A DNA stretch of 64,000 bases. Origin: Rhizobium sp. BK418 (GTDB lineage: Bacteria; Pseudomonadota; Alphaproteobacteria; Rhizobiales; Rhizobiaceae). Of this stretch, positions 1-64,000 are shown piece by piece; the first letter of the stretch is position 1, and every line of letters starts with the position of its first letter. The stretch is from positions 372,001 to 436,000 of the forward strand of contig NZ_SLZK01000001.1 of the NCBI RefSeq assembly GCF_004341105.1. The letters are read 5' to 3'. The notes under the pieces were generated by a model. That model searched no databases, was not told the origin of the DNA, and saw nothing but the letters and a program-made list of their open reading frames with translations. The position numbers and the translations under genes were made by a program.

Positions 1-86
1 CGGCCGAGACTTTCAAAAAGCCTCGGCCGGATTTCACGGACCGCAGATCGTTCCCTCTGGGAAGCCGATGCGGTCCTCGTTTTGTT
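1..86 (+). promoter_or_regulatory. Two stacked hairpins upstream of rpsE
   Basis: The first hairpin pairs bases 1-8 with 22-29, with a short inner A/T stem. The second pairs 38-45 with 69-76 and has an inner stem TTCCC/GGGAA (51-55 with 59-63). A T-rich stretch follows the second (77-86). This looks like an intrinsic terminator or attenuator just ahead of rpsE. In most bacteria rpsE sits close behind rplR, which must lie left of the window, so such a gap is unusual. The role is inferred. Confidence 0.5.
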
Positions 87-123
87 TGCCGATTGCACCC
101 GGAAAAGAAAAAGGAAGAGGACA

Positions 124-693
124 ATGGCACAGGAAAGAAGGCCGCAGCGGGAAGACCGCCAGAGCCGTGAAGAGCGCGATAGCGAATTCGTCGACAAGCT
201 GGTCGCGATCAACCGCGTCGCAAAGGTCGTCAAGGGTGGCCGTCGCTTCGGTTTCGCCGCTCTCGTCGTCGTTGGCGACCAGAAGGGCCGCGTAGGCTTC
301 GGTCATGGCAAGGCGCGCGAAGTGCCGGAAGCTATCCGCAAGGCTACGGAAAGCGCAAAGCGCGACATGATCTTCGTACCGCTGCGTGACGGCCGTACGC
401 TGCATCACGACGTTCATGGCCGTCATGGCGCGGGCAAGGTTCTGCTGCGCTCGGCCAAGGTCGGTACCGGTATCATCGCCGGTGGTCCGATGCGCGCCGT
501 TTTCGAAACGCTCGGCGTCCACGACGTCGTCGCCAAGTCGACCGGTTCGTCGAACCCCTACAACATGGTTCGCGCCACCTTCGACGCTCTGAAGCACCAG
601 GTTCACCCGAAGGACATCGCAGCACAGCGCGGCATCAAGTATGCTACGCTCCAGGCTCGCCGTGCCGCTTCTGGCAACGCCTCTGAAGAATAA
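124..693 (+). CDS. rpsE: Small ribosomal subunit protein S5
   Basis: The 189-residue product is S5, a 30S protein that helps shape the decoding centre and translational accuracy. The N-terminal double-stranded-RNA-binding S5 domain (about residues 25-95) contains the glycine-rich [12 protein letters not shown] loop, and the C-terminal S5 domain follows. The start is the ATG at 124, because family homology begins at MAQERR and a GGAAGAGG ribosome-binding site lies just upstream. An upstream in-frame start at 82 would only add basic residues that overlap the leader hairpin. It begins the S5-L30-L15 run of the spc operon, with 13 bp to rpmD. Confidence 0.98.
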
Positions 694-706
694 GAGGAGC
701 TGACCA

Positions 707-916
707 ATGGCCAAGGCTACCAAGAAGGCTGAAGCGAAGACTGTCACGATCGAACAGATCGGCAGCCCGATTCGCCGTCCGGACGTCCAGCAGCGCACGC
801 TGATCGGTCTCGGACTGAACAAGATGCACCGTCGTCGCACGCTGGAAGATACTCCGGCTGTTCGCGGGATGATCCGTGCAGTCCAGCATCTCGTTCGCGT
901 TGTCGACGAGAAGTGA
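707..916 (+). CDS. rpmD: Large ribosomal subunit protein L30
   Basis: This is a 69-residue 50S protein of the short bacterial L30 type. The central stretch [20 protein letters not shown] is the L30 signature. A GAGGAG ribosome-binding site precedes the ATG. It lies 13 bp after rpsE and 16 bp before rplO, so all three are surely on one transcript. The family's size and its position between S5 and L15 match the canonical spc operon, so the identification is secure. Confidence 0.97.
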
Positions 917-932
917 GACCGGAGTAACGCTC

Positions 933-1406
933 ATGAAACTCAATGAAATCAAGGATAACGAAGGCTCTACCCACAGCCGCAAGCGCCTCGGCCGCGGTAT
1001 CGGCTCGGGCTCCGGCAAGACCGGCGGTCGCGGTGTAAAGGGTCAGAAGTCCCGTTCGGGTGTCGCCATCAACGGCTTCGAAGGCGGTCAGATGCCCATC
1101 TACCGTCGCCTGCCGAAGCGCGGCTTCAACAACATCTTCGCAGCCGACTACGTTGTCGTATCGCTGGCACGCATCCAGGCTGCCGTCGATGCCGGAAAGC
1201 TCGACGCGAAGGCGACCGTTGATGCAGCTGCTCTGAAGGCCGCCGGCGTCATCCGCCGCGCCAAGGACGGCGTTCGCGTTCTCGCCGATGGCGATCTCAA
1301 GGCCAAGATCACGCTCGAAGTTGCAGGCGCTTCCAAGTCTGCCGTCGAGAAGATCGAAAAGGCTGGCGGCAAGGTAACGCTTCTTTCTGCCGCAGCGGCA
1401 GAATAA
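933..1406 (+). CDS. rplO: Large ribosomal subunit protein L15
   Basis: This is a 157-residue 50S assembly protein. The N-terminal glycine/arginine-rich extension ([20 protein letters not shown], near residues 16-35) and the GFEGGQMP motif are typical of L15. I chose the ATG at 933, which has GGAG upstream, over an in-frame GTG-type extension starting at 876 inside rpmD, because homologues begin with MKLNE. A strong hairpin follows 15 bp downstream, before secY. Confidence 0.98.
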
Positions 1407-1420
1407 TAAACTGATGATAT

Positions 1421-1453
1421 ATCGCCCGGGGTGCTTCACACCGGGCGATTTTG
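1421..1453 (+). terminator. Hairpin with T-tract between rplO and secY
   Basis: ATCGCCCGG (1421-1429) pairs perfectly with CCGGGCGAT (1441-1449), with an inner GTG/CAC extension, and TTTT follows. It has the form of an intrinsic terminator. As secY is normally co-transcribed with rplO, it may only attenuate, or secY may have its own promoter in the 190 bp that follow. Confidence 0.75.
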
Positions 1454-1641
1454 CTCCCATATGTGAGCCTCACAAAAACCTTCTTGAACGCATCCGCGTC
1501 GGGGCGGTAAGACTGGAAACGAGGGTGAGGCATCGGGTTGCGCCAGCGATCCATCCGAAGCCCGGTTTTTAAAAGAAATTCATACTGATTCTGGTGCCGG
1601 CCGACTCGAGAGCGCCCGGAATTGGTAGCGCGGAGAAACGC

Positions 1642-2982
1642 ATGGCTTCTGCAGCGGAACAACTGGCTTCAAACCTCAATTTTTCTACCTTCGCCAAAGC
1701 CGAGGATCTTAAGAAGCGCCTGTGGTTCACACTGGCAGCTCTCCTCGTCTACCGGCTGGGCACCCATATCCCGCTTCCAGGCCTCAATCCGCAGGCCTAT
1801 GCCCAGGCATTTCAGGGGCAGGCCGGCGGCATTCTCGGCCTCTTCAACATGTTCTCGGGCGGCGCCGTGCAGCGCATGGCGATCTTCGCGCTCGGCATCA
1901 TGCCCTACATCTCCGCCTCGATCATCGTGCAGCTCATGACCTCGGTCGTGCCGGCGCTCGAAAACCTGAAGAAGGAAGGCGAGCAGGGGCGCAAGATCAT
2001 CAACCAGTATACCCGCTACGGCACGGTAATCCTCGGCGCGCTGCAGGCCTACGGCATTGCCGTCGGTCTCGAGAGTGGCAATGGCCTTGTTGTCGATCCG
2101 GGCTGGTTCTTCCGCATTTCGACCGTTTTGACGCTGCTCGGCGGCACCATGTTCCTGATGTGGCTTGGTGAGCAGATCACCTCGCGCGGCATCGGCAACG
2201 GCATCTCGCTGATCATCTTCGCCGGCATCGCGGCAGGTCTGCCGACCGCTCTTGCCGGTACGCTGGAACTCGGCCGCACCGGTGCACTGTCGACGACGCT
2301 TATCCTGGCCGTCATCGTCGTTGCGATCGCCGTCATCGGCGTCATCGTCTTCGTCGAACGTGCGCAGCGCCGTCTGCTGATCCAGTATCCAAAGCGTCAG
2401 GTCGGCAACCGCATGTTCCAGGGCGACACGTCGCACCTGCCGCTGAAGCTGAACACTTCGGGCGTTATTCCGGCGATCTTCGCATCCTCGCTGCTGCTAC
2501 TGCCGGCGACGGTTGCAGGCTTTGCCAGCACGACGGCGATGCCTGCCTGGGCAACATCGATTGTTGCTGCCCTCGGCCACGGTCAGCCGCTCTACATGGT
2601 GCTCTATGCGTGCCTCATCGCCTTCTTCGCCTTCTTCTATACGGCTATCGTCTTCAATCCGAAGGACACGGCCGATAACCTGAAGAAGCATGGCGGCTTC
2701 ATCCCCGGCATCCGCCCGGGCGATCGTACCGCCGAATATATCGACTACGTGCTGACCCGTATCACGGTGCTCGGCGCAATCTATCTCGTCTTCGTCTGCA
2801 TCCTTCCCGAGATTCTGGTGTCGCAAACCGGCATTCCATTATCCCTTGGTGGGACTTCGCTTTTGATCGTGGTTAGCGTAACTCTTGATACGGTGGCGCA
2901 GATCCAGGGCCATCTGATCGCACAGCAGTACGAAGGCCTGATCAAGAAATCGAAGTTGCGAGGAGGAAAGAGGGGGCGATGA
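1642..2982 (+). CDS. secY: Protein translocase subunit SecY
   Basis: This 446-residue inner-membrane protein is the channel of the Sec translocon, working with SecE, SecG and SecA. About ten hydrophobic segments can be followed along its length. The plug region just after the first membrane segment and the cytoplasmic loop with [15 protein letters not shown] (about residues 240-260) are family hallmarks. The ATG at 1642 has GGAG upstream, and homology starts at [11 protein letters not shown]. An upstream in-frame start at 1594 adds an unconserved stretch. Its stop overlaps the adk start by 4 bp (ATGA), which implies translational coupling. Confidence 0.98.
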
Positions 2983-3629
2983 GACTTATACTTTTGGGGC
3001 CGCCGGGCGCGGGTAAGGGGACCCAGGCTCAGCGGATCGTGGAAAAGTACGGTATTCCGCAGCTTTCCACGGGTGATATGCTGCGCGCCGCCGTCCAGGC
3101 CGGTACTGAAGTCGGCAAGCGCGCCAAGGCTGTCATGGACGCCGGAAATCTGGTCTCTGACGAGATTGTCAACGCCATCGTCTCCGAGCGAATCGATCAA
3201 CCCGATTGCGCCAACGGTTTTATCCTCGATGGCTTCCCGCGCACGCTGGTGCAGGCGGATGCCACCGAGGCGATGCTGAAAGCCAAAGGTATCGATCTCT
3301 CGGTTGTCATTGAATTCCGTGTTGACGACAAGGAACTGGTCCGCCGCGTGGCAGGCCGTTACTCCTGCGCCCAGTGCGGCACCGTCTACCACGACACGGA
3401 CAAGATCCCGGTCAAGGAAGGCGTTTGCGACAAGTGCGGTTCGACCCACTTCAAGCGTCGGCCCGATGACAATGCCGAGACCATGACCAAGCGTCTCGAG
3501 GTCTACTACAAGGAAACCTCGCCGCTGATCGGCTACTACTACGCCAAGGGCAAGCTCAAGTCCGTCGATGGTATGGCCGAGATCGATCAGGTTACGACCG
3601 AGATCGAAGGCATTCTTTCCAAGCTTTAA
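2979..3629 (+). CDS. adk: Adenylate kinase
   Basis: Adenylate kinase interconverts ATP plus AMP with two ADP in the cytoplasm. The P-loop [10 protein letters not shown] lies at residues 7-16 and the AMP-binding segment DGFPRT near 84-89. This is the long form (216 residues), with a LID domain holding four cysteines (CAQC and CDKC) that normally bind zinc. The start codon overlaps the secY stop, and an AGGAGG site lies inside the end of secY. The secY-adk pairing is standard for this cluster. Confidence 0.98.
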
Positions 3630-3711
3630 AGGCTTAGAAAATAAACTTGGCGGGGCCGGTTGCTTTTTTGCACTGATTCCGCTAAACCGCGCCAACTCGC
3701 GACATTCCCTG

Positions 3712-3756
3712 CGATCGGCGCGGATTTCCCGAAGGAAATCCGGGTTCGATCGTTTT
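3712..3756 (+). terminator. Hairpin with T-tract between adk and rpsM
   Basis: CGGATTTCC (3721-3729) pairs perfectly with GGAAATCCG (3734-3742) around a CGAA loop. An outer CGATC/GATCG pairing (3712-3716 with 3748-3752) extends it, and TTTT follows at 3753-3756. It has the form of an intrinsic terminator or attenuator separating the spc-type and alpha-type parts of the cluster. Confidence 0.7.
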
Positions 3757-3849
3757 GTGATGTTGAGAACCCGAATTTGAACGAGCGGCCCTAGGCTGCA
3801 TAACGAAGCCCTATTGCCGGATGGCAACTGGAATGCAAGGAGAACAGGC

Positions 3850-4218
3850 GTGGCACGTATCGCTGGCGTCAACATCCCGACTGCAAAGCGCGTCGTCATC
3901 GCGCTGACCTACATTCACGGGATCGGTCCGAAATTCGCGCAGGAGATCATTGAAAAGGTCGGTATTCCGGCTGATCGCCGCGTTCATCAGCTGACGGATG
4001 CTGAAGTCCTTCAGATCCGCGAAACCATCGACCGTGACTATCAGGTCGAGGGCGATCTTCGTCGCGAAACCGCGATGAACATCAAGCGTCTGATGGACCT
4101 CGGCTGCTATCGCGGCCTGCGTCACCGTCGTGGCCTTCCGGTCCGCGGTCAGCGCACGCACACCAATGCCCGTACCCGCAAGGGTCCGGCAAAGGCGATC
4201 GCTGGTAAGAAGAAGTAA
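3850..4218 (+). CDS. rpsM: Small ribosomal subunit protein S13
   Basis: This is a 122-residue 30S head protein that contacts the P-site tRNA and 50S bridges. Homology starts at ARIAGVNIP, placing the start at a GTG at 3850 with an ideal AAGGAG seven bases upstream. An earlier in-frame codon at 3814 adds only non-conserved residues. The C-terminal tail [19 protein letters not shown] is the S13 signature. A 133-bp gap with two hairpins separates it from rpsK. The GTG start is unusual for a ribosomal gene but is supported by the spacing. Confidence 0.97.
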
Positions 4219-4239
4219 TTTCCGGGAAACCGGAGAGGG

Positions 4240-4268
4240 GAGGCTGGCGGTCTGCGCCGGCCTCTTTT
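4240..4268 (+). terminator. Hairpin with T-tract between rpsM and rpsK
   Basis: GAGGCTGGCG (4240-4249) pairs with CGCCGGCCTC (4255-4264) with one G-U pair, and TTTT follows. Just upstream, CCGG-GAAA-CCGG (about 4222-4233) forms a small stem capped by a GNRA tetraloop. Together they look like an attenuator or an RNA-processing site inside the operon. Confidence 0.65.
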
Positions 4269-4351
4269 GAGTTTGGAGCGGCGCCATACAGGGGCCGTTC
4301 CGGTGTAGCCGCTGGGATTACGGCGGTGAAGAGATCCAAGAAAGGAATACT

Positions 4352-4741
4352 ATGGCTAAGGAAGCCGTCCGCGTTCGCCGTCGCGAGCGTAAGAATATCT
4401 CGTCGGGTGTCGCTCACGTCAACTCGACCTTCAACAACACGATGATCACCATCACTGACGCGCAGGGCAATGCGATTGCCTGGTCGTCTGCTGGCGCCAA
4501 GGGCTTCAAGGGCTCGCGCAAGTCGACCCCGTTCGCTGCCCAGATCGCTGCCGAAGACTGCGCCAAGAAGGCTCAGGAACATGGCATGAAGTCGCTGGAA
4601 GTCGAAGTTTGCGGCCCGGGTTCCGGTCGTGAATCGGCTCTGCGCGCGCTCCAGGCTGCCGGTTTCATGATTACGTCCATCCGCGACGTGACCCCGATTC
4701 CGCACAATGGCTGCCGTCCGCGCAAGAAGCGCCGCGTCTGA
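4352..4741 (+). CDS. rpsK: Small ribosomal subunit protein S11
   Basis: This is a 129-residue 30S platform protein. The motifs [29 protein letters not shown] and the C-terminal [19 protein letters not shown] are highly conserved S11 blocks. The ATG is preceded by AAAGGA. It is followed by rpoA after 97 bp containing another strong hairpin. Gene order S13-S11-RpoA-L17 without S4 is normal for alphaproteobacteria. Confidence 0.98.
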
Positions 4742-4754
4742 TCATCGCTATCGT

Positions 4755-4788
4755 CACCGGTGAGCGCCACAGCGCTCCCGGTGGTTTT
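4755..4788 (+). terminator. Hairpin with T-tract between rpsK and rpoA
   Basis: CACCGG (4755-4760) pairs with CCGGTG (4778-4783), and an inner AGCGC/GCGCT stem (4763-4767 with 4772-4776) extends it. TTTT lies at 4785-4788. It has intrinsic-terminator shape but sits between two genes normally on one transcript. Confidence 0.65.
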
Positions 4789-4838
4789 CAAGCTCGGTTG
4801 CCACGATTGGATGGTGGCAACGAACGGAAGGCAAAATC

Positions 4839-5849
4839 ATGATTCAGAAGAACTGGCAGGAATTGATCAAGCCGAACAAGGTGGAGTTCTCTTCGAGCTC
4901 GCGCACCAAGGCGACTCTCGTTGCAGAGCCGCTCGAGCGCGGTTTCGGCCTCACCCTCGGCAACGCGCTGCGTCGCGTTCTGCTCTCCTCTTTGCGCGGT
5001 GCCGCTGTTACGGCCGTGCAGATCGACGGCGTGCTGCATGAATTCTCCTCGATCCCGGGCGTCCGCGAAGACGTTACGGACATCGTGCTCAACATCAAGG
5101 AAATCGCCATCAAGATGGATGGCGACGATGCAAAGCGCATGGTCGTGCGCAAGCAAGGTCCAGGCGTTGTAACAGCTGGCGACATTCAGACGGTCGGCGA
5201 TATCGAAATCCTCAACCCCGAGCATGTCATCTGCACGCTCGACGAGGGTGCAGAAATCCGCATGGAGTTCACCGTCAATAACGGCAAGGGCTATGTCCCG
5301 GCCGAGCGCAATCGTGCGGAAGATGCTCCGATCGGCCTCATCCCGGTCGATAGCCTCTATTCGCCGGTCAAGAAGGTGTCCTACAAGGTTGAAAACACCC
5401 GCGAAGGACAGGTTCTCGACTACGACAAGCTGACCATGACCATCGAAACCGATGGCTCTGTTTCCGGCGAAGATGCCGTCGCTTTCGCGGCTCGCATCCT
5501 GCAGGACCAGCTTGGCGTCTTCGTCAACTTCGACGAACCGCAGAAGGAAGCCGAAGAAGAAGCAGTCACCGAACTGGCCTTCAACCCGGCGCTCCTCAAG
5601 AAGGTGGACGAGCTCGAACTGTCTGTTCGTTCGGCAAACTGCCTGAAGAACGACAATATCGTCTACATCGGCGACCTTATTCAGAAGACCGAAGCAGAAA
5701 TGCTCCGCACCCCGAACTTTGGTCGCAAGTCGCTGAACGAAATCAAGGAAGTTCTCGCTTCCATGGGCCTGCACCTCGGCATGGAAGTGCCGGCATGGCC
5801 GCCCGAGAACATTGAAGATCTCGCAAAGCGTTACGAAGACCAGTACTGA
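4839..5849 (+). CDS. rpoA: DNA-directed RNA polymerase subunit alpha
   Basis: The 336-residue alpha subunit nucleates assembly of core RNA polymerase as a dimer and binds UP elements and activators. The N-terminal domain carries the dimer motif [19 protein letters not shown] (about residues 30-48). An acidic linker near 225-245 leads to the C-terminal domain with [17 protein letters not shown] and the helix-hairpin-helix near [13 protein letters not shown]. The length is typical of the family. A GGAAGG site precedes the ATG. Confidence 0.99.
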
Positions 5850-5911
5850 GCGGCGTGAGGAAAAGTGTGAAGCGGTTTCCCGCCCGCACGCCGATCGCAA
5901 GAACATAACAA

Positions 5912-5938
5912 AAAGGCAGGCTCTTTACGGCTGCCTTT
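5912..5938 (+). terminator. Hairpin between rpoA and rplQ
   Basis: AAAGGCAG (5912-5919) pairs with CTGCCTTT (5931-5938). A second short stem GCAGGC/GCCTGC (5951-5956 with 5962-5967) follows. The T-tract is weak, so this may be an attenuator or a stability element rather than a true terminator. Confidence 0.45.
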
Positions 5939-6029
5939 CCCCGTCAAACAGCAGGCCTATCGCCTGCATGTGCCAGGAAACGGCAGGCCCGGTAACGAAG
6001 TAAGGGCACTGCATTAAAGGAGAATAGCA

Positions 6030-6452
6030 ATGCGCCACGCAAAGGCCGGCCGCAAGCTGAATAGAACCGCAAGCCATCGCAAGGCAATGTTTGCCAACAT
6101 GGCTGCTTCGCTCATTACCCATGAGCAGATCGTAACGACACTGCCGAAGGCGAAGGAAATCCGCCCGATCGTCGAGAAGCTCGTCACCCTCGGCAAGCGC
6201 GGCGACCTGCACGCTCGTCGTCAGGCGATCTCGCAGATCAAGGACGCTGCTGTCGTTTCGAAGCTCTTCGACACGATCGCTTCGCGCTACGCAACCCGCA
6301 ATGGCGGTTACCTGCGTATCATGAAGGCCGGCTTCCGCCAGGGCGACAACGCTGCTCTTGCCGTCATCGAATTCGTTGATCGCGACACCTACGCGAAGGG
6401 CGCAGCCGACAAGGCCCGCGTCGCTGCTGAAGAGCAGTCTGTCGCCGCCTGA
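6030..6452 (+). CDS. rplQ: Large ribosomal subunit protein L17
   Basis: This is a 140-residue 50S protein lying near the exit of the peptide tunnel. The N-terminal [20 protein letters not shown] is the L17 signature, and the globular domain continues to about residue 118. A short alanine-rich tail, common in alphaproteobacterial L17, ends the protein. AAAGGAG lies six bases before the ATG. A perfect intrinsic terminator immediately follows, so this is the end of the ribosomal transcript. Confidence 0.98.
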
Positions 6453-6477
6453 TATTTTCCGTCTTCGGAAAGCAGAA

Positions 6478-6504
6478 AAGCCGGGCCCTGAGCCCGGCTT
6501 TTTC
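6478..6504 (+). terminator. Intrinsic terminator after rplQ
   Basis: AAGCCGGGC (6478-6486) and GCCCGGCTT (6492-6500) form a perfect 9-bp stem with a 5-base loop, followed by a T-run. It marks the end of the ribosomal-protein operon. Confidence 0.9.
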
Positions 6505-6691
6505 GTAGGCAATAGAATACTGGCAGACCGTTTTTCGCTCAGGTAGCACAACCGATCGATCGTCGCCGACCTGGCATCAAGGGCGGCTTAATGACATTGC
6601 GCATGCCGCAACGATCCCAGCCGCGCCATAGCGGCGTCTCATTTCAGAACTCGAACGACATAGCCTACAGAAGTAGCCGGGCGCTTCGAAT

Positions 6692-7039
6692 CTAAAAACC
6701 AGCAGTCTCTCGCACCTCGATCGCCCCCATCCGAGCGAGTGGGTCCCGCTCTGCAATCTCCATTGCCTCCGCAAGGTTCTTCGCTTCAATGAGCAGGAAA
6801 CCACCCAGATGCTCCTTGGTCTCTGCGAAGGGCCCGTCACTCCAACTGACCTTGCCGGCGCGAACGCGCAGTGTCTTTGCAGACTTTGGGTCGGCAAGCG
6901 CGTTGGAGGCGAGATAGTGGCCTGACCGTTTGAGGTCTTCATTGGAAGCCAGGGACGCCCGGTCGATCTCGGCCCATTCCTCCTTGCTGGCGGCATCAGC
7001 AAGAGTTTGATCGATATAGAAGAGGCAGAGGTAGCGCAT
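6692..7039 (-). CDS. YCII (DGPF) domain protein
   Basis: This is a 115-residue protein of the YCII-related superfamily, small ferredoxin-like folds named after the YciI protein. The motif DGPFAETKEHLGGFLLIEA is the DGPF signature, with the downstream helix AEAMEIAERDP. The ATG at 7039 has GGAG upstream and gives the usual MRYLCLFY start; a long in-frame extension toward 7264 is not conserved-looking. In other genomes these proteins often stand beside ECF sigma factors, but none is here. The function is unknown; a role in small-molecule metabolism is only a family-level guess. Confidence 0.85.
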   Translation of the reverse strand: MRYLCLFYIDQTLADAASKEEWAEIDRASLASNEDLKRSGHYLASNALADPKSAKTLRVRAGKVSWSDGPFAETKEHLGGFLLIEAKNLAEAMEIAERDPLARMGAIEVRETAGF

Positions 7040-7064
7040 TGGTTTCTCCATGGTGCTGTCGATG

Positions 7065-7400
7065 TTAGTCGCTTTGGGAGGCCACGCTTCGACAAAGGGC
7101 AAAAAAGAATCCTGCCACGGACTCACTTGGGCTCCGGCTCGCGTCTCCGGGGCTTTTGGCCCCAGCCCTCTGATCGTCTGGACAGAGAGCAAACCATTCT
7201 GCGGTTTTCCCGGTCGAGATTTCCGGGGACACCAAGCCGACGTCAAGGAGCAGACGAGCGTCAAACCGCGAAAGTTTGCTCAAGCTTCGGCGGTACCTTC
7301 GCTGATGCTTCAGCAGTATCCAAACGGCTTGCATGGTGCGCACGACACTGATGTGCTGCGACTGTAATTGGACTTGTTCGGAGTGCTCAACGGAAACCAT
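7065..7400 (-). CDS. DUF1127-containing protein with unusual C-terminal extension
   Basis: Residues about 30-60 (RRYRRSLSKLSRFDARLLLD and the following VGL) match the arginine-rich DUF1127 helix, which in alphaproteobacteria occurs in small proteins linked to phosphate, carbon or RNA-turnover control. Typical members are 45-75 residues, whereas this frame runs to 111. The last 50 residues show no recognised domain and may be non-native read-through after decay. The ATG at 7400 has a modest AGAGA site. It ends 26 bp before the YCII gene and could be co-transcribed with it. The domain assignment is fairly secure; the intactness of the gene is not. Confidence 0.5.
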   Translation of the reverse strand: MVSVEHSEQVQLQSQHISVVRTMQAVWILLKHQRRYRRSLSKLSRFDARLLLDVGLVSPEISTGKTAEWFALCPDDQRAGAKSPGDASRSPSESVAGFFFALCRSVASQSD

Positions 7401-7817
7401 AGTTGTCTCTCTTTCTTCGACTGGCTCACCCTTAGTCGAAGGCGACTGGCCGAAATCGACACGCCGCTTTCAGGAGCTTGATCCGCGCAGGCGACAAGAC
7501 GGGTGCGCGGACCATAGGGCATCGTTTGATGCGTGACACGATCTTGAGGGAATAGAGTCGGCCGATCTGCAGGGCTTTGCTAAGGTGCTTCCCACAACGG
7601 CATTGCGTCCCCGACCAACGGTGCCCTTCAATGCCTTGCTGAAGATTTCAGACCGCGCCACTACGCCACCTGCGCACTCGACGACTGTCACCTCGCTGGA
7701 GGAGGTGTCCTGACCGTCGACTGTGGGCGAGCAGCGGCGACCTGCATATAGACGGGCTCTGCCCGGATTCGGCGGTTGCATCTACAGAGGCGCTGGCTCG
7801 TTGCCCATTTTTTGAGT
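7401..7817. other. Intergenic stretch without a recognisable gene
   Basis: About 417 bp between the DUF1127 gene and the DUF817 gene. Open frames exist on both strands but none has a convincing ribosome-binding site or family resemblance. No repeat, tRNA or clear terminator was seen. Confidence 0.5.
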
Positions 7818-8687
7818 TCATTCCGGCACGTGAATCTTGCTTTTGATGTGCTTAAGGTTTGCGACGATCGTAAACGTCATGATGACCAGCAGGCACCATG
7901 AACTCCATTTGCCGATATGGACGCTTGACCACGCGCCGATCTGGTTTGGATAGCGCCACACGCCGAAGAATGTGCTGATGTTTTCCGCAAGCCAGATGAA
8001 GAAGCCAATCAGGACGAAGGCGAGAAGCAGCGGCATCTTCCGATCCTGATCATACGGCCTGAAGACGACGGTGGTGCGCGCATAGAGACCAAGCGTGCAT
8101 GCGGCGATGTACCAACGGTAGTCGCCGATATAGTGGTGGGTGAAGAAGTTGGCGTAGATCGCCAGTGCCATGAGCCCGGCCATCCAGTAGGATGGATGAT
8201 GTCTCACGCGCAGATCGAAAAGGCGCCAGGCCTGAATGACATAGCTGCCGACGGCCGCATACATGAATCCGGAAAAGAGCGGGACGCCAAACAGCTTCGT
8301 ATAGGCGAAATCCGGATAGCTCCACGACTGGATGCCGCTCGATGTCTTGAAGACCTCAAGCGCGAAACCAACCAGATGAAAGACCGAGATCGCCTTCAAT
8401 TCGTCGATGGTTTCGAGCTTTGCCCAAACCATCCATACCTGGATCGCAAGAGCGATGACCAGCAGCAGATCATAGCGCGGGATACCAACGATACCGGCAC
8501 GCGGAACCAGGAAGATCGACAGAAAAAAGAGGCCTGCAAAAAGGCAGGCCCGGGCTTCCTTGGCGACAAAATAGAAGAGTTCGACGACAAAGCGTTCGAT
8601 CCCACTACATTTAAAATCGGCCGGTGGATCGATCAGGTGCTTGTCTAGTAAAGGAAGTAATCCTTGAAGCGTGGCGGCTTTTGGCAT
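7818..8687 (-). CDS. DUF817 family integral membrane protein
   Basis: This protein of about 289 residues has seven to eight hydrophobic segments and belongs to the DUF817 (YoaT-like) family of uncharacterised membrane proteins. Characteristic stretches are FHLVGFALEVFKTSSGIQSW, GVPLFSGFMYAAVGSYVIQA and FGVWRYPNQIGAW. The longest frame begins with TTG at 8723. I prefer the ATG at 8687, though its ribosome-binding site (GGGGG, 11 bases away) is poor. The conserved polar residues inside membrane segments suggest a transporter or enzyme, but no substrate is known. Confidence 0.8.
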   Translation of the reverse strand: MPKAATLQGLLPLLDKHLIDPPADFKCSGIERFVVELFYFVAKEARACLFAGLFFLSIFLVPRAGIVGIPRYDLLLVIALAIQVWMVWAKLETIDELKAISVFHLVGFALEVFKTSSGIQSWSYPDFAYTKLFGVPLFSGFMYAAVGSYVIQAWRLFDLRVRHHPSYWMAGLMALAIYANFFTHHYIGDYRWYIAACTLGLYARTTVVFRPYDQDRKMPLLLAFVLIGFFIWLAENISTFFGVWRYPNQIGAWSSVHIGKWSSWCLLVIMTFTIVANLKHIKSKIHVPE

Positions 8688-8823
8688 GTTCTGCGAGACC
8701 CCCAGACCGGTTGAAGCTATCAATCGCGGCTGCGCAAGGATGGCGCAGGCTTGATAACTTGCTGCTTCGCAATTAGCCGTTCAAATCAGTTGAGATTGTG
8801 GTGGTCAACCGGCGTTGCGCAGA

Positions 8824-9231
8824 ATGATTCAAGGCTTACAGTTCCAGCGTTTTATGGCGCTGCTGCTCATCATCATTTGCGGCTTGACGCTAAGGCGTTT
8901 CGGTTATGCGGTCGATCTGCCGTTCTCCATCGTCAAATATGGGGGCTCACTGCTTTGGGGATCGATGGTTTATTTCCTGGTGGCCTTTGCAGTTGCAACT
9001 CTCGCAAGCGTTCGGCCCGCAGCAATTGCCGTCATGGCATTGCTCGTCGCCACAGGCGTTGAGCTGTTCCGGCTCTACCACACGCCTTGGCTCGACGGCT
9101 TTCGATTGACAATGACCGGTGCCTTGCTGCTCGGGCGGGTCTTCTCGCCCTGGAATATCGCAGCATATGCGATCGGGATCGCGGCCGCCTGCATGCTTGA
9201 TCCGATCCGCAAGTCGTCACGAAGCCGATGA
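8824..9231 (+). CDS. DUF2809 family membrane protein
   Basis: This is a 135-residue protein with four hydrophobic segments. The family-typical motifs are GLTLRR near the N-terminus, KYGGSLLWGSMVYF in the middle, and ATGVELFRLYHTPWLDGFRL, where a charged pair sits next to a membrane segment. I chose the ATG at 8824 over an upstream TTG at 8815. Its last 15 bp overlap the end of msrQ on the other strand, so the two genes converge. The function is unknown. Confidence 0.8.
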   Translation: MIQGLQFQRFMALLLIIICGLTLRRFGYAVDLPFSIVKYGGSLLWGSMVYFLVAFAVATLASVRPAAIAVMALLVATGVELFRLYHTPWLDGFRLTMTGALLLGRVFSPWNIAAYAIGIAAACMLDPIRKSSRSR

Positions 9232-9879
9232 TGCCACGGCGCGGCTGCCACGCGCCCGTCCTTGGCCATTCTTCCGGCTCCGCCCGATCGGCTTATAAGA
9301 ACGGTAGAGAATCAGAGCGATGATCAGGCCAACATAGATATACTGCTCGAGATCGAGGATCTTCGTCGACAGGGCGAAGTGTACCGCAGCTGAGGCCGCG
9401 ATGATGTAGACGAGGCGGTGCAGCCAGATCCAGTTCTTGCCGAGCCTGCGGATCGAATAATTGTTCGAGGTGACGGCAAGCGGAACGAGCATTGCCAACG
9501 CACCCATGCCGAACATGATGAACGGACGCTTCACCACGTCGTCGATGACGGCAGAAATATCCAGCGCTTGGTCTAGCACCATATAGACGGTGAAGTGCAT
9601 CAGCGCGTAGTAAAAGGTCAGAAGACCAAGCGCGCGGCGATAGCGCAGGTAATTCCAGCCCAGAAGATCGCGGGCAGGAGTGATCGCAAGCGTCAGGATC
9701 AGGAAGCGGATGGTCCAGATGCCGAGAAAGAGCTCGAACGTTTTGACCGGATCGGCGCCAAGCCGGTCTGTCGCGCCGAGATAGAAATTCCAGGCCGCGG
9801 GCACGAGCCCAATCGCGTAGAGCAGCCAGACGGAAGCCGGCTGCCAGCGCTTCGGAATGGCAAGCGAAAACGCCGCCAT
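9217..9879 (-). CDS. msrQ: Haem-binding membrane subunit of the methionine sulfoxide reductase system
   Basis: MsrQ is a b-type haem protein of the inner membrane (ferric-reductase-like domain) that passes electrons from the respiratory chain or flavins to periplasmic MsrP. The 220-residue sequence has six hydrophobic segments, with histidines in membrane contexts (ALMHFTVYM and WIWLHRLVYIIAAS) that fit haem ligation. The start overlaps the msrP stop (TGATG), showing tight coupling. The C-terminal tail is basic and cytoplasmic-looking. The msrP-msrQ order and overlap match the known pair in proteobacteria. Confidence 0.93.
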   Translation of the reverse strand: MAAFSLAIPKRWQPASVWLLYAIGLVPAAWNFYLGATDRLGADPVKTFELFLGIWTIRFLILTLAITPARDLLGWNYLRYRRALGLLTFYYALMHFTVYMVLDQALDISAVIDDVVKRPFIMFGMGALAMLVPLAVTSNNYSIRRLGKNWIWLHRLVYIIAASAAVHFALSTKILDLEQYIYVGLIIALILYRSYKPIGRSRKNGQGRARGSRAVASSAS

Positions 9880-10826
9880 CAGAAATTCGCCCTCAAATCC
9901 ATGCCCGAGTAGAGGCTGGCAACTTCGTCGGCATAGCCGTTGAAGGGCAGGGTGGGATGACGGCTGGCACCGAAGAAGCCGCTTTCGCCGATCCGCCGTT
10001 CCGTAGCCTGACTCCAGCGCGGATGATCGACGTCAGGATTCACGTTGGCATAAAAGCCATATTCCTGAGCATTCGTCACCTGCCAGGTGTTCTTCGGCTG
10101 CTGCTCGACAAGCGAGATGCGGACGATCGACTTGATGCCCTTGAAACCGTATTTCCAGGGAACGACGAGGCGCACCGGCGCTCCGTTCTGGTTTGGCAGC
10201 GTTTCGCCGTAGAGGCCGACGGCAAGCAGCGTCAGCGGGTGACGGGCTTCGTCCATGCGCAGCCCCTCGACATAAGGCCAGTCGAGCGACTGGAAGAAGC
10301 CGCCCTGACCCGGCATTTCCTCCGGCCGCACAATGGTTTCGAAGGCAACATATTTGGCGCTGCCCTGCGGCTCCACCTTGTCGAGAAGCGCTGACAGAGG
10401 AAAGCCGTTCCACGGAATGACCATCGACCAGGCTTCCACGCAGCGCATGCGGTAGACGCGCTCCTCGATCGGGAATTCCTTCATCAGCGCTTCGATATCG
10501 AAGGTGCCAGGTTTGTTGACCAGGCCGTCGACCTTGATCGTCCATGGCAGCGGCTTGAACTTGTCGGAAAGCGCTGCGGGGTCGCCCTTGTCGAGGCCGA
10601 ATTCGTAAAAATTGTTGTAGCTGGTCACGTCCTTGATCGGCGTGAGCTTATCATCGACCGTGTACTTGCTCTTGACGGTCGAAAGCGCGGCCGCGCTCGC
10701 CCTGCCGGCGCCGTAAAGCGATATGGCCCCAAGCGTTGCGGCACCGAGAAACTCCCGACGCTTCAGATAGACATTGCGCGGCGTGATATCCGACGAGCGG
10801 ATCTTGGGTGGACGATAGGCTGCCAT
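9879..10826 (-). CDS. msrP: Periplasmic protein-methionine-sulfoxide reductase, molybdopterin subunit
   Basis: MsrP repairs oxidised methionines in envelope proteins using a molybdenum cofactor. The 315-residue precursor has a Tat signal with KRREFLG at residues 22-28, cleaved after about residue 46. The single cysteine expected to bind molybdenum is C129 in the RMRCVEAW motif. The fold continues with [20 protein letters not shown], typical of sulfite-oxidase-like domains. It is the first gene of the msrP-msrQ pair and is divergent from ilvD across a 323-bp gap. Confidence 0.95.
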
Positions 10827-11149
10827 AGCGAGTTCCTCTTGGGCGGGGGTGGCCCGTGTGAATCCCTAAACGCAGATTACGCGTTTCGCATTAGTGTGTA
10901 TGCCTTGAATCCTAGGCGCGAAAAGCCAATTTTTTGTGTTCGGCCGTGATGGAATAGACCGTAACAAATATGCGCTGGCATCCGTATACGACTGATGGCG
11001 CACCCGTACCGGTTTTGGCCATCCCGGTAGTGACAGGTTGAAACGATTGGATTAGGACAATTCCAAAAAGCGGCGATCGTCCGGCCTTCGCAAATCCTTT
11101 TGCCGCCCCGCATCGCCTGAAAATTCCTGGATATTGAGGGAAGACACCG
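10827..11149. other. Divergent promoter region between msrP and ilvD
   Basis: This 323-bp spacer must hold the promoters of both flanking genes. I see no clear attenuator leader peptide rich in branched-chain residues ahead of ilvD, no strong terminator and no convincing small gene. Confidence 0.4.
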
Positions 11150-12988
11150 ATGCCAGCTTATCGTTCCAGAACCACGACCCACGGCCGTAACATGGCGGGC
11201 GCGCGCGGCCTTTGGCGCGCAACGGGCATGAAGGATTCGGATTTCGGCAAGCCGATCATCGCCGTGGTCAATTCCTTCACTCAGTTCGTGCCCGGCCACG
11301 TTCACCTCAAGGATCTCGGCCAGCTCGTCGCCCGCGAAATCGAGGCGGCCGGCGGCGTCGCCAAGGAGTTCAACACGATCGCCGTCGACGACGGTATCGC
11401 CATGGGCCATGACGGCATGCTCTATTCGCTGCCTTCGCGCGAACTGATCGCCGACAGCGTTGAATACATGGTCAATGCCCACTGTGCCGACGCCATGGTC
11501 TGCATCTCCAATTGCGACAAGATCACCCCCGGCATGTTGATGGCTTCGCTGCGCCTCAACATACCCACCGTCTTCGTCTCCGGCGGTCCGATGGAGGCCG
11601 GCAAGGTCGTCCTGCATGGCAAGACCCATGCGCTCGATCTCGTCGACGCCATGGTCGCTGCGGCCGATGACAAGATCTCCGACGACGACGTCAAGGTTAT
11701 CGAGCGGTCGGCCTGTCCGACCTGCGGTTCGTGCTCCGGCATGTTTACCGCAAATTCCATGAACTGCCTGACCGAGGCCCTTGGCCTGTCGTTGCCCGGC
11801 AACGGCTCGACACTTGCCACCCATGCCGACCGCAAGCGCCTCTTCGTCGAAGCCGGCCACCTGATCGTCGATCTCGCTCGTCGTTATTACGAGCAGGAGG
11901 ACGAGAAGGTCCTGCCGCGCGCAATTGCCTCCAAGCAGGCCTTCGAGAATGCCATGGCGCTCGATATTGCCATGGGCGGCTCCACCAACACGGTTCTGCA
12001 TATTCTGGCGGCTGCCCATGAGGGCGAGGTGGATTTCACCATGGCCGACATCGATGCCTTGTCGCGCCGCGTTCCCTGCCTTTCCAAGGTCGCGCCGGCC
12101 AAGTCCGACGTCCACATGGAAGACGTCCATCGCGCGGGCGGCATCATGTCGATTCTCGGCGAACTGGATAAGGGCGGCCTTCTCAATCGCGACTGCCCGA
12201 CCGTCCATGCCGAGACGCTGGGCGACGCGATCGACCGCTGGGACATCACCCGCACCAACAGCGAGACGGTCCGCAAATTCTATCGCGCTGCTCCGGGCGG
12301 CATCCCGACCCAGATTGCCTTCAGCCAGGAGGCACGCTGGGACGAACTCGATACCGACCGTGTTGGTGGCGTCATCCGCTCGGTCGAACATCCGTTCTCG
12401 AAGGATGGCGGCCTTGCCGTTCTCAAGGGCAATCTGGCCCTCGACGGCTGCATCGTGAAGACCGCCGGTGTGGATGAATCGATCCTGAAATTTTCCGGTC
12501 CGGCCAAGGTCTTCGAGAGCCAGGATGCGGCCGTCAAGGGCATCCTTGGCAATGAGGTCGTCGCCGGTGATGTTGTCGTCATTCGCTACGAAGGCCCGAA
12601 GGGTGGCCCCGGCATGCAGGAAATGCTCTATCCGACGAGCTACCTGAAGTCGAAGGGCCTCGGCAAGGCTTGCGCGCTGATCACCGATGGCCGCTTCTCG
12701 GGCGGTACCTCGGGCCTTTCCATCGGCCATGTCTCGCCGGAAGCGGCCAACGGCGGCACGATCGGTCTCGTGCGCCAGGGCGATATGATCGATATCGATA
12801 TCCCGAACCGCACGATCAGCCTGCGCATCAGCGATACCGAACTTACCGCGCGCCGTGCCGAACAGGATCAGAAGGGCTGGCATCCGGCCGAAGCGCGCAA
12901 GCGCAACGTCTCGACAGCGCTCAAGGCCTATGCAGCCTTCGCAACCAGCGCCGACCGCGGCGCCGTTCGTGACCTGAACGCTCGCTGA
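11150..12988 (+). CDS. ilvD: Dihydroxy-acid dehydratase
   Basis: IlvD removes water from dihydroxy-acids in the third common step of isoleucine and valine synthesis, and is also needed for pantothenate and leucine. The 612-residue length is normal. Iron-sulfur cluster cysteines are visible in [10 protein letters not shown] and in [19 protein letters not shown]. The C-terminal [20 protein letters not shown] block is the second family signature. It stands alone with its own terminator. ilvA, another enzyme of the same pathway, lies separately at 37.3 kb. Confidence 0.98.
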
Positions 12989-13009
12989 GTCGAATAGCTG
13001 CTCAGATCT

Positions 13010-13043
13010 AAGACCCGCTGATTAAGTCAGCGGGTCTTTCGTT
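13010..13043 (+). terminator. Intrinsic terminator between ilvD and the GFA gene
   Basis: AAGACCCGCTGA (13010-13021) and TCAGCGGGTCTT (13027-13038) make a perfect 12-bp stem with a 5-base loop, followed by a T-rich stretch on +. It lies between convergent genes and may serve both. Confidence 0.88.
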
Positions 13044-13044
13044 T

Positions 13045-13449
13045 TCAGAGATGCCGTGTTTCGGCCGGCACGGTCCACCAGCTGTTGTTCCGGCCGTCGA
13101 AATATTGCACCGGCGCTTCCGCAAGCTCGGCGGGATCGAGATCGTCAAGGCATGCGAGATTGATCGATACATAGGCGCCGCCAACCGCCTCGACATAACC
13201 ATCGCCATAGGCCGCGACGCCGCAATTGGCGCAGAAGCGATGATGGCCGGAGAATGTGCCGAACTGATAGTCGCTGATGCCGGTCTCTTCGCAAAGCAGC
13301 CGGAAATCTTCGGGCTTGATATTGGCACCCCAATAGCGGCGCTTCCAGCAGATCGAGCAGTTGCACTTTCCCGTCCCGGCCTGAAGATCGATATCCGCCT
13401 CGTAGCGGATCCGGCCGCAATGGCAGCTTCCGTGATAGGTCTTCTTCAT
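13045..13449 (-). CDS. GFA-family zinc protein (glutathione-dependent formaldehyde-activating fold)
   Basis: This 134-residue protein is of the GFA/CENP-V family, which binds zinc and in one founding case joins formaldehyde to glutathione. Zinc cysteines are seen in GSCHCGRIRYEA (residues 8-19), CNCSICWKRR (29-38) and RFCANCGV (71-78). The ATG at 13449 has a perfect AGGAGG five bases upstream. It is transcribed away from a MarR gene and shares a symmetric operator region with it, so it is very likely the MarR target. Most GFA proteins have no proven substrate, so formaldehyde detoxification is only a possibility. Confidence 0.88.
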   Translation of the reverse strand: MKKTYHGSCHCGRIRYEADIDLQAGTGKCNCSICWKRRYWGANIKPEDFRLLCEETGISDYQFGTFSGHHRFCANCGVAAYGDGYVEAVGGAYVSINLACLDDLDPAELAEAPVQYFDGRNNSWWTVPAETRHL

Positions 13450-13479
13450 GCGCACCTCCTTGCGTATCGTTGCATCATA

Positions 13480-13522
13480 TGACAACATATTGTCATTAAC
13501 TATGAATGACAATATGTTGTCA
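13480..13522. promoter_or_regulatory. Mirror-symmetric double operator and overlapping divergent promoters (GFA gene / marR)
   Basis: Two 16-bp palindromes, TGACAACATATTGTCA (13480-13495) and its exact reverse complement (13507-13522), flank an 11-bp spacer. On + a TTGTCA element (13490-13495) and a TATGTT element (13513-13518) are 17 bp apart. By symmetry the same pair exists on - (13512-13507 and 13489-13484). Each palindrome thus overlaps the -35 region of one promoter and the -10 of the other, which would let one regulator shut both. The layout is visible; the binding is inferred. Confidence 0.75.
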
Positions 13523-13524
13523 AT

Positions 13525-13977
13525 ATGTCGAAAGAACGTACGCCTGAGGGCGATGCCTTTGCCGCACTGTCGATCGCAGTGCTCCGCCTTTCTGCCCATC
13601 TGCAGGCAGAAGGCGATGCGCTTGCCAAACCCGCTGGGCAGACCAGCGCGCGCTGGCAGGTGCTCGCTGCGGCTGACCACGCCCCCATGTCGGTTGCCGA
13701 TGCAGCGCGTACCCTCGGCCTTGCGCGCCAAGGCGTGCAACGGATCGCCGATCTTCTTGAAGGCGAGGGGTTGATTGCCTATCGCGCCAACCCGGTCCAT
13801 CAGCGCGCCAAGCTGATGGAATTGACTGATGCGGGAAAGAGAGTGCTTGCCGATATCTCCGCCCGTCAGGCGGTTTGGGCAAACGCACACGGTGCCGCTT
13901 GTGGCGAGGAGCGGCTGCGCCACGCCACCAGCCTCATCAACCAGATAATTGCCAGTTTCCAGGGCAGCAGAGATTAG
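13525..13977 (+). CDS. MarR family transcriptional regulator
   Basis: This 150-residue winged-helix protein is of the MarR family, whose dimers usually repress divergent genes and release DNA on binding small phenolic or oxidised ligands. The recognition helix lies in PMSVADAARTLGLARQGVQR (about residues 54-73) and the wing around YRANPVHQRAKLMELTDAGK. The ATG at 13525 lies three bases after the second palindrome and has no Shine-Dalgarno sequence. The predicted transcription start coincides with it, so the message may be leaderless. No alternative in-frame start exists upstream within the promoter. It is probably autoregulated and controls the GFA gene. Confidence 0.88.
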   Translation: MSKERTPEGDAFAALSIAVLRLSAHLQAEGDALAKPAGQTSARWQVLAAADHAPMSVADAARTLGLARQGVQRIADLLEGEGLIAYRANPVHQRAKLMELTDAGKRVLADISARQAVWANAHGAACGEERLRHATSLINQIIASFQGSRD

Positions 13978-13989
13978 GACCAAACGTCC

Positions 13990-14340
13990 TCAGAGCGGAC
14001 GATTGATGTTCTTGTAGGTCTCGTCCAGCTGCTTCAACCGCTCCTGATAAGCGGCACCAATGCAGGCCGCATCGCCGCCGCACGCCTGCCGCTTCTTCAG
14101 CCATGCTGTCTGCTCGTCCTGCAGTGTACCGCGCGAGCCCATGGCCAGCAGGCCGGACAACAACTCGAAGGTCGTCACCATCTTTATATCGGCGTCGTTG
14201 AGCGATCGGTTCTCACAGATCACCTTCTCATCCGGCTGCAGCTCCTTTGCATCGCAGTCGAAGCTCGCTGCCAGCGCGCCGTGCGGCGCAAACGCGAGAA
14301 GCATCGCACAGACTGCGGCGGATTGAATGATGGTCTTCAT
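13990..14340 (-). CDS. Secreted LprI-like protein
   Basis: This is a 116-residue precursor with a signal peptide (MKTIIQSAAVC to ALAA, about residues 1-24). The mature part (FDCDAKELQPDEKVICENRS and the later RQACGGDAACI) resembles the lysozyme-inhibitor LprI-type domain, with four spaced cysteines and repeated short helices ending in YQERLKQLD. The start at 14340 is chosen because it gives a clean signal peptide; an in-frame extension to 14424 would bury it. It ends 12 bp from the marR stop, tail to tail. Whether it inhibits lysozyme is unknown. Confidence 0.75.
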   Translation of the reverse strand: MKTIIQSAAVCAMLLAFAPHGALAASFDCDAKELQPDEKVICENRSLNDADIKMVTTFELLSGLLAMGSRGTLQDEQTAWLKKRQACGGDAACIGAAYQERLKQLDETYKNINRPL

Positions 14341-14617
14341 GATCTCTCCCACTGCAAGGGCACTTCGTTTCCGCTTTACGGCAAAGATGATGCAGGTCGG
14401 TTCTGTGGCAAGGATCAAACCCATTCGCGGCCTTCAAGGCGGTGTCTCTGGTCGGTGACTGCTCGCTGCTTTTAGACTTAAATATCAGTAACCTACTTCA
14501 CTTTCCTGATTCAGATTCCCATAGCCGTATTGCACGATCTTCCATGCTTCCGCCCTCTTTCCTTTCTAGCGTCGGGCGCTACAACGTTTTTCTAGAGAGC
14601 ATTTCAAAAGGATTCCC

Positions 14618-16018
14618 ATGCAAGGCCTGTTCAAACACGCCTCCGTTTCCCTTCTGGCATTGACGCTTCTGCTGCCGGCGGCAGCTTTGGCGCAGACAAA
14701 GACCGTGCCGGAAAGCCAGATGCAGATGCAGCTTTCCTTCGCGCCGCTGGTCAAACAGACCACGGGCGCCGTCGTGAATGTCTATGCTGAGAAGACCATT
14801 CAGCGACAGTCGCCTTTTGCCGGCGATCCCTTCTTCGAGCAGTTCTTCGGCCAGCAGATGCCGAACCGCTCCGAGAAGCAGTCTTCGCTCGGCTCCGGCG
14901 TCATCGTCGAGGCGAATGGCACTGTCGTGACCAACAACCACGTCATCGAAGGCGCCGACGATATCAAGGTGGCCCTGTCCGATGGCCGCGAGTTTCCCTG
15001 CAAGGTCGTTCTTCGCGACGATCGCGTCGATCTGGCCGTGCTGAAGATCGATAGCAAGGCCGATTTCCCGACGCTGCCGATCGGCAATTCCGATGCGGTG
15101 GAGGTCGGTGACCTCGTACTGGCGATCGGCAATCCCTTCGGTGTCGGCCAGACCGTGACGAGCGGCATTGTTTCTGCTCTTGCCCGCAATCAGGTCGTCA
15201 AGAACGAGTTCGGCTTCTTCATTCAGACGGATGCCTCGATCAATCCGGGCAATTCCGGCGGCGCGCTGATGAACATGAAGGGCGAGCTGATCGGCATCAA
15301 CACGGCGATCTTCTCGCGAGGCGGTGGTTCGAACGGTATCGGCTTTGCCATTCCCGCCAACCTCGTGAAGGTCTTCCTCGCCTCGGCCGATTCCGGCGTC
15401 AAATCCTTCGAACGACCCTATATCGGCGCAAGCTTTGATCCGGTGACGTCGGAGGTTGCCGACGCACTTGGCCTTGATAAGGCGCGCGGCGCACTGATCG
15501 CCAAGGTTACGGCAAATAGCCCGGCAGCCAAGGCAGGCCTCAAGGTGGGCGAAATCGTTACCGCCGTTGACGGCATCGCCGTAGAGCATCCAGATGCGCT
15601 CCTCTACCGCCTGACGACGGCCGGCCTCGGTAAGACTGTCAATCTGACGGTCATGGAGAATGGGCGTGCGCAGCAGGTGGCCCTCGCTCTTGTCCGCGCG
15701 CCGGAGACCCAGCCTCGCGATCAGCGCACGATCGGTGGACGTACGCCCTTTACCGGCGCGGTCGTGGAAAACCTTTCGCCGCGTGTGGCCGACGAACTGA
15801 GGATGCCGCTCGATTCAACGGGTGTCGTCATTTCCGACGTTGCAGCGGATTCTCCCGCTGCCCGGCTCGGTTTCGAGCCGAAGGATATCATCGTTTCTAT
15901 CAATGGGGCCGAAGTGAAAACCAGCCGTGACCTGCAGGAGATCGCCGATTCCGACCCCGGCCTCTGGCGGGTCGAGATCGAGCGCGATGGTCAGCGTATC
16001 AGGCAGTTCTTCCGATGA
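14618..16018 (+). CDS. Do/DegP-type periplasmic serine protease with two PDZ domains
   Basis: This 466-residue HtrA-family protease/chaperone handles misfolded envelope proteins. A signal peptide ends near ALAQ (residue 26). The trypsin-like domain has the catalytic triad H108 (TNNHV), D138 (VDLAVLKI) and S213 (NPGNSGGAL). Two PDZ domains follow, at about 270-360 and 385-455. The length is close to Escherichia coli DegQ/DegP. The last bases overlap the start of rarA (ATGA), an unusual but in rhizobia plausible coupling of a periplasmic and a DNA-repair function. Rhizobia carry several Do proteases, so I give no symbol. Confidence 0.93.
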   Translation: MQGLFKHASVSLLALTLLLPAAALAQTKTVPESQMQMQLSFAPLVKQTTGAVVNVYAEKTIQRQSPFAGDPFFEQFFGQQMPNRSEKQSSLGSGVIVEANGTVVTNNHVIEGADDIKVALSDGREFPCKVVLRDDRVDLAVLKIDSKADFPTLPIGNSDAVEVGDLVLAIGNPFGVGQTVTSGIVSALARNQVVKNEFGFFIQTDASINPGNSGGALMNMKGELIGINTAIFSRGGGSNGIGFAIPANLVKVFLASADSGVKSFERPYIGASFDPVTSEVADALGLDKARGALIAKVTANSPAAKAGLKVGEIVTAVDGIAVEHPDALLYRLTTAGLGKTVNLTVMENGRAQQVALALVRAPETQPRDQRTIGGRTPFTGAVVENLSPRVADELRMPLDSTGVVISDVAADSPAARLGFEPKDIIVSINGAEVKTSRDLQEIADSDPGLWRVEIERDGQRIRQFFR

Positions 16019-17331
16019 GTGACGATCTCTTCGCGCCGCGTGTTCCGGAAGAGGTCGCCAGTCGGCGGCCGCTTGCCGATCGCCTGCGGCCGAAGACGCT
16101 TGGAGAGGTCACCGGTCAGGAGCATCTGACCGGTGAGGACGGCGTTCTGCGCCGGATGATCGACAGCGGTTCGCTCGGCTCTATGATTTTTTGGGGCCCG
16201 CCCGGCACCGGCAAGACGACGGTCGCGCGGCTGCTGTCCGGAGAAGCCGGTCTGGCATTCGAACAGATCTCGGCGATCTTTTCCGGCGTCGCCGATCTGA
16301 AGAAAGTCTTCGAAGCAGCTCGCATGCGCCGCATGGATGGCCGCCAGACGCTGCTCTTCGTTGATGAGATTCATCGCTTCAACCGCGCTCAGCAGGATAG
16401 TTTCCTACCGGTCATGGAGGACGGCACCGTCATCCTCGTCGGCGCGACAACAGAGAACCCATCCTTCGAACTCAATGCCGCTCTGCTGTCGCGCGCCCGC
16501 GTGCTGACATTCAAGTCGCATGACGAGCAGAGCCTTGAGGAACTGCTGAAGCGCGCAGAGGCTGCCGAGAGCAGATCGTTGCCTTTGACCGAGGATGCGC
16601 GCGCCAGCCTGATCCGCATGGCCGACGGAGATGGTCGCGCCGTGCTGACGTTGGCCGAGGAAGTCTGGCGCGCTGCCCGCCAAGGCGAGACCTTCGATAC
16701 CGAGGGCCTGACGCGCATCGTCCAGCGTCGCGCGCCCGTCTATGACAAGGCACAGGACGGTCACTACAATCTGATCTCTGCACTTCACAAATCGGTCCGC
16801 GGTTCCGATCCGGATGCCGCGCTCTATTATCTCGCCCGCATGTTCGATGCCGGCGAGGACCCGCTCTACCTTGGCCGACGGCTGGTACGCATGGCGGTGG
16901 AGGATATCGGTCTTGCCGATCCGCAGGCGCTGGTAATCTGCAATGCCGCCAAGGATGCCTATGACTATCTCGGTTCGCCGGAAGGTGAATTGGCACTGGC
17001 AGAAGCCTGCGTCTATCTCGCGACCGCACCGAAATCGAACGCGGTCTATACTGCCTTCAAGGCTGCGACCATGGCTGCGAAGCAGAATGGTTCGCTCCTG
17101 CCGCCGAAGCACATCCTGAACGCGCCGACAAAGCTGATGAAGGGCGAGGGATATGGCGAAGGCTACCGCTACGACCACGACGAGCCGGACGCCTTTTCAG
17201 GCCAGGATTATTTTCCGGAGAAAATGGGCCGCCAGACTTTCTACGATCCGCCCGAACGCGGTTTCGAACGCGAGATCCGCAAGCGGCTGGATTGGTGGGC
17301 GAAGCTTCGCAAGGAGCGCAATCCGCGCTGA
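16015..17331 (+). CDS. rarA: Replication-associated recombination protein A (AAA+ ATPase)
   Basis: RarA (MgsA) is a clamp-loader-like AAA+ ATPase acting at stalled replication forks. The 438-residue protein has Walker A GPPGTGKTT (about residues 62-70), Walker B LLFVDEIHRFN (about 117-127) and sensor motifs such as GATTENPSFE. The C-terminal tetramerisation domain includes NAVYTAFKAA and GEGYGEGYRYDHD, both typical of the family. Its start codon overlaps the protease stop by 4 bp. It converges on the DUF1883 gene with only 17 bp between. Confidence 0.95.
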   Translation: MSDDLFAPRVPEEVASRRPLADRLRPKTLGEVTGQEHLTGEDGVLRRMIDSGSLGSMIFWGPPGTGKTTVARLLSGEAGLAFEQISAIFSGVADLKKVFEAARMRRMDGRQTLLFVDEIHRFNRAQQDSFLPVMEDGTVILVGATTENPSFELNAALLSRARVLTFKSHDEQSLEELLKRAEAAESRSLPLTEDARASLIRMADGDGRAVLTLAEEVWRAARQGETFDTEGLTRIVQRRAPVYDKAQDGHYNLISALHKSVRGSDPDAALYYLARMFDAGEDPLYLGRRLVRMAVEDIGLADPQALVICNAAKDAYDYLGSPEGELALAEACVYLATAPKSNAVYTAFKAATMAAKQNGSLLPPKHILNAPTKLMKGEGYGEGYRYDHDEPDAFSGQDYFPEKMGRQTFYDPPERGFEREIRKRLDWWAKLRKERNPR

Positions 17332-17348
17332 GAGCGGACCGCGTGAAT

Positions 17349-17651
17349 TCAGGCGCGTCTCTGCGCGCTGGGGGCGTTGATCAGCTTGACGGAGGAATCC
17401 GCCAACCCATGATGGCCTTCCATGTCGACGACGACATGCCAGTGACCGCTTTCGGGAATGGCGAGCTTGACGGGTGACTTGCGCGCGACACCGCCGATAT
17501 ACTTGAAATCGAGCACTTCGGTGAAGCGCTGGAAATTTGGCGCCGTCATCAGCCGCACATTGTTCACGGCGCTCAGCGACACCTCGATGATCGTTCCAGC
17601 GCGCTGTTCCTTAAGATCATAATGGGTGAAGCGGAAGTTTGGTTTCGGCAT
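17349..17651 (-). CDS. DUF1883 protein
   Basis: This 100-residue protein matches the small DUF1883 family: it begins MPKPNFRFTHYDLKEQRAGT, and has VSLSAVNNVRLMTAPNFQRF and ESGHWHVVVDMEGH in the right order. In other bacteria the domain is sometimes fused to TIR domains, where it is thought to have a sensing or adaptor role; here it stands alone. It looks cytoplasmic, with no signal or membrane segment. The function is unknown. Confidence 0.8.
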   Translation of the reverse strand: MPKPNFRFTHYDLKEQRAGTIIEVSLSAVNNVRLMTAPNFQRFTEVLDFKYIGGVARKSPVKLAIPESGHWHVVVDMEGHHGLADSSVKLINAPSAQRRA

Positions 17652-17775
17652 CGGTCTCGCGGCATATGAAGTCTCTGCAGGTGAGACTCTATCAGCGCGG
17701 CAGTTAAGGAAAGGTTGGAAACTCCCGTCGTGTTGCCGTTCCCGTTGTCTCAAAATGGCAGGAACGGCACCGTAT

Positions 17776-17928
17776 TTAGTGGATGTTACCGGCGCTACGC
17801 GCAAGAGGTGCAAAATCGAGCACCATGCCTGCGGTCGCGCGGCAGATCTCATCCGGATTGTGGTCGCACTCTTCCGCAGTGAAATGGAGGGCCGCGGCTT
17901 CGTTGATGAAGAGACCGCCGAATCGCAT
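17776..17928 (-). CDS. Possible 50-residue protein downstream of the ketopantoate-reductase gene
   Basis: An open frame of 50 codons begins with ATG at 17928 and runs MRFGGLFINEAAALHFTAEE to a stop at 17776. Its composition (mostly GC-ending codons, balanced charge) looks coding. The same frame stays open for several codons upstream of the ATG, toward the end of the reductase gene. There is no clear Shine-Dalgarno site, so it would depend on coupling to the upstream gene, whose stop is 13 bp away. I recognise no family. It may also be the remnant of a longer gene. Confidence 0.35.
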   Translation of the reverse strand: MRFGGLFINEAAALHFTAEECDHNPDEICRATAGMVLDFAPLARSAGNIH

Positions 17929-17941
17929 AAAGAGGCGGCCA

Positions 17942-18946
17942 TCAACCGCCGCGCTGGTTTTCCTTGTCGAGCTGTGTGACGAGCGCCATGATCACCTCGG
18001 AAACGGGTGTCGGCACGTTGGCAATGCGTCCGAGCGCGACAACCATGCCCACGAGCGGCACGATCTCCAAAGCCTTGCCGGCCAGCAGATCCTGCAGCAT
18101 TGATGTGCGCACCGGGCCGATGTGGCGTGACTGCTGCAGTCTCTCTTCGATCGTGATGCTGAATGTTGCACCAAGGGCACCACCGACGGCGCGCACTTCG
18201 TTCATGATCTTGCCGACCATGTCGAACAGCGCGGGATCGGCCATGATATCGGTCATCAAGGCCCGCGTCAGGGCGCTGATCGGGTTGAATGCCGCATTGC
18301 CCATCAGCTTGCTCCAGATCTCATCGCGAATCCGCGGCGTGGTGGAGACATTGAGGCCGGCCTTGGCAAAGAGACTGGCAATGGTTTCGAGATCAGCCGA
18401 CATGTCGCCGGAGGGTTCGCCAAGCACGAAGCGGCCGTTGTTGGAAAGGCGGATTTCACCGGGGTTGACGACCTCCGCGCCCTGCAGCGCCACGCAGCCG
18501 ATCACCCGTTCCGGCCCAATCAGCCGCCACAGCTTGCCGCCGGGATCGAGTTCGTCGAACTGCAGCTCGGCTTGGCCGCTTTGCGTATCACGGTGGAAAT
18601 ACCACCAGGGTATTCCGTTCAGCACCATGACGACACGGGTGCCGTCCTTCAGCAGCGCCGCCATGCCTTCCGCTGCCGGGCCGAGCTGATGGCCCTTGAG
18701 GCCGGTGATGATGAGGTCCTGCGGCGGCAGCGTAGTGGGATCATCGGTTGCTGTAACCCTCACATTGATCGGTTTGTCAGCATCGGCTTCATGCAGAGAA
18801 AGCCCGTTCTTGCGGATCGCTTCCAGATGCGCGCCGCGCGCAACGACGGAAACAGTCGCGTCGTCGCCGAGCCGGCTTGCAAGCTTGACGGCAATCGCTC
18901 CTCCCAGGGCACCGGCCCCATAGATACAGATAGATGTGCTCGCCAT
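17942..18946 (-). CDS. 2-dehydropantoate 2-reductase family protein (PanE/ApbA-like)
   Basis: This 334-residue NADP-dependent oxidoreductase is of the ketopantoate-reductase family. The Rossmann loop ICIYGAGALGGAIAVKLASR lies at residues 6-25, and LIITGLKGHQL and a C-terminal helical ApbA_C domain with GNAAFNPISALTRA follow. The genuine PanE reduces ketopantoate in vitamin B5 synthesis, but many paralogues in rhizobia act on other 2-keto acids, so the substrate is open. It is the last clear gene before the SDR gene on the same strand. Confidence 0.85.
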   Translation of the reverse strand: MASTSICIYGAGALGGAIAVKLASRLGDDATVSVVARGAHLEAIRKNGLSLHEADADKPINVRVTATDDPTTLPPQDLIITGLKGHQLGPAAEGMAALLKDGTRVVMVLNGIPWWYFHRDTQSGQAELQFDELDPGGKLWRLIGPERVIGCVALQGAEVVNPGEIRLSNNGRFVLGEPSGDMSADLETIASLFAKAGLNVSTTPRIRDEIWSKLMGNAAFNPISALTRALMTDIMADPALFDMVGKIMNEVRAVGGALGATFSITIEERLQQSRHIGPVRTSMLQDLLAGKALEIVPLVGMVVALGRIANVPTPVSEVIMALVTQLDKENQRGG

Positions 18947-19040
18947 GCCTGCCTCTTCCTGTTCGTGATGACGCGGTAGACATAGGCCATTGCGGTGCTA
19001 GGGGCGAATGAGAATCTTGCCATCTCGACAATCTTCACGC

Positions 19041-19074
19041 CAAAATGAAAACAAGCGCGCCGGCGCGCGCTTGT
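19041..19074 (-). terminator. Intrinsic terminator of the SDR gene at 19.1 kb
   Basis: ACAAGCGCGC (19051-19060) and GCGCGCTTGT (19065-19074) form a perfect 10-bp stem with a 4-base loop. Read on -, it follows the SDR stop and is trailed by a T-rich run (complement of 19041-19050). Confidence 0.85.
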
Positions 19075-19098
19075 CGTTGCGGAGAGATCAGAGCTTCT

Positions 19099-19938
19099 TT
19101 AAGCGGTCGGCCCGAAGTCCGTGGAGACGGCGAGCGCGCGCCACTGGGCAAGTTCCTTTTCCACACTGGCATGTTCTTCCTCGATCTTGGCGACCGTATC
19201 GCTACCGAAAGGCATGCGCAGCGGCGGGTTGGCGGCGTTGACCATTTCGATGATTCCTGCGGTCAGCTTCGCCGGGTCGCCGGGCTGGGCATGGTTGGCG
19301 CTGGCTGCGAAGTCGCGCATGTTGCCGGCCGGCGTTCCAACATAATCGGGGATGGAGGCCGGGCTGATCGCCAGCGAGGTGTCATGCAGAAAGTCAGTGC
19401 GGAAGAAGCCGGGCTCGATGATCGTGACCTTGATGCCGAAAGGCTCGACTTCGGTCGCCAGCGATTCCGACAGGCCCTCGACGGCAAACTTCGTGGAGCC
19501 ATAGACACCCCAGCCCGGGAAGCCGGCATAACCGCCGATCGACGAGAAGTTCAGGATATGGCCCGAACGCTGACGGCGCATGTAGGGCAGTACGGCGCGG
19601 GTGACCTTCAAGAGGCCGAAGACGTTGGTGGCGTAGATCTTCTCGATCTCCTCGGCCGTTGCCTCTTCGACGGCGCCGAGCAGGCCGTAGCCGGCATTGT
19701 TGGCGAGGATATCGATCCGACCGAAGCGGGCAACGGCTGCTGCTGCTGCTTCCCTGGCCTGTTCCTCATTGGTGACGTCCAGAGCGATGGCGAGCAGGTT
19801 CGGATGATCGCCGAACTGTTCGGTTATGGCCTTCGGATTGCGGGCGGTGGCAACGACAGCGTCGCCAGTAGCAAGAGCGTCTTTGGTCATCAGCGCGCCG
19901 AAACCGCGCGATGCACCTGTGATCAACCAGACTTTCAT
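19099..19938 (-). CDS. Short-chain dehydrogenase/reductase
   Basis: This is a 279-residue classical SDR. The cofactor loop TGASRGFG is at residues 7-14, with an ARN context after the second strand that suggests NADP. The NNAGYG motif, the catalytic serine in FSSIGG, and the YGSTK pair for Tyr and Lys follow in order. The long C-terminal part resembles oxidoreductases that act on aldehydes or ketones. It is divergent from a LysR-type gene, whose product is the likely regulator. The substrate cannot be told. Confidence 0.9.
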   Translation of the reverse strand: MKVWLITGASRGFGALMTKDALATGDAVVATARNPKAITEQFGDHPNLLAIALDVTNEEQAREAAAAAVARFGRIDILANNAGYGLLGAVEEATAEEIEKIYATNVFGLLKVTRAVLPYMRRQRSGHILNFSSIGGYAGFPGWGVYGSTKFAVEGLSESLATEVEPFGIKVTIIEPGFFRTDFLHDTSLAISPASIPDYVGTPAGNMRDFAASANHAQPGDPAKLTAGIIEMVNAANPPLRMPFGSDTVAKIEEEHASVEKELAQWRALAVSTDFGPTA

Positions 19939-20000
19939 GACAATTCCCTTCCTTCGATTGTTTGTTTCAGCAGTTCGTTGCTGACAGGAGGAATTTGACG

Positions 20001-20037
20001 CAAATCTAGCTCATGTATAAGATTTGTTATTTATGAG
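20001..20037. promoter_or_regulatory. Inverted repeats between the SDR and LysR genes
   Basis: CAAATCT (20001-20007) and AGATTTG (20020-20026) form a 7-bp inverted repeat. A second pair, CTCAT (20010-20014) and ATGAG (20033-20037), interlocks with it. The dyads lie in the 122-bp divergent spacer, just upstream of the lysR-type start. They are candidate LysR-family binding sites; the assignment is inferred from position. Confidence 0.5.
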
Positions 20038-20060
20038 ATTATGATGAGCAGCATTCAGCA

Positions 20061-20948
20061 ATGAGAGCGACCGAATTGTCCGAAATGGCAGCTTTCGCCG
20101 CTGTCGCCAGACACAAGAGCTTCCGCAAGGCGGGGGAGGAGAGGGGCGTTACCGCCTCTGCAATTAGCCACGCGGTCCTCAATCTGGAGGATCGCATCGG
20201 CATCCGTCTCTTGAACCGCACGACCCGCAGCGTCTCGCTGACGGAAGCCGGTGAACTTCTGCAGTCACATCTCGATCCGGCCTTCGGTGAGATCAACTCG
20301 GCGCTCGATGCGCTGAACCGCTATCGGGAAACGCCCTTCGGCCGGGTGCGCATCAATGTCGGCAATTCCATCGCGCCCTTCGTCGTCGGTCAGATCATCG
20401 GACCGCTTCTAATGAACAATCCCAACCTGCAGCTCGAAATCGCCGCAACGGACAGGCTGGTGGATATCGTCGAAGAAGGTTTCGATGGCGGCATCCGCTT
20501 CGGTGAGCGCGTCACGGAGGGCATGATCGCCGTTCGCATCAAGCCGCGCCTGCGCCTCGTCGTCGTCGGCGCACCCGCCTATTTCGAAACCCGGCCAAAG
20601 CCGCAGACGCCGCATGACCTGAAGCGGCATATCTGCATCCAGAATATGTTCCCTTCGGGCGCACGTTACCCCTGGGATTTCGAAAGGAATGGCCAGGCGA
20701 TTACCTTCCATCCGACCGGTCCGCTCGCCCTCGACGACCACGAGCTGATGACTTCGGCAGCACTCAGCGGCGTCGCGCTCGCGTATGTCTGGGAGGGCAG
20801 GGTGGCGCCGCTGATTGCAAGCGGTCAGCTCATCCAGGTGCTGGACGAATGGTGTCAGCCGGAAGAGCCGCTGTATCTCTATTATCCGAGCCGCCGGCAT
20901 ATCTCCGCGGGCTTCCGCACGGTGATCGATGCGATCCGGGGCGACTGA
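20061..20948 (+). CDS. LysR family transcriptional regulator
   Basis: This is a 295-residue LysR regulator. The N-terminal winged helix (SEMAAFAAVARHKSFRKAGE, then AISHAVLNLEDRIGIRLLNR, residues about 5-60) is of the subfamily with LNRTTRSVSLTEAG, common in rhizobia. The C-terminal periplasmic-binding-like effector domain follows from about residue 90. It is divergent from an SDR gene and probably controls both. The effector is unknown. Confidence 0.93.
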   Translation: MRATELSEMAAFAAVARHKSFRKAGEERGVTASAISHAVLNLEDRIGIRLLNRTTRSVSLTEAGELLQSHLDPAFGEINSALDALNRYRETPFGRVRINVGNSIAPFVVGQIIGPLLMNNPNLQLEIAATDRLVDIVEEGFDGGIRFGERVTEGMIAVRIKPRLRLVVVGAPAYFETRPKPQTPHDLKRHICIQNMFPSGARYPWDFERNGQAITFHPTGPLALDDHELMTSAALSGVALAYVWEGRVAPLIASGQLIQVLDEWCQPEEPLYLYYPSRRHISAGFRTVIDAIRGD

Positions 20949-21173
20949 GCGTCAAAGCGTCCGAAATTCCAGCGGGTAGATGACATCCTCTCCGATTGTC
21001 GGATCGGTGCGGCGCACGTCATTGGATTATGAACCCGGAGCCTTTCCTGGTCAGAATGCTTCAATCTGATCACGAAAAGGCTCCCGGTGATCTGTCAAAA
21101 CTCCCTTTTGACTCTCGGTGGCGAACTGGCGAAGATGCGCCGCAGAAAAGCAAGATCAGCGCCGGAGGGGCGA

Positions 21174-22223
21174 ATGAGAAAGCCGTATTTTTCCGCTTGG
21201 GATCGATGGAAAGCGGAATGTCGTATAGGACTGCTGTCGGCGCTTGCCGGCATGGTGCTGTCTGCTTTTCCGCTGGAAATATCGGCACAGGAAATGCCGG
21301 CACAATCGCCGACTTCCCAGGAGCAGGTCGAAAAGCTGCTTTCGCGCTGGAAAGAACATTTCAAGAATGCTGAGACGCTGCGGGACCGTCGCACCGCCTT
21401 TCGCGATTTAATGGATTCGCTGCCGGAGCCGACACGCATCCAGATCCGGCATGTCGATGCCGGCGGCGTCGATGCTGAACTCATGTGGCCGGCGCGCCTT
21501 CACCATCCGATCGGCCGCCGCGCGATCCTTTTTATCCATGGCGGTGGCTTCTACAGTGGCTCCATCCGCACCCACAGCCTGCTTGCCGGCTCACTCGCGA
21601 AGGCCGCTTCCAGCGATGTGCTGCTCATCGATTACCGGCGGGCGCCGGAATACAGCTATCCCGCGCAAGCCAATGATGCCTTGAGCGCCTACCGCTACCT
21701 GCTCGACAGCGGCTACAGCAACGGAAACATCATTATTGTCGGGGACGGCGCGGGCGGCAATCTCGCGCTCGAGACGGTGCTGCGGCAGATGCGCTCCAGA
21801 CAGCCGCTGCCAGCAGCCGTCGTGGCGCTCAGCCCGATCACCGATCTGTCGCTATCGGGTGCATCTGTCACGGCCAATGCCGCCAAGGATCGGGTCGTGG
21901 ACAAGACTGTGCTGGAGGCACTGCGCAAGGCGTATCTCGGCAACAATTCCGCGACGGATCCCGAGGTTTCACCGCTTTATGCCAGTCTCTCCGGTTTTCC
22001 GCCCTTGCTGCTGCAGGTCGGTTCCGACGAGTTGCTGCTCGACGATACGCTGAGGTTTGCCGACAAAGCGCAGAAGGCGGGCGTCGATGTGACGACGCAA
22101 GTCTGGCCAGGAATGCCGCATCAATGGCAACTTTTCCCATCCCTGCTTGAAGACGCCGACAAGGCGGGCCAGAAGATCGCCGAATTCGCGGTCGCGCATT
22201 TTGCGGATCCACCGGAGGAGTAG
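21174..22223 (+). CDS. Exported alpha/beta hydrolase of the hormone-sensitive-lipase family lacking the nucleophile serine
   Basis: This 349-residue protein has an N-terminal signal-like segment (about residues 15-39, ending in ISAQ) and an alpha/beta-hydrolase-3 fold. The oxyanion-hole motif HGGGF is intact (122-126). The expected GDSAGG reads GDGAGG: the codon at 21747-21749 is GGC, so the nucleophile is Gly192. The other triad residues remain (D285 in GSDELLLDD, H316 in GMPHQWQLF). The ATG at 21174 has GGAGGGG upstream. The protein is either catalytically dead or has a non-hydrolytic role. A sequencing error is possible, as a single base would restore Ser. Confidence 0.85.
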   Translation: MRKPYFSAWDRWKAECRIGLLSALAGMVLSAFPLEISAQEMPAQSPTSQEQVEKLLSRWKEHFKNAETLRDRRTAFRDLMDSLPEPTRIQIRHVDAGGVDAELMWPARLHHPIGRRAILFIHGGGFYSGSIRTHSLLAGSLAKAASSDVLLIDYRRAPEYSYPAQANDALSAYRYLLDSGYSNGNIIIVGDGAGGNLALETVLRQMRSRQPLPAAVVALSPITDLSLSGASVTANAAKDRVVDKTVLEALRKAYLGNNSATDPEVSPLYASLSGFPPLLLQVGSDELLLDDTLRFADKAQKAGVDVTTQVWPGMPHQWQLFPSLLEDADKAGQKIAEFAVAHFADPPEE

Positions 22224-22260
22224 GCCGCGGGCGCACGTCCGGATAGTTCGCAACGCCTGC

Positions 22261-22476
22261 TCAGTGGCCTGAATTCAACCCTTCGATCGGCCGGCCGATG
22301 GTCAAACTTTGTCGCAACTTGGGATCGAGCCGTTCGGCATAGACGTGATCGGGCGCAGCCCCCAGTGCATCCAGCATCTTCGAGAAGAAACAGCGCGCCG
22401 CCGCCGCTGCGGTCACGTCGAAGATCTCGGCATCGCTCAAAAAACACCAGCCACTCCGCTGCCATCGCCCTGACAT
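22261..22476 (-). CDS. Hypothetical 71-residue protein
   Basis: The frame begins with ATG at 22476 and contains FLSDAEIFDVTAAAAARCFF and a C-terminal IGRPIEGLNSGH. It has coding-like composition and stays open for 28 codons upstream of the ATG, without any ATG, GTG or TTG there. No good ribosome-binding site is present. I do not recognise the family. It may be a small soluble protein or the 3' part of a decayed gene. Confidence 0.4.
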   Translation of the reverse strand: MSGRWQRSGWCFLSDAEIFDVTAAAAARCFFSKMLDALGAAPDHVYAERLDPKLRQSLTIGRPIEGLNSGH

Positions 22477-22626
22477 GAAATACCGGAAGTCTAATCTCTG
22501 CGGGCCTGTGCAAATGACGAAATCTTGATCGACAACGCCGTTCTCGGAGCGCCGGACTGGCCTATTTTATTAGCCGGAGCGGATATGCGCCGCGTTCCGG
22601 TCGCCGATTAGATGGGGGTGGATCAG

Positions 22627-22815
22627 ATGTTCCAATTTCGAAAACTGTTGGCAGCAGGGGCGGCTGTCATCGTGCTGGCTACGATATCGTCCTGCACGAC
22701 GAGCTCAGATAGTTCGATCCAGACCGGCTCTGTCGGTTACGGGCAAAGCGCCGACTTCGGGCTCCGACCGGCGTGCCTGGGCGGATTCGGCAACGATAGG
22801 CCCTGCAGTTATTGA
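22627..22815 (+). CDS. Small putative lipoprotein
   Basis: This is a 62-residue precursor. A basic N-terminus and hydrophobic stretch (FRKLLAAGAAVIVLA) lead to ISSC, a fair lipobox that would make C22 or thereabouts the lipidated residue. The mature part is short, serine/glycine rich, and ends PACLGGFGNDRPCSY with two cysteines. The ATG at 22627 follows a GGGGGTGG site, whereas the upstream ATG at 22612 lacks one. The function is unknown; such small lipoproteins are frequent in rhizobia. Confidence 0.55.
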   Translation: MFQFRKLLAAGAAVIVLATISSCTTSSDSSIQTGSVGYGQSADFGLRPACLGGFGNDRPCSY

Positions 22816-23092
22816 CAAATAGCTTGGCGGTCAGATGAGCTTCCGGAAATGATCGGGCGCTGGATCGGCGCGGAACCGGAAGCGGGACGGCGGATGTTGC
22901 CATCGAAGCCGTTGAAAATAATATGATATTGCCAGATGAGCAGAGACGATGCGAAAGGACGTAGTTTCCTTTCATGCGGAGCTTCGCATATCGTTGCCGA
23001 TGACATATAGTGCAAGAAATCGATAATCACTCGATCACACGACGCCGACCTCGGTCCAGAGGCGGCACATTTTCATAACCTATGGGAGCTGC

Positions 23093-24085
23093 ATGATGGA
23101 TTATCGTCGTCTAGGGAAGTCGGGTCTGCAAGTGAGTGAATTCTCCTTCGGATCGTGGGTCACCTTCGGCAAGCAGGTCAATGGCGGCGACGCCATCGAC
23201 CTCATGAGGCTTGCCTACGACAATGGGGTGAATTTCTTCGACAATGCGGAAGGATATGAAAGCGGCAAGTCCGAAATTGTCATGGGTGAGGCGCTGAAGT
23301 CGCTCGGCTGGAGCCGCGATAGCTACATCGTATCCAGCAAGGTGTTCTGGGGAGGACAGAAGCCGACGCAGCGGGGCCTGTCGCGCAAGCACGTGACAGA
23401 CGCCTGCCACGCGGCTCTCAAAAGGCTTCAGGTCGATTATCTCGACCTCTACTTCTGCCACCGCCCGGATATCGATACGCCGATCGAGGAAACCGTCCGC
23501 GCGATGCACGATCTCGTCGCCCAGGGGAAGGTGCTCTATTGGGGAACGTCAGAATGGTCCGCGCAGCAGCTGACGGAAGCCTATGCCGTTGCCCGAGACC
23601 TCCGCGTCACGCCGCCGACCATGGAACAGCCGCAGTATAATATCTTCGAACGCCAGAAGGTCGAATCTGACTATCTGCCGCTCTACGATTTGATCGGCCT
23701 CGGCACAACCATCTGGTCGCCGCTCGCCTCAGGCGTGCTCACCGGCAAATATAATGATGGCATTCCGGCCGACAGCCGCATGAATCTGCCTGGCTATGAA
23801 TGGCTGAAGGAACGGTGGTCCACCGACGCCGCCCGCGCCCAGCTCGCCCAGGTTCGCGAGCTGGCCAAGCTCGCGAACGAGATCGGTCTCTCGATCACCC
23901 ATCTCGCGCTTCTGTGGTGCCTCGCCAACAAAAACGTCTCGACCGTCATTCTCGGGGCTTCGCGCGCGAGCCAATTGCAGGACAACCTCGCGGCCCTCTC
24001 GCACAAGGACAAGATAACGGCAGACGTGTTGGAGCGGATCGACAGCATCGTCGGAAACAAGCCGGAAGCACCGCGTCGTTTCTAA
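23093..24085 (+). CDS. Aldo/keto reductase, potassium-channel beta-subunit type
   Basis: This 330-residue TIM-barrel NADPH-dependent reductase is of the AKR subfamily related to Kv-channel beta subunits. The catalytic tetrad residues appear in FFDNAEGYESG (Asp, Tyr), SSKVFWGG (Lys) and YFCHRPD (His). The C-terminal cofactor segment NVSTVILGASRASQLQDN is typical. Two ATG codons lie in tandem (23093 and 23096); the GGGAG spacing slightly favours the second. It stands alone, followed by an 85-bp hairpin repeat. The substrate is unknown; detoxification of reactive carbonyls is common in the family. Confidence 0.92.
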   Translation: MMDYRRLGKSGLQVSEFSFGSWVTFGKQVNGGDAIDLMRLAYDNGVNFFDNAEGYESGKSEIVMGEALKSLGWSRDSYIVSSKVFWGGQKPTQRGLSRKHVTDACHAALKRLQVDYLDLYFCHRPDIDTPIEETVRAMHDLVAQGKVLYWGTSEWSAQQLTEAYAVARDLRVTPPTMEQPQYNIFERQKVESDYLPLYDLIGLGTTIWSPLASGVLTGKYNDGIPADSRMNLPGYEWLKERWSTDAARAQLAQVRELAKLANEIGLSITHLALLWCLANKNVSTVILGASRASQLQDNLAALSHKDKITADVLERIDSIVGNKPEAPRRF

Positions 24086-24128
24086 TCCTCTTGGACGGGG
24101 CCAAGCTTATCCGGCCCCTTCAGTATTC

Positions 24129-24213
24129 CGATATGAAAATGGCCGGACCTTTCGGGTCCGGCCATTTCAATTTCCAGCACGCTTCAGTGACCGCGCTTGA
24201 AACGAGTGGCGGC
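24129..24213. repeat. 85-bp hairpin repeat, copy A
   Basis: The element holds a perfect 13-bp stem (24137-24149 with 24155-24167) and a conserved tail ending GTGGCGGC. It matches copy B at 25222-25306 over 85 bp with 11 differences and no gaps, in the same orientation. The two copies flank the DUF2270 gene. It resembles the short palindromic intergenic elements known from rhizobia, though I cannot assign it to a named family. Confidence 0.85.
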
Positions 24214-24331
24214 TTAAGGCGCTTGAATGGCTTTTGCGATCGTTGGGTTGAAGGAGCAAGATATTTATTCCCAGCAGCGGCGGGCCATAAGACCGTTGCG
24301 AGAAAGAAGCATATGCGAGGAGGAAACGACG

Positions 24332-25057
24332 ATGGCCACCGAGCTCACGACATCCCATCTCCTGGATAGTGCCATGGACATCAAACCGCCGCCGCTACCC
24401 ACGACGACGGGGGAGATCACCAACACGCTGAACCATTATTATCGTGGCGAACTCGCGCGGATGACCAGTTGGCGGGACCGCATCGACCGAACGTCGAACT
24501 GGGCGATTACCGTCGTGGCGGCGCTGCTCTCCGTGTCCTTGTCGACACCAACGTCTCATCATGGCGTGTTGCTGTTTGGCATGATGCTGATCACATTGCT
24601 GCTGATGATCGAGGCGCGGCGTTATCGCTTCTTCGATGTTTATCGGGCGCGGGTGCGGCAACTGGAGCGCAGCTATTTTGCGCAGATTCTGATGCCCGAA
24701 GCCGAGCTCAATCCCGATTGGGCGCAATCGATTGCCAAGAGCCTGCGTGCACCGCGGCTTCTCCTCGGCTATTTCGAGGCTATGCAGCGGCGACTGCGGC
24801 GGAATTATTGCTGGATGTACGCGATCCTGCTGATGGCATGGATCTTGAAGATCTCGACGCCAAAGCTGCAGGCGGAAGGCGCGTCGCAAGAGCTGGCACA
24901 TTCGTGGAGCTATATTGTCGACAATGCGGCACTCGGACCGATTCCCGGCTGGCCGGTGATCGCGATCGTGGTTATCTTCTATGCCGTTATTCTCTACGGC
25001 ACATTACGCCGCAAGTTGGACGACGGTGATTTTCCCCATGGTGAAGCGCATGTCTGA
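24332..25057 (+). CDS. DUF2270 membrane protein
   Basis: This 241-residue protein begins with a polar N-terminal part (HYYRGELARMTSWRDRIDRT, about residues 36-55). Two closely spaced hydrophobic segments follow (near 60-100), then a charged middle, and two more segments at about 165-185 and 210-230. This arrangement and the RTSNWAIT motif fit the DUF2270 family of predicted integral membrane proteins. The ATG at 24332 has a strong GAGGAGG upstream; the frame's earlier start at 24227 overlaps the repeat flank. The function is unknown. Confidence 0.75.
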   Translation: MATELTTSHLLDSAMDIKPPPLPTTTGEITNTLNHYYRGELARMTSWRDRIDRTSNWAITVVAALLSVSLSTPTSHHGVLLFGMMLITLLLMIEARRYRFFDVYRARVRQLERSYFAQILMPEAELNPDWAQSIAKSLRAPRLLLGYFEAMQRRLRRNYCWMYAILLMAWILKISTPKLQAEGASQELAHSWSYIVDNAALGPIPGWPVIAIVVIFYAVILYGTLRRKLDDGDFPHGEAHV

Positions 25058-25221
25058 TTGTTTGGCAATGCCGGACTGATGCAGGATGAATTCTCCGTTC
25101 ACCGCCCGCCATTCGGTCGCCGAAATCAGCCGGCGGTGAACATAGCTGCATCACCCTACAGTCATGTTTCTCGCTATGGTGATCGGTCGTCGCCCCCATG
25201 ATGTTTGAGTGGGCACGACAC

Positions 25222-25306
25222 CGATACGAAAATGGCCGGACTTTTTGGGTCCGGCCATTTCAATTTCTATCTCATTTCAATGACCGCGCTTCAAACCAGT
25301 GGCGGC
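25222..25306. repeat. 85-bp hairpin repeat, copy B
   Basis: About 87 percent identical to copy A at 24129-24213. The stem AAATGGCCGGAC (25230-25241) pairs with 25249-25260. It lies between the DUF2270 gene and the 3' end of nrdJ, and could act as a bidirectional terminator for this convergent pair. Confidence 0.85.
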
Positions 25307-25324
25307 CAAGGATTTCCGAAAAAA

Positions 25325-28300
25325 TCAGCTGCAGCCGCTGGTCGCACCGCACGTGTCGCACTTCTCGCAGGTGCCGTTGCGCACCATCGTGAAGTTCTGG
25401 CACTCGCTGCACATATTGCCCGTGTAGCCCTGCATGATCGAGCGGGCGCGGCGTTCGGCTTCCACCTTCTTGGCTTCCGTCTTGGCGGTTGCAGCGTCGG
25501 CTGCAGCCTTGTCGGAGAAGAGGGCGGTTGCGTCGTTACCGGCTTCTTCGAGCACTTCTTCGGCAATCTCCTCGGCCAGTTCCTTGGCGCGCTCTTCATA
25601 ATCGCGCTTGAAGGCGACGATTTCGGAGGTGGAGATGGCGGCTGTCGGCTCCAGCTTGCGGGCGGCTGCACCCGCAAACGAGGTTACCGAGCCGGTCGAG
25701 GAGGCGCGGGCAGGGGCTGCCGTTGCTGCACCCTTCGGCTCGCCGAGCTGACGGTCGCTGCCGGTGTTCGAGACCAGCGTCGGTTTGTAGCCGCGGGTCC
25801 AGCCAGTCGAGACGAGGTTCGTCTTGCCTTCCTGGATACCCTTGCCGAGCGCCGTATTGGAGAAGTCGGACGTATCGACATGGGCCAAATCGTGGCGGCC
25901 GAGATAGGAGACGGCGAGTTCGCGGAACACGTAGTCGAGGATCGACGTGGCGTTCTTGATCGCATCATTGCCGATAACGATGCCGGCCGGTTCGAACTTG
26001 GTGAAGGTGAAGGCCTCCACATATTCTTCCAGCGGCACGCCGTATTGCAGGCCGAGCGAGATGGCGATGGCGAAGTTGTTCATCATTGCACGGAAGGCCG
26101 CACCTTCTTTGTGCATATCGATGAAGATTTCGCCGAGGCGGCCGTCGCCGAATTCGCCGGTGCGGAGGTAAACCTTGTGACCCCCGACGGCAGCCTTCTG
26201 GGTGTAGCCCTGACGGCGATTCGGCAGCTTCTCGCGTTCGCGGGAAACACGCTCGATCACCTTCTCGATGATCTTCTCGGTGACCGTCACGGCCTGGGCA
26301 GCGAGCGGCTGCTGGATCAGATCTTCGAGCGCATCCTCGTCGTTGTCGTCCTCGATCAGCGATGCGTTGAGCGGCTGGGACAGCTTCGAACCGTCACGGT
26401 AGAGGGCATTCGCCTTCAGGCCGAGCTTCCAGGACAGCATGTAGGCATTCTTGCAATCCTCGACGGTTGCCTCGTTCGGCATGTTGATCGTCTTGGAGAT
26501 TGCACCGGAGATAAAGGGCTGGGCAGCCGCCATCATGCGGATATGGCTTTCGACCGAGAGGTAACGCTTGCCGATCTTGCCGCAGGGATTGGCGCAATCG
26601 AAGACCGGCAGGTGTTCCTTCTTAAGGAAGGGTGCGCCTTCCAGCGTCATCGCACCGCAAACGTGGATGTTGGCGGCCTCGATGTCCTTCTTCGAGAAGC
26701 CGATATGCTCGAGCAGGCTGAAGCTCACGTCGGCGAGTTGCTCGTCGGAGACCTTCAGGATGGTCTTTAGGAAGTCGGCGCCGAGCGTCCACTGGTTGAA
26801 GACGAACTTGATGTCGAAGGCGCTCTTCAGAGCCGCATTGACGGCTTCCACTTTCTCGTCGGTGAAGCCCTTGGCCTTCAGCGTCGAGGGGTTGATGGCC
26901 GGCGCCTGGTTCAGGTTGCCGTGGCCGACAGCATAAGCTTCGATCTCGGCGATCTGGCTTTCGGAATAGCCGAGCGTGCGCAGCGCATCCGGAACGGCGC
27001 GGTTGATGATCTTGAAATAGCCGCCGCCGGCGAGCTTCTTGAACTTCACCAGCGCGAAGTCAGGCTCGATGCCGGTCGTGTCGCAATCCATGACGAGGCC
27101 GATCGTGCCGGTCGGGGCGATGACCGAGACCTGCGCGTTGCGGTAGCCGTGTTTCTCGCCGAGTTCGAGCGCCTTGTCCCAGGCCGACATGGCATGAGCC
27201 GCAAGATCCTGATCCGGGTTTTCCTGATGGATCAGCGCGACCGGGTTGACCGAGAGAGCCTCGTAACCAGTGTTCTCACCATGAGCGGCGCGGCGATGGT
27301 TGCGGATAACGCGCAGCATGTGCTCGCGGTTCGGCTCGTAGTTCGGGAACGGGCCAAGTTCGGCAGCCATTTCGGCCGAGGTTGCGTAGCAGATGCCGGT
27401 CATGATCGCCGTCAGCGAGCCCGCAATGGCGCGGCCTTCGGCGCTGTCATAGGGGATGCCTGAGGACATCAGCAGGCCGCCGATATTGGCGTAGCCGAGG
27501 CCGAGCGTACGATATTCGTAGGAGAGTTCGGCGATGCGCTTCGACGGGAACTGCGCCATCATGACAGAGATTTCGAGCACGACGGTCCACAGGCGAACGG
27601 CATGTTCATAATCGCCGATATTGATGCGCTTGGTGGCCTTGTCCTTGAACTGCAGGAGGTTCAGCGAGGCAAGGTTGCAGGCCGTGTCGTCGAGGAACAT
27701 ATATTCCGAGCACGGGTTCGAGCCGCGGATCGGGCCACCGGCCGGCGACGTGTGCCAGTCGTTCATCGTCGTGTTGAAGTGGATGCCCGGATCGGCCGAT
27801 GCCCAGGCGGCGTAAGATATCGTTTCCCAGAGGTCGCGGGCCTTCAGCGTCTTCATCACCCTTCCGTCCTTGCGGGCGGTCAGGTTCCAGTCGCCATCTT
27901 CTTCGACGGCGCGCAGGAAGTCGTCCTTGATCGAGACGGAGTTGTTGGAGTTCTGGCCGGAGACGGTGAGATAGGCTTCCGAATCCCAGTCCGTGTCGTA
28001 GGTCTTGAACTCCATGTCCTTGTAGCCCTGGCGGGCGAACTGGATGACACGCTGGACGTAGTTCTCCGGAACCTGGTCCTTCTTGGCAGCGCGGATTTCG
28101 CGCTTCAGGGCCGGGTTCTTGGCCGGGTCGAAGCAATCGCCATTGTCGGCTTCGCAATTGACGCAGGCCCTCATGATCGCCTTCAGATGCTTGGCAACGA
28201 CCTTGGAGCCGGTCACGAGAGCGGCGACCTTCTGCTCTTCCTTGACCTTCCAGTTGATATATTCCTCGATATCGGGATGGTCGATGTCGACGACGACCAT

Positions 28301-29137
28301 CTTGGCCGCACGACGGGTCGTGCCGCCCGACTTGATGGCGCCGGCAGCGCGGTCGCCGATCTTCAGAAAGCTCATCAGGCCGGAGGAACGGCCGCCGCCG
28401 GAAAGCTTTTCGCCTTCGCCGCGCAGCATGGAGAAGTTGGAGCCGGTGCCCGAGCCGTACTTGAAGAGTCGGGCTTCACGCACCCAGAGGTCCATGATGC
28501 CGCCTTCGTTGACGAGGTCGTCTTCGACGGACTGGATGAAGCAGGCATGTGGCTGCGGATGTTCGTAGGCCGACTTGGACTTCGTGATCTTGCCGGTGAA
28601 GGGATCGACATAGAAATGGCCCTGGCCGGGGCCGTCGATGCCATAGGCCCAGTGCAGGCCGGTGTTGAACCATTGCGGGGAGTTCGGCGCGACGCGCTGG
28701 GTGGCGAGCATGTAGGCAAGCTCGTCCTTGAAGGCTGCTGCGTCTTCTTCGGAAGAGAAGTAGCCGCCCTTCCAGCCCCAGTAGGTCCAGGTGCCGGCAA
28801 GACGATCGAAAACCTGGCGGGCGTCGGTTTCCGAGCCGGTCTGTTCATCCTTCGGCAGGCCTTTCAACGCCGCGTCATCGGCAACGGAGCGCCACAGGAA
28901 AGAGGGGACATCATTCTCTTCGACCTTCTTCAGGCGGGCAGGGACGCCGGCCTTGCGGAAATACTTCTGCGCCAGAACGTCGGTTGCGACCTGCGAGAAC
29001 TGCGCGGGCACGTCGATATTTTCGAGGCGGAAGACGATCGACCCATCCGGGTTCTTGATCTCACTCGTCGCCTTGCGGAATTCGATATCCGCATAGGCGC
29101 CTTGACCAGCCTTCGTAAACCGACGTTCGATGCGCAT
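25325..29137 (-). CDS. nrdJ: Adenosylcobalamin-dependent ribonucleotide reductase (class II)
   Basis: NrdJ makes deoxyribonucleotides with a B12-generated radical, independent of oxygen. The 1270-residue length fits the large alphaproteobacterial form. Recognisable blocks are PHACFIQSV and [20 protein letters not shown] in the N-terminal half, [20 protein letters not shown] in the catalytic barrel, and [20 protein letters not shown] further on. The C-terminal tail has CSECQ, CEKC and a final CGATSGCS, which supply the redox cysteines. The upstream region has two NrdR-type boxes 31 bp apart. No B12 riboswitch was seen. Confidence 0.97.
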
Positions 29138-29256
29138 TTTCTCTAACCTCGTGTTGGCACCCGAAAGGGCGCAAAGTTCCCTTCCGGCTACACGTTGTCC
29201 CTTCGTGCAGCCGGTGCTCGTTCCGTCTTGTGACAGGATGTCATCCGGAGATCACT

Positions 29257-29303
29257 TTCCTGTATCTTGTGGTGAGGCTGGCTGCAAACGCTAAATATAG
29301 TGT
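29257..29303 (-). promoter_or_regulatory. Tandem NrdR boxes upstream of nrdJ
   Basis: Box 1 (29288-29303), read on -, is ACACTATATTTAGCGT and matches the NrdR consensus at about 14 of 16 positions. Box 2 (29257-29272) is weaker, about 10 of 16. Their start-to-start distance is exactly 31 bp, the three-helical-turn spacing typical of paired NrdR boxes. Repression of nrdJ by the ATP/dATP-sensing NrdR is therefore likely. Confidence 0.75.
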
Positions 29304-29722
29304 TAACAGCTAATTTTTACCAGTCCCCGATGCCGCTTTTTGAGGCTGGAAAAAGGCGCAAAAGATCTATCCGGCGCGACCGCCCCCTGACGGCACAACA
29401 CCCTGATTCCGCGTCCAATTTTCTTAAAGAGAACCGGGCTCGTTACTTCCGGTCCAGTCGCCGCCGCAACATCTTTGCCATTAAGTTTGAATCAGCTGAT
29501 TCCGTCAAGGGGTGGAATGTAACCGAATGCTAACCACAACATCTTGTGGATGCGCGTGTGAAGACTGGGGAAAGTCCCAGTAAGCCAGAAAATACAAGGA
29601 CTTGCGGGAACGGTCTGCCAAGGCGAAGGGCCGACTGTCAAAAAAATCGGCTGCGTCAAAAGTTAGGATGGCTTTTGCGATGGAATTGCGCATGCCGATT
29701 CGTTCAAGGAAATCAGCGCCTT

Positions 29723-30313
29723 CTAGAGGGCGTCAATGGCGATCGTGACGGTCGCCGTGCCGATCGGCTCGCCTCTTTCGTCGGTGACCACGAAGCTTGC
29801 CTGAGTCTCGAGGCGCTGAGTCGACTCGTTACGCTCAGCCTGGCTGATATAGATATCCCGCGAACCAACGGCGAAGGTTTTCAGAAACTTATCCTCGTCA
29901 CCCTGCCAATAGTCAGTGGTGACGATGCTCTGGCCGACATTCAACCCGTGGCAGTCGGTGACGAAAAACTCGAGGATCGTCCCCTGCGAATCGTCCTGCT
30001 TCGACTTGAGGTAATGCGAGATGGGTTTCGCCATCAGTGCCTTGACCATCTGCAAGTCGCCCTGTGCGACCTCCGCCCGATAGGTCTCGTCGAGCACGAG
30101 CATGTCCATTTCGCTGACATCGCGGAATTTTGCGTTTTGTTCCTCGATCGCCTTTACAACGACAGGAGCCCCGACCATCGGCCGGATGAGCGTCTCCACA
30201 TAGTCGTGCACGACACTGACATAGGCCGGCTCCGCCCCAGCGGGCACATGGGGAAACACACATCCGATAAGCCCGAGGGCGGCTGCCGTTCGAAACTTGC
30301 CCCAGCATGCCAT
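29723..30313 (-). CDS. Secreted PDC/Cache-like protein
   Basis: This 196-residue precursor has a signal peptide (about residues 1-27, ending PAGAEP). The mature domain has a long N-terminal helix (YVETLIRPMVGAPVVVKAIE), then an alternating pattern with ILEFFVTDCHGLNVGQS, TTDYWQGDEDKFLKTF and a final strand GEPIGTATVTIAIDAL. This order resembles the extracellular PDC/Cache sensor fold, here without any membrane or signalling domain. The ATG is preceded by GGGGAAG. Such stand-alone periplasmic sensors are common in Rhizobiales, but the ligand and partner are unknown. Confidence 0.6.
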   Translation of the reverse strand: MACWGKFRTAAALGLIGCVFPHVPAGAEPAYVSVVHDYVETLIRPMVGAPVVVKAIEEQNAKFRDVSEMDMLVLDETYRAEVAQGDLQMVKALMAKPISHYLKSKQDDSQGTILEFFVTDCHGLNVGQSIVTTDYWQGDEDKFLKTFAVGSRDIYISQAERNESTQRLETQASFVVTDERGEPIGTATVTIAIDAL

Positions 30314-30451
30314 TGCGCTTCCCCAACCGCATTCAGCTCAACCCTTGCCCAGTCTTTTGCGACCGGTAGTTGTCCGAACCTATGCTGATAAAATAAAGCG
30401 AACGTTACCGGCTGACTGCAGGATTATCCGTACAGCGTGTCTTCGAGTGAC

Positions 30452-30949
30452 TTAACCGCGTGCGCCCTTGGCAATAGGTTCCTGGTAGGTGAAGCCCATA
30501 TCCCATGGGAAATAGATCCAGGTGTCCTGGCTGACTTCGGTGATGAAAGTATCGATTGTTGGTACACCCTTCGGCTTGGCGTAGACACAGGCGAAATGCG
30601 CCTTCGGCAGCATGCCGCGAACCTGGGCGGCAGTCTTGCCGGTATCCGTCAGATCGTCGACGACAAGCACACCTTCGCCGCCATTATCAGCGAGTTCCGG
30701 CGCAATGCCCTTCAGTACCACCATGTCGCCCTGGTTGGTGTAATCATGATAGGAGGCAATGCAGACGGTTTCGATCAAACGGATATTCAGTTCTCGCGAA
30801 ATGATCGCCGCCGGAACAAGGCCGCCGCGGGTAATGCAGACGATCGCCTTGAATTCCTGGTTGAGGCCGGCGAGCCGCCAGGCGAGTGCGCGCGCATCGC
30901 GGTGAAACTGATCCCAGGAAACGGGGAAGGCTTTATCAGGAAGGGACAT
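30452..30949 (-). CDS. gpt: Xanthine phosphoribosyltransferase
   Basis: This 165-residue enzyme salvages xanthine (and guanine) to nucleotides using PRPP. The PRPP-binding motif [14 protein letters not shown] lies near residues 93-106. The N-terminal [19 protein letters not shown] and the C-terminal [18 protein letters not shown] segments match Gpt. The start at 30949 has GGAG upstream and removes an unlikely ten-residue extension. It is slightly longer than the E. coli enzyme, as in other rhizobia. No purine genes are adjacent. Confidence 0.92.
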
Positions 30950-31116
30950 CGGGCTGCTCCGCGGCATGAAAGAACACACGCCGTTTGCCGGCGACCGTAT
31001 GAACGTCGACAGGCAGAACGCAAATCGCGCAGCCGGAACTGCGCGATGGATGCCGAAGCCAATGTCATCGGTCGCCGCAATTAGCGGAATTTCGGGGCAA
31101 AACGCAAGAGCAGCGT

Positions 31117-31953
31117 TTAACGCGACAGCAATGTGAGTGCCGTCATCGACTGCAGCAAGGTCTTTGTCGTGCCGCCGAAGATCGCCTGCCAGAGCCGGGA
31201 ATGCGTATAGGCGCCCATGACCAGAAGATCGATGCTGTTGTCCGAAAGCCGGTTTTCGATCACATGAGAGGCGTGCCTGTCACCGCTTTCGGCCGTGGCG
31301 AGTGTCACGTTGACGCCATGGCGGGCAAGTGTGGCGGCAATATCGGCGCCCGTCGCCGAATGTTTTGCCGTCTCGACCGGATCGACGGAGAAAATCTCTA
31401 CTGCTTCGGCAGTCCGAAGGATCGGCAGGGCATCGAAGGTGGCACGTGTGGCCTCCTTTGAGCCGTTCCAGGCAATCAGCACGCGCTTGATCGGTTTCGG
31501 CTGGCGGATGATGTAGGGGATCATCAGAACGGGCCTGCCGCTTTCGAACAGAAACTCGTCGACATCCACATGGCTGTCGGAAGGTCTTGCCGGGTCGGCC
31601 TGCGAGGCGATCAGCAGATCGGCGCTGCGAGCGGTTTCAATCAGCGGCGCCGAGCCGTATCCCGTCGATGTGGCAAAGGCACGCCATTCCAAGGACGCGC
31701 CGGAAGCGTTGCCACGGGCGCGGAAGATCCGCTCGACCTCGACAGTTTCGGAATGAGCCATATCCTGAAGCGCCTGGACGGCGACCGGATCGGGAATTTC
31801 CATCGGTGCTACCAGCGGCACAGCGGCAATCGTTTCGGCATGCAGGCCGATGACATGGGCGCTGCTTTCCGCGGCAAGGGCAAAAGCGAAGTCGGCGACA
31901 GCGCCGCTATTATCTGCTGTATCCAGAATGGCGAGAATGGTTTTATAAGACAT
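31117..31953 (-). CDS. Universal stress protein with two tandem domains
   Basis: This is a 278-residue double UspA-type protein. The first domain starts at [11 protein letters not shown] and the second at [13 protein letters not shown] (about residue 150). The second domain ends with the ATP-binding signature [20 protein letters not shown]. The ATG at 31953 has AAAGGAG six bases upstream. The family responds to starvation and oxidative stress; the specific role is unknown. Confidence 0.9.
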
Positions 31954-32058
31954 ATCAATTCTCCTTTGCGGCTGAAATGATGGCCGGCGAGGAATGAATG
32001 CGTCGGGCAGCGCGGCGGTTCCTTGACCGGGATCAAGACCGCTCACTGCCTGATGGTT

Positions 32059-32814
32059 CTAGGCAATGTCCTTTCTGCGTCTGATATCCTCGATCATGGC
32101 ACGAACATCTGCACCGGCGGCCTCGACCACCTCCTGCGAGCGACCGCGCACCACGATTTCAGTGGAAAATGTCTGCCCAACATACCGCGGATAGGACCCG
32201 ATGCTGGTTTCCGGATGCGCCTTCTGGATCGCCGCCAGCGGCGTGCCGATCTCGCCTTCGCCGTAGGGACAGGCGATGGCGAGCGAGACGACGGGCGTGC
32301 CGGTCCTTAGCGTCGGCAGCACATTGTCGACCATCGCCTGGAAGACCTGTGGGACACCGGCCATCACATAGACATTGCCGATGACAAAGCCGGGTGCAGT
32401 CGAGACCGGATTGGCGATATGTGCGGCACCGCGCGGCATGCGGGCCATGCGCTGGCGGGCCTCTGTGAATTCCATTTCGCGGCGCTTATACATTTCTGCA
32501 AGCAGCGCCATCGCCGCCGGATCGTGCTCGCAGGGCACGCCGAATGCCTTTGAGACCGCGTCCGCAGTGATGTCGTCATGCGTAGGCCCAATGCCGCCAG
32601 AGGTGAAGACATAGTCGTATTTGTCCCGAAGCGCATTCAGCGCCTCGACGATTGCATCCTCTTCGTCGGCGACTATGCGCACCTGCTTCAGGTCAATGCC
32701 GGAAATGGTCAGCATATCGGCGAGGTGGCCGATATTCTTGTCCTTGGTGCGGCCGGAAAGAAGCTCGTCGCCGATGGCTAGCATGGCGGCAGTAACGACG
32801 GTCTCATTGCTCAT
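32059..32814 (-). CDS. CinA/MoaB-type molybdopterin-binding domain protein
   Basis: This 251-residue protein matches the N-terminal domain of CinA (competence/damage-inducible A), also found alone. Conserved blocks are AMLAIGDELLSGRTKDKN, FTSGGIGPTHDDITADAV and MPRGAAHIANPVSTAPGF. It lacks the C-terminal CinA deamidase domain, which in some genomes is a separate gene. The start at 32814 fits homologues, with a weak ribosome-binding site. Proteins of this fold hydrolyse ADP-ribose or FAD-type substrates; that role here is inferred. Confidence 0.85.
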   Translation of the reverse strand: MSNETVVTAAMLAIGDELLSGRTKDKNIGHLADMLTISGIDLKQVRIVADEEDAIVEALNALRDKYDYVFTSGGIGPTHDDITADAVSKAFGVPCEHDPAAMALLAEMYKRREMEFTEARQRMARMPRGAAHIANPVSTAPGFVIGNVYVMAGVPQVFQAMVDNVLPTLRTGTPVVSLAIACPYGEGEIGTPLAAIQKAHPETSIGSYPRYVGQTFSTEIVVRGRSQEVVEAAGADVRAMIEDIRRRKDIA

Positions 32815-33034
32815 GGGGATATTCCGTGGTGTGAAGCTCGCAGATAGGTAGCGCCGTTTGACTGCTTTGCAAACGGCAAAGCGGAAAACCCGTCCAATCG
32901 AAAGCAAAACGGCAAGTGAAATTTCGTCTATAGACGGTGAACAGTGAGTTCTTCGACGCGGGACTATGTTGAACCGGATGCCCTGCTAGAACGGTCGTGG
33001 TCACGAAATTCAACCAGTCCTGATGGAGATAACA

Positions 33035-33631
33035 ATGGCGAAGATTCTCGTCCTCTACTACTCGGCTTACGGTCACATCGAAACCATGGCTTACGCCGTA
33101 GCCGAAGGCGCAAGGTCCGCCGGCGCTGATGTCGTCGTTAAGCGCGTTCCGGAACTGGTTTCCGAAGAAGTCGCCAAGGCTTCCCACTACAAGCTCGATC
33201 AGGCAGCGCCGATCGCCACCGTCGACGAACTGCCCGACTACGACGCGATCATCGTCGGCGCCGGCACGCGTTTCGGCACGGTTGCATCGCAGATGCGCAA
33301 CTTCTGGGACCAGACGGGCGGCCTGTGGTTCACCGGCAAGCTCGTCGGCAAGGTCGGCTCGATGTTCACTTCCTCCGCGACGCAGCACGGCGGCCAGGAA
33401 TCGACGATCCTCGGCTTCGTTCCGACCTTCCTTCATCAGGGTATGGCTTATGTCGGCCTTCCCTATGCATTCCAGGGCCAGATGGGCACGGAAGAGGTCA
33501 AGGGCGGCTCGCCCTACGGCGCATCCACCATCACCAACGGCGACGGCTCTCGCCAGCCGTCGGCAATCGAGCTCGACGCGGCCAGGTATCAGGGCGCACA
33601 CGTCGCCAAAATTGCTGCAAAGCTCGCTTAA
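33035..33631 (+). CDS. wrbA: NAD(P)H:quinone oxidoreductase WrbA
   Basis: WrbA is an FMN-dependent flavodoxin-like quinone reductase that protects against redox-cycling quinones. The 198-residue protein starts [20 protein letters not shown], the FMN phosphate-binding loop. [36 protein letters not shown] and [18 protein letters not shown] follow, all WrbA hallmarks. The ATG at 33035 sits eight bases after GGAG; the upstream ATG at 33023 overlaps that site. A strong terminator follows. Confidence 0.96.
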
Positions 33632-33656
33632 GCTTAGCCAAAAATCGCTTTCTGAG

Positions 33657-33682
33657 ACGGCGGTCCTCCAGGCCGCCGTTTT
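33657..33682 (+). terminator. Intrinsic terminator after wrbA
   Basis: ACGGCGG (33657-33663) pairs with CCGCCGT (33673-33679), with an additional inner CCT/AGG, followed by a T-run. It lies 26 bp after the wrbA stop and before tRNA-Leu. Confidence 0.85.
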
Positions 33683-33757
33683 ATTTCGAAGCAATGCAGG
33701 GATCGCCCGCAAAACAAAACTTGACGAATCCGCCTAAGTCGTTGATCTGGACGGCGC

Positions 33758-33843
33758 GCGAGCGTGGCGAAACTGGTAGACGCAAGGGACTTAAAATCCC
33801 TCGGCCTTAGGCTATACGGGTTCGATCCCCGTCGCTCGCACCA
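33758..33843 (+). tRNA. tRNA-Leu (anticodon UAA)
   Basis: The 86-nt cloverleaf has acceptor GCGAGCG paired with CGCTCGC, a class II long variable arm and encoded CCA. The anticodon loop CTTAAAA places UAA at 33792-33794. A partial duplicate of its 3' half lies 2.1 kb downstream, suggesting this gene was an integration target. Confidence 0.97.
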
Positions 33844-34043
33844 CATTGAATTATCGTTCAAAAAGTAGCTTATCCTCCTTCGAACAGAAATCCCGCTATT
33901 TCCTCAGGGGGGCATCCGAAGCGCTGGCTGCTCATATCATCAGGGGACGCTAATTTAGATAGGCGATCGCAACGGCCTGCGGTAAAATGGCTTGAGGCCG
34001 CCAATTCCGGTCTGGTCACGGCGAACCCTTTGCTGGCAAATCT

Positions 34044-35828
34044 ATGAAACAAAGACTAGCAGCAGTTCTGGCCGCCGACATGGCAGGCTATAGCCGACTG
34101 ATGGAGGCGGACGAAGCAGGCACGCTCGCTCGCCTCAGAACCCATCGCATAGAGTTGATCGACCCTGCCGTCGCCAAAAATGAGGGCCGCATCATCAAGA
34201 CGACGGGCGACGGCATGCTGGTCGAATTCCAGAGTGTGACCGACGCTGTCAGATGCGCCGTCGAAATCCAGCAGCGCATGAAACGGCGCAATTCCGACGT
34301 GCCGCAGGATCGACGGATCGAATTCCGGATCGGCATCAATGTCGGCGATATCATTTTCGACGACGATGACATTTTCGGCGACGGTGTGAACATAGCCGCG
34401 CGCGTCGAACAAATGGCCGATGTCGGAGGTATCTGCATCACGGCCGCGGTAGCGACGCAAATCGCCGACCGACTTGAAGTGGCCATCGAGGACCTTGGCG
34501 AGAAGGCACTGAAGAATATCAGCCGTCCGGTTCACCTTTATCGGGTCGGGGTCGACGACACCGTCCTGGCGGCCGCGGCGGATGCCGCGGACGGCAAGCG
34601 GACCGCTTCCAAACCCACGATCGTCGTTCTTCCCTTTAATAACATGAGCGGTGATCCCGAACAGGAGTTCTTTGCCGACGGTCTGACCGAGGATATCCTC
34701 ACCGAACTGTCGCGCCGCCACGAGCTCTTCGTCATCTCGCGCAACTCCAGCTTCGTCTACAAGAACCAACCCGTCAATGTGCGCGAGGTGGCAGAGAAGC
34801 TCGGCGCCCAGTACTTGGTCGAAGGCAGCGTAAGGAAAATCGGCGACAGGGTGCGCGTCACGGTCCAGTTGATCGATGCTGTCAACGATGCTCATGTCTG
34901 GGCGGACAAATACGACCGCAGACTCGACGACATTTTCGCCATCCAGGACGAGGTGACTGCCGCGATCGCCGCCACGCTTCCCGGCCGCGTCGAAGCGGCC
35001 CAGCGAGACCAACTCGCCCGCACGAAGCCGGCAAACATGGCCGCCTACGAATGTGTGCTCGCGGCCAAGGTGCTGCACCATAGAAGCAGCGCCCCGGACA
35101 ATGAGCAAGCCCAGACGCTGATCGGCAGGGCCATAGAGATCGACCCAGGCTATGCGCATGCTCATGCCTGGCGGGCTTGCATCCTCGGGCAGGCCTGGGT
35201 GAACGACTGGTGCAGTGACAAGGATGCGGTCTGGGCGCAAGTCAACTCCGAGCTGGAGCGGGCGCTTTCGCTCGACGACAACGACGCCGACGTGCATCGC
35301 ATTCTCGCCGCGGTCAATGTCAACAACAACCAACTGACGACGGCACGCTATCATCAGGAGCGCGCCCTCTCGCTCAACCCCAATTACGACCTGGTGGTGG
35401 TTCAGCAGGGTGAGTTGCTGACCTGGCTCGGCCGGCCGGAAGAAGGAGTCGAATGGATCCGCAAGGCCATGCGGCTCAACCCGCATCATCCGGCACGTTT
35501 TTGGAGCCACCTCGGAAAGGCCCACTTCACCGCCCGGCAATATGGCGAGGCGATCGAGGCATTCATGCATCTTTCCGCCATGGACCACGTCCAGCACGCT
35601 TTCGTGGCGGCCTGCTATGGCTGGCTTGGCGACGATATTGCCGCATCTGCACATTTGAAGCAGGTCAAAGCGCTTGCGCCCGACTTCGGCATCAAGCCGT
35701 TCCTTGCTACGCTGCACTACACCCAAGAATCCGATACGCAGCATATTCGCGAGGGGCTCATCAAGGCGGGTGCCGGCGAGTTCGTTTCAGCGGCCAGCGA
35801 CTTGGAAAAACGCAGGAACCTTGGCTGA
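34044..35828 (+). CDS. Class III adenylate cyclase with TolB-like and TPR regions
   Basis: This 594-residue protein makes cAMP from ATP. The catalytic domain occupies about residues 1-170: metal-binding D12 (AADMAGYSRLM) and D56 (TTGDGMLVEF), and FGDGVNIAARVEQ near the transition-state Asn/Arg pair. A TolB-N/CadC-like segment follows (PTIVVLPFNNMSGDPEQE and GLTEDILTELSRRHE, about 190-330), then TPR-type helices to the end. The architecture is common in rhizobia, which have many such cyclases. There is no signal or membrane segment. The ATG has only a poor ribosome-binding site. The gene is the sole clear occupant of the interval between tRNA-Leu and its partial copy. Confidence 0.93.
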   Translation: MKQRLAAVLAADMAGYSRLMEADEAGTLARLRTHRIELIDPAVAKNEGRIIKTTGDGMLVEFQSVTDAVRCAVEIQQRMKRRNSDVPQDRRIEFRIGINVGDIIFDDDDIFGDGVNIAARVEQMADVGGICITAAVATQIADRLEVAIEDLGEKALKNISRPVHLYRVGVDDTVLAAAADAADGKRTASKPTIVVLPFNNMSGDPEQEFFADGLTEDILTELSRRHELFVISRNSSFVYKNQPVNVREVAEKLGAQYLVEGSVRKIGDRVRVTVQLIDAVNDAHVWADKYDRRLDDIFAIQDEVTAAIAATLPGRVEAAQRDQLARTKPANMAAYECVLAAKVLHHRSSAPDNEQAQTLIGRAIEIDPGYAHAHAWRACILGQAWVNDWCSDKDAVWAQVNSELERALSLDDNDADVHRILAAVNVNNNQLTTARYHQERALSLNPNYDLVVVQQGELLTWLGRPEEGVEWIRKAMRLNPHHPARFWSHLGKAHFTARQYGEAIEAFMHLSAMDHVQHAFVAACYGWLGDDIAASAHLKQVKALAPDFGIKPFLATLHYTQESDTQHIREGLIKAGAGEFVSAASDLEKRRNLG

Positions 35829-35967
35829 ATTCCACATCTACTGAGCGCTGACTTAAGTAGAGCCTCGCGCGTCTGTAATAACTCCATCAAGGCGGAGATG
35901 CCCCCGCATCAGGGACGATTGAAAACACCGGGGACCCGCTTAATCCGTCCGGTTCTATACCATGCTA

Positions 35968-36019
35968 ACTTAAGATCCCTCAGCCTTAGGCTATACGGTT
36001 CGATCCCCGTCGCTTGCAC
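35968..36019 (+). pseudogene. Partial, decayed copy of the 3' half of tRNA-Leu
   Basis: These 52 bases match 33788-33840 of the tRNA-Leu gene from the anticodon loop to the end of the acceptor, with three substitutions and one missing G in the T-arm. The 5' half and the CCA are absent. A 3'-end tRNA duplicate is the classic scar of site-specific integration. Here no integrase remains and the interval holds only the cyclase gene. Confidence 0.85.
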
Positions 36020-36154
36020 TCTCTTTATAAATCCGTTCGAATATGCTTGTATAATGTGAATAAACCATAGGCAGCGCTTGTCTATGGCCTCAACGGTGCA
36101 AAAAATGTAGGCACTGTGCGGTTGAGTAAGTATTGTCTTAGTGGGAGTAAGGCG

Positions 36155-36286
36155 ATGGTTTACGACTGGGATGGAGCAAGGACGCGGCGCATCAGACTTT
36201 TCAAGATGAGCGCGCTTCTACTCTTGGGAACAGCGGTGGCAGCGGTGCCCCTCTTCTTCTGGGCCTTGCAGTTGCGCGGATACTAA
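36155..36286 (+). CDS. 43-residue single-pass membrane protein
   Basis: A short frame starts MVYDWDGARTRRIRLFKMSA and continues with one hydrophobic segment (LLLLGTAVAAVPLFFWAL, residues 21-38) and ends QLRGY. The positively charged stretch before it predicts an N-in topology. GGAG followed by TAAGGCG lies at good spacing before the ATG at 36155. The stop overlaps the end of the methyltransferase pseudogene on the other strand. The combination of ribosome-binding site, basic flank and clean helix makes it a likely real small protein. The function is unknown. Confidence 0.65.
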   Translation: MVYDWDGARTRRIRLFKMSALLLLGTAVAAVPLFFWALQLRGY

Positions 36287-36590
36287 ACAGATTTGAGGTG
36301 ACTGAGCCGATGCTCACGCGCCAGCAGGTCGCGCTTTCGCTTGAAGCCCCAGCGGTAGCCGGAGGTCGAGCCGTCCTTCTTGATGACGCGGTGACATGGC
36401 ACGAGAATGGCTATCGGGTTTGAAGCAATTGCTTCGGTTACGTCTCGGGCATCGCGCGTGCCCAAATTAGCCGCCAGCGCACCATAATTCGTCGTCTCAC
36501 CCATGGGAATGGTACACAGCATCGACCAGACCTTGGTCTGGTACGGAGTCCCCGTTCAAACGAAAAAGAGGCCCGCACTGGAAGCGCGGA
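36283..36590 (-). pseudogene. Broken Ada/Ogt-type O6-alkylguanine-DNA methyltransferase
   Basis: The C-terminal half is well preserved: YQTKVWSMLCTIPMGETTNY, then the active-site PCHRV and SGYRWGFKRKRDLLARE. The open part now starts at 36522, too late to make a full protein. Just upstream the family sequence continues as PLFRLNG in another frame. The junction is at a run of four Gs (complement of about 36550-36553); removing one G would rejoin LNG with TPYQ. Further upstream a TAG and loss of similarity show the N-terminal part is gone. An intact relative lies at 54297-54860. Confidence 0.8.
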
Positions 36591-36752
36591 CTCTAGTCCG
36601 GAGCGGAAAGTGGACAGCTGCCGCGCATGGAGTCGGCAAGCAGCAAAAGCTGCGGTCAGGCAGACTTGACGTCGATCGGATCGAGCTGGAGCAGAAACGC
36701 CGCGGTGCCGCTGGCCGTGCAACTGCGTAGGCTCAGACGTCCCTGTCTAGCT

Positions 36753-37130
36753 TTAGCGTCGAACAAACCCCGCAGCGGCATTCGCTACCGTTTTTGTCTC
36801 ACGCCATTTATTGAAAGCCCAGCCGGCGAGCAGGCCGAGTGCGGCGCCCATGGCCTTGACGCCCGCATCGTGAAGGCGCGGATGCCGGGTCGGCGACAGA
36901 TATTGCAGATATTCGATCGCCAGGGCGCCGAAGATCAGCAGCACTGCGACTGTTTTCCAGTGCTTCGGATAGGCCAAAGAAAAAGCAAGTCCGGCGGCCA
37001 AGTAAGCCGCGGCCCGATCGATATCGGGTGTCTCTATCGTGTTCGGCCGCAATTCGATCGGCGAAACTGTCACGAACAGGATGAAGGCGAGAAGAAGCCA
37101 CGCCAGCGGCTTTACGATCTTGGGTGTCAT
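36753..37130 (-). CDS. VanZ-like membrane protein
   Basis: This is a protein of about 125 residues with three or four hydrophobic segments. LAWLLLAFILFVTVSPIELR near the N-terminus and FGALAIEYLQYLSPTRHPRL, followed by DAGVKAMGAALGLLAGWA, match the VanZ-like family (polar residues E and D within helices). The start at 37130 fits the family; further in-frame ATGs at 37163 and 37166 exist. No glycopeptide-resistance genes are nearby and a resistance role should not be assumed. Confidence 0.75.
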   Translation of the reverse strand: MTPKIVKPLAWLLLAFILFVTVSPIELRPNTIETPDIDRAAAYLAAGLAFSLAYPKHWKTVAVLLIFGALAIEYLQYLSPTRHPRLHDAGVKAMGAALGLLAGWAFNKWRETKTVANAAAGFVRR

Positions 37131-37316
37131 TAGACGTTCATATTGGCGAATGCTATGTGCCATCAAGTTAAAAGCGGTTCACACCGGCGTAATCTGATGA
37201 CTCGCTTAAGGAAGCCTTTCATCGAGCGAACGACAAAAGGCGCAAACGGGCTTCTTTCCGCTGGCTGGCTGTGTCATAGCGGCGGCTGGATTTTTTTGAA
37301 GAATGGACGAACGCCC

Positions 37317-38567
37317 GTGACGAAACACGATGTCGAAGGCGCCGAAGAGGCGATGCGCAGCCTTTTCCCCGCGACGCCGCTGCAGCTCAATGATCATCTG
37401 TCCGCGCGTTATGGAGCCGATATCTGGCTGAAGCGCGAGGATCTTTCGCCGGTGAGATCCTACAAGATCCGCGGCGCGTTCAATTTCTTCCGCAAGGCGA
37501 TCGCCGAAGGGGCGGGCGACAAGACTTTCGTCTGCGCCTCCGCCGGCAATCACGCGCAGGGTTTTGCCTTCGTCTGCCGCCATTTCGGCGTTCCCGGCGT
37601 CGTTTTCATGCCGGTCACCACACCGCAGCAGAAGATCGACAAGACCCGCATGTTCGGCGCCGGCTTTATCACCATCGAACTCATCGGCGATTTCTTCGAC
37701 CAGTGCTATCAGGCTGCCCGCGATCGCGTCGAGGCAATCGGTGGCGTCATGGTGCCGCCCTTCGACCATGCCGATATCATCGAGGGTCAGGCGACGGTCG
37801 CCGCGGAAATCATGCAGCAACTCCCCGAGGGCGTCGTACCCGATTTGGTCGTGCTGCCAGTCGGCGGCGGCGGTCTTGCTGCCGGTATCACCGGCTTTCT
37901 CGACGGCGTTGTGCTGCAATCCGGCTTCGTCTTTGCCGAGCCAGCCGGCGCGCCGAGCCTGCACCGCAGCCTTGAGGCAGGGCAGGTGGTCACGCTTCCC
38001 AAGGTCGACAATTTCGTCGATGGCGCAGCGGTCGCCCGCATTGGCGACCTGAATTTCGCAGCATTGAAAGACTTTTCGGTCGATCAGGTCAGGCTGATGC
38101 CCGAGAACGCCATCTGCGTCACCATCCAGGAGATGTTGAACGTTGAAGGCGTGGTGTTGGAGCCTGCCGGCGCTCTGTCTCTGACGGCAATCGCCGCGAT
38201 GGATCGCGAGGCCATAAAGGGCAAGACGATCGTTGCAGTCGTCTCGGGCGGCAATTTCGATTTCGAGCGGCTGCCGGACGTCAAGGAAAGGGCCATGCGC
38301 CACGCCGGCTTGAAGAAATACTTCATCCTGCGCCTCGCCCAGCGTCCTGGCGCTCTGCGCGATTTCCTCAATCTTCTTGGACCGCATGACGATATCGCCC
38401 GCTTCGAATATCTCAAGAAATCGGCGCGCAATTTCGGTTCAATCCTGATCGGCATCGAGACGACGACTCCAGAGAATTTCACGACGCTGGTCGCGAATTT
38501 CGAAAGCGCCGGCATGGGCTTCGAGGACATCACCGAAAACGAGATCCTCGCAAATCTGATCATTTGA
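37317..38567 (+). CDS. ilvA: Threonine ammonia-lyase (threonine dehydratase)
   Basis: IlvA deaminates threonine to 2-oxobutanoate, the first step of isoleucine synthesis. The 416-residue protein binds PLP through K50 in SPVRSYKIRGAFN. SAGNHAQGFAF and the glycine-rich phosphate loop LPVGGGGLAAGITGF follow. The last 85 residues (KKYFILRLAQRPGALRDFLN onwards) are an ACT-like regulatory domain, so isoleucine feedback is likely. The start is GTG at 37317, the earliest codon consistent with homologues; the longer frame to 37143 contains non-conserved sequence. The ribosome-binding site is weak. Confidence 0.93.
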   Translation: MTKHDVEGAEEAMRSLFPATPLQLNDHLSARYGADIWLKREDLSPVRSYKIRGAFNFFRKAIAEGAGDKTFVCASAGNHAQGFAFVCRHFGVPGVVFMPVTTPQQKIDKTRMFGAGFITIELIGDFFDQCYQAARDRVEAIGGVMVPPFDHADIIEGQATVAAEIMQQLPEGVVPDLVVLPVGGGGLAAGITGFLDGVVLQSGFVFAEPAGAPSLHRSLEAGQVVTLPKVDNFVDGAAVARIGDLNFAALKDFSVDQVRLMPENAICVTIQEMLNVEGVVLEPAGALSLTAIAAMDREAIKGKTIVAVVSGGNFDFERLPDVKERAMRHAGLKKYFILRLAQRPGALRDFLNLLGPHDDIARFEYLKKSARNFGSILIGIETTTPENFTTLVANFESAGMGFEDITENEILANLII

Positions 38568-38603
38568 CTTTGCGTCAACTGCACTGCGTGCTAAAGGCGG
38601 ATC

Positions 38604-38933
38604 ATGGCTTCGTTCCTTTCAAATATTCTCTCTGTCTTCACCGGGGGCAGCAAATCCTCGAGCGAGGCGGCTGCGGGTCCTTCCGGCGAGCCGCAGCTCT
38701 ATGGCGATTGCACCATCTACGCGGAGCCGCAAAAGGAAGGCGGCCAGTATCGTTTGGCCGGTCGCATTGAAAAGAAAGTTGGCGAGGACGTTTTGGTGCG
38801 CAAGTTCATCCGCGCCGATCTCTTCTCTTCATCCGATGATGCAATCGAATGCACCGTGCGCAAGGCGCAGCAGATTATCGATCAGCATGGTCCATCGCTT
38901 TTCAGCGACGGCGAGAAGCTTCGGCAGGTCTGA
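38604..38933 (+). CDS. HlyU family protein
   Basis: This 109-residue protein matches the HlyU family, named for a Vibrio haemolysin activator but widespread in alphaproteobacteria in an unrelated small form. It has MASFLSNILSVFTGGSKSSS at the start, then YGDCTIYAEPQKEGGQYRLA and KFIRADLFSSSDDAIECTVR. There is no helix-turn-helix or signal peptide. The start codon lies 36 bp after ilvA, so co-transcription is likely. The function is unknown. Confidence 0.8.
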   Translation: MASFLSNILSVFTGGSKSSSEAAAGPSGEPQLYGDCTIYAEPQKEGGQYRLAGRIEKKVGEDVLVRKFIRADLFSSSDDAIECTVRKAQQIIDQHGPSLFSDGEKLRQV

Positions 38934-39170
38934 GGATTAGCCGGACAAGCCCCGTCGGCCTGGCGTTTCCCATTGTTTTTCAAAACTATGACAGCATTTC
39001 CGTGACGGAAACCGCTGGCTTGCTCACCTAATCTTAAAGGATTGTAGCGAAGGTGGCGCCTGCAGGGTTTGCAGGGTGCCGCTTGTGTTTGAGCTTTCCG
39101 GACTATCGACCAGAAGACCCGCCGCGGCGGCTATGGCTCTTTGGCGCGGTCCTGTAGTCGGAGGGCCGTG

Positions 39171-40439
39171 ATGGAGCTCTTCAACGCCGCTCTCTTCATC
39201 GTCCAAGCCGTCGGTTACTTCGTGCTGATGGTCAGCCTCCTGCATTTTCGCCTGCGCCTTGGATTGGGTGTTTTCCTGACGGCGCTCGGCGTCATGCATT
39301 TCATGGAAACTTACCTTGCCGCGGTCTTCTATGTTTCCCTGCCTTTCGGGGATGTCTCGCCGGGGTCTTCGATCTTCTTTTCCGGCAAGCTGATGATGAT
39401 CCTCATGCTCTACCGGCAGGAGGATGCGGCGACGGTCCGTCAGCCGATCTACGGTCTCTTTATCGGCAATCTTCTAACCGTCGGCATTGCCTGGGTACTG
39501 CAGCTTCATCAGCCGCTGGAACTGTCGCCTGGTCATCCGGCAGACGTCAACTTCCTGAAAGATATGGGCTGGCTGATGGTCTGGGGTACGGCAATCCTAT
39601 ACCTCGACTCGCTCGGTATCATCCTGCTCTATGAGAAGCTCGGTGATTACATGCGTCGGCGGGTGGTGCTGCGCTTCATGATTGCAGGCCTCGTACTTCT
39701 GACGTTTGACCAGATCTGCTTCTTCAGTGGCCTCCATTATTTCGTAGGCGTGCCGACGACGGCCTTCTGGGCCGGTTGGAAAGCGAAGATGCTGGCGGTC
39801 TGCCTCTATTCTCTGATGTTTGCGATCTACGAATATCATGTCCGCCGGGACGGCGTTGCTGCCTCGGCCCGCTCGATCGGCGATCTCTTTGGTGATCTGA
39901 CATTCCGAGAGCGCTACAATGATCTTCTGGAACGAACCGGCCGCGATATGCTGACCGGCGTCTATGATCGCAGCCGGATGGAGCTTGAGGCGCCGTTGAT
40001 GGTGCAAGAAGCACTTCGGCAGGGTCAGTATGCGACGGTTCTCATCATCGATGCCGACCATTTCAAAGACGTCAATGACGGCTTCGGCCATCTGCAAGGT
40101 GACGAGGTTCTGAGGGCCATTGCCTCCAGGCTTGGAACGACGCTCCGCTCCAGCGATCGTGTCTTCCGCTTTGGCGGCGAAGAGTTCGTGGCCGTCTGCC
40201 CCGGCACAAACCATGAGGAAGCGCTGCTGCTTGCCGAACGCTTGCGGTGGACGATCGCGACCAGTGTAAAAACACCCAACGATGCGCCGATATCGGTCAG
40301 CATAGGGGTCGCAACCGCCGACGAAGATGGTGAGAGCTTCACGGCGCTGCTTTCGGCAGCGGATGGGCGCCTGTACGAGGCAAAGAAGAGCGGCCGTAAT
40401 CGTGTCGTCGGTCGCTCTGGAGTGGTCAAAGTCAGCTAG
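39171..40439 (+). CDS. Membrane-bound diguanylate cyclase (GGDEF)
   Basis: This 422-residue protein has an N-terminal membrane part of about seven segments (residues 1-220) and a C-terminal GGDEF domain (about 255-415). The active-site motif is GGEEF, consistent with activity. The inhibitory I-site RSSD sits five residues ahead of it (RSSDRVFRFGGEEF), so c-di-GMP feedback is expected. The ATG at 39171 has GGAGGG upstream; the frame to 39141 is an artefact. A PilZ receptor gene lies 4 kb downstream, but the two are not in one operon. Confidence 0.92.
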   Translation: MELFNAALFIVQAVGYFVLMVSLLHFRLRLGLGVFLTALGVMHFMETYLAAVFYVSLPFGDVSPGSSIFFSGKLMMILMLYRQEDAATVRQPIYGLFIGNLLTVGIAWVLQLHQPLELSPGHPADVNFLKDMGWLMVWGTAILYLDSLGIILLYEKLGDYMRRRVVLRFMIAGLVLLTFDQICFFSGLHYFVGVPTTAFWAGWKAKMLAVCLYSLMFAIYEYHVRRDGVAASARSIGDLFGDLTFRERYNDLLERTGRDMLTGVYDRSRMELEAPLMVQEALRQGQYATVLIIDADHFKDVNDGFGHLQGDEVLRAIASRLGTTLRSSDRVFRFGGEEFVAVCPGTNHEEALLLAERLRWTIATSVKTPNDAPISVSIGVATADEDGESFTALLSAADGRLYEAKKSGRNRVVGRSGVVKVS

Positions 40440-40443
40440 CCGC

Positions 40444-40605
40444 GGTCACGCCGCGCGAAAGATCTTGGCGCCGGAGGGCGCGTTCGTCATGCCGCCATCT
40501 ATGATCGGCGCAGTCGGCCTTGCGCGCATTGTCGATGACGAAAAATTCTCCGACGAAATCCTGGAGACGGTTCGTTCCTTCGTCGGTGACTTCGCGGCAA
40601 AATGA
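40444..40605 (+). pseudogene. 3' remnant of an unknown protein gene
   Basis: Directly after the GGDEF stop, a frame reads ARKILAPEGAFVMPPSMIGA and then SDEILETVRSFVGDFAAK to a stop at 40605. It looks strongly coding but has no start codon of its own; upstream it runs into the cyclase gene in a different frame. It appears to be the last 50 or so codons of a lost gene. The neighbouring flavin reductase azoR makes a flavodoxin-fold origin tempting, but I cannot establish the family. Confidence 0.5.
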
Positions 40606-40655
40606 AAGGGCCGGCATTGCGCTGGCCCCTCGAGTGGAACTTTTGAATTTGTCGA

Positions 40656-41270
40656 TTAGGCAGCGAGCGCGAGTTCTTCGACGCGCGACTTGGCAGCGCC
40701 GATCGCCTTTTCAGCTGCTTCCGCACCGAAAGCCAGACCTTCGACATAGATGGTTTCGATATCGGTGATGCCGAGGAAACCGAGAACCGACTTCAGGTAG
40801 GGAACGGCATGGTTCATGCCAGCAGCCGGACCTTCAGAGTAAACACCGCCCGAAGCAAGCACGATGTAGAGCTTCTTGCCGGTGGCCAGCCCAACCGGGC
40901 CGCTCTCCGTGTACTTGAAGGTCAGGCCGGCGCGGGCCACATTATCGATCCAGGTCTTGAGCGACGAATAGATATTGAAGTTGATGAGGCCGGTGCCGAT
41001 GACGATGCTGTCGGATGCCAGGAGTTCGCTGACCAGTTCGTCGGAGGTCCTGACGGCGGCGGCTTCCTGGGCAGTGCGGGCTTCCGGCGGCTTACGGATG
41101 GCGGCGGTGAACAGGTCATCGATATGCGGCAGCGGATTTGCGGCGAGGTCGCGGCGAACGATGACGCTGCCCGGGTTCTGGCTCTTGAGTTTGTCGGCCA
41201 GTTCGGCAGCGATCTGAGTGGAAAGAGATTCCGACCGTGGGCTGGACGTCAGAAGAAGAATGGAAGACAT
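40656..41270 (-). CDS. azoR: FMN-dependent NADH-azoreductase
   Basis: This 204-residue flavodoxin-fold enzyme reduces quinones and azo compounds with NADH. It begins SSILLLTSSPRSESLSTQIA, the FMN phosphate loop. GTGLINFNIYSSLKTWIDNV and KKLYIVLASGGVYSEGPAAG are the other family blocks. The ATG at 41270 begins the protein; a longer frame reaching 41948 is a shadow. It is divergent from a LysR-type gene, which probably activates it in response to an electrophile or quinone. A GC-rich hairpin lies just after the stop on -. Confidence 0.93.
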   Translation of the reverse strand: MSSILLLTSSPRSESLSTQIAAELADKLKSQNPGSVIVRRDLAANPLPHIDDLFTAAIRKPPEARTAQEAAAVRTSDELVSELLASDSIVIGTGLINFNIYSSLKTWIDNVARAGLTFKYTESGPVGLATGKKLYIVLASGGVYSEGPAAGMNHAVPYLKSVLGFLGITDIETIYVEGLAFGAEAAEKAIGAAKSRVEELALAA

Positions 41271-41379
41271 GATTGAATTTCCTCTCGAATTGGGTTTCAG
41301 CGGCCGCTTGGGAGCGGCAAACCGCTGTGTTCGAGAGAACAAATAAGGCTGGCGTGATATCGAAAAAACTGGGATAATG

Positions 41380-41396
41380 TCGATCGAAACTATCGA
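41380..41396. promoter_or_regulatory. T-N11-A dyad between azoR and the LysR gene
   Basis: TCGAT (41380-41384) and ATCGA (41392-41396) form an inverted repeat with a 7-bp centre, giving the T-N11-A core of LysR-type binding sites. It lies 16 bp before the lysR start in a 141-bp divergent spacer. A longer-range pair CTCTCGAA/TTCGAGAG (41282-41289 with 41330-41337) is also present. Confidence 0.55.
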
Positions 41397-41411
41397 TGTA
41401 TTGGATGGAAG

Positions 41412-42380
41412 ATGCTTCCCAACCCGACACTGGATCAATTGCAGGTTTTCCTGATGGTCGCCGAAACCGGCAGCTTTTCGGCGGCATCGCGCGTGCTGAA
41501 TCGCGCACAGTCGGTCATCAGCTATACGATCGCCAATCTGGAAGCCCAGCTCGAAGTGACGCTCTTCGAGCGTTCCGGCGCCCGCCAGCCGAAACTGACG
41601 GATGCCGGCAAGGCGATGCTGGAGGATGCCCGCCGGCTGATGGCTGACCTCGAAGTCATGCGCGCCCGCGTGAAGAGCATGAAGCAGGGGCTGGAAGCCG
41701 AGCTTTCTCTGGCGACCAGCACCATGGTGCCTGCCAATGCCGTCATGATGGTGTTGCGCGAATTTCGCGAAAAATTCCCGGGTGTTGCGCTGAACCTGAA
41801 TGTCGGTGAGCTTGGCATGGTCATGGACATGGTCATGAACGACAAGGCCGATATCGGGATCGGCGGCGCGTTGCTGCGACAGGACGATTCGCTCATTGCC
41901 GAAAAGATCGGCTACTCGTTCATGGTGCCCGTGGTGGCCCCCGATCATCCGCTGGCGAGTATCGGCCGCCCGCTGATGCTCGCCGATGTGCGCGAAGAGA
42001 TCCAGCTTGTGGTTTCGGATGCTTCAGGTCTGACCAACGGCAGGGATTTCAATGTCCTGTCTTATAGGACATGGCGCGTCAGCGATATAGCGACCAAGCA
42101 TCAGCTCATCAAGGGTGGTCTCGGTTGGGGCGGCCTGCCGGTTGCGGTCGTTGGAGACGACATCATGAAGGGCAATCTGGTTGCCCTCAAGCTTGATGCC
42201 TACGAGCAGGGCGAATATCCGATCTACGCCATGCGCAAGGCCGCCAATCCCCCAGGCCCTGCCGGCCAATGGCTGATCGAGGCCTTCCGTCGCCGGCTTG
42301 CCATGTGCCCAAGCCATGGCGAAATGATCAACATGCTTGGTATCGACGGGGTGCACGCGATGCCGGAGGCTGCCGAATAG
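41412..42380 (+). CDS. LysR family transcriptional regulator (azoR neighbour)
   Basis: This is a 322-residue LysR regulator. The winged helix covers about residues 5-65 (TLDQLQVFLMVAETGSFSAA and AQSVISYTIANLEAQLEVTL). The effector domain runs from about 95 to 300. Unusually, the C-terminus continues about 20 residues past the fold (CPSHGEMINMLGIDGVHAMP). It is divergent from azoR and likely controls it and itself. The effector is not known. A bidirectional terminator separates it from cpdB. Confidence 0.93.
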   Translation: MLPNPTLDQLQVFLMVAETGSFSAASRVLNRAQSVISYTIANLEAQLEVTLFERSGARQPKLTDAGKAMLEDARRLMADLEVMRARVKSMKQGLEAELSLATSTMVPANAVMMVLREFREKFPGVALNLNVGELGMVMDMVMNDKADIGIGGALLRQDDSLIAEKIGYSFMVPVVAPDHPLASIGRPLMLADVREEIQLVVSDASGLTNGRDFNVLSYRTWRVSDIATKHQLIKGGLGWGGLPVAVVGDDIMKGNLVALKLDAYEQGEYPIYAMRKAANPPGPAGQWLIEAFRRRLAMCPSHGEMINMLGIDGVHAMPEAAE

Positions 42381-42419
42381 GGTCGCTTCGCCGGCTTTAG
42401 CGTTCGACAGATGGAAATG

Positions 42420-42450
42420 GAGCGCGGTTTCAGCCGAAGCCGCGCTCTTT
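42420..42450. terminator. Terminator between the LysR gene and cpdB
   Basis: GAGCGCGG (42420-42427) pairs with CCGCGCTC (42440-42447), with a further inner TTC/GAA. A TTT run follows on +. As both flanking genes end here it may act in both directions. Confidence 0.75.
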
Positions 42451-42454
42451 CTGA

Positions 42455-44443
42455 TTAGAGAACCAGCCTGAACTTCGCAAAACCTTCGGCACCTTCGCCG
42501 GCATCCTCTATCTTCACGCTCTTGACGTCGGCGAGGTACTGCTTGGCCTTGGGGCTGCTTTCGAACATGACGGTCGTACCGGGCAGGGGCTTGAAGGTCC
42601 AGTTGCCATCGGCAGAGGGATTGATCGTGCCCTGATCATGAACATAGCGGACGATGACATCGCGGTTGGTATCGGGTGCCTGAAAGATCACCTTGTCGGA
42701 GGCGATTTCCGGGAAGTTGCCGCCACCGCCGGCGCGGTAGTTGTTGGAGACGACGACGAATTTCTGCGCCGAATCGATCGGCTTGCCCTCGAAGGCGAGG
42801 CTCTGGATGCGGTTCGCGTTCGGATTGACCGCCTTGCCTGACGAATCATATTTCGCCGGCTGCGACAGGTCGATCTGATAGGTCACGCCATCGATCACAT
42901 CGAAATTGTAGGACGGGAAATCATTGTTCAGGAGGGCTGCGTCCTTCGAGCCGGGTTCGATGTGATTGAACATGCCGGCCGACATTTCCAGCCACTCCTT
43001 CACCTGCGCGCCGGTAATGGCGACGGCCTGAACCGTGTTCGGATAGAGATAGAGGTCGGCGACATTCTTGATGGCGATATCGCCGGCGGGAACATCCGTA
43101 TAATAGTCTGCACCGCCGCGGCCGCCGGCCTTGAACGGCGCTGCCGCCGACAGAACCGGCAAATCCTTGAACTGCGTATCGGCAAGCATCTGCTTGATGT
43201 ACCAGGTCTGAGCCTGTGAAACGATCTGCACCGAGGGGTCGTCGGCGACCAGGGCAAAATAGGAATAGAGCGGTGCCGAGGTCTTGCCGACAGGCGTGCG
43301 GACATAGGCGAGTGTTGCCTCATGCTCGGCCTTGGCGGCGGCGACGACTTCCTTCTTGTCGGCAACATCGGCAACGACCTTCTTCTTGTCGTCGCGGTGG
43401 TAGATCGGCCGTGCTTCGGAGGTGAAGTCGACGATCTTCCAGCTGTTGCCGTCCTTCTCCAGCAGAAGATCGATCAGGCCGAGATGCGAGCCCCAGAAGC
43501 CAGCCATGACGGCGGGCTTGCCGTGCAGCGTGCCCTTGACCGGATCGGCATTGGCAATGCCATCCCAGGTCTTCGGACCGGGGAAGACGAGATGCTGGTG
43601 TCCGGTGAAGATCGCATCGATCCCCTCGACGGCGGCAAGGTGCAGCGAGGCATTTTCCATCTTCTCGGACGGGCCGGAGCCATCGATGCCAGAATGCGAA
43701 AGTGCGATGACGATATCGGCGCCGGCTTCCTTCATGGCCGGCACCCAGGCCTTGGCCGCCTCGACGATATCGCGGGTCTGCGCCTTGCCTTCGAGGTTCT
43801 TGATATCCCACAGCATGATCTGCGGCGGCACGAAACCGATGAAGCCGATCTTGACCGGGCTTTCATTGCCGGCGCCATCCTTGATCTGCTTTTCGACGAT
43901 GATGTAGGGCTTGAAGAACAGGTCGTCCTGCCTCGGATTGGAGGCGAGCTGGCCCTTGGTCAGGTTGGCGCAGACGAAGGGGAAGTTCGCGCCGTTCAGC
44001 ACCTTGAACATGAAGTCCAGGCCGTAATTGAATTCGTGGTTTCCGAGCGTGCCGACGGTATAACCGAGCGTGTTCATCGCCTTGACGACCGGATGGACGT
44101 CGCCGTCCTTCATGCCGTGCTGATAGGCCATGTAATCGCCCATCGGATTGCCCTGCAGCACGTCGCCATTGTCGATCAGCAGCGAGTTGATCGCTTCCGC
44201 GCGAATCGTGTCGATGATCGTTGCCGTACGCGACAGGCCCATCGTGTCGTTCGGTTTGTCGGCATAATAGTCATAAGGGAAGACGTTGACGTGAATGTCG
44301 GTCGTCTCCATCAGCCGCAAATGTGCCTGGTTGGCAGCAGCGCGGGCGCTGAACGGGTGCAGCAGAACAAGAGCGGAAGTGGCGGCGAGTCCGCCGAGCA
44401 GAGAACGGCGGCTCATTGCAGGCACATCGAAAATGGAAGACAT
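42455..44443 (-). CDS. cpdB: Bifunctional 2',3'-cyclic-nucleotide 2'-phosphodiesterase/3'-nucleotidase
   Basis: CpdB-type periplasmic enzymes hydrolyse 2',3'-cyclic nucleotides and 3'-nucleotides for scavenging. The 662-residue precursor has a Tat-like signal (MSRRSLLGGLAATSALVLLH, residues 10-29). Metallophosphoesterase metal ligands are seen in TTDIHVN, DNGDVLQG, LGNHEFNYG and TGHQHLVFPG. The C-terminal 5'-nucleotidase domain (about 390-620) has NNYRAGGGGNFPE. AAAGGAG precedes the ATG at 44443. The family signal in E. coli is Sec-type, so the twin-arginine pattern is worth noting. Confidence 0.94.
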   Translation of the reverse strand: MSSIFDVPAMSRRSLLGGLAATSALVLLHPFSARAAANQAHLRLMETTDIHVNVFPYDYYADKPNDTMGLSRTATIIDTIRAEAINSLLIDNGDVLQGNPMGDYMAYQHGMKDGDVHPVVKAMNTLGYTVGTLGNHEFNYGLDFMFKVLNGANFPFVCANLTKGQLASNPRQDDLFFKPYIIVEKQIKDGAGNESPVKIGFIGFVPPQIMLWDIKNLEGKAQTRDIVEAAKAWVPAMKEAGADIVIALSHSGIDGSGPSEKMENASLHLAAVEGIDAIFTGHQHLVFPGPKTWDGIANADPVKGTLHGKPAVMAGFWGSHLGLIDLLLEKDGNSWKIVDFTSEARPIYHRDDKKKVVADVADKKEVVAAAKAEHEATLAYVRTPVGKTSAPLYSYFALVADDPSVQIVSQAQTWYIKQMLADTQFKDLPVLSAAAPFKAGGRGGADYYTDVPAGDIAIKNVADLYLYPNTVQAVAITGAQVKEWLEMSAGMFNHIEPGSKDAALLNNDFPSYNFDVIDGVTYQIDLSQPAKYDSSGKAVNPNANRIQSLAFEGKPIDSAQKFVVVSNNYRAGGGGNFPEIASDKVIFQAPDTNRDVIVRYVHDQGTINPSADGNWTFKPLPGTTVMFESSPKAKQYLADVKSVKIEDAGEGAEGFAKFRLVL

Positions 44444-44567
44444 GGAAACACTCCTTTGGACATCATGCATCATCCGGTTCGATGAACTTAGAACGATCGG
44501 CAAAGGAGTACATCGCGAAAATGACAGAAGAGCAACGGTGCCGCGAAAGCTGCACCGTTTGAGAGCC

Positions 44568-44897
44568 TTAGCGGACGCGCGGCACGTCGCGATGGAAGAA
44601 GCGGAAGTAGGAGGCTACGAGCGCACGTGCATTGGAATTGACGTCGAACTGAATGCCGACGCGGCCATTATGCGTCCAGCGGATGACGCCTTCGAGCAGG
44701 CCGAGATTCTCGGCTTCGATGCGCACCTTGCTGCCCGAGGCCGCATAAAGCGGCGCTTTGACCTCGAGTGCCGCACCGGTTGCGGAAATATCGAGGATGC
44801 GGGCATCCACTTGGTTGTTCAGATAACGGATCTTGCCGAAAACACGGCAGCTCCTTCGGTCGGCCTTCCGGGCAATGATCTTGAGATTGCGTGTCAT
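44568..44897 (-). CDS. PilZ domain protein
   Basis: This 109-residue single-domain PilZ protein is a candidate c-di-GMP receptor. The N-terminal arginine motif appears as ARKADRRSCR, and the second motif as LDISATGAALE (D/N-x-S-x-x-G). Both are needed for ligand binding and both look intact. The C-terminal strand has IRWTHNGRVGIQF. It lies alone between cpdB and a transporter gene. Its target process cannot be told from context. Confidence 0.88.
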   Translation of the reverse strand: MTRNLKIIARKADRRSCRVFGKIRYLNNQVDARILDISATGAALEVKAPLYAASGSKVRIEAENLGLLEGVIRWTHNGRVGIQFDVNSNARALVASYFRFFHRDVPRVR

Positions 44898-44983
44898 GCT
44901 TATCCCTGTGACGAATTCGGGAAAAGCATAGGAGCGGAAGATTGAGATGCCTTTAGGCGCTTACTTAAAATTGCTGCGAAAAC

Positions 44984-45865
44984 TCAATTCGGCACGGCCG
45001 CACGCCGCGCCACGACATGTTCACGCCAGACTGTAAAGATGCCGGCTGCGACAACGATCAGAGAACCCACGATCATGTTAAGGGTCAGCGTTTCCCCGTA
45101 GATCAGCACACCGAGGATGGAGGCATAGACGAGCTGGATATAGGTGAGCGGCTGAACTGCGGCGGCATCGAGCATGTCGTAGGCGCGGATCAGGAAATAG
45201 TGGCTCGACGTGCCGGTCAGGCAGACAGCGAGCATCCACATCCAGTCCCATCCATGTATTGGCGTCCAGTAAAAAGGGCCGGCAAGCGTCATGACCGCGG
45301 CACCGACGATACCTGTATAAAAGAAGCTCGTCATCGCCGAATCCTGCCGGCTCACAAAACGTGTTGCGATCACGTAGAGCGCGAAGTTGAAGCAGGAGAT
45401 GACCGCGACTAGCAGATTCACATCGAAGAATCCGCCTTCCGGTTTCAGGATCAGCAGCACACCGAGAAGACCGACGCCAATAGCGGTCCAGCGGCGCCAG
45501 CCGACTCGCTCGCCAAGGAGCGGAATAGCAAGCAGCGCGACGATGATGGGGGTGGCGGCAAAGATCGCCTGCGAGTGAGCAAGGCCGATCAGCGCAAAGC
45601 AGGTGATTGCCAGCACCACCTGCGCGGCAAGCAGAACGCCGCGCGAAATCTGAAGAAAGGGGTGTTTTGTGCGGGAGGTGGCGGCGATTCCGCCACGCAT
45701 CTTCGAAGCCAGAACCAGGGTGAAGAGGCCGAAGGCCCAATAGCGCACCATCGTCACGAAGATAGGCGAATAGGAGGAAGCCAGATGCTTCGAGATCGCA
45801 TCCTGCGCCGAAAAGATCGTCAGCGCCAGGAGCAGAAAGATATAACCGTGGGTCTTGGATTTCAT
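44984..45865 (-). CDS. EamA/DMT-superfamily transporter
   Basis: This 293-residue protein has ten hydrophobic segments in two EamA repeats (about residues 10-140 and 150-285). IFAATPIIVALLAIPLLGER and VQPLTYIQLVYASILGVLIY are typical repeat ends. Members export amino acids, purines or other metabolites; the substrate here is unknown. It is the last gene in a minus run and lies downstream of the Lrp regulator gene (70 bp). Confidence 0.88.
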   Translation of the reverse strand: MKSKTHGYIFLLLALTIFSAQDAISKHLASSYSPIFVTMVRYWAFGLFTLVLASKMRGGIAATSRTKHPFLQISRGVLLAAQVVLAITCFALIGLAHSQAIFAATPIIVALLAIPLLGERVGWRRWTAIGVGLLGVLLILKPEGGFFDVNLLVAVISCFNFALYVIATRFVSRQDSAMTSFFYTGIVGAAVMTLAGPFYWTPIHGWDWMWMLAVCLTGTSSHYFLIRAYDMLDAAAVQPLTYIQLVYASILGVLIYGETLTLNMIVGSLIVVAAGIFTVWREHVVARRAAVPN

Positions 45866-45935
45866 GTCTTGCCGTCGAAGCGGGAGAGGGCCGCAACATC
45901 AAGCTAGGGCAGGATTTCACGGGCTTTGCAAGGGC

Positions 45936-46397
45936 TCAGAGGCCAACATTCGGCCTGTCGATGATTTCGCGCAGCGCAAAGCTCGAATTGATCTTCACCA
46001 CATGCGGCAGCGCCGAAAGCCAGTCGCGATGGATGCGCTCGTAGTCTTCAAGATCGCGGGCGGCAACCCGCAGGATATAATCGTACTCGCCTGACATCAA
46101 ATAGCAGACGAGAACGTTCGGACAGCGTTTCACCGCCATCTCGAATTCCGATAGGGTCTTGGCGAACTGACCGGATAGCGATATGTGCACGATGGCGATC
46201 ATCTTGTAGTCCAGCGCCTTGTGCGAAAGCCGAGCATGATAACCGCCGATGACGCCGCTCTTTTCAAGAATATCAAGCCGCCGCGAACAGGCAGAAGGCG
46301 ATAGCCCCACCTTGTCCGCAAGCTCCGTATTGGTGATACGCGCATTGATCTGCAGCGCCCTCAGAATCGCAAGATCGATATTATCGAGGTCGGACAT
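45936..46397 (-). CDS. Lrp/AsnC family regulator, probable regulator of alanine dehydrogenase
   Basis: This 153-residue regulator has an N-terminal AsnC-type helix-turn-helix ([20 protein letters not shown], about residues 23-42) and a C-terminal RAM/ACT-like ligand domain ([11 protein letters not shown] to the end). It is divergent from ald, as aldR/bkdR-type regulators often are, so alanine-responsive activation of ald is the likely role. The start at 46397 is preferred over an upstream frame to 46460. Three TTCGAA palindromes lie in the spacer, the first overlapping its own start codon. Confidence 0.92.
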
Positions 46398-46443
46398 TCG
46401 AAGAACCTTCGAAAAATAGATAATCAACGCAATAATCTTCGAA
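46397..46443. promoter_or_regulatory. Three phased TTCGAA palindromes between the Lrp gene and ald
   Basis: TTCGAA occurs at 46397-46402, 46408-46413 and 46438-46443, with start-to-start distances of 11 and 30 bp, close to one and three turns of the helix. Lrp-family octamers typically wrap DNA with regularly phased sites. These are the probable binding sites of the adjacent regulator. Confidence 0.6.
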
Positions 46444-46556
46444 ATTTGGTTGTCGCGCAAATCCTATTTGCAAGGACATTTCGCGGCCGCGGTGGTTGGA
46501 TCTCAGGGCCAAGAAAACGTTCCGCGCAATGCGGACATAAAATGAGAGGAACGCGA

Positions 46557-47675
46557 ATGCGTGTCGGTTGCCCGAAGGAAATCAAGAACCATGAATATCG
46601 CGTCGGTCTGACGCCGGCTTCGGTGAGAGAATATGTCGCCCACGGCCATGAGGTCTGGGTGGAAAGCAAGGCTGGTGCCGGCATTGGTGCCGATGACGCC
46701 GCCTATGTGGCTGCTGGCGCGAAAATCGCCGCCTCCGCCAAAGATATCTTCGAAAAGTGCGATATGATCGTCAAGGTCAAGGAGCCCCAGCCTTCGGAAT
46801 GGGCGCAGCTCCGTGACGGTCAGCTCCTTTACACCTACCTGCATCTTGCGCCGGATCCGGAACAGACCAAGGGCTTGCTCGCGTCGGGCGTTACGGCCAT
46901 CGCTTACGAGACGGTGACCGACGACCGAGGCGGTCTGCCGCTGTTGGCACCGATGTCCGAAGTCGCCGGTCGTCTTTCGATCCAGGCCGGCGCGACCGCG
47001 CTGCAGAAGGCCAATGGTGGCCTTGGCATCCTGCTAGGCGGTGTGCCCGGCGTTCTCCCGGCCAGGGTCGCGATTATTGGCGGCGGTGTCGTCGGTCTGC
47101 ATGCGGCCAAGATGGCCGCCGGTCTCGGCGCCGATGTCAGCATCCTCGATAAGTCGCTGCCGCGCCTGCGCCAGCTCGACGATATCTTCAACGGCCGCAT
47201 CCACACGCGCTATTCAAGCATTCAGGCGTTGGAGGAAGAAGTATTCTCCGCCGATCTCGTCATCGGCGCTGTCCTGATCCCTGGTGCCGCCGCGCCGAAA
47301 CTCGTCACCCGCGAAATGCTCTCCGGTATGAAGAAGGGGTCCGTCATTGTCGACGTCGCCATTGACCAGGGCGGCTGCTTCGAAACCTCGCATGCGACGA
47401 CGCATTCGGAGCCGACTTATGTCGTCGAAGGCGTCGTACATTATTGCGTCGCCAACATGCCGGGCGCTGTCCCCGTTACCTCTGCCCATGCGCTGAACAA
47501 TGCGACGCTGGTCCACGGTCTGGCGCTCGCCGATCGCGGTCTGCGCGCCATCGCCGAGGACAAGCACCTGCGCAATGGCCTCAACGTCCACCGGGGGCGC
47601 ATCACCAACAAGCCGGTCGCCGATGCACTTGGTTATGAAGCCATCGCTCCGGAAAGCGCGCTCAACGTCGCGTAA
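46557..47675 (+). CDS. ald: Alanine dehydrogenase
   Basis: Ald converts L-alanine to pyruvate and ammonia with NAD, and in rhizobia takes part in nitrogen exchange. The 372-residue protein begins [20 protein letters not shown], has the NAD loop [20 protein letters not shown], and the conserved [20 protein letters not shown]. The ATG at 46557 follows GAGAGGAA. Divergent orientation with the Lrp gene and the TTCGAA sites suggest alanine-controlled expression. Confidence 0.97.
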
Positions 47676-47691
47676 GGCAACTAACTCAAGG

Positions 47692-48201
47692 TCAGGTGAG
47701 GGCGCCGGTTTCCACAAGGGCCGGCGCCATTACTTTGTCGATCCGGCACTGATAGCAATTGTTGCGCGCTGAGCGCACATGCACATAGGCAATGCCGGTC
47801 CGGGCGAGCAGATCAGCCGCATAGGCAGGAATTCTTTCGATTGGCGTGACCGCTCCGGTGCCGTAGACGATCCTGTCGTCTTCACCATAACCGCGGACGA
47901 TGAAATCCGGGCTCGTGGTCAGCACGGGAGGCAGAATCTCGTCGGCGGAATAGCGCTGGCAAGGCTGCTTATGCAGGAAGATCGGTCCGGTCTCGGCATA
48001 GGGCTGCAGCTCTGAAAAGGGCCGATAGGCAAAGACGAGCAGTTCTTCTCCGGCGCCGATATTTCGCAGGCAGTGACGGCAGGGATGGCCCGGACCATCG
48101 GAGATCATGGTCTCCGGCAAACGATCATAGGCGTCGCGGCCGCCGCTCCAGAGCGTTTCTGCATCTGTTGTCGGCATTGCGGAAAACCGGATGCTGGTCA
48201 T
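47692..48201 (-). CDS. DUF1203 protein
   Basis: This 169-residue protein matches DUF1203. Characteristic elements are CRHCLRNIGAGEELLVFAYR, RPFSELQPYAETGPIFLHKQ and the terminal VHVRSARNNCYQCRIDKVMA. Several conserved cysteines (including the CRHC pair) suggest metal binding or redox chemistry. AAGGAG precedes the ATG at 48201. It converges on ald and lies upstream of nothing obvious. The function is unknown. Confidence 0.82.
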   Translation of the reverse strand: MTSIRFSAMPTTDAETLWSGGRDAYDRLPETMISDGPGHPCRHCLRNIGAGEELLVFAYRPFSELQPYAETGPIFLHKQPCQRYSADEILPPVLTTSPDFIVRGYGEDDRIVYGTGAVTPIERIPAYAADLLARTGIAYVHVRSARNNCYQCRIDKVMAPALVETGALT

Positions 48202-48305
48202 GGCAAATCTCCTTATGAGCTTTGCCATAGTGTCTGCGCTGAAACTCACCCGAGCCACCCGATTCTTGCCTGAATCGGCAAGGCCTGGGTTCGGGTGCAA
48301 TGCAA

Positions 48306-48866
48306 TCAGCCTCTTCTGGCTAGTTCCAGCAATTCCTTGTCGCTCAGCGGCCTGACGATTGCGGTCCCAGTGGAGACGGGAGAGAAGCCAAACATCTGAT
48401 AGAGCTGCAATGCGCGCGGATGATCAAGATTATTGGTCGTCGTCGTGACCCTCTTCGGGTTCAACGTCCAGATGGCATAGAGTGCCTGGAGCAGGAACCA
48501 TTTGCCGATGCCGAGGCCGAGCGCGTGCTCGATGAGCCCGAAATGCGAGAGCTCGATCGTATCCGCGTCCTCGCAAAGATATTCGTAGAAGCCGGCCGGT
48601 GCGCCATTGACGTAGAGGACGCTAATATTGTTGCGCTTATCATGCAGCGCTGCGGCCAGCTCTTCGTCGCTCATCCTCAGCCGATCGACCCATTGCCAGC
48701 GCGCACCGACTTGCCGATAGAGATAACGATAGAAGGCGAGCGGAATGCCCGGCGCCCGCATGATCGCAGTCTGGATGTTGACGGGCACAGGCAGGCTTGC
48801 CTTCGGCGGTGCAACCATTTCAAGCCGCGTGATATGGGCCTTGAGCGAGGCGGGCGTCTTTCCCAT
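48306..48866 (-). CDS. GNAT family N-acetyltransferase
   Basis: This 186-residue acyl-CoA-dependent acetyltransferase of the GNAT fold has FGLIEHALGLGIGKWFLLQA covering the pantetheine-binding loop (motif A, here GLGIGK). HPRALQLYQMFGFSPV is motif B. It is the last gene of the cysK-alaX-sseA operon, starting 5 bp after the sseA stop. The start at 48866 has no strong Shine-Dalgarno site, fitting coupling. The substrate is unknown; a thiol or amino-acid compound is possible from context. Confidence 0.87.
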   Translation of the reverse strand: MGKTPASLKAHITRLEMVAPPKASLPVPVNIQTAIMRAPGIPLAFYRYLYRQVGARWQWVDRLRMSDEELAAALHDKRNNISVLYVNGAPAGFYEYLCEDADTIELSHFGLIEHALGLGIGKWFLLQALYAIWTLNPKRVTTTTNNLDHPRALQLYQMFGFSPVSTGTAIVRPLSDKELLELARRG

Positions 48867-48871
48867 GGGCG

Positions 48872-49741
48872 TCAGGCTTTGACCGGTTCCGGCGGTCCGG
48901 TAACGACAGGCGTATCCTCTCGGCTGCCCCATTCGCTCCAGGAGCCGTCATAGAGCTTGTTGTCGGTATGCCCCAGCGATTCCAGCGCCAGCGTGATGAT
49001 GGCAGCCGTAATGCCCGAACCACAGGAGGTGACGACTGGCTTGGAAAGGTCGATGCCAGCATCCTCGATCGTCTGCTTCAGTTCGGGCAGTGACTTGAAG
49101 CGGCCTTGATTGGCAAAGACGCCTGATGGCAGGCTGCGGGCGCCGGGCATATGACCGGAGCGCATGCCGGCACGCGGTTCCGGCTCGGTTGCTGCGAAAC
49201 GGCCGGCGCTGCGGGCATCGGCGATCTGCAGGGCAGCGCTGGAAACGATATCGCGCATCTGGTCGAGATAGACGACGCGGCTTGCATCATAATTTGTCGT
49301 GAAGGTTGCCGGGACATAGTGCGGCACTTCTGTCTCGAGCGGCCGTCCCTCAGCTTTCCAGCCGTCGAGGCCGCCATCGAGCACGAAGACGTTTTTCGCG
49401 CCCATTACCCGGAACAGCCACCAGACGCGCGGCGAGGCGAACATGCCGATACCGTCATAGACGACGATGCGGTCGTTCTCGCTGATGCCGAGCTTGCCGA
49501 CTTCCGCGGCGAAATAATCGGGCGAGGGGATCGTGTGCGGCAGGTTCGACGAGTGGTCGGCGATCTTGTCCTGATCGAAACGGATCGCGCCCGGAATATG
49601 GCCGGCGGCATATTCGGCATCGGCATCGCGTTTCTGCGCCGGAAGATAGAAGGATGCGTCGAGGACGCGCAGATCGGGCTTGCCGAGTTCAGCTTGCAGC
49701 CAGTCGGCAGCGACGACAAAACGGCTCTTGATCTCGCTCAT
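48872..49741 (-). CDS. sseA: 3-mercaptopyruvate sulfurtransferase
   Basis: SseA moves sulfur from 3-mercaptopyruvate to thiols or cyanide. The 289-residue protein has two rhodanese domains: an inactive N-terminal one (about 8-125) and a C-terminal one (155-275), with the catalytic cysteine in TSCGSGITA. The CGSG(I/V)T form is that of mercaptopyruvate-type rather than thiosulfate-type enzymes. It follows alaX by 17 bp in the cysteine operon. The start at 49741 is preferred to 49762. Confidence 0.93.
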   Translation of the reverse strand: MSEIKSRFVVAADWLQAELGKPDLRVLDASFYLPAQKRDADAEYAAGHIPGAIRFDQDKIADHSSNLPHTIPSPDYFAAEVGKLGISENDRIVVYDGIGMFASPRVWWLFRVMGAKNVFVLDGGLDGWKAEGRPLETEVPHYVPATFTTNYDASRVVYLDQMRDIVSSAALQIADARSAGRFAATEPEPRAGMRSGHMPGARSLPSGVFANQGRFKSLPELKQTIEDAGIDLSKPVVTSCGSGITAAIITLALESLGHTDNKLYDGSWSEWGSREDTPVVTGPPEPVKA

Positions 49742-49758
49742 GATGATCCCCCCAGATA

Positions 49759-50496
49759 TCAAGCTTCATCGCCGGGTGTGCCGAAGCGAATGCGGAAGCG
49801 CCGGTTCTCTTTGCCCTTCTTCTCGATCTTGGCAATATGAATTTGACCAACTTCCTGTGTTTCAGAAACATGCGTGCCGCCGCAGGGCTGGCTGTCAACA
49901 GCGGAATTTTCGCCGATGCAAACGAGGCTGACACGGCCGAGGCCGACAGGCGGGCGCACATTCTTCGATTTGACGATACCAGGATTGGCGGCAAGTTCCT
50001 CATCCGTAATCCATTGAACATAGACCGGATGGTTCTGGTTGACGAGGTCCATCAGCTTGGCCGTCACTTCATCCTTATCGATCGTGTCGGTCATGTCAAA
50101 ATCGACACGGCTTTCATCCTCGCCGACGGCAGCGCCGGTAATCGGATAGGGGCAGACGACGGAGAGCAGATGGCAGGCCGTGTGCATGCGCATCAGCTTG
50201 TAGCGGCGCGGCCAGTCGATATGCAACACCAGCTTTTCGCCGGTTTCCGGTCGCGCCTGGCCTTCCAGCGGTACATGAATGACCATGTCCTTGGTGGCGC
50301 CATGCTTTGCCAGAGTAAGCTCTATCTTAGAGCCGTCGGTGCGTTCGAAGAAGCCGGTATCACCCGGTTGTCCGCCAGATGTTGCGTAGAAGCACGTCTG
50401 ATCCAGTTCGATGCCGCCGTCTTCATGAACGGCCGTGACGACCGCTTCACATGTGGAGAGATAGAAGTCGTCACGGTAGAGGGCATTGACTGGCAT
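49759..50496 (-). CDS. Alanyl-tRNA editing protein AlaX
   Basis: This 245-residue free-standing editing domain removes wrongly attached serine (or glycine) from tRNA-Ala. The zinc site appears as MHTACHLLSVV and QPCGGTHV, with histidine and cysteine ligands. It also has the family motif YATSGGQPGDTG. It lacks the synthetase catalytic domain. It lies 6 bp after cysK and before sseA. The link to cysteine metabolism is notable, as serine is the cysteine precursor. Confidence 0.92.
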   Translation of the reverse strand: MPVNALYRDDFYLSTCEAVVTAVHEDGGIELDQTCFYATSGGQPGDTGFFERTDGSKIELTLAKHGATKDMVIHVPLEGQARPETGEKLVLHIDWPRRYKLMRMHTACHLLSVVCPYPITGAAVGEDESRVDFDMTDTIDKDEVTAKLMDLVNQNHPVYVQWITDEELAANPGIVKSKNVRPPVGLGRVSLVCIGENSAVDSQPCGGTHVSETQEVGQIHIAKIEKKGKENRRFRIRFGTPGDEA

Positions 50497-50502
50497 CGGT
50501 TC

Positions 50503-51543
50503 TCACGCTGCAGGTTCGTAGGGTATCTTGATGTCCGTCGAGCCCACCATCCATGCAGGAATGGGAAGACCCTTGGATAACAGGAAGTCCGGATTGAAGA
50601 GCTTGGACTGATAGCGATTGCCATAGTCGCAGAGGATCGTCACAACCGTATGGCCGGGACCGAGGTCCCGGGCAAGACGCACCGCGCCGGCAATGTTGAT
50701 TGCGGTAGAGCCCCCAAGGCAAAGCCCCTCGTGCTCGACCAGATCGAAGAGGTAGGGAAGCGATTCAGCATCGGTGACGTGGTAGGAGAAATCGGGCGTG
50801 AAGCCTTCAAGATTGGCGGTAATGCGTCCCTGTCCGATGCCTTCGGTGATCGATGAGCCCTCGGATTTCAATGCGCCGTTTTTGTAGAACTCGTAGAGCG
50901 CCGCACCCTCGGGATCAGCGATGCCGATCTTGATGTCCTTGTTGAAGCTCCTCAGACCGGCCGCAACTCCGGCAAGCGTGCCGCCGGAGCCGACTGAGCA
51001 GATGAAGCCGTCGATCTTGCCGTCAGTATCTTTCCAGATTTCAGGTGCGGTGGTTTCGATATGCGCTTGGCGGTTGGCGACATTGTCGAACTGATTGGCC
51101 CAGATCGCGCCGTTCGGCTCGCTCTTGGCGAGCTGTTCGGCGAGGCGCCCCGAAACCTTCACATAATTGTTAGGGTTCTTGTAAGGCACGGCCGGAACTT
51201 CAACGAGCTCGGCGCCCAGCAGGCGCAGCGCGTCCTTCTTTTCCTGGCTCTGGGTCTCCGGAATAACGATGACGGTGCGATAGCCGAGCGCCTTTGCGAC
51301 GACCGTCAGGCCGATGCCGGTGTTGCCCGCCGTGCCCTCGACGATGACGCCGCCGGGCTTGAGCAGCCCCTTCTTCTCCGCATCACGGATGATGTAGAGC
51401 GCCGCACGGTCCTTCACCGACTGTCCGGGGTTCAGGAACTCGGCCTTGCCGAGGATAGTGCAGCCGGTCGCCTCGGAAACACCCTTGAGCTTGATGAGGG
51501 GCGTATTGCCGATAGCCTCGATTACGGAGGGGTGGAAGGTCAT
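50503..51543 (-). CDS. cysK: Cysteine synthase A
   Basis: CysK joins O-acetylserine and sulfide to make cysteine. The 346-residue PLP enzyme has the lysine K44 in LNPGQSVKDRAAL, then EGTAGNTGIGLTVVAKALGY and SVGSGGTLAGVAAGLRSFNK for the phosphate. The length exceeds the E. coli enzyme by about 25 residues, mostly at the C-terminus (SKGLPIPAWMVGSTDIKIPY), as in other rhizobia. It heads the cysK-alaX-sseA-GNAT operon; the promoter should lie in the 440-bp gap to its right. Confidence 0.95.
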   Translation of the reverse strand: MTFHPSVIEAIGNTPLIKLKGVSEATGCTILGKAEFLNPGQSVKDRAALYIIRDAEKKGLLKPGGVIVEGTAGNTGIGLTVVAKALGYRTVIVIPETQSQEKKDALRLLGAELVEVPAVPYKNPNNYVKVSGRLAEQLAKSEPNGAIWANQFDNVANRQAHIETTAPEIWKDTDGKIDGFICSVGSGGTLAGVAAGLRSFNKDIKIGIADPEGAALYEFYKNGALKSEGSSITEGIGQGRITANLEGFTPDFSYHVTDAESLPYLFDLVEHEGLCLGGSTAINIAGAVRLARDLGPGHTVVTILCDYGNRYQSKLFNPDFLLSKGLPIPAWMVGSTDIKIPYEPAA

Positions 51544-51986
51544 GGAATCTGCCTCGTTTACGCATAGTTTAGGAACGGTCTTTTCCCTTCACAAGGCGGC
51601 ATTGGCAAGAAATCCTATTCCATGCCTCTGGAGCCCGCGATAAAATTAGTCTTCCATTTCCAGCCTTTCGTCGTCTCCGCGCAAGCGGTGATCCGAAGAT
51701 TGACTCCAGCCGCTCTTCCAACGCTGCCGTCACGTCGTGGGCCGGGAGATATCTCGGTTGCCGACGCGGCCGTCAACCATCGTCCTGTCGCGGAAAAGGA
51801 GCGGCCTTGCATTGCCTTTGCCGTTTCGGATGGACCGATCAACCTCACTGGCCCCTTCCGGCAGATCATCGGCGACCTCATCGGCTGAAAGCAGCCACAA
51901 TGCTGTGATAGAGCCATGGTCCCGGGAGAGATGAGGAGCTTCCGGGCCTGTTTTCGAGCTCATATCGGCAGACCGGAGGAAGTGTC
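51544..51986. other. Divergent spacer upstream of cysK and an SDR gene
   Basis: This 443-bp stretch should hold the promoters of both flanking genes. Small frames on both strands (for example 51730-51963 on -) lack ribosome-binding sites and family resemblance. I see no regulatory RNA, repeat or cysB-like site with confidence. Confidence 0.4.
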
Positions 51987-52820
51987 ATGCGCAATTTTAT
52001 CGCTCGCCCGGAACATGGCATCGTCTGGATTTCCGGTGCAAGCTCGGGAATAGGGCGCGCGCTGGCGCTAAAGCTTGCAGGCGAGGGATACAGGGTCGCG
52101 GCCACTGCCCGTAATCACGCAAAACTGGTGGAATTGCAAGTCGAGGCAGCCGGCTTGCCCGGCAGCATCATCGTTCTCGATGGCGATGTTACTGATGCCG
52201 AGGACATGGAACATGTCATGGCCTCGATCGAATACGAACAGGGTGCGCTCGCCATGGCGATCCTCTGTGCGGGCGTCTTTCGCCCTGTCCACGGCGAGGA
52301 TCTGAACCGAGCCGATTTCGAACAGACATTCGCGGTCAACCTATCTGGTGTCGTCAATTGTCTGCTGCCGGCCATCAGCCATATGAAGGCGAAAGGGCAG
52401 GGGCAGATCGCCATCGTTTCCTCGGCGACCGGCTACACCGGATTACCGACCAGTGCAGCTTATGGCGCGACCAAAGCGGCTCTGATCAACATGGCCGAAA
52501 GCCTGAAGTTCGATCTCGACAAGATCGGCATCCGCATCCAGCTCATCAATCCGGGCTTCATTGACACGCCTGCGATACGAAAGAACGGCTTTCCGATGCC
52601 AGCACTGATCTCGCCGGAGACGGCCGCCGAGCGCATTGCAGCGGGTCTCAAATCTCAGGCTTTCGAGATCGCCTTCCCAAGGCGCTTCACCTATGTACTG
52701 AAGCTCCTGCGGATTTTGCCTTATGGTCTCTATTTCGCAATGGTGAACCGCTTCACCGGCTGGCGTGATCGGCCGTTGAACACTGGTCACCGAACGGTGA
52801 CGGCGCATCCAGCGGAATGA
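51987..52820 (+). CDS. Short-chain dehydrogenase/reductase next to a cfa remnant
   Basis: This 277-residue SDR has the cofactor loop SGASSGIGRALALKLAGEGY near residues 12-31, the catalytic serine in VSSATGY and the YGATK pair. A hydrophobic C-terminal segment (YVLKLLRILPYGLYFAMV) suggests membrane attachment. SDRs of this type often stand with cyclopropane fatty-acid synthase in the singlet-oxygen-type lipid cluster of alphaproteobacteria. Consistent with this, a cfa remnant abuts its stop codon. GGAGG precedes the ATG. Confidence 0.9.
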   Translation: MRNFIARPEHGIVWISGASSGIGRALALKLAGEGYRVAATARNHAKLVELQVEAAGLPGSIIVLDGDVTDAEDMEHVMASIEYEQGALAMAILCAGVFRPVHGEDLNRADFEQTFAVNLSGVVNCLLPAISHMKAKGQGQIAIVSSATGYTGLPTSAAYGATKAALINMAESLKFDLDKIGIRIQLINPGFIDTPAIRKNGFPMPALISPETAAERIAAGLKSQAFEIAFPRRFTYVLKLLRILPYGLYFAMVNRFTGWRDRPLNTGHRTVTAHPAE

Positions 52821-52985
52821 TCAGTTGCACGAAAAGAGCACCTGCCGCACATCGATATCGTGGGGCGCGGAACCCTGCCTTGCAATAGAACAGGTAGAAT
52901 TCCCAGAGCCGCTTGAACCGGTCCTCGAACGACGAACGCTAGATTCATCCAGCGGCTTCTGTAAGCAGGCCGACGGTGGATCATC
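52821..52985 (-). pseudogene. C-terminal remnant of a cyclopropane-fatty-acyl-phospholipid synthase
   Basis: On - the sequence FEDRFKRLWEFYLFYCKAGF (52929 leftward) matches the near-C-terminal motif of CFA synthases. A frameshift just after this joins it to APHDIDVRQVLFSCN and a stop at 52821-52823, the expected ending. Upstream the frame is interrupted by a TAG, and the similarity fades. Only about 50 codons of a normally 400-residue protein remain. The stop directly abuts the SDR stop, tail to tail. Confidence 0.65.
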
Positions 52986-53012
52986 GGACCAGGAGTTTCA
53001 TGAGGCGGACAC

Positions 53013-53036
53013 GAAAAAGGCCGGTCGAGCCGGCCT
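53013..53036 (-). terminator. Terminator of the small secreted protein gene
   Basis: AGGCCGG (53018-53024) and CCGGCCT (53030-53036) form a perfect stem with a 5-base loop. Read on -, it is followed by TTTTT and lies 26 bp after the stop of the gene at 53063-53389. Confidence 0.87.
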
Positions 53037-53062
53037 CTCTCCAGGATCGGGTCTTTGCCCGA

Positions 53063-53389
53063 TCAATTGTCGTGTTCACGGCATACCTCGCTGATCGAAG
53101 CGCCGCTTTCGCCGCCGCGCGTATCGACGCCCGTATTCTGCTGCGGCATTCCCGGGCATTCGATTGCCTGACCGCCGCCGATGCTCTGCGTAGTGGTCGG
53201 GTCTACCGGGCTGGTGGGAACCGGATGGATGCCATTGCTGTCACTCGTATAATCGGACGAGTAATTGCCCGAGCCCGGGTCCGTGGAACCGCCATTGGTC
53301 GGGCCGATAGTGTCCGGATTGGATTGGGCAAATGCCGATGACGCCATGCCGATGGCAAGCAGCGATGCGGCGATAAGAGATTTAGGCAT
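53063..53389 (-). CDS. Small secreted protein of unknown function
   Basis: This 108-residue precursor has a clear signal peptide (MPKSLIAASLLAIGMASSAF, cleaved after AFAQ). The mature part is low-complexity, rich in Gly, Ser, Thr, Pro and Asp (GPTNGGSTDPGSGNYSSDYT), and ends with two cysteines (IECPGM and VCREHDN). It is probably disordered. It has its own terminator. I recognise no family beyond similar short rhizobial proteins. Confidence 0.7.
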   Translation of the reverse strand: MPKSLIAASLLAIGMASSAFAQSNPDTIGPTNGGSTDPGSGNYSSDYTSDSNGIHPVPTSPVDPTTTQSIGGGQAIECPGMPQQNTGVDTRGGESGASISEVCREHDN

Positions 53390-53621
53390 GAGGACTATCC
53401 TCCTTCGATTTTCATCTTTTGGTGGCCTTTCCTTAACCCCTCAGGGAACTGCTTGTTCCGAAATTTGATCGGAGCGGTTGAGGCGATAGTGACTTCTGCG
53501 ATGGATTTTCCAGCTTTGACGTGGGTTTTGGAGCTTTGTTCCTTTTAGTCTATAAAAACTATGGATAATTCTGGCGAGGATGCGAAGCGGCAGATTGCTG
53601 CGCTTTCGCCAGGAGAAAGCC

Positions 53622-54209
53622 ATGACAAAAATCCTGATCGTGCCGGGCCTGTTCGGTTCCGGCGAGGGGCATTGGCAGCACTATTGGATGAGCGATGTGC
53701 CGCAGAGCCGGATGATCGGACAGGACGACTGGAACCACGCGCGCCTGGACCATTGGATGGACCGGCTGGAGCAGGCGCTGTTGGAGGCTGGAGAAGCCTA
53801 TATCGTTGCCCATAGCCTCGGCTGCATCCTGACGGCGAGGCTCGCCGGCAGGCCGCTTGGTCATCGAGTAAAGGGAGCACTTCTGGTCGCCCCTTGTGAT
53901 CTTCCGGCAACGGAGCGACTGCATCCCGGCTCGCTCGCCTTCGGCCCCATGCCGACAACCCCGCTTCCGTTTCCGAGCCTCACCGTCGGCAGTCTCGACG
54001 ACAAATACATGTCGCTCGACCGCTTGAGCTTCTATGCCCGTCTCTGGAAAACCGAGGTCCGCAATATCGGTCTCGCAGGTCATATCAACATCGCCAGCGG
54101 TTTTGGCCGCTGGACCGGCGGCTATGCATTGCTCGATGCGGTAAAAGGCAAGGCGAAGGCAAAGAGGCCACAAATATACACGCTCGCTGCGACTGCCGCA
54201 TCTGCGTGA
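53622..54209 (+). CDS. RBBP9/YdeN-type alpha/beta hydrolase
   Basis: This 195-residue serine hydrolase begins TKILIVPGLFGSGEGHWQHY, typical of the RBBP9 family. The nucleophile serine is in VAHSLGCILTAR (near residue 66), the acid in VGSLDDKYMS and the base in LAGHINIASGFG. The fold is intact. AGGAG precedes the ATG at 53622; the longer frame from 53580 is unlikely. The substrate is unknown. The methyltransferase gene follows 87 bp downstream. Confidence 0.9.
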   Translation: MTKILIVPGLFGSGEGHWQHYWMSDVPQSRMIGQDDWNHARLDHWMDRLEQALLEAGEAYIVAHSLGCILTARLAGRPLGHRVKGALLVAPCDLPATERLHPGSLAFGPMPTTPLPFPSLTVGSLDDKYMSLDRLSFYARLWKTEVRNIGLAGHINIASGFGRWTGGYALLDAVKGKAKAKRPQIYTLAATAASA

Positions 54210-54296
54210 TGCTTTATCGAGACACGCGCAAGAAATGGGTTGAACTTAAGCTTCCGCGGTACGATTCTTGTATCCGACGGAATGCGAGGCTTCACC

Positions 54297-54860
54297 ATGG
54301 CTCAGAAAGTGCACCAATATCTGATCTTCGAAACCGCCGGCGGCTTTTGCGGCATTGCCTGGAGCGATGGCGGCGTGACACGATTCCAGCTGCCGACGAA
54401 GAGCGCCGAGTCGACCGAACGCCTGTTGTTGCGCCGTTTGCCAGTTGCTGAACCTGGCGCACCGACGCCGCAAATTCTGGAAGCGGTTTCTGCGGTGAAG
54501 CGCTACTTCGAAGGCGAGGAAGTCGATTTCTCTAGCGTAGCCGTCGATCTCGACGGTCAGGACGCATTTTTCCGAGATATTTATGTAGCCGCACGCCGCC
54601 TCGGCTGGGGTCGCACGACGACTTACGGCACGCTGGCGAAGGAGCTAGGCGCAGGACCGGAAGCGGCGCGAGATGTGGGCCAGGCGATGGCGAAGAACCC
54701 CGTCGCGCTCATCATTCCCTGCCATCGCGTGCTTGCCGCCGGCGGCAAGATCGGTGGGTTTTCGGCACCCGGCGGTTCGACCTCCAAGCTTCGCATGTTG
54801 GAACTCGAAGGCGTGCATGTCGGCCCGCCGCCGTCTGCCCAGCAATCCCTGGATTTTTGA
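54297..54860 (+). CDS. Methylated-DNA-[protein]-cysteine S-methyltransferase family protein
   Basis: This 187-residue protein repairs O6-alkylguanine by a suicide transfer to its cysteine, if the family role holds. The active-site motif is PCHRV (C142). The DNA-binding helix is GRTTTYGTLAKELGAG. The wing after it has GKIGGFSAPGGSTSKLRMLE. The asparagine hinge expected before the motif is KNPVALIIP. The ATG at 54297 has GAGG upstream. It is the intact counterpart of the pseudogene at 36.3 kb but not a close duplicate, as the flanking residues differ. Confidence 0.9.
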   Translation: MAQKVHQYLIFETAGGFCGIAWSDGGVTRFQLPTKSAESTERLLLRRLPVAEPGAPTPQILEAVSAVKRYFEGEEVDFSSVAVDLDGQDAFFRDIYVAARRLGWGRTTTYGTLAKELGAGPEAARDVGQAMAKNPVALIIPCHRVLAAGGKIGGFSAPGGSTSKLRMLELEGVHVGPPPSAQQSLDF

Positions 54861-55036
54861 AAGTACTAATCCGATTGGGTTTCATGCGATTCTTGCCTGC
54901 AGGGAATAATATTCCAAGGCCGCCCGTTTCTGGGAAGGCTTTAGTTTGACCTGGGTAAGCACAGCTCTGTAGATAGTTGACAGCGCGCAGACTTGCCTGC
55001 GAGTGTTCAAATAACGCGCCAGCTGGAGGGCACACC

Positions 55037-55696
55037 ATGAGCTTACGTATCAACGATATCGCTCCCGATTTCACCGCCGACACCACACAAGGCCCCATTC
55101 AGTTCCATGACTGGATAGGCAACGGCTGGGCCGTGCTCTTCTCGCATCCGAAGAACTTCACGCCGGTCTGCACGACCGAGCTTGGCACCATGGCTGGCCT
55201 CGAGGGCGAGTTCAAAAAGCGCGGTGTCAAGATCATCGGCATTTCCGTCGATCCAGTCGAAAGCCATGTTAAATGGAAAAACGACATCAGGACGGCGACC
55301 GGCTTCGACGTCGAATATCCGCTGATCGGCGACAAGGACCTCAAGGTCGCCAAGCTCTACGACATGCTGCCCGCCGGCGCTGGCGACAGCTCCGAAGGCC
55401 GCACGCCTGCCGACAACGCCACCGTGCGATCGGTCTTCGTCATCGGCCCGGACAAGAAGATCAAACTGATCCTCACTTACCCGATGACGACAGGTCGCAA
55501 TTTCAATGAAATCCTGCGCGCCATCGATTCCATCCAGCTGACCGCCAAACACCAGGTTGCGACGCCGGCCAACTGGAACCAGGGCGACGATGTCATCATC
55601 ACCGCAGCCGTCACCAACGAGGATGCGATTGCCCGCTTCGGTTCCTTTGATACGGTTCTGCCCTATCTCCGAAAGACCAAGCAGCCGTCTGCATGA
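55037..55696 (+). CDS. 1-Cys peroxiredoxin (Prx6 type)
   Basis: This 219-residue peroxidase reduces hydrogen and lipid peroxides. The peroxidatic cysteine is C45 in HPKNFTPVCTTEL, and no resolving cysteine of the usual type is present. The C-terminal domain (ATPANWNQGDDVIITAAVTN) is the dimerisation part of Prx6. GGAGGG precedes the ATG at 55037. A strong terminator follows 38 bp after the stop, so the gene is monocistronic. Confidence 0.95.
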   Translation: MSLRINDIAPDFTADTTQGPIQFHDWIGNGWAVLFSHPKNFTPVCTTELGTMAGLEGEFKKRGVKIIGISVDPVESHVKWKNDIRTATGFDVEYPLIGDKDLKVAKLYDMLPAGAGDSSEGRTPADNATVRSVFVIGPDKKIKLILTYPMTTGRNFNEILRAIDSIQLTAKHQVATPANWNQGDDVIITAAVTNEDAIARFGSFDTVLPYLRKTKQPSA

Positions 55697-55733
55697 GTTC
55701 GTTCCTGCGCTGATGCTATGATTGAATCAAAAG

Positions 55734-55759
55734 ACGCCTCGGTTTCCGGGGCGTTTTTC
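55734..55759 (+). terminator. Terminator after the peroxiredoxin gene
   Basis: ACGCCTCGG (55734-55742) and CCGGGGCGT (55745-55753, via a TT or TTT loop) pair with one G-U, followed by five Ts. Confidence 0.87.
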
Positions 55760-55904
55760 GGCGCGCCGCTAAATCCATATTCGACCCGTACGGCTTTTTC
55801 ATTCCCTGTTTGCTGGAAGTGATGCTTGCGTCGGCGAGACCGGCTGCGAAAAACGCAAATGCTGCAACACGCCGACCACGATGGTGATGATATCTGTAGG
55901 CAAG

Positions 55905-55935
55905 GTAATCTCCATTGATTCCCAATGGAGATTAC
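55905..55935. repeat. Perfect 13-bp inverted repeat
   Basis: GTAATCTCCATTG (55905-55917) and CAATGGAGATTAC (55923-55935) surround five bases. The arms are AT-rich, unlike the GC-rich terminators of this genome, and a T-run follows four bases later. Both strands have an ATG inside the arms. It may be a terminator, an operator or a trace of a mobile element; I cannot decide. Confidence 0.6.
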
Positions 55936-55981
55936 GCCGTTTTTAATTCGTATCGTTCGAGCGAGATCAAGTTCTGCCGGC

Positions 55982-56524
55982 CTATTCAGACGGCGTCACG
56001 CGGGTCCAGAAATCGTTGAATGCGACCGAATCAAAGAAGGCCGAGGCTCGGATGATACGGTCGTCGCGCATGTCGAGGAACCAGGCGTAGGTATTGACGT
56101 AGGGTTTGCCGTCGCGGGCGATGCCGCGAGCGTCGAAAAAGACGATCACAGTGTCGCCGTCGGCATAGACGTTGCGGATCGCTGGCTTCAACGGCGCCTT
56201 CATGCGGGCATTGAACGGGCGGATCACCTCGCTCAGGAATGCCTCGCGGCTCGGGTAGGTTTTCGATGCCAGCGAATAACCTTCGATCGTCCAGCGGACA
56301 TCGTCGGCGAGCAGGTCATAGGGGCTGCCTGTGCCGGCCGCCCAGGCTTCAAAGCCAGCCTCGACGGTCGCCTTGTTGCGGCGTTCGGTTTCGGTCGGCG
56401 TCTGCGACGCAGCGCGGGCTTCAAGCCCAAAAAGCGCGAGGATGGCGGCGGCGATGCCGAGGGTAGCGTTGAAGATGCGGCGGGCAGGAGATGCCGGGCT
56501 GCGGACGGTTGCGTTTGCGGTAAT
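55982..56524 (-). CDS. Secreted NTF2/SnoaL-like protein without an ordinary start codon
   Basis: The frame encodes a signal peptide (RIFNATLGIAAAILALFGLE, then ARAAS) and a SnoaL/NTF2-like domain with AWAAGTGSPYDLLADDVRWT, YADGDTVIVFFDARG and DMRDDRIIRASAFFDS. It is open from 56557 to its stop. Between 56557 and a GTG at 56227 there is no ATG, GTG or TTG, and that GTG would cut the domain in half. GGAGGAAAG (complement of about 56533-56541) lies ahead of AAG (56530-56528), where a start would be ideally spaced, and of ATT (56524). Either an ATT start is used or a start ATG has mutated. It follows the SDR gene by 75 bp. Confidence 0.6.
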   Translation of the reverse strand: MTANATVRSPASPARRIFNATLGIAAAILALFGLEARAASQTPTETERRNKATVEAGFEAWAAGTGSPYDLLADDVRWTIEGYSLASKTYPSREAFLSEVIRPFNARMKAPLKPAIRNVYADGDTVIVFFDARGIARDGKPYVNTYAWFLDMRDDRIIRASAFFDSVAFNDFWTRVTPSE

Positions 56525-56599
56525 GGACTTGGCTTTCCTCCAGGAGTTGGATCGGTGTCACGGCACCCGGTGGTGGGGTGCCGTGCACGGTGCTCCGCT

Positions 56600-57403
56600 T
56601 CAGATCCGGTTTTCCCAGGCTTTCAGCTGGTGGTCCTTCAGCATGTCCTCGATGACCTTCGGAACGACGTTGCGGAACTTGCCGGTATCGGCAGGCACAA
56701 TCTCGATCATCCGGTCGATCATTTCCTTCGGGTCCATCTTGCCTTCGGGAGTGGCGAAGAAGTCGTCGAAGCCCTTGCGCAGATCGGCTCGCTTGGTGAA
56801 GTTCTTACTGTCGTCCAGCCAGCGGAACGGATTATCGGCCATCGTCTCGTTATAGCCGGTGTAATAGGCGCCCGGATTGATCGTCTGGACCTTGATGCCG
56901 TAGGGGCCGAGTTCCTGCTGCAGCGCTTCTGCGATCGATTCCAGAGCGTGTTTGGTGGAGACATAGGTGCCCCAGTTGGCCGGGGTGAACAGGCCGCCCA
57001 TCGACGAGGTGAAGACCACCTTGCCCTTCTTGCCCTGCCGCACCCATTTCTGCACGACGCCCTGGGTCAGCGTGAGCGGCAGGAAGAGGTTGACTTCGTA
57101 ATTCTTGCGCACGAGCTCGACCGGAATTTCCCAGACCGGGCCGGCTTCACCCATACCGGCATTGTTCCACAGCACATCGAAGTCAAAGCCCTGCGCCTGT
57201 TTGATGTCGTAGGGATCGGTGAGGTCGAGGCGCTCGACGCGGAAATCCTTCAGGCCGAGGGCCGCAGCTTCTTCGCGCAGCGGCGTGACCTGCGACGAAA
57301 CCTGCGTCGTCGCGATGATGTTATGGCCATTCTTGGCCATGCCGATGGCGGCCGCCTTGCCGAAGCCGGAGCCTGCGCCGGTGATGAGAATGGTCTTGGT
57401 CAT
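56600..57403 (-). CDS. Short-chain dehydrogenase/reductase in the GlcG group
   Basis: This 267-residue SDR has TILITGAGSGFGKAAAIGMA (cofactor loop TGAGSGFG), NNAGMGEAG, the catalytic serine in SSMGGLF and the YVSTK pair. The C-terminal part is long and has IGKFRNVVPK-type helices before the end (PKVIEDMLKDHQLKAWENRI). It stands 41 bp after the GlcG-like gene and before the NTF2-like gene, so the three are probably one transcript. The substrate is unknown. Confidence 0.9.
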   Translation of the reverse strand: MTKTILITGAGSGFGKAAAIGMAKNGHNIIATTQVSSQVTPLREEAAALGLKDFRVERLDLTDPYDIKQAQGFDFDVLWNNAGMGEAGPVWEIPVELVRKNYEVNLFLPLTLTQGVVQKWVRQGKKGKVVFTSSMGGLFTPANWGTYVSTKHALESIAEALQQELGPYGIKVQTINPGAYYTGYNETMADNPFRWLDDSKNFTKRADLRKGFDDFFATPEGKMDPKEMIDRMIEIVPADTGKFRNVVPKVIEDMLKDHQLKAWENRI

Positions 57404-57444
57404 AGTAACTTCCTTTCGATGTGCTTGGGGTTGAAAAAGGTCGT

Positions 57445-57846
57445 TCAGACCGCGAGGGCGGCCGCGGCAGCTTGGGCAATTTCGAGATCCTGAGCGACGG
57501 CTCCTCCGGACACGCCGACAGCCCCGATCACGATTTTGCGTCCATCGGTGAGAGGAATGCCGCCGGCAAAGACGACGAGGCCGCCATTGGTCTGCTCCAG
57601 GCCGAACGAAGTGCCGCCGGGTTTGCAGAATTCGCCGATTGTTTCGGTACGCATGGAAAACAGCGCAGCCGTCCGGGCCTTGCTGACGGCGATGTCGATG
57701 GAGCCGAGCAGGGCGCCATCCATGCGCACGAAAGCCTTCATGTGAGCGCCGGCATCGAGCACGGCGATATTGGCCGCAACGCCGATTTCTTTTGCCCGCG
57801 CCTCGCCTGCCGCGATCACGCTCCGGGCTTCTTCAGCGGTAATCAT
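57445..57846 (-). CDS. GlcG/HbpS family protein
   Basis: This 133-residue protein of the GlcG/HbpS-like family is related to haem-binding HbpS and to GlcG from the glycolate operon. The order MITAEEARSVIAAGEARAKE, AVLDAGAHMKAFVRMDGALL, KARTAALFSM and GAVGVSGG is diagnostic. It is small, cytoplasmic and likely oligomeric. It begins the GlcG-SDR-NTF2 set, 165 bp from the AraC gene. The exact function is unknown; cofactor or haem handling is a family-level idea. Confidence 0.87.
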   Translation of the reverse strand: MITAEEARSVIAAGEARAKEIGVAANIAVLDAGAHMKAFVRMDGALLGSIDIAVSKARTAALFSMRTETIGEFCKPGGTSFGLEQTNGGLVVFAGGIPLTDGRKIVIGAVGVSGGAVAQDLEIAQAAAAALAV

Positions 57847-58011
57847 ATCCCTGTCTCCTCCGTTCGTCCGGGGGCTCCCCCGTTCGGCGAGACAGGTGTA
57901 GGCCGTAAGGGGCGTTGCCGTATTTCCATCTCTTGCTGCACTATGCGCAGATCTTGCGCTCGGATGGACGCGCAGAGTGGATCGGCGAACGCGTCAGGAG
58001 GACGGATATCG

Positions 58012-58899
58012 CTAGGAGGTGAATAGCGTGCGGTACTGGCCAGGTGTCAGGCCGGTCATCTTGCGGAAGACGCGGGTGAAGTTGGCCTGCGAGCCGAAGC
58101 CTGTGTCGATAGCGATTTGTACAAGCGAAGACTGCGTGAGCCGCAGCTTCTGCTTAGCCGCCTCGACTCGTCGCTCGGTGACGTAGCGATGTGGGGCAAA
58201 GCCGGTGGCCGCGCGAAACACGCGGGAAAAGTGAAAGGGACTGAGGCAGGCCTCCGCTGCAAGATCATCGAGCGAGATTTCGGCCGCGATGCGCGCCTCT
58301 ATGAAATCGAGGACGCGCCTCAGCCTTTTCGGATCGATGGTTGGCGTCCGCGTAGGCGGACGCCAGCGGACTGACGAATAGGTGCCGAGCAAATGCGCCG
58401 CCAGAGCCAGCTGGATCCCGTCGAGAAACATCCGGTCTGTCGCTTCGAGTTTTCGGTTCAGCACACCGCGAAAGAGCTCACCGAGCTGTAAAACCACCGG
58501 ATCAGGAACTCCGCCTGCGTAGGCGAGGCGCACTCTCGCCGGATCGATGTCGAAATTCGAAAGCGCTGTCTCACCGACGAGTGACGGCGGCAGGAAGATG
58601 TGAAGGGACTCAGGCATGGTGCCAACGATTTCCACATCGCTCTCATTGACTCCCGCTGGACAGACCCATGCGATGCCCGGGCGGGCGATAGCCTCCCGAC
58701 CGCGGCCGTCACCAGTCCACCTGATCTTCGACTGCCCGGAGAGGAGCACGGCTATTTCCGTGCATTCGAGTGTAAGGTCGATCTGCCAGCCCGGATCGAA
58801 ACGCCGGAGCTCGACCTGCAGCCCCGAGCAGTCGACAAGCCCGCCCACTCGCTCACTGGTCCGATATTTTCTGTCCCCTTGCGATGCGTCGAAATCCAT
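58012..58899 (-). CDS. AraC family transcriptional regulator
   Basis: This 295-residue regulator has a C-terminal AraC-type DNA-binding domain with two helix-turn-helix motifs (SLDDLAAEACLSPFHFSRVF and SSLVQIAIDTGFGSQANFTR, about residues 208-285). The N-terminal part (about 1-170) is a cupin-like sensor without clear relatives. It is upstream of the GlcG-SDR-NTF2 genes on the same strand and likely controls them. The start at 58899 is chosen over a longer frame to 58980. Confidence 0.92.
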   Translation of the reverse strand: MDFDASQGDRKYRTSERVGGLVDCSGLQVELRRFDPGWQIDLTLECTEIAVLLSGQSKIRWTGDGRGREAIARPGIAWVCPAGVNESDVEIVGTMPESLHIFLPPSLVGETALSNFDIDPARVRLAYAGGVPDPVVLQLGELFRGVLNRKLEATDRMFLDGIQLALAAHLLGTYSSVRWRPPTRTPTIDPKRLRRVLDFIEARIAAEISLDDLAAEACLSPFHFSRVFRAATGFAPHRYVTERRVEAAKQKLRLTQSSLVQIAIDTGFGSQANFTRVFRKMTGLTPGQYRTLFTS

Positions 58900-59312
58900 G
58901 TCGCATCCTCGCCTTGAAGATAGGCCTGAAAAATTTGAATTAATCAGTATCGGCGGCCGATTGCTGCCGCCACGCTGCATCAGCCTGAAGTTCTATAATG
59001 AATATTCTCCAGCGAAAGCTGTGGTTGCCAGGCGCTGGCATGCAGTCCGGATTTTGACAAAAAAAACCAAGCGAGTGCAAGTGTCGTAGCCCAAAGTGGT
59101 ACTGCCAGCATCTTGGTGGCTTCAGCCCCTGCGGACAAGTGCTTCAACGTCACTGAAGGAAGTGCCAGGCGTCAGTGCTAGAGCACTTGAGGTCGCCGCA
59201 TATCACCTGGTCGCCTTGTACCGAATAGTTTGGGAGGATAAGTCAACGCTCTAACAAATAAATTGAAGCGGCATTTGCCCGCAATAAGAGACCGGTCAAG
59301 CGATCAAGAGCG
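58900..59312. other. Intergenic stretch without a recognisable gene
   Basis: About 413 bp between the AraC gene and the two-segment membrane protein gene. Frames here are short and interrupted. Base composition is more AT-rich than the surroundings. I see no reliable tRNA, IS end or terminator. Confidence 0.45.
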
Positions 59313-59540
59313 TCATGAATAGGCACCAAAAGCCAAGAGAAGTGCGCCGACTACTATGATCGCGAGGGCTTGCCAGTTTTGGGATATTCCTAGGAACCGG
59401 ATGCCTTGGTGCCGCGGCTCTAGCGTGCTGCCGCCTCGGGACATTTGATGCGGCTCACTCGATCGTCGATGAAGCGTCGATGAAAAGAAAAAGAGTAGTC
59501 CGCCAATTATAAGAGCGGCACCGATCAAGACAGCCCACAT
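59313..59540 (-). CDS. Small protein with two membrane segments
   Basis: This 75-residue protein has hydrophobic segments at about residues 1-22 (MWAVLIGAALIIGGLLFFFS) and 57-74 (NWQALAIIVVGALLLAFGAY), joined by a polar loop with HRRSSEPHQMSRGGSTLEPR. The ATG at 59540 has a perfect GGAGG five bases upstream, so it is preferred to the ATG-type codon at 59561. No family is recognised. Confidence 0.6.
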   Translation of the reverse strand: MWAVLIGAALIIGGLLFFFSSTLHRRSSEPHQMSRGGSTLEPRHQGIRFLGISQNWQALAIIVVGALLLAFGAYS

Positions 59541-59852
59541 CGTAGCCTCCGCTGGCGACAAGCCTTTGGGTTAAACCAGATTCGGACTTGTTGGTTCCGC
59601 CTTGGCCGAGGGCAGGTATCGGTACTGCTGCTCACGTAGCCGGACGCCAGGGCGGCCTGCCCCGAGTAATTGCCGTCGAAAAATCGGATGCCAGCGGCCT
59701 CAGGTGCAGGGTCGATGCCAGTAGATAGCGACCTAATGACTTATCTAGAGGAGCCAAGCCACGAAAAATGCGTTTCAAAAGCGGGATGGGAAGTGGGGAA
59801 GAAAGCGCCTGCTTCGGATTACTCAACGAAAACAGGCGCTTATCTGAGAAAC
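59541..59852. other. Spacer upstream of the two-segment protein gene, with the tRNA-Asn terminator
   Basis: No recognisable gene. Promoter of the membrane-protein gene is expected here, and the tRNA-Asn terminator lies at 59803-59841. Confidence 0.4.
59803..59841 (-). terminator. Probable terminator of tRNA-Asn
   Basis: AAGCGCCTG (59803-59811) and CAGGCGCTT (59833-59841) are a perfect inverted repeat with an inner TTCG/CGAA. On - it lies 11 bp after the tRNA and is followed by a T-rich run. Confidence 0.65.
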
Positions 59853-59927
59853 TGGCTCCCCGGGCCGGATTCGAACCGGCGACCTGTCGATTAACAGTCG
59901 AATGCTCTACCGCTGAGCTACCAGGGA
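59853..59927 (-). tRNA. tRNA-Asn (anticodon GUU)
   Basis: The 75-nt cloverleaf has acceptor TCCCTGG paired with CCGGGGA (one G-U), D-arm GCTCAGCGGTAGAGC and T-arm GCCGGTTCGAATCCGGC, and an encoded CCA. The anticodon loop CTGTTAA gives GUU. Confidence 0.97.
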
Positions 59928-60045
59928 TCACCGCTTGGCCGCGGCGTGAGCGGGGTAATACAAATGCTTTCCCGATTTGCCAAGCAGTTTTTTCAAAAAA
60001 ATGAAATGAGCTTGTATTTGCGGCGCTTGCGCCCATCTCTTGTGG

Positions 60046-60339
60046 ATGACTAGCAGGGAAAATAGGCCGAAAAAGGCCGGAAAAACGCATTTCGGGATCG
60101 ATCACCAGCAGGGCAAGCTGGTTCTCGGCTCGTTGCGGATACCTATGCCGCGCTCGCGCATTGCACGCATGACAACCGGAACGCTGCTCATTTTCGGTGG
60201 CATTCTTGGCTTTTTGCCCGTTCTTGGCTTCTGGATGCTGCCGCTGGGCTTCCTCCTATTGTCGCACGACCTGCCGATCGCACGCAGATGGCGCCGACGT
60301 GCTGCCGTCTGGTGGCATCGCCGAAAGGACCCTGCCTGA
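60046..60339 (+). CDS. Small hydrophobic protein conserved in rhizobia
   Basis: This is a protein of about 97 residues with one long hydrophobic region (GTLLIFGGILGFLPVLGFWM, then LPLGFLLLSHDLPIARR), which could cross the membrane twice through the central Pro-Gly turns. The flanks are basic (RSRIAR and RRWRRRAAVWWHRRK). The start is uncertain: ATG at 60046 or 60145; neither has a good ribosome-binding site. The function is unknown. Confidence 0.6.
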   Translation: MTSRENRPKKAGKTHFGIDHQQGKLVLGSLRIPMPRSRIARMTTGTLLIFGGILGFLPVLGFWMLPLGFLLLSHDLPIARRWRRRAAVWWHRRKDPA

Positions 60340-60426
60340 CGTCTTCAGAGAACGCCACAATCGCCAAGCCGGCGATGGGGCGTGCCGGCAGAATAACAGC
60401 GACCGGTCGTCCGGCATTTTGGTTCG

Positions 60427-60816
60427 TCACTGTGGAGAGACAACAGGGCCTTCGATAGAGGCAGGAGCGCCTGTTCCAGACGCCGTGATCTCAGACAGGT
60501 TGATTGGCAATTCGCCATTTTCCTCAAGTGCCGTTGCCGTGATCACGAGTGCGCCGATGATAAATATCAAGAGCTTCACCCTATGAGAACTGGAGGGGGC
60601 TTTCCTCCGCCAGCGGGATTGGACGCGCGACGGCTCCAGATAATACTTATAGTAAAATTCCGGATCGTCTGTTTCGACGAGATTGCCGTAGACATGAGGC
60701 AGCACCCCGTCATGCCGCACCGATCGGCCACCGGCAAATTTGATATGGAGGACTTGGGCTTCCGGGTCGTAGGATGCAGCCCGAATCTGTTTGGAATTCA
60801 AAGGCACCCAGTTCAT
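60427..60816 (-). CDS. KTSC domain protein with C-terminal membrane segment
   Basis: This 129-residue protein starts with a KTSC-like domain (residues about 5-60: SKQIRAASYDPEAQVLHIKF, and DDPEFYYKYYLEPSR). A basic hinge follows (RWRRKAPSSSHRV), then one membrane segment (LLIFIIGALVITATAL, about 82-98) and a short acidic tail. KTSC domains usually stand alone or accompany nucleases; a membrane anchor is unusual. AGGAG precedes the ATG. The function is unknown. Confidence 0.75.
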   Translation of the reverse strand: MNWVPLNSKQIRAASYDPEAQVLHIKFAGGRSVRHDGVLPHVYGNLVETDDPEFYYKYYLEPSRVQSRWRRKAPSSSHRVKLLIFIIGALVITATALEENGELPINLSEITASGTGAPASIEGPVVSPQ

Positions 60817-61264
60817 TTCCGCTCCTATCTCTCCCAGGAGGAGGATGGGATGACGATGCTGAAAGTCAAGGTAAGAATTTTTTGATAACGCTTCAGAAGA
60901 ATTTCCGAATTATCTAATATATTTCAAGAGAAATCGTCGCCATCACCGCAAGCGACGCTTGAAGAATAGTATAGGTGATAGGCTGCATTTCGCCTATTGC
61001 ACAATCTGGAGCGCCGGGAAGCCCGCTCGAGCGAATTTTAGCCTAATTTTTGTTTCGACCGGCTCGAATACTCGGCGGAACGGGCCTTTTGCCATCAGAT
61101 ACGAGGGCGGCTGCGTCGCCACCTTCGGCGCTCAATTGACCCTCATTTGTACGAGCCCGATGTGGCCAGAGTTTGAAATTACAGAAAATGTTTTTGGAAA
61201 GCCCTCTTGCGATTTCGTTGCGATCATTCTAAACGCTCGCCACGGCTAGGTTGATAGCCTGTGA
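60817..61264. other. AT-rich spacer upstream of tRNA-Cys
   Basis: About 448 bp. A frame at 60959-61249 starts with TTG and has no ribosome-binding site, so I do not call it. The tRNA-Cys promoter should lie near its end. Confidence 0.45.
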
Positions 61265-61338
61265 GGCCTCGTGGCGGAGTGGTGACGCAGAGGACTGCAA
61301 ATCCTTGTACCCCGGTTCAATTCCGGGCGAGGCCTCCA
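61265..61338 (+). tRNA. tRNA-Cys (anticodon GCA)
   Basis: The 74-nt cloverleaf has acceptor GGCCTCG paired perfectly with CGAGGCC, discriminator U, encoded CCA. The anticodon loop CTGCAAA gives GCA. Confidence 0.97.
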
Positions 61339-61407
61339 AAATTTCCCAACGACAGAGAATTCTGCCGCGCTTCTCAATAAGACGCCGCAGCGGCCTCGCA
61401 ATTCTAT

Positions 61408-61698
61408 TTACCAGATGCCGGGGAGCTGGGTGAAATCGAATTGGGCTGGGTTGATACCGATCAGAGAATACAGCGCCCGCAATCCGCCGCTACGCAGCCC
61501 CGCCAGATAGCCCGTATCGTCACTGGCCATTTCATTTTCTATCCGCACTTCAGGCCCGAGCAGTCGCTGCAGCGACTGGACTGAGATACGCGTGAAATTG
61601 CGGATGTCGCCGCTTTTGAATTTCACAAGCAGCAACCGCGCTTCCGGATTGTAGTGAAGCGCTTCAATGTCTGGCGAGTGAATGGCGAATGTTTGCAT
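61408..61698 (-). CDS. KTSC-like domain protein
   Basis: This 96-residue protein shows the KTSC-type order (SPDIEALHYNPEARLLLVKF, then GDIRNFTRISVQSLQRLLG), similar to the start of the protein at 60427-60816. It has no membrane segment. The C-terminal part (YLAGLRSGGLRALYSLIGIN) is unlike the first. It lies just after tRNA-Cys on the other strand. The function is unknown. Confidence 0.6.
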   Translation of the reverse strand: MQTFAIHSPDIEALHYNPEARLLLVKFKSGDIRNFTRISVQSLQRLLGPEVRIENEMASDDTGYLAGLRSGGLRALYSLIGINPAQFDFTQLPGIW

Positions 61699-61823
61699 GC
61701 TGCCAACCTAGCGAAAGCCAGGGCTGGCGCAACAATATGGTTGATATAAAGTTAATGACGCAATCGATTGTCCCGCCTGATCCGACGCGGCAAGCCGGGA
61801 TTTATGCGGACTGTGCGGTCCGT

Positions 61824-61925
61824 TCAGGTCTTCCTGCCGTCCAGCAGCCCGCAGCAGAATATGCCGACAAGCGCTGCGACGATGAAAAAGTCGAACAGCG
61901 TGAAATATTCCAGAACGGCAGACAT
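61824..61925 (-). CDS. 33-residue membrane protein
   Basis: The frame starts MSAVLEYFTLFDFFIVAALV and continues through one helix to a short polar end (GIFCCGLLDGRKT). AGGAGGAG lies six bases before the ATG, nearly the best possible ribosome-binding site, in a gap that otherwise has no gene. Size and shape recall accessory subunits of membrane complexes. The function is unknown. Confidence 0.65.
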   Translation of the reverse strand: MSAVLEYFTLFDFFIVAALVGIFCCGLLDGRKT

Positions 61926-62135
61926 GGCCTGCTCCTCCTCATTTCCTCCAATCACAATAATATCATGGAGTCCCTGTTTGTTCCACGCAGAAGTTGCAGC
62001 TTCCGCTTTTCACCTGTTGCATGCGGGGAGGGGTCTGCGGGATTCTTCAGGCGGCGCTCCGGCAAGCCTTGAAAGCATCCGTGCCGGCGATTAAGAGACG
62101 AGAGACAGAACCGCTTTCATCGGCGAGAGGATATG

Positions 62136-62798
62136 ATGGATTTCGAAGCAGCACGCGCAAAGATGGTCGACAACCAGATCCGCACCACGGACGTTACCTC
62201 GCATTCCGTGCTGACGGCCTTCCTTACCGTCCCGCGCGAGGCATTCGTCCCGGAAAAGGCGAAGGTGCTGGCCTATATCGACAATGATATCGAAATCGCA
62301 CCGGCTTCTGCCGGAAATCCCGGCCGGTTCCTCATGGAGGCGTCTCCGCTCGCCAAGCTGCTGCAGCTTGCCGCCATCACCAAGGAAGATGCCGTTCTCG
62401 AAGTCGGTGCGGGCACGGGTTATGCCTCCGCGCTGCTGTCGCAGATCGCGGGCTCCGTCGTGGCGCTTGAATCGGACGAATCCCTCGCTGCTCAGGCCAA
62501 AGCAAATCTCGCTGGTTATCCCAATGTGCAGGTTGTGACCGGCGCGCTTGAAAAGGGCAATACCGCCGGCGCTCCGTATGATCTGATCTTCATCAACGGT
62601 TCGGTCGAAGAGGTCCCCGCGGCGCTGCTCAGCCAGTTGCAGGATGGCGGTCGCCTGGTCGCTGTACAGGGCTATGGCAATGCGGCCCGCGCCAAGGTCT
62701 TCGTCAGCGAGCGCGGTGCTGTTTCAGAAAACGTGTTCTTCAATGCTTCGGTCAAGCCGCTGCCCGGTTTCGCCAAAGCTCGCGAATTCGTATTTTAA
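62136..62798 (+). CDS. pcm: Protein-L-isoaspartate O-methyltransferase
   Basis: Pcm methylates damaged isoaspartyl residues with S-adenosylmethionine so they can be repaired. The 220-residue protein has DNQIRTTDVTSHSVLTAFLT and VPREAFVP at the N-terminus, then AVLEVGAGTGYASALLSQIA as SAM motif I. The start is ATG 62136, five bases after GAGAGG; another ATG lies at 62133. A perfect terminator follows. In several rhizobia tolC lies next; here popZ does. Confidence 0.92.
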   Translation: MDFEAARAKMVDNQIRTTDVTSHSVLTAFLTVPREAFVPEKAKVLAYIDNDIEIAPASAGNPGRFLMEASPLAKLLQLAAITKEDAVLEVGAGTGYASALLSQIAGSVVALESDESLAAQAKANLAGYPNVQVVTGALEKGNTAGAPYDLIFINGSVEEVPAALLSQLQDGGRLVAVQGYGNAARAKVFVSERGAVSENVFFNASVKPLPGFAKAREFVF

Positions 62799-62824
62799 GA
62801 CGTTTCCACGGCGGTCTTATTGAG

Positions 62825-62848
62825 CGGGCGCCGTGGGCGCCCGTTTTT
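62825..62848 (+). terminator. Terminator after pcm
   Basis: CGGGCGCC (62825-62832) and GGCGCCCG (62836-62843) form a perfect stem with a 3-base loop, followed by five Ts. Confidence 0.9.
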
Positions 62849-63030
62849 GTTTTCGGCAGTCAAAAAAGCCTTCACAGACTTCGCTTACACTTGGGTAACA
62901 AAACTGTGCATGGCTGCATTTGTTTGATTCGCGCTGATTTTTTTCCCCCTTGGGGTATTCTAAGGTCAGGGTGATTCGGATGCATGCTCCACGCCGTCCG
63001 GTCGTTGTTTAAGGGATAACGGGGATAGAT

Positions 63031-63930
63031 ATGGCTCAGCCAGGTGTAGCGCGTGAACCGTCCATGGAAGAGATACTGGCCTCCATTCGCCAGATCATCG
63101 AAAGCAATGAGCCAGGCGCTGGAAAGGCGATCTCCGCTTCGCTTCCTCCCGTTTACGGTGCGGAAGAAGAAAATGACTCTGAAATCCATCTAACGGTTGA
63201 CGACGCCTATGCTGGTGTCGAGTTTCCGGAGCCGCCCGCACTGCGTCCCGATCCGCGATTTGTCGCTGCAAATTCTGCCGGAACGGCGCCTGAGCCGGAA
63301 ATGCCAGCCCGTGCCATGTCGCTTGCCGATGTCGCAGCCCGAGTCCGCGCTGCTTCCGAGCGTAGCACAGTCCAGGCCGGTCAGGCTCTCCATGAGATAC
63401 CCCAGCAGTTCCGTGAGCCGCAGCCGCAATTCGAGCGTCAGTCGGCCTACGAAGCGCCGCGCGCAGCTGCCGCCCCGCGCCCGGTCGAGCCGGCTCACGC
63501 TCCCCGCGTTGCCCCGATTGCTCCCGTCGCCCAATACGAATATGCACCGGAGTCTGCCCCGGTCTTTGCGGAGCCACGCCTGCCCGAGGTTCCGCAGCCT
63601 GAAATCGTCGAGGAGGCGCCTGCGCTTCCCGTTGTCGAGAAGCGCGTCGAGCCGGTATCTTTCGAGCCTGCCGAACTTGCGCCTGCGCGCGTCGCAGAAG
63701 AGGTTCAGCCGTCGCTTCTGTCACAAAACACAGGCCTGCAGGTCGCCCGCTCTTTTGAAGAGCTTGCTGCGGCCATCGATGGTGCCGCCGAGCGGCGCTC
63801 GCTCGATGAGATCGCCGAAGACATGCTGCGTCCTATGCTGCGCGAGTGGCTGGACGACAATCTGCCGACGCTCGTCGAACGCCTCGTGCGGGAGGAAATC
63901 GAACGGGTGGCGCGCGGCCCGCGCCGCTGA
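63031..63930 (+). CDS. popZ: PopZ-like polar organising protein (DUF2497)
   Basis: This 299-residue protein has the N-terminal helix SMEEILASIRQIIES (residues 11-25), a long Pro/Glu/Ala-rich disordered middle (about 30-230) and a C-terminal helical domain (SLDEIAEDMLRPMLREWLDD, then LPTLVERLVREEIERVARG). This is the layout of PopZ, which forms condensates at cell poles and anchors chromosomal parS complexes. Two GANTC methylation sites (62925-62929, 62973-62977) lie upstream. A strong terminator follows the stop. Confidence 0.88.
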   Translation: MAQPGVAREPSMEEILASIRQIIESNEPGAGKAISASLPPVYGAEEENDSEIHLTVDDAYAGVEFPEPPALRPDPRFVAANSAGTAPEPEMPARAMSLADVAARVRAASERSTVQAGQALHEIPQQFREPQPQFERQSAYEAPRAAAAPRPVEPAHAPRVAPIAPVAQYEYAPESAPVFAEPRLPEVPQPEIVEEAPALPVVEKRVEPVSFEPAELAPARVAEEVQPSLLSQNTGLQVARSFEELAAAIDGAAERRSLDEIAEDMLRPMLREWLDDNLPTLVERLVREEIERVARGPRR

Positions 63931-63954
63931 TCGGAACCGCTTTTTCCAGACAAG

Positions 63955-63985
63955 AGCCGCTCCGGTCTCCGGGGCGGCTTTTTTA
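63955..63985 (+). terminator. Terminator after popZ
   Basis: AGCCGCTCCGG (63955-63965) pairs with CCGGGGCGGCT (63969-63979) with one G-U, followed by a run of Ts. Confidence 0.9.
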
Positions 63986-64000
63986 TTGACTTGGCCGTAG

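Follow-up and report, generated by a model that had tools for sequence, protein, structure and literature searches.

The cyclase islet and its flanks

We examined a 64,000-nucleotide stretch of the Rhizobium sp. BK418 genome (the window), in which a short islet lies between an intact tRNA-Leu(UAA) gene and a decayed partial copy of that gene. The features of the locus are given below, with the evidence for each in parentheses.

33035..33631, + strand: wrbA-like flavodoxin gene, left host flank (Pfam Flavodoxin_1, 2.7e-11)
33758..33843, + strand: tRNA-Leu(UAA), intact, target site, attL side of the islet (ARAGORN, Rfam, pattern)
33788..33798, + strand: GACTTAAAATC, tRNA positions 31-41 in the anticodon loop; crossover stretch of the element in G147 (G147 attL/attR, intron position in the replacement tRNA)
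33844..34043, + strand: left non-coding part of the islet (common to G095, G097, G049 and G147, and in part to G100)
34044..35828, + strand: class III adenylate/guanylate cyclase, 594 aa (ORF, Pfam)
35829..35967, + strand: right non-coding part of the islet (no match among the fetched relatives at E 1e-3)
35968..36019, + strand: decayed copy of tRNA positions 32-84; attR remnant, the displaced original 3' part (alignment, BLAST)
36020..36154, + strand: native 3' flank of the tRNA (resembles the DNA directly after the tRNA in empty-site relatives)
36155..36286, + strand: conserved small ORF of 43 aa, right host flank marker (tblastn in relatives)

ARAGORN and Rfam agree on a plus-strand tRNA at 33758, which ARAGORN reads as tRNA-Leu(UAA) at 33758-33843; this is the sole match to the tRNA-Leu(UAA) pattern in the genome. 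By local alignment, the remnant copies tRNA positions 32-84 over 52 bases with three substitutions and one deleted base, and against the whole genome its BLAST match has E = 1.3e-14, far beyond chance. A first-pass annotation of this DNA had described a decayed repeat of the tRNA 3' half, 52 bases long and 2.1 kb downstream, and the alignment bears this out to the base. None of the 5' half of the tRNA (positions 1-31) is included in the alignment, whose start at position 32 falls within the crossover stretch of the G147 element described below. The flavodoxin gene upstream, which we take to be wrbA, served as the query that located the homologous locus in relatives. On the other side, the small ORF has tblastn matches in 12 other genomes of a 20-genome set and no match in a Pfam search. 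Between it and vanZ, the window holds a 5'-truncated fragment of an O6-methylguanine-DNA methyltransferase gene (36292-36555, - strand; Pfam DNA_binding_1, 3.1e-29). The gap between small ORF and vanZ is 473 bases in the window; in eight close relatives it measures 20-35 bases, and in two about 4.6 kb. L137 and L138 (G134 and G127) have another insertion there, of about 4.6 kb.

The cyclase is encoded on the same strand as the tRNA and contains a Guanylate_cyc domain (PF00211, 1.1e-12, above the Pfam cut-off), TPR repeats, and a TolB_N-like part that scores below the cut-off. Motifs of what we take to be the usual metal-binding and transition-state kind are visible in its translation. The protein may produce cAMP. 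Class III adenylate cyclases with TPR repeats are a known type in rhizobia; the window's protein is like them in its cyclase domain, followed by the TolB_N-like part and TPR repeats, and differs in location alone, nothing else unusual having been found. Three other ORFs of at least 80 aa overlap the gene (34056-35744, -; 34088-34486, -; 35453-35851, +), two of them antisense to it, and none has a Pfam match. The rest of the islet amounts to 200 + 139 bases, so that an integrase has no room in it. The first-pass annotation, which had listed a class III cyclase as the one gene of the interval and noted that no integrase remains, was thus correct on both counts. It had also suggested codon usage as a check on transfer, and here we found no foreign sign: GC3 is 0.741 in the cyclase gene, 0.749 in the downstream dehydratase gene (thrD) and 0.769 in wrbA. 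A foreign composition was therefore rejected, GC3 being like that of the neighbours. In 15 of 15 pairs of the six genomes with the islet, the dN/dS of the cyclase was 0.09-0.16, so the gene has been kept for its protein; by this measure it is under purifying selection.

Empty sites in relatives

The search with wrbA covered 148 genomes of the genus, including the window's own; 131 matched and 17 did not. The 124 loci examined in other genomes lie around 118 wrbA orthologues and six wrbA fragments, six matched genomes having been left out. At four loci (L120, L123, L124 and L125, from G139, G024, G101 and G052) wrbA occurs only as fragments beside the same tRNA locus. A site was called empty when wrbA, a complete tRNA and the small ORF (+ strand) were present, with at most 400 bases from tRNA to small ORF and no cyclase gene. 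By this definition 23 of the 124 loci are empty, counted in fetched stretches that differ in reach, some of them falling short of some markers.

In the seven nearest empty sites (L130, L131, L134, L135, L136, L137 and L138), the native flank follows directly after the CCA of the tRNA. The sequence at that point is TCTTTATAAA or TCTTCATAAA, and the sequence after the remnant in the window is TCTTTATAAA. Because the flank of the empty sites is like the flank beyond the remnant, the remnant represents the tRNA's original 3' part, since displaced, and 33844-36019 was inserted into the tRNA-Leu(UAA) gene, oriented with the intact gene at its left end and the displaced part at its right. That empty sites exist shows that the islet was acquired. 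The locus thus has a direct repeat of the tRNA 3' part at both ends and an empty site with continuous flank in relatives; since it holds no integrase gene, we call it an islet and a remnant, not an active element. These comparisons, which the first-pass annotation had proposed, lend support to its reading of integration at a tRNA with one retained or transferred cyclase gene, and contradict an interval conserved everywhere with no empty site, the outcome that it had named as contrary to that reading.

Distribution of the islet

DNA of the islet was found at 92-94% in G097, G049, G147, G095 and G100. In G097, G049 and G095 it lies at an intact tRNA, and each has its own decayed remnant (positions 61-86, 41-84 and 41-82, respectively), while in G147 it lies beside a tRNA split by a 42-kb element. 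G100 has the islet at another locus, the flanks of which are adjacent (gap of 50-55 bases) in G000, G147, G097 and G108 and 17-20 kb apart in G049 and G095. As the islet of G100 lies elsewhere, at a site that is empty in relatives, it has moved a second time. Less similar cyclase orthologues (75-83%) are present at other loci in 11 other genomes of the genus, and the flanks of eight of these, compared as ORF lists, fall into three unlike neighbourhoods. An orthologue at 79-83% is also carried by 15 plasmid records, 11 from Sinorhizobium, three from Rhizobium and one from Pararhizobium.

Larger elements at the same tRNA

In G147, wrbA is followed by tRNA positions 1-66 and then by 42 kb of other DNA; beyond this come tRNA positions 24-86, the cyclase islet and a remnant of positions 61-86. 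It follows that a larger element entered the tRNA after the islet was there. Elements of the same kind occupy this tRNA in G063 (51 kb), G124 (about 38 kb), G045 (32 kb) and G058 (9.4 kb); with that of G147, the loci are L126, L170-L179 and L237. The tRNA-Leu(UAA) site is an integration hotspot. In all five elements an integrase gene adjoins a truncated tRNA 5' half ending at position 66-68, and since this attL copy lacks the acceptor end, the native gene should be dead.

The integrase of G147 matches a PHROG integrase (1.1e-33) and Pfam Phage_integrase (1.2e-4, below the curated cut-off), and those of G063, G124, G045 and G058 are 86-89% identical to it. Among the 148 genomes, searched up to E 1e-60, integrases at this identity occur only in these five, and seven more genomes have homologues or fragments at 57-65%. 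Nine proteins of G147 were scanned: three are integrase-like, two have no Pfam match, and the others are a MobQ-type relaxase (MobA_MobL, 6.5e-54; MobQ just under the cut-off), a VirD4-type coupling protein, a Fic protein and an M48 peptidase. Homologues of the relaxase (67-71%) and the coupling protein (78-80%) are present in G063, G124 and G045, and neither was found in the 9.4-kb element of G058. Going by their integrase, relaxase and coupling-protein features, we call these five putative integrative mobilizable elements.

The junctions of the G147 element allowed us to locate its crossover. From the two junctions we reconstructed the native form of the tRNA, which agrees with G123 and G127; its stem (GCAAGAGACTT ... 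TCTCTCGG) differs from that of the element (GCAAGGGACTT ... CCCTCGG) on both sides of GACTTAAAATC. In attL and attR, the switch between native and element sequence lies within the 11 bases of this stretch.

Intron-bearing replacement tRNAs

Each of the five elements carries a tRNA-Leu(UAA) that ARAGORN reads as interrupted in the anticodon loop, between GACTT and AAAAT, by a 203-205-base intron; this position falls within the 11-base crossover stretch defined in G147. Among ten loci scanned with Rfam, the group I intron model RF00028 matched in the seven with an intron-bearing tRNA, namely L126 (G147), L031 (G058) and five others; the elements of G063, G124 and G045 were read by ARAGORN alone. 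In the loci from L031 on, some of which overlap, ARAGORN reports 55 intron-bearing tRNA-Leu(UAA) genes, with the intron always after the first anticodon base.

Within the genus, the intron form was found in 25 of the 148 genomes at 91-100% identity. A pattern search allowing two mismatches, which may miss divergent or cut genes, detected no intact intronless tRNA-Leu(UAA) in those 25: 20 gave no match and five only the truncated 5' half. The genomes of the genus with no intronless match number 26, of which 20 have the intron form, four (G022, G137, G138 and G139) have divergent forms and two (G126 and G133) have the gene at a contig end. Outside the genus, 35 of the genomes drawn matched over the tRNA (G786, matching in the intron only, was left out), and a looser pattern with one mismatch found no intronless tRNA-Leu(UAA) in 34 of the 35. 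Applied to five control genomes without the intron form, this looser pattern matched four and gave nothing in one. At 18 of 26 fetched loci outside the genus, ARAGORN reads a tRNA-Leu(UAA) whose intron follows the first anticodon base, and our count outside the genus rests on these confirmed loci, in whose genomes there was no intronless match. At the other eight, including that of G447, it reads other tRNAs or ends (two of them tRNA-Ser). G447 has a divergent intronless tRNA-Leu(UAA) together with a truncated half like that of G129. Matches to the intron-tRNA query that ARAGORN reads as other tRNAs occur in other genera at L219, L222, L224, L225, L231, L233 and L234, and intron-bearing tRNA-Leu(UAA) genes outside Rhizobium include those of Roseibium sediminicola (L196) and Hoeflea marina (L203).

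Reading UUA codons requires tRNA-Leu(UAA). Where the intron form is the sole such tRNA detected in a genome, cells presumably remove the intron; we suspect that it is self-splicing. More than one kind of tRNA seems to have served as a replacement. A different tRNA-Leu(UAA), divergent and lacking an intron, is present in G008, G009, G015 and G129; in the last of these it comes shortly after a native gene that is cut at position 42. At L069, L120, L115 and L116, a native tRNA-Leu 3' half (from about position 29-34) lies near a complete divergent tRNA-Leu (81-86%); the two lie about 14 bases apart in L069 and L120, and about 2.9 kb apart in L115 and L116. This arrangement may represent yet another type of replacement.

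A tRNA-Leu-like gene with an intron, missing from the annotation and sharing about 73% identity with the rhizobial gene, is present at L204:5001-5299 (NC_004464.2, 61823-62121) and on other plasmids; in each of the three plasmid records inspected, aac(3)-IId lies close by. Matches to it occur in 1280 plasmid records, mostly from enterobacteria; the match is at 99% or more in 1273 of them, and at least 80% of the gene is present in 1257. The intron ends given by ARAGORN for the plasmid copies are omitted because a stop anticodon resulted. Viral contigs gave no exact match to the intron-tRNA pattern, and seven phage records match the intron tRNA, none of them over 80% of the query.

The intron tRNA lies in the fetched stretch beside wrbA at 15 of 125 tabulated loci. 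Twelve of the 15 also hold a distant relative of the C-terminal part of the cyclase (23-25% identity, residues 191-576), and no integrase of the family at 86% identity or more was found in 13 of the 15 (all but G147 and G058). One such TPR-type protein, that of G058, was scanned and matched a TPR model weakly. The 13 loci look like worn-down elements that have left a tRNA and one TPR-type gene, parallel to the islet of the window.

Origin of the islet

Considered as a whole, 33844-36019 is, with high probability, best explained as an old insertion into tRNA-Leu(UAA) that holds one TPR class III cyclase gene. A mobile element bearing a copy of the tRNA from the anticodon to the 3' end would have recombined with the tRNA gene; the enzyme was most likely a tyrosine integrase with the anticodon loop as its site of action. 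The element's copy would have restored the tRNA and the original 3' part, displaced 2.1 kb downstream, would then have been left to decay; what remains is the one cyclase gene with its TPR repeats, under purifying selection. The involvement of an integrase and the original size of the inserted element are inferred. Several points count against this explanation: the islet has no integrase, the composition of its cyclase gene is not foreign, and in the elements of the relatives the homology to the tRNA stops at position 66-68 and the tRNA is destroyed, unlike at the islet, where it was restored. The islet and these elements are therefore not of the same type. For this reason we think it improbable that the islet is a shrunken member of the family in G147, G063, G124, G045 and G058, even though it uses the same tRNA and its remnant starts in the same anticodon-loop stretch. 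Those elements leave the tRNA unrestored and bring a replacement, the islet brings none, and its non-coding flanks match no fetched element at E 1e-3, bar the islet copy beside the element of G147. Far harder still to credit is a decayed second tRNA-Leu gene in tandem with an ancestral cyclase, an outcome that the first-pass annotation had allowed for. While tRNA genes can duplicate in tandem and the remnant is clearly derived from a tRNA, the remnants of the window, G095, G097 and G049 show no 5' half, nothing is there in empty-site relatives, and tRNA and small ORF lie close together with the cyclase absent at the 23 empty loci. We rejected this candidate on the empty sites and the missing 5' half.

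An insertion at this tRNA could have reached the six genomes by descent from one ancestral event or by spread between species through homologous recombination via the wrbA side. In the wrbA tree the six islet genomes form one group (local support 0.960), and G108, which has an empty site with no visible scar, falls outside it. The thrD tree does not unite them; G108 pairs with G097 there (0.999) and in the vanZ tree (0.989), and is the sister of G097 in a concatenated tree of wrbA, thrD and a third gene (0.999). Since the wrbA and thrD trees disagree, recombination has probably occurred across the flank near the tRNA. Among the six genomes, the dS of the cyclase is 0.105-0.266. The cyclase has the lower dS in 14 of 15 pairs when compared with thrD (all but G147-G095) and in 14 of 15 when compared with wrbA (all but G147-G097), which also favours spread. 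On the other hand, the remnants have decayed differently in each genome, so any spread was not recent, and single-gene trees are weak evidence, that of vanZ especially, with its one implausibly long branch. We regard spread between species as a serious possibility, though at somewhat less than an even chance; the sequences cannot separate it from one ancestral insertion with later replacement in G108.

Discussion

The islet itself is an ordinary, well-supported tRNA-bracketed scar of a known kind, and the site and the elements of the relatives are of more interest. As far as the available text of PMC8371274 describes tRNA islets and islands with anticodon-loop attachment (the sub-locations of Williams 2002, cited therein), the islet is like them in the 3' duplication at the far end, the intact tRNA at the near end, the empty site in relatives and the start of the repeat in the anticodon loop; it differs from the islands of that paper in having no integrase and one cargo gene.

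The elements of the relatives have a parallel in prophages of S. meliloti, which inactivate tRNA-Leu(UAG) and carry a replacement tRNA-Leu(UAG); the accessible part of that report calls the replacement of a tRNA broken by an integrated element poorly described (PMC11476347). Both break a tRNA-Leu and bring a divergent replacement. Here, by comparison with the prophages in the excerpts of PMC11476347, the tRNA is tRNA-Leu(UAA), there are relaxase genes, and a group I intron interrupts the replacement at the crossover stretch. The intron belongs to the same class, and sits in the anticodon loop of the same tRNA, as that of cyanobacterial tRNA-Leu(UAA); most bacterial tRNA group I introns, according to the same excerpted source, are at 37/38 (PMC4033280). 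Unlike the cyanobacterial intron as presented there, the one described here is found in Hyphomicrobiales, has a patchy distribution, lies after the first anticodon base, and in five genomes is carried on mobile elements that split the native gene.

Randau and Soll put forward the idea, argued for archaea, that a tRNA gene resists integration when it is disrupted (as cited in the available portions of PMC4390854 and PMC4033280). Intron-containing tRNA genes of thaumarchaea nevertheless serve as targets, as the accessible text of PMC8371274 has it, which argues against a general rule of protection by disruption. The same text cites a proposal that tRNA introns are transferred via an element's attachment site in archaea (Sugahara 2012). 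Among the matches listed in our literature search, which covered titles and the starts of abstracts and left subscription papers mostly outside, we found no report of an intron-bearing replacement tRNA on a mobile element.

We lean, with reserve, towards the following model. A family of elements would inactivate the host's only tRNA-Leu(UAA) by a crossover in the anticodon loop and supply a replacement in which the target is interrupted by a self-splicing intron. The host would become dependent on the element, whose own replacement tRNA would be immune; elements of the same specificity would be shut out, and the intron tRNA would persist as the sole copy after the element decays. Protection and dependence are suggested by the anatomy of these loci, and a replacement tRNA that proved successful might also have carried the intron along by chance. 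As intronless replacements exist, the intron is not required for replacement.

Altogether, the islet shows an integration that now holds one selected gene. Element-borne replacement tRNAs have already been reported, and it is the intron-interrupted, presumably target-proof one that we did not find in print. At this site tRNA replacement and protection by disruption would meet in bacteria, and because the crossover is narrowed to 11 bases (in one genome) with the intron inside them, the idea of protection is directly testable.
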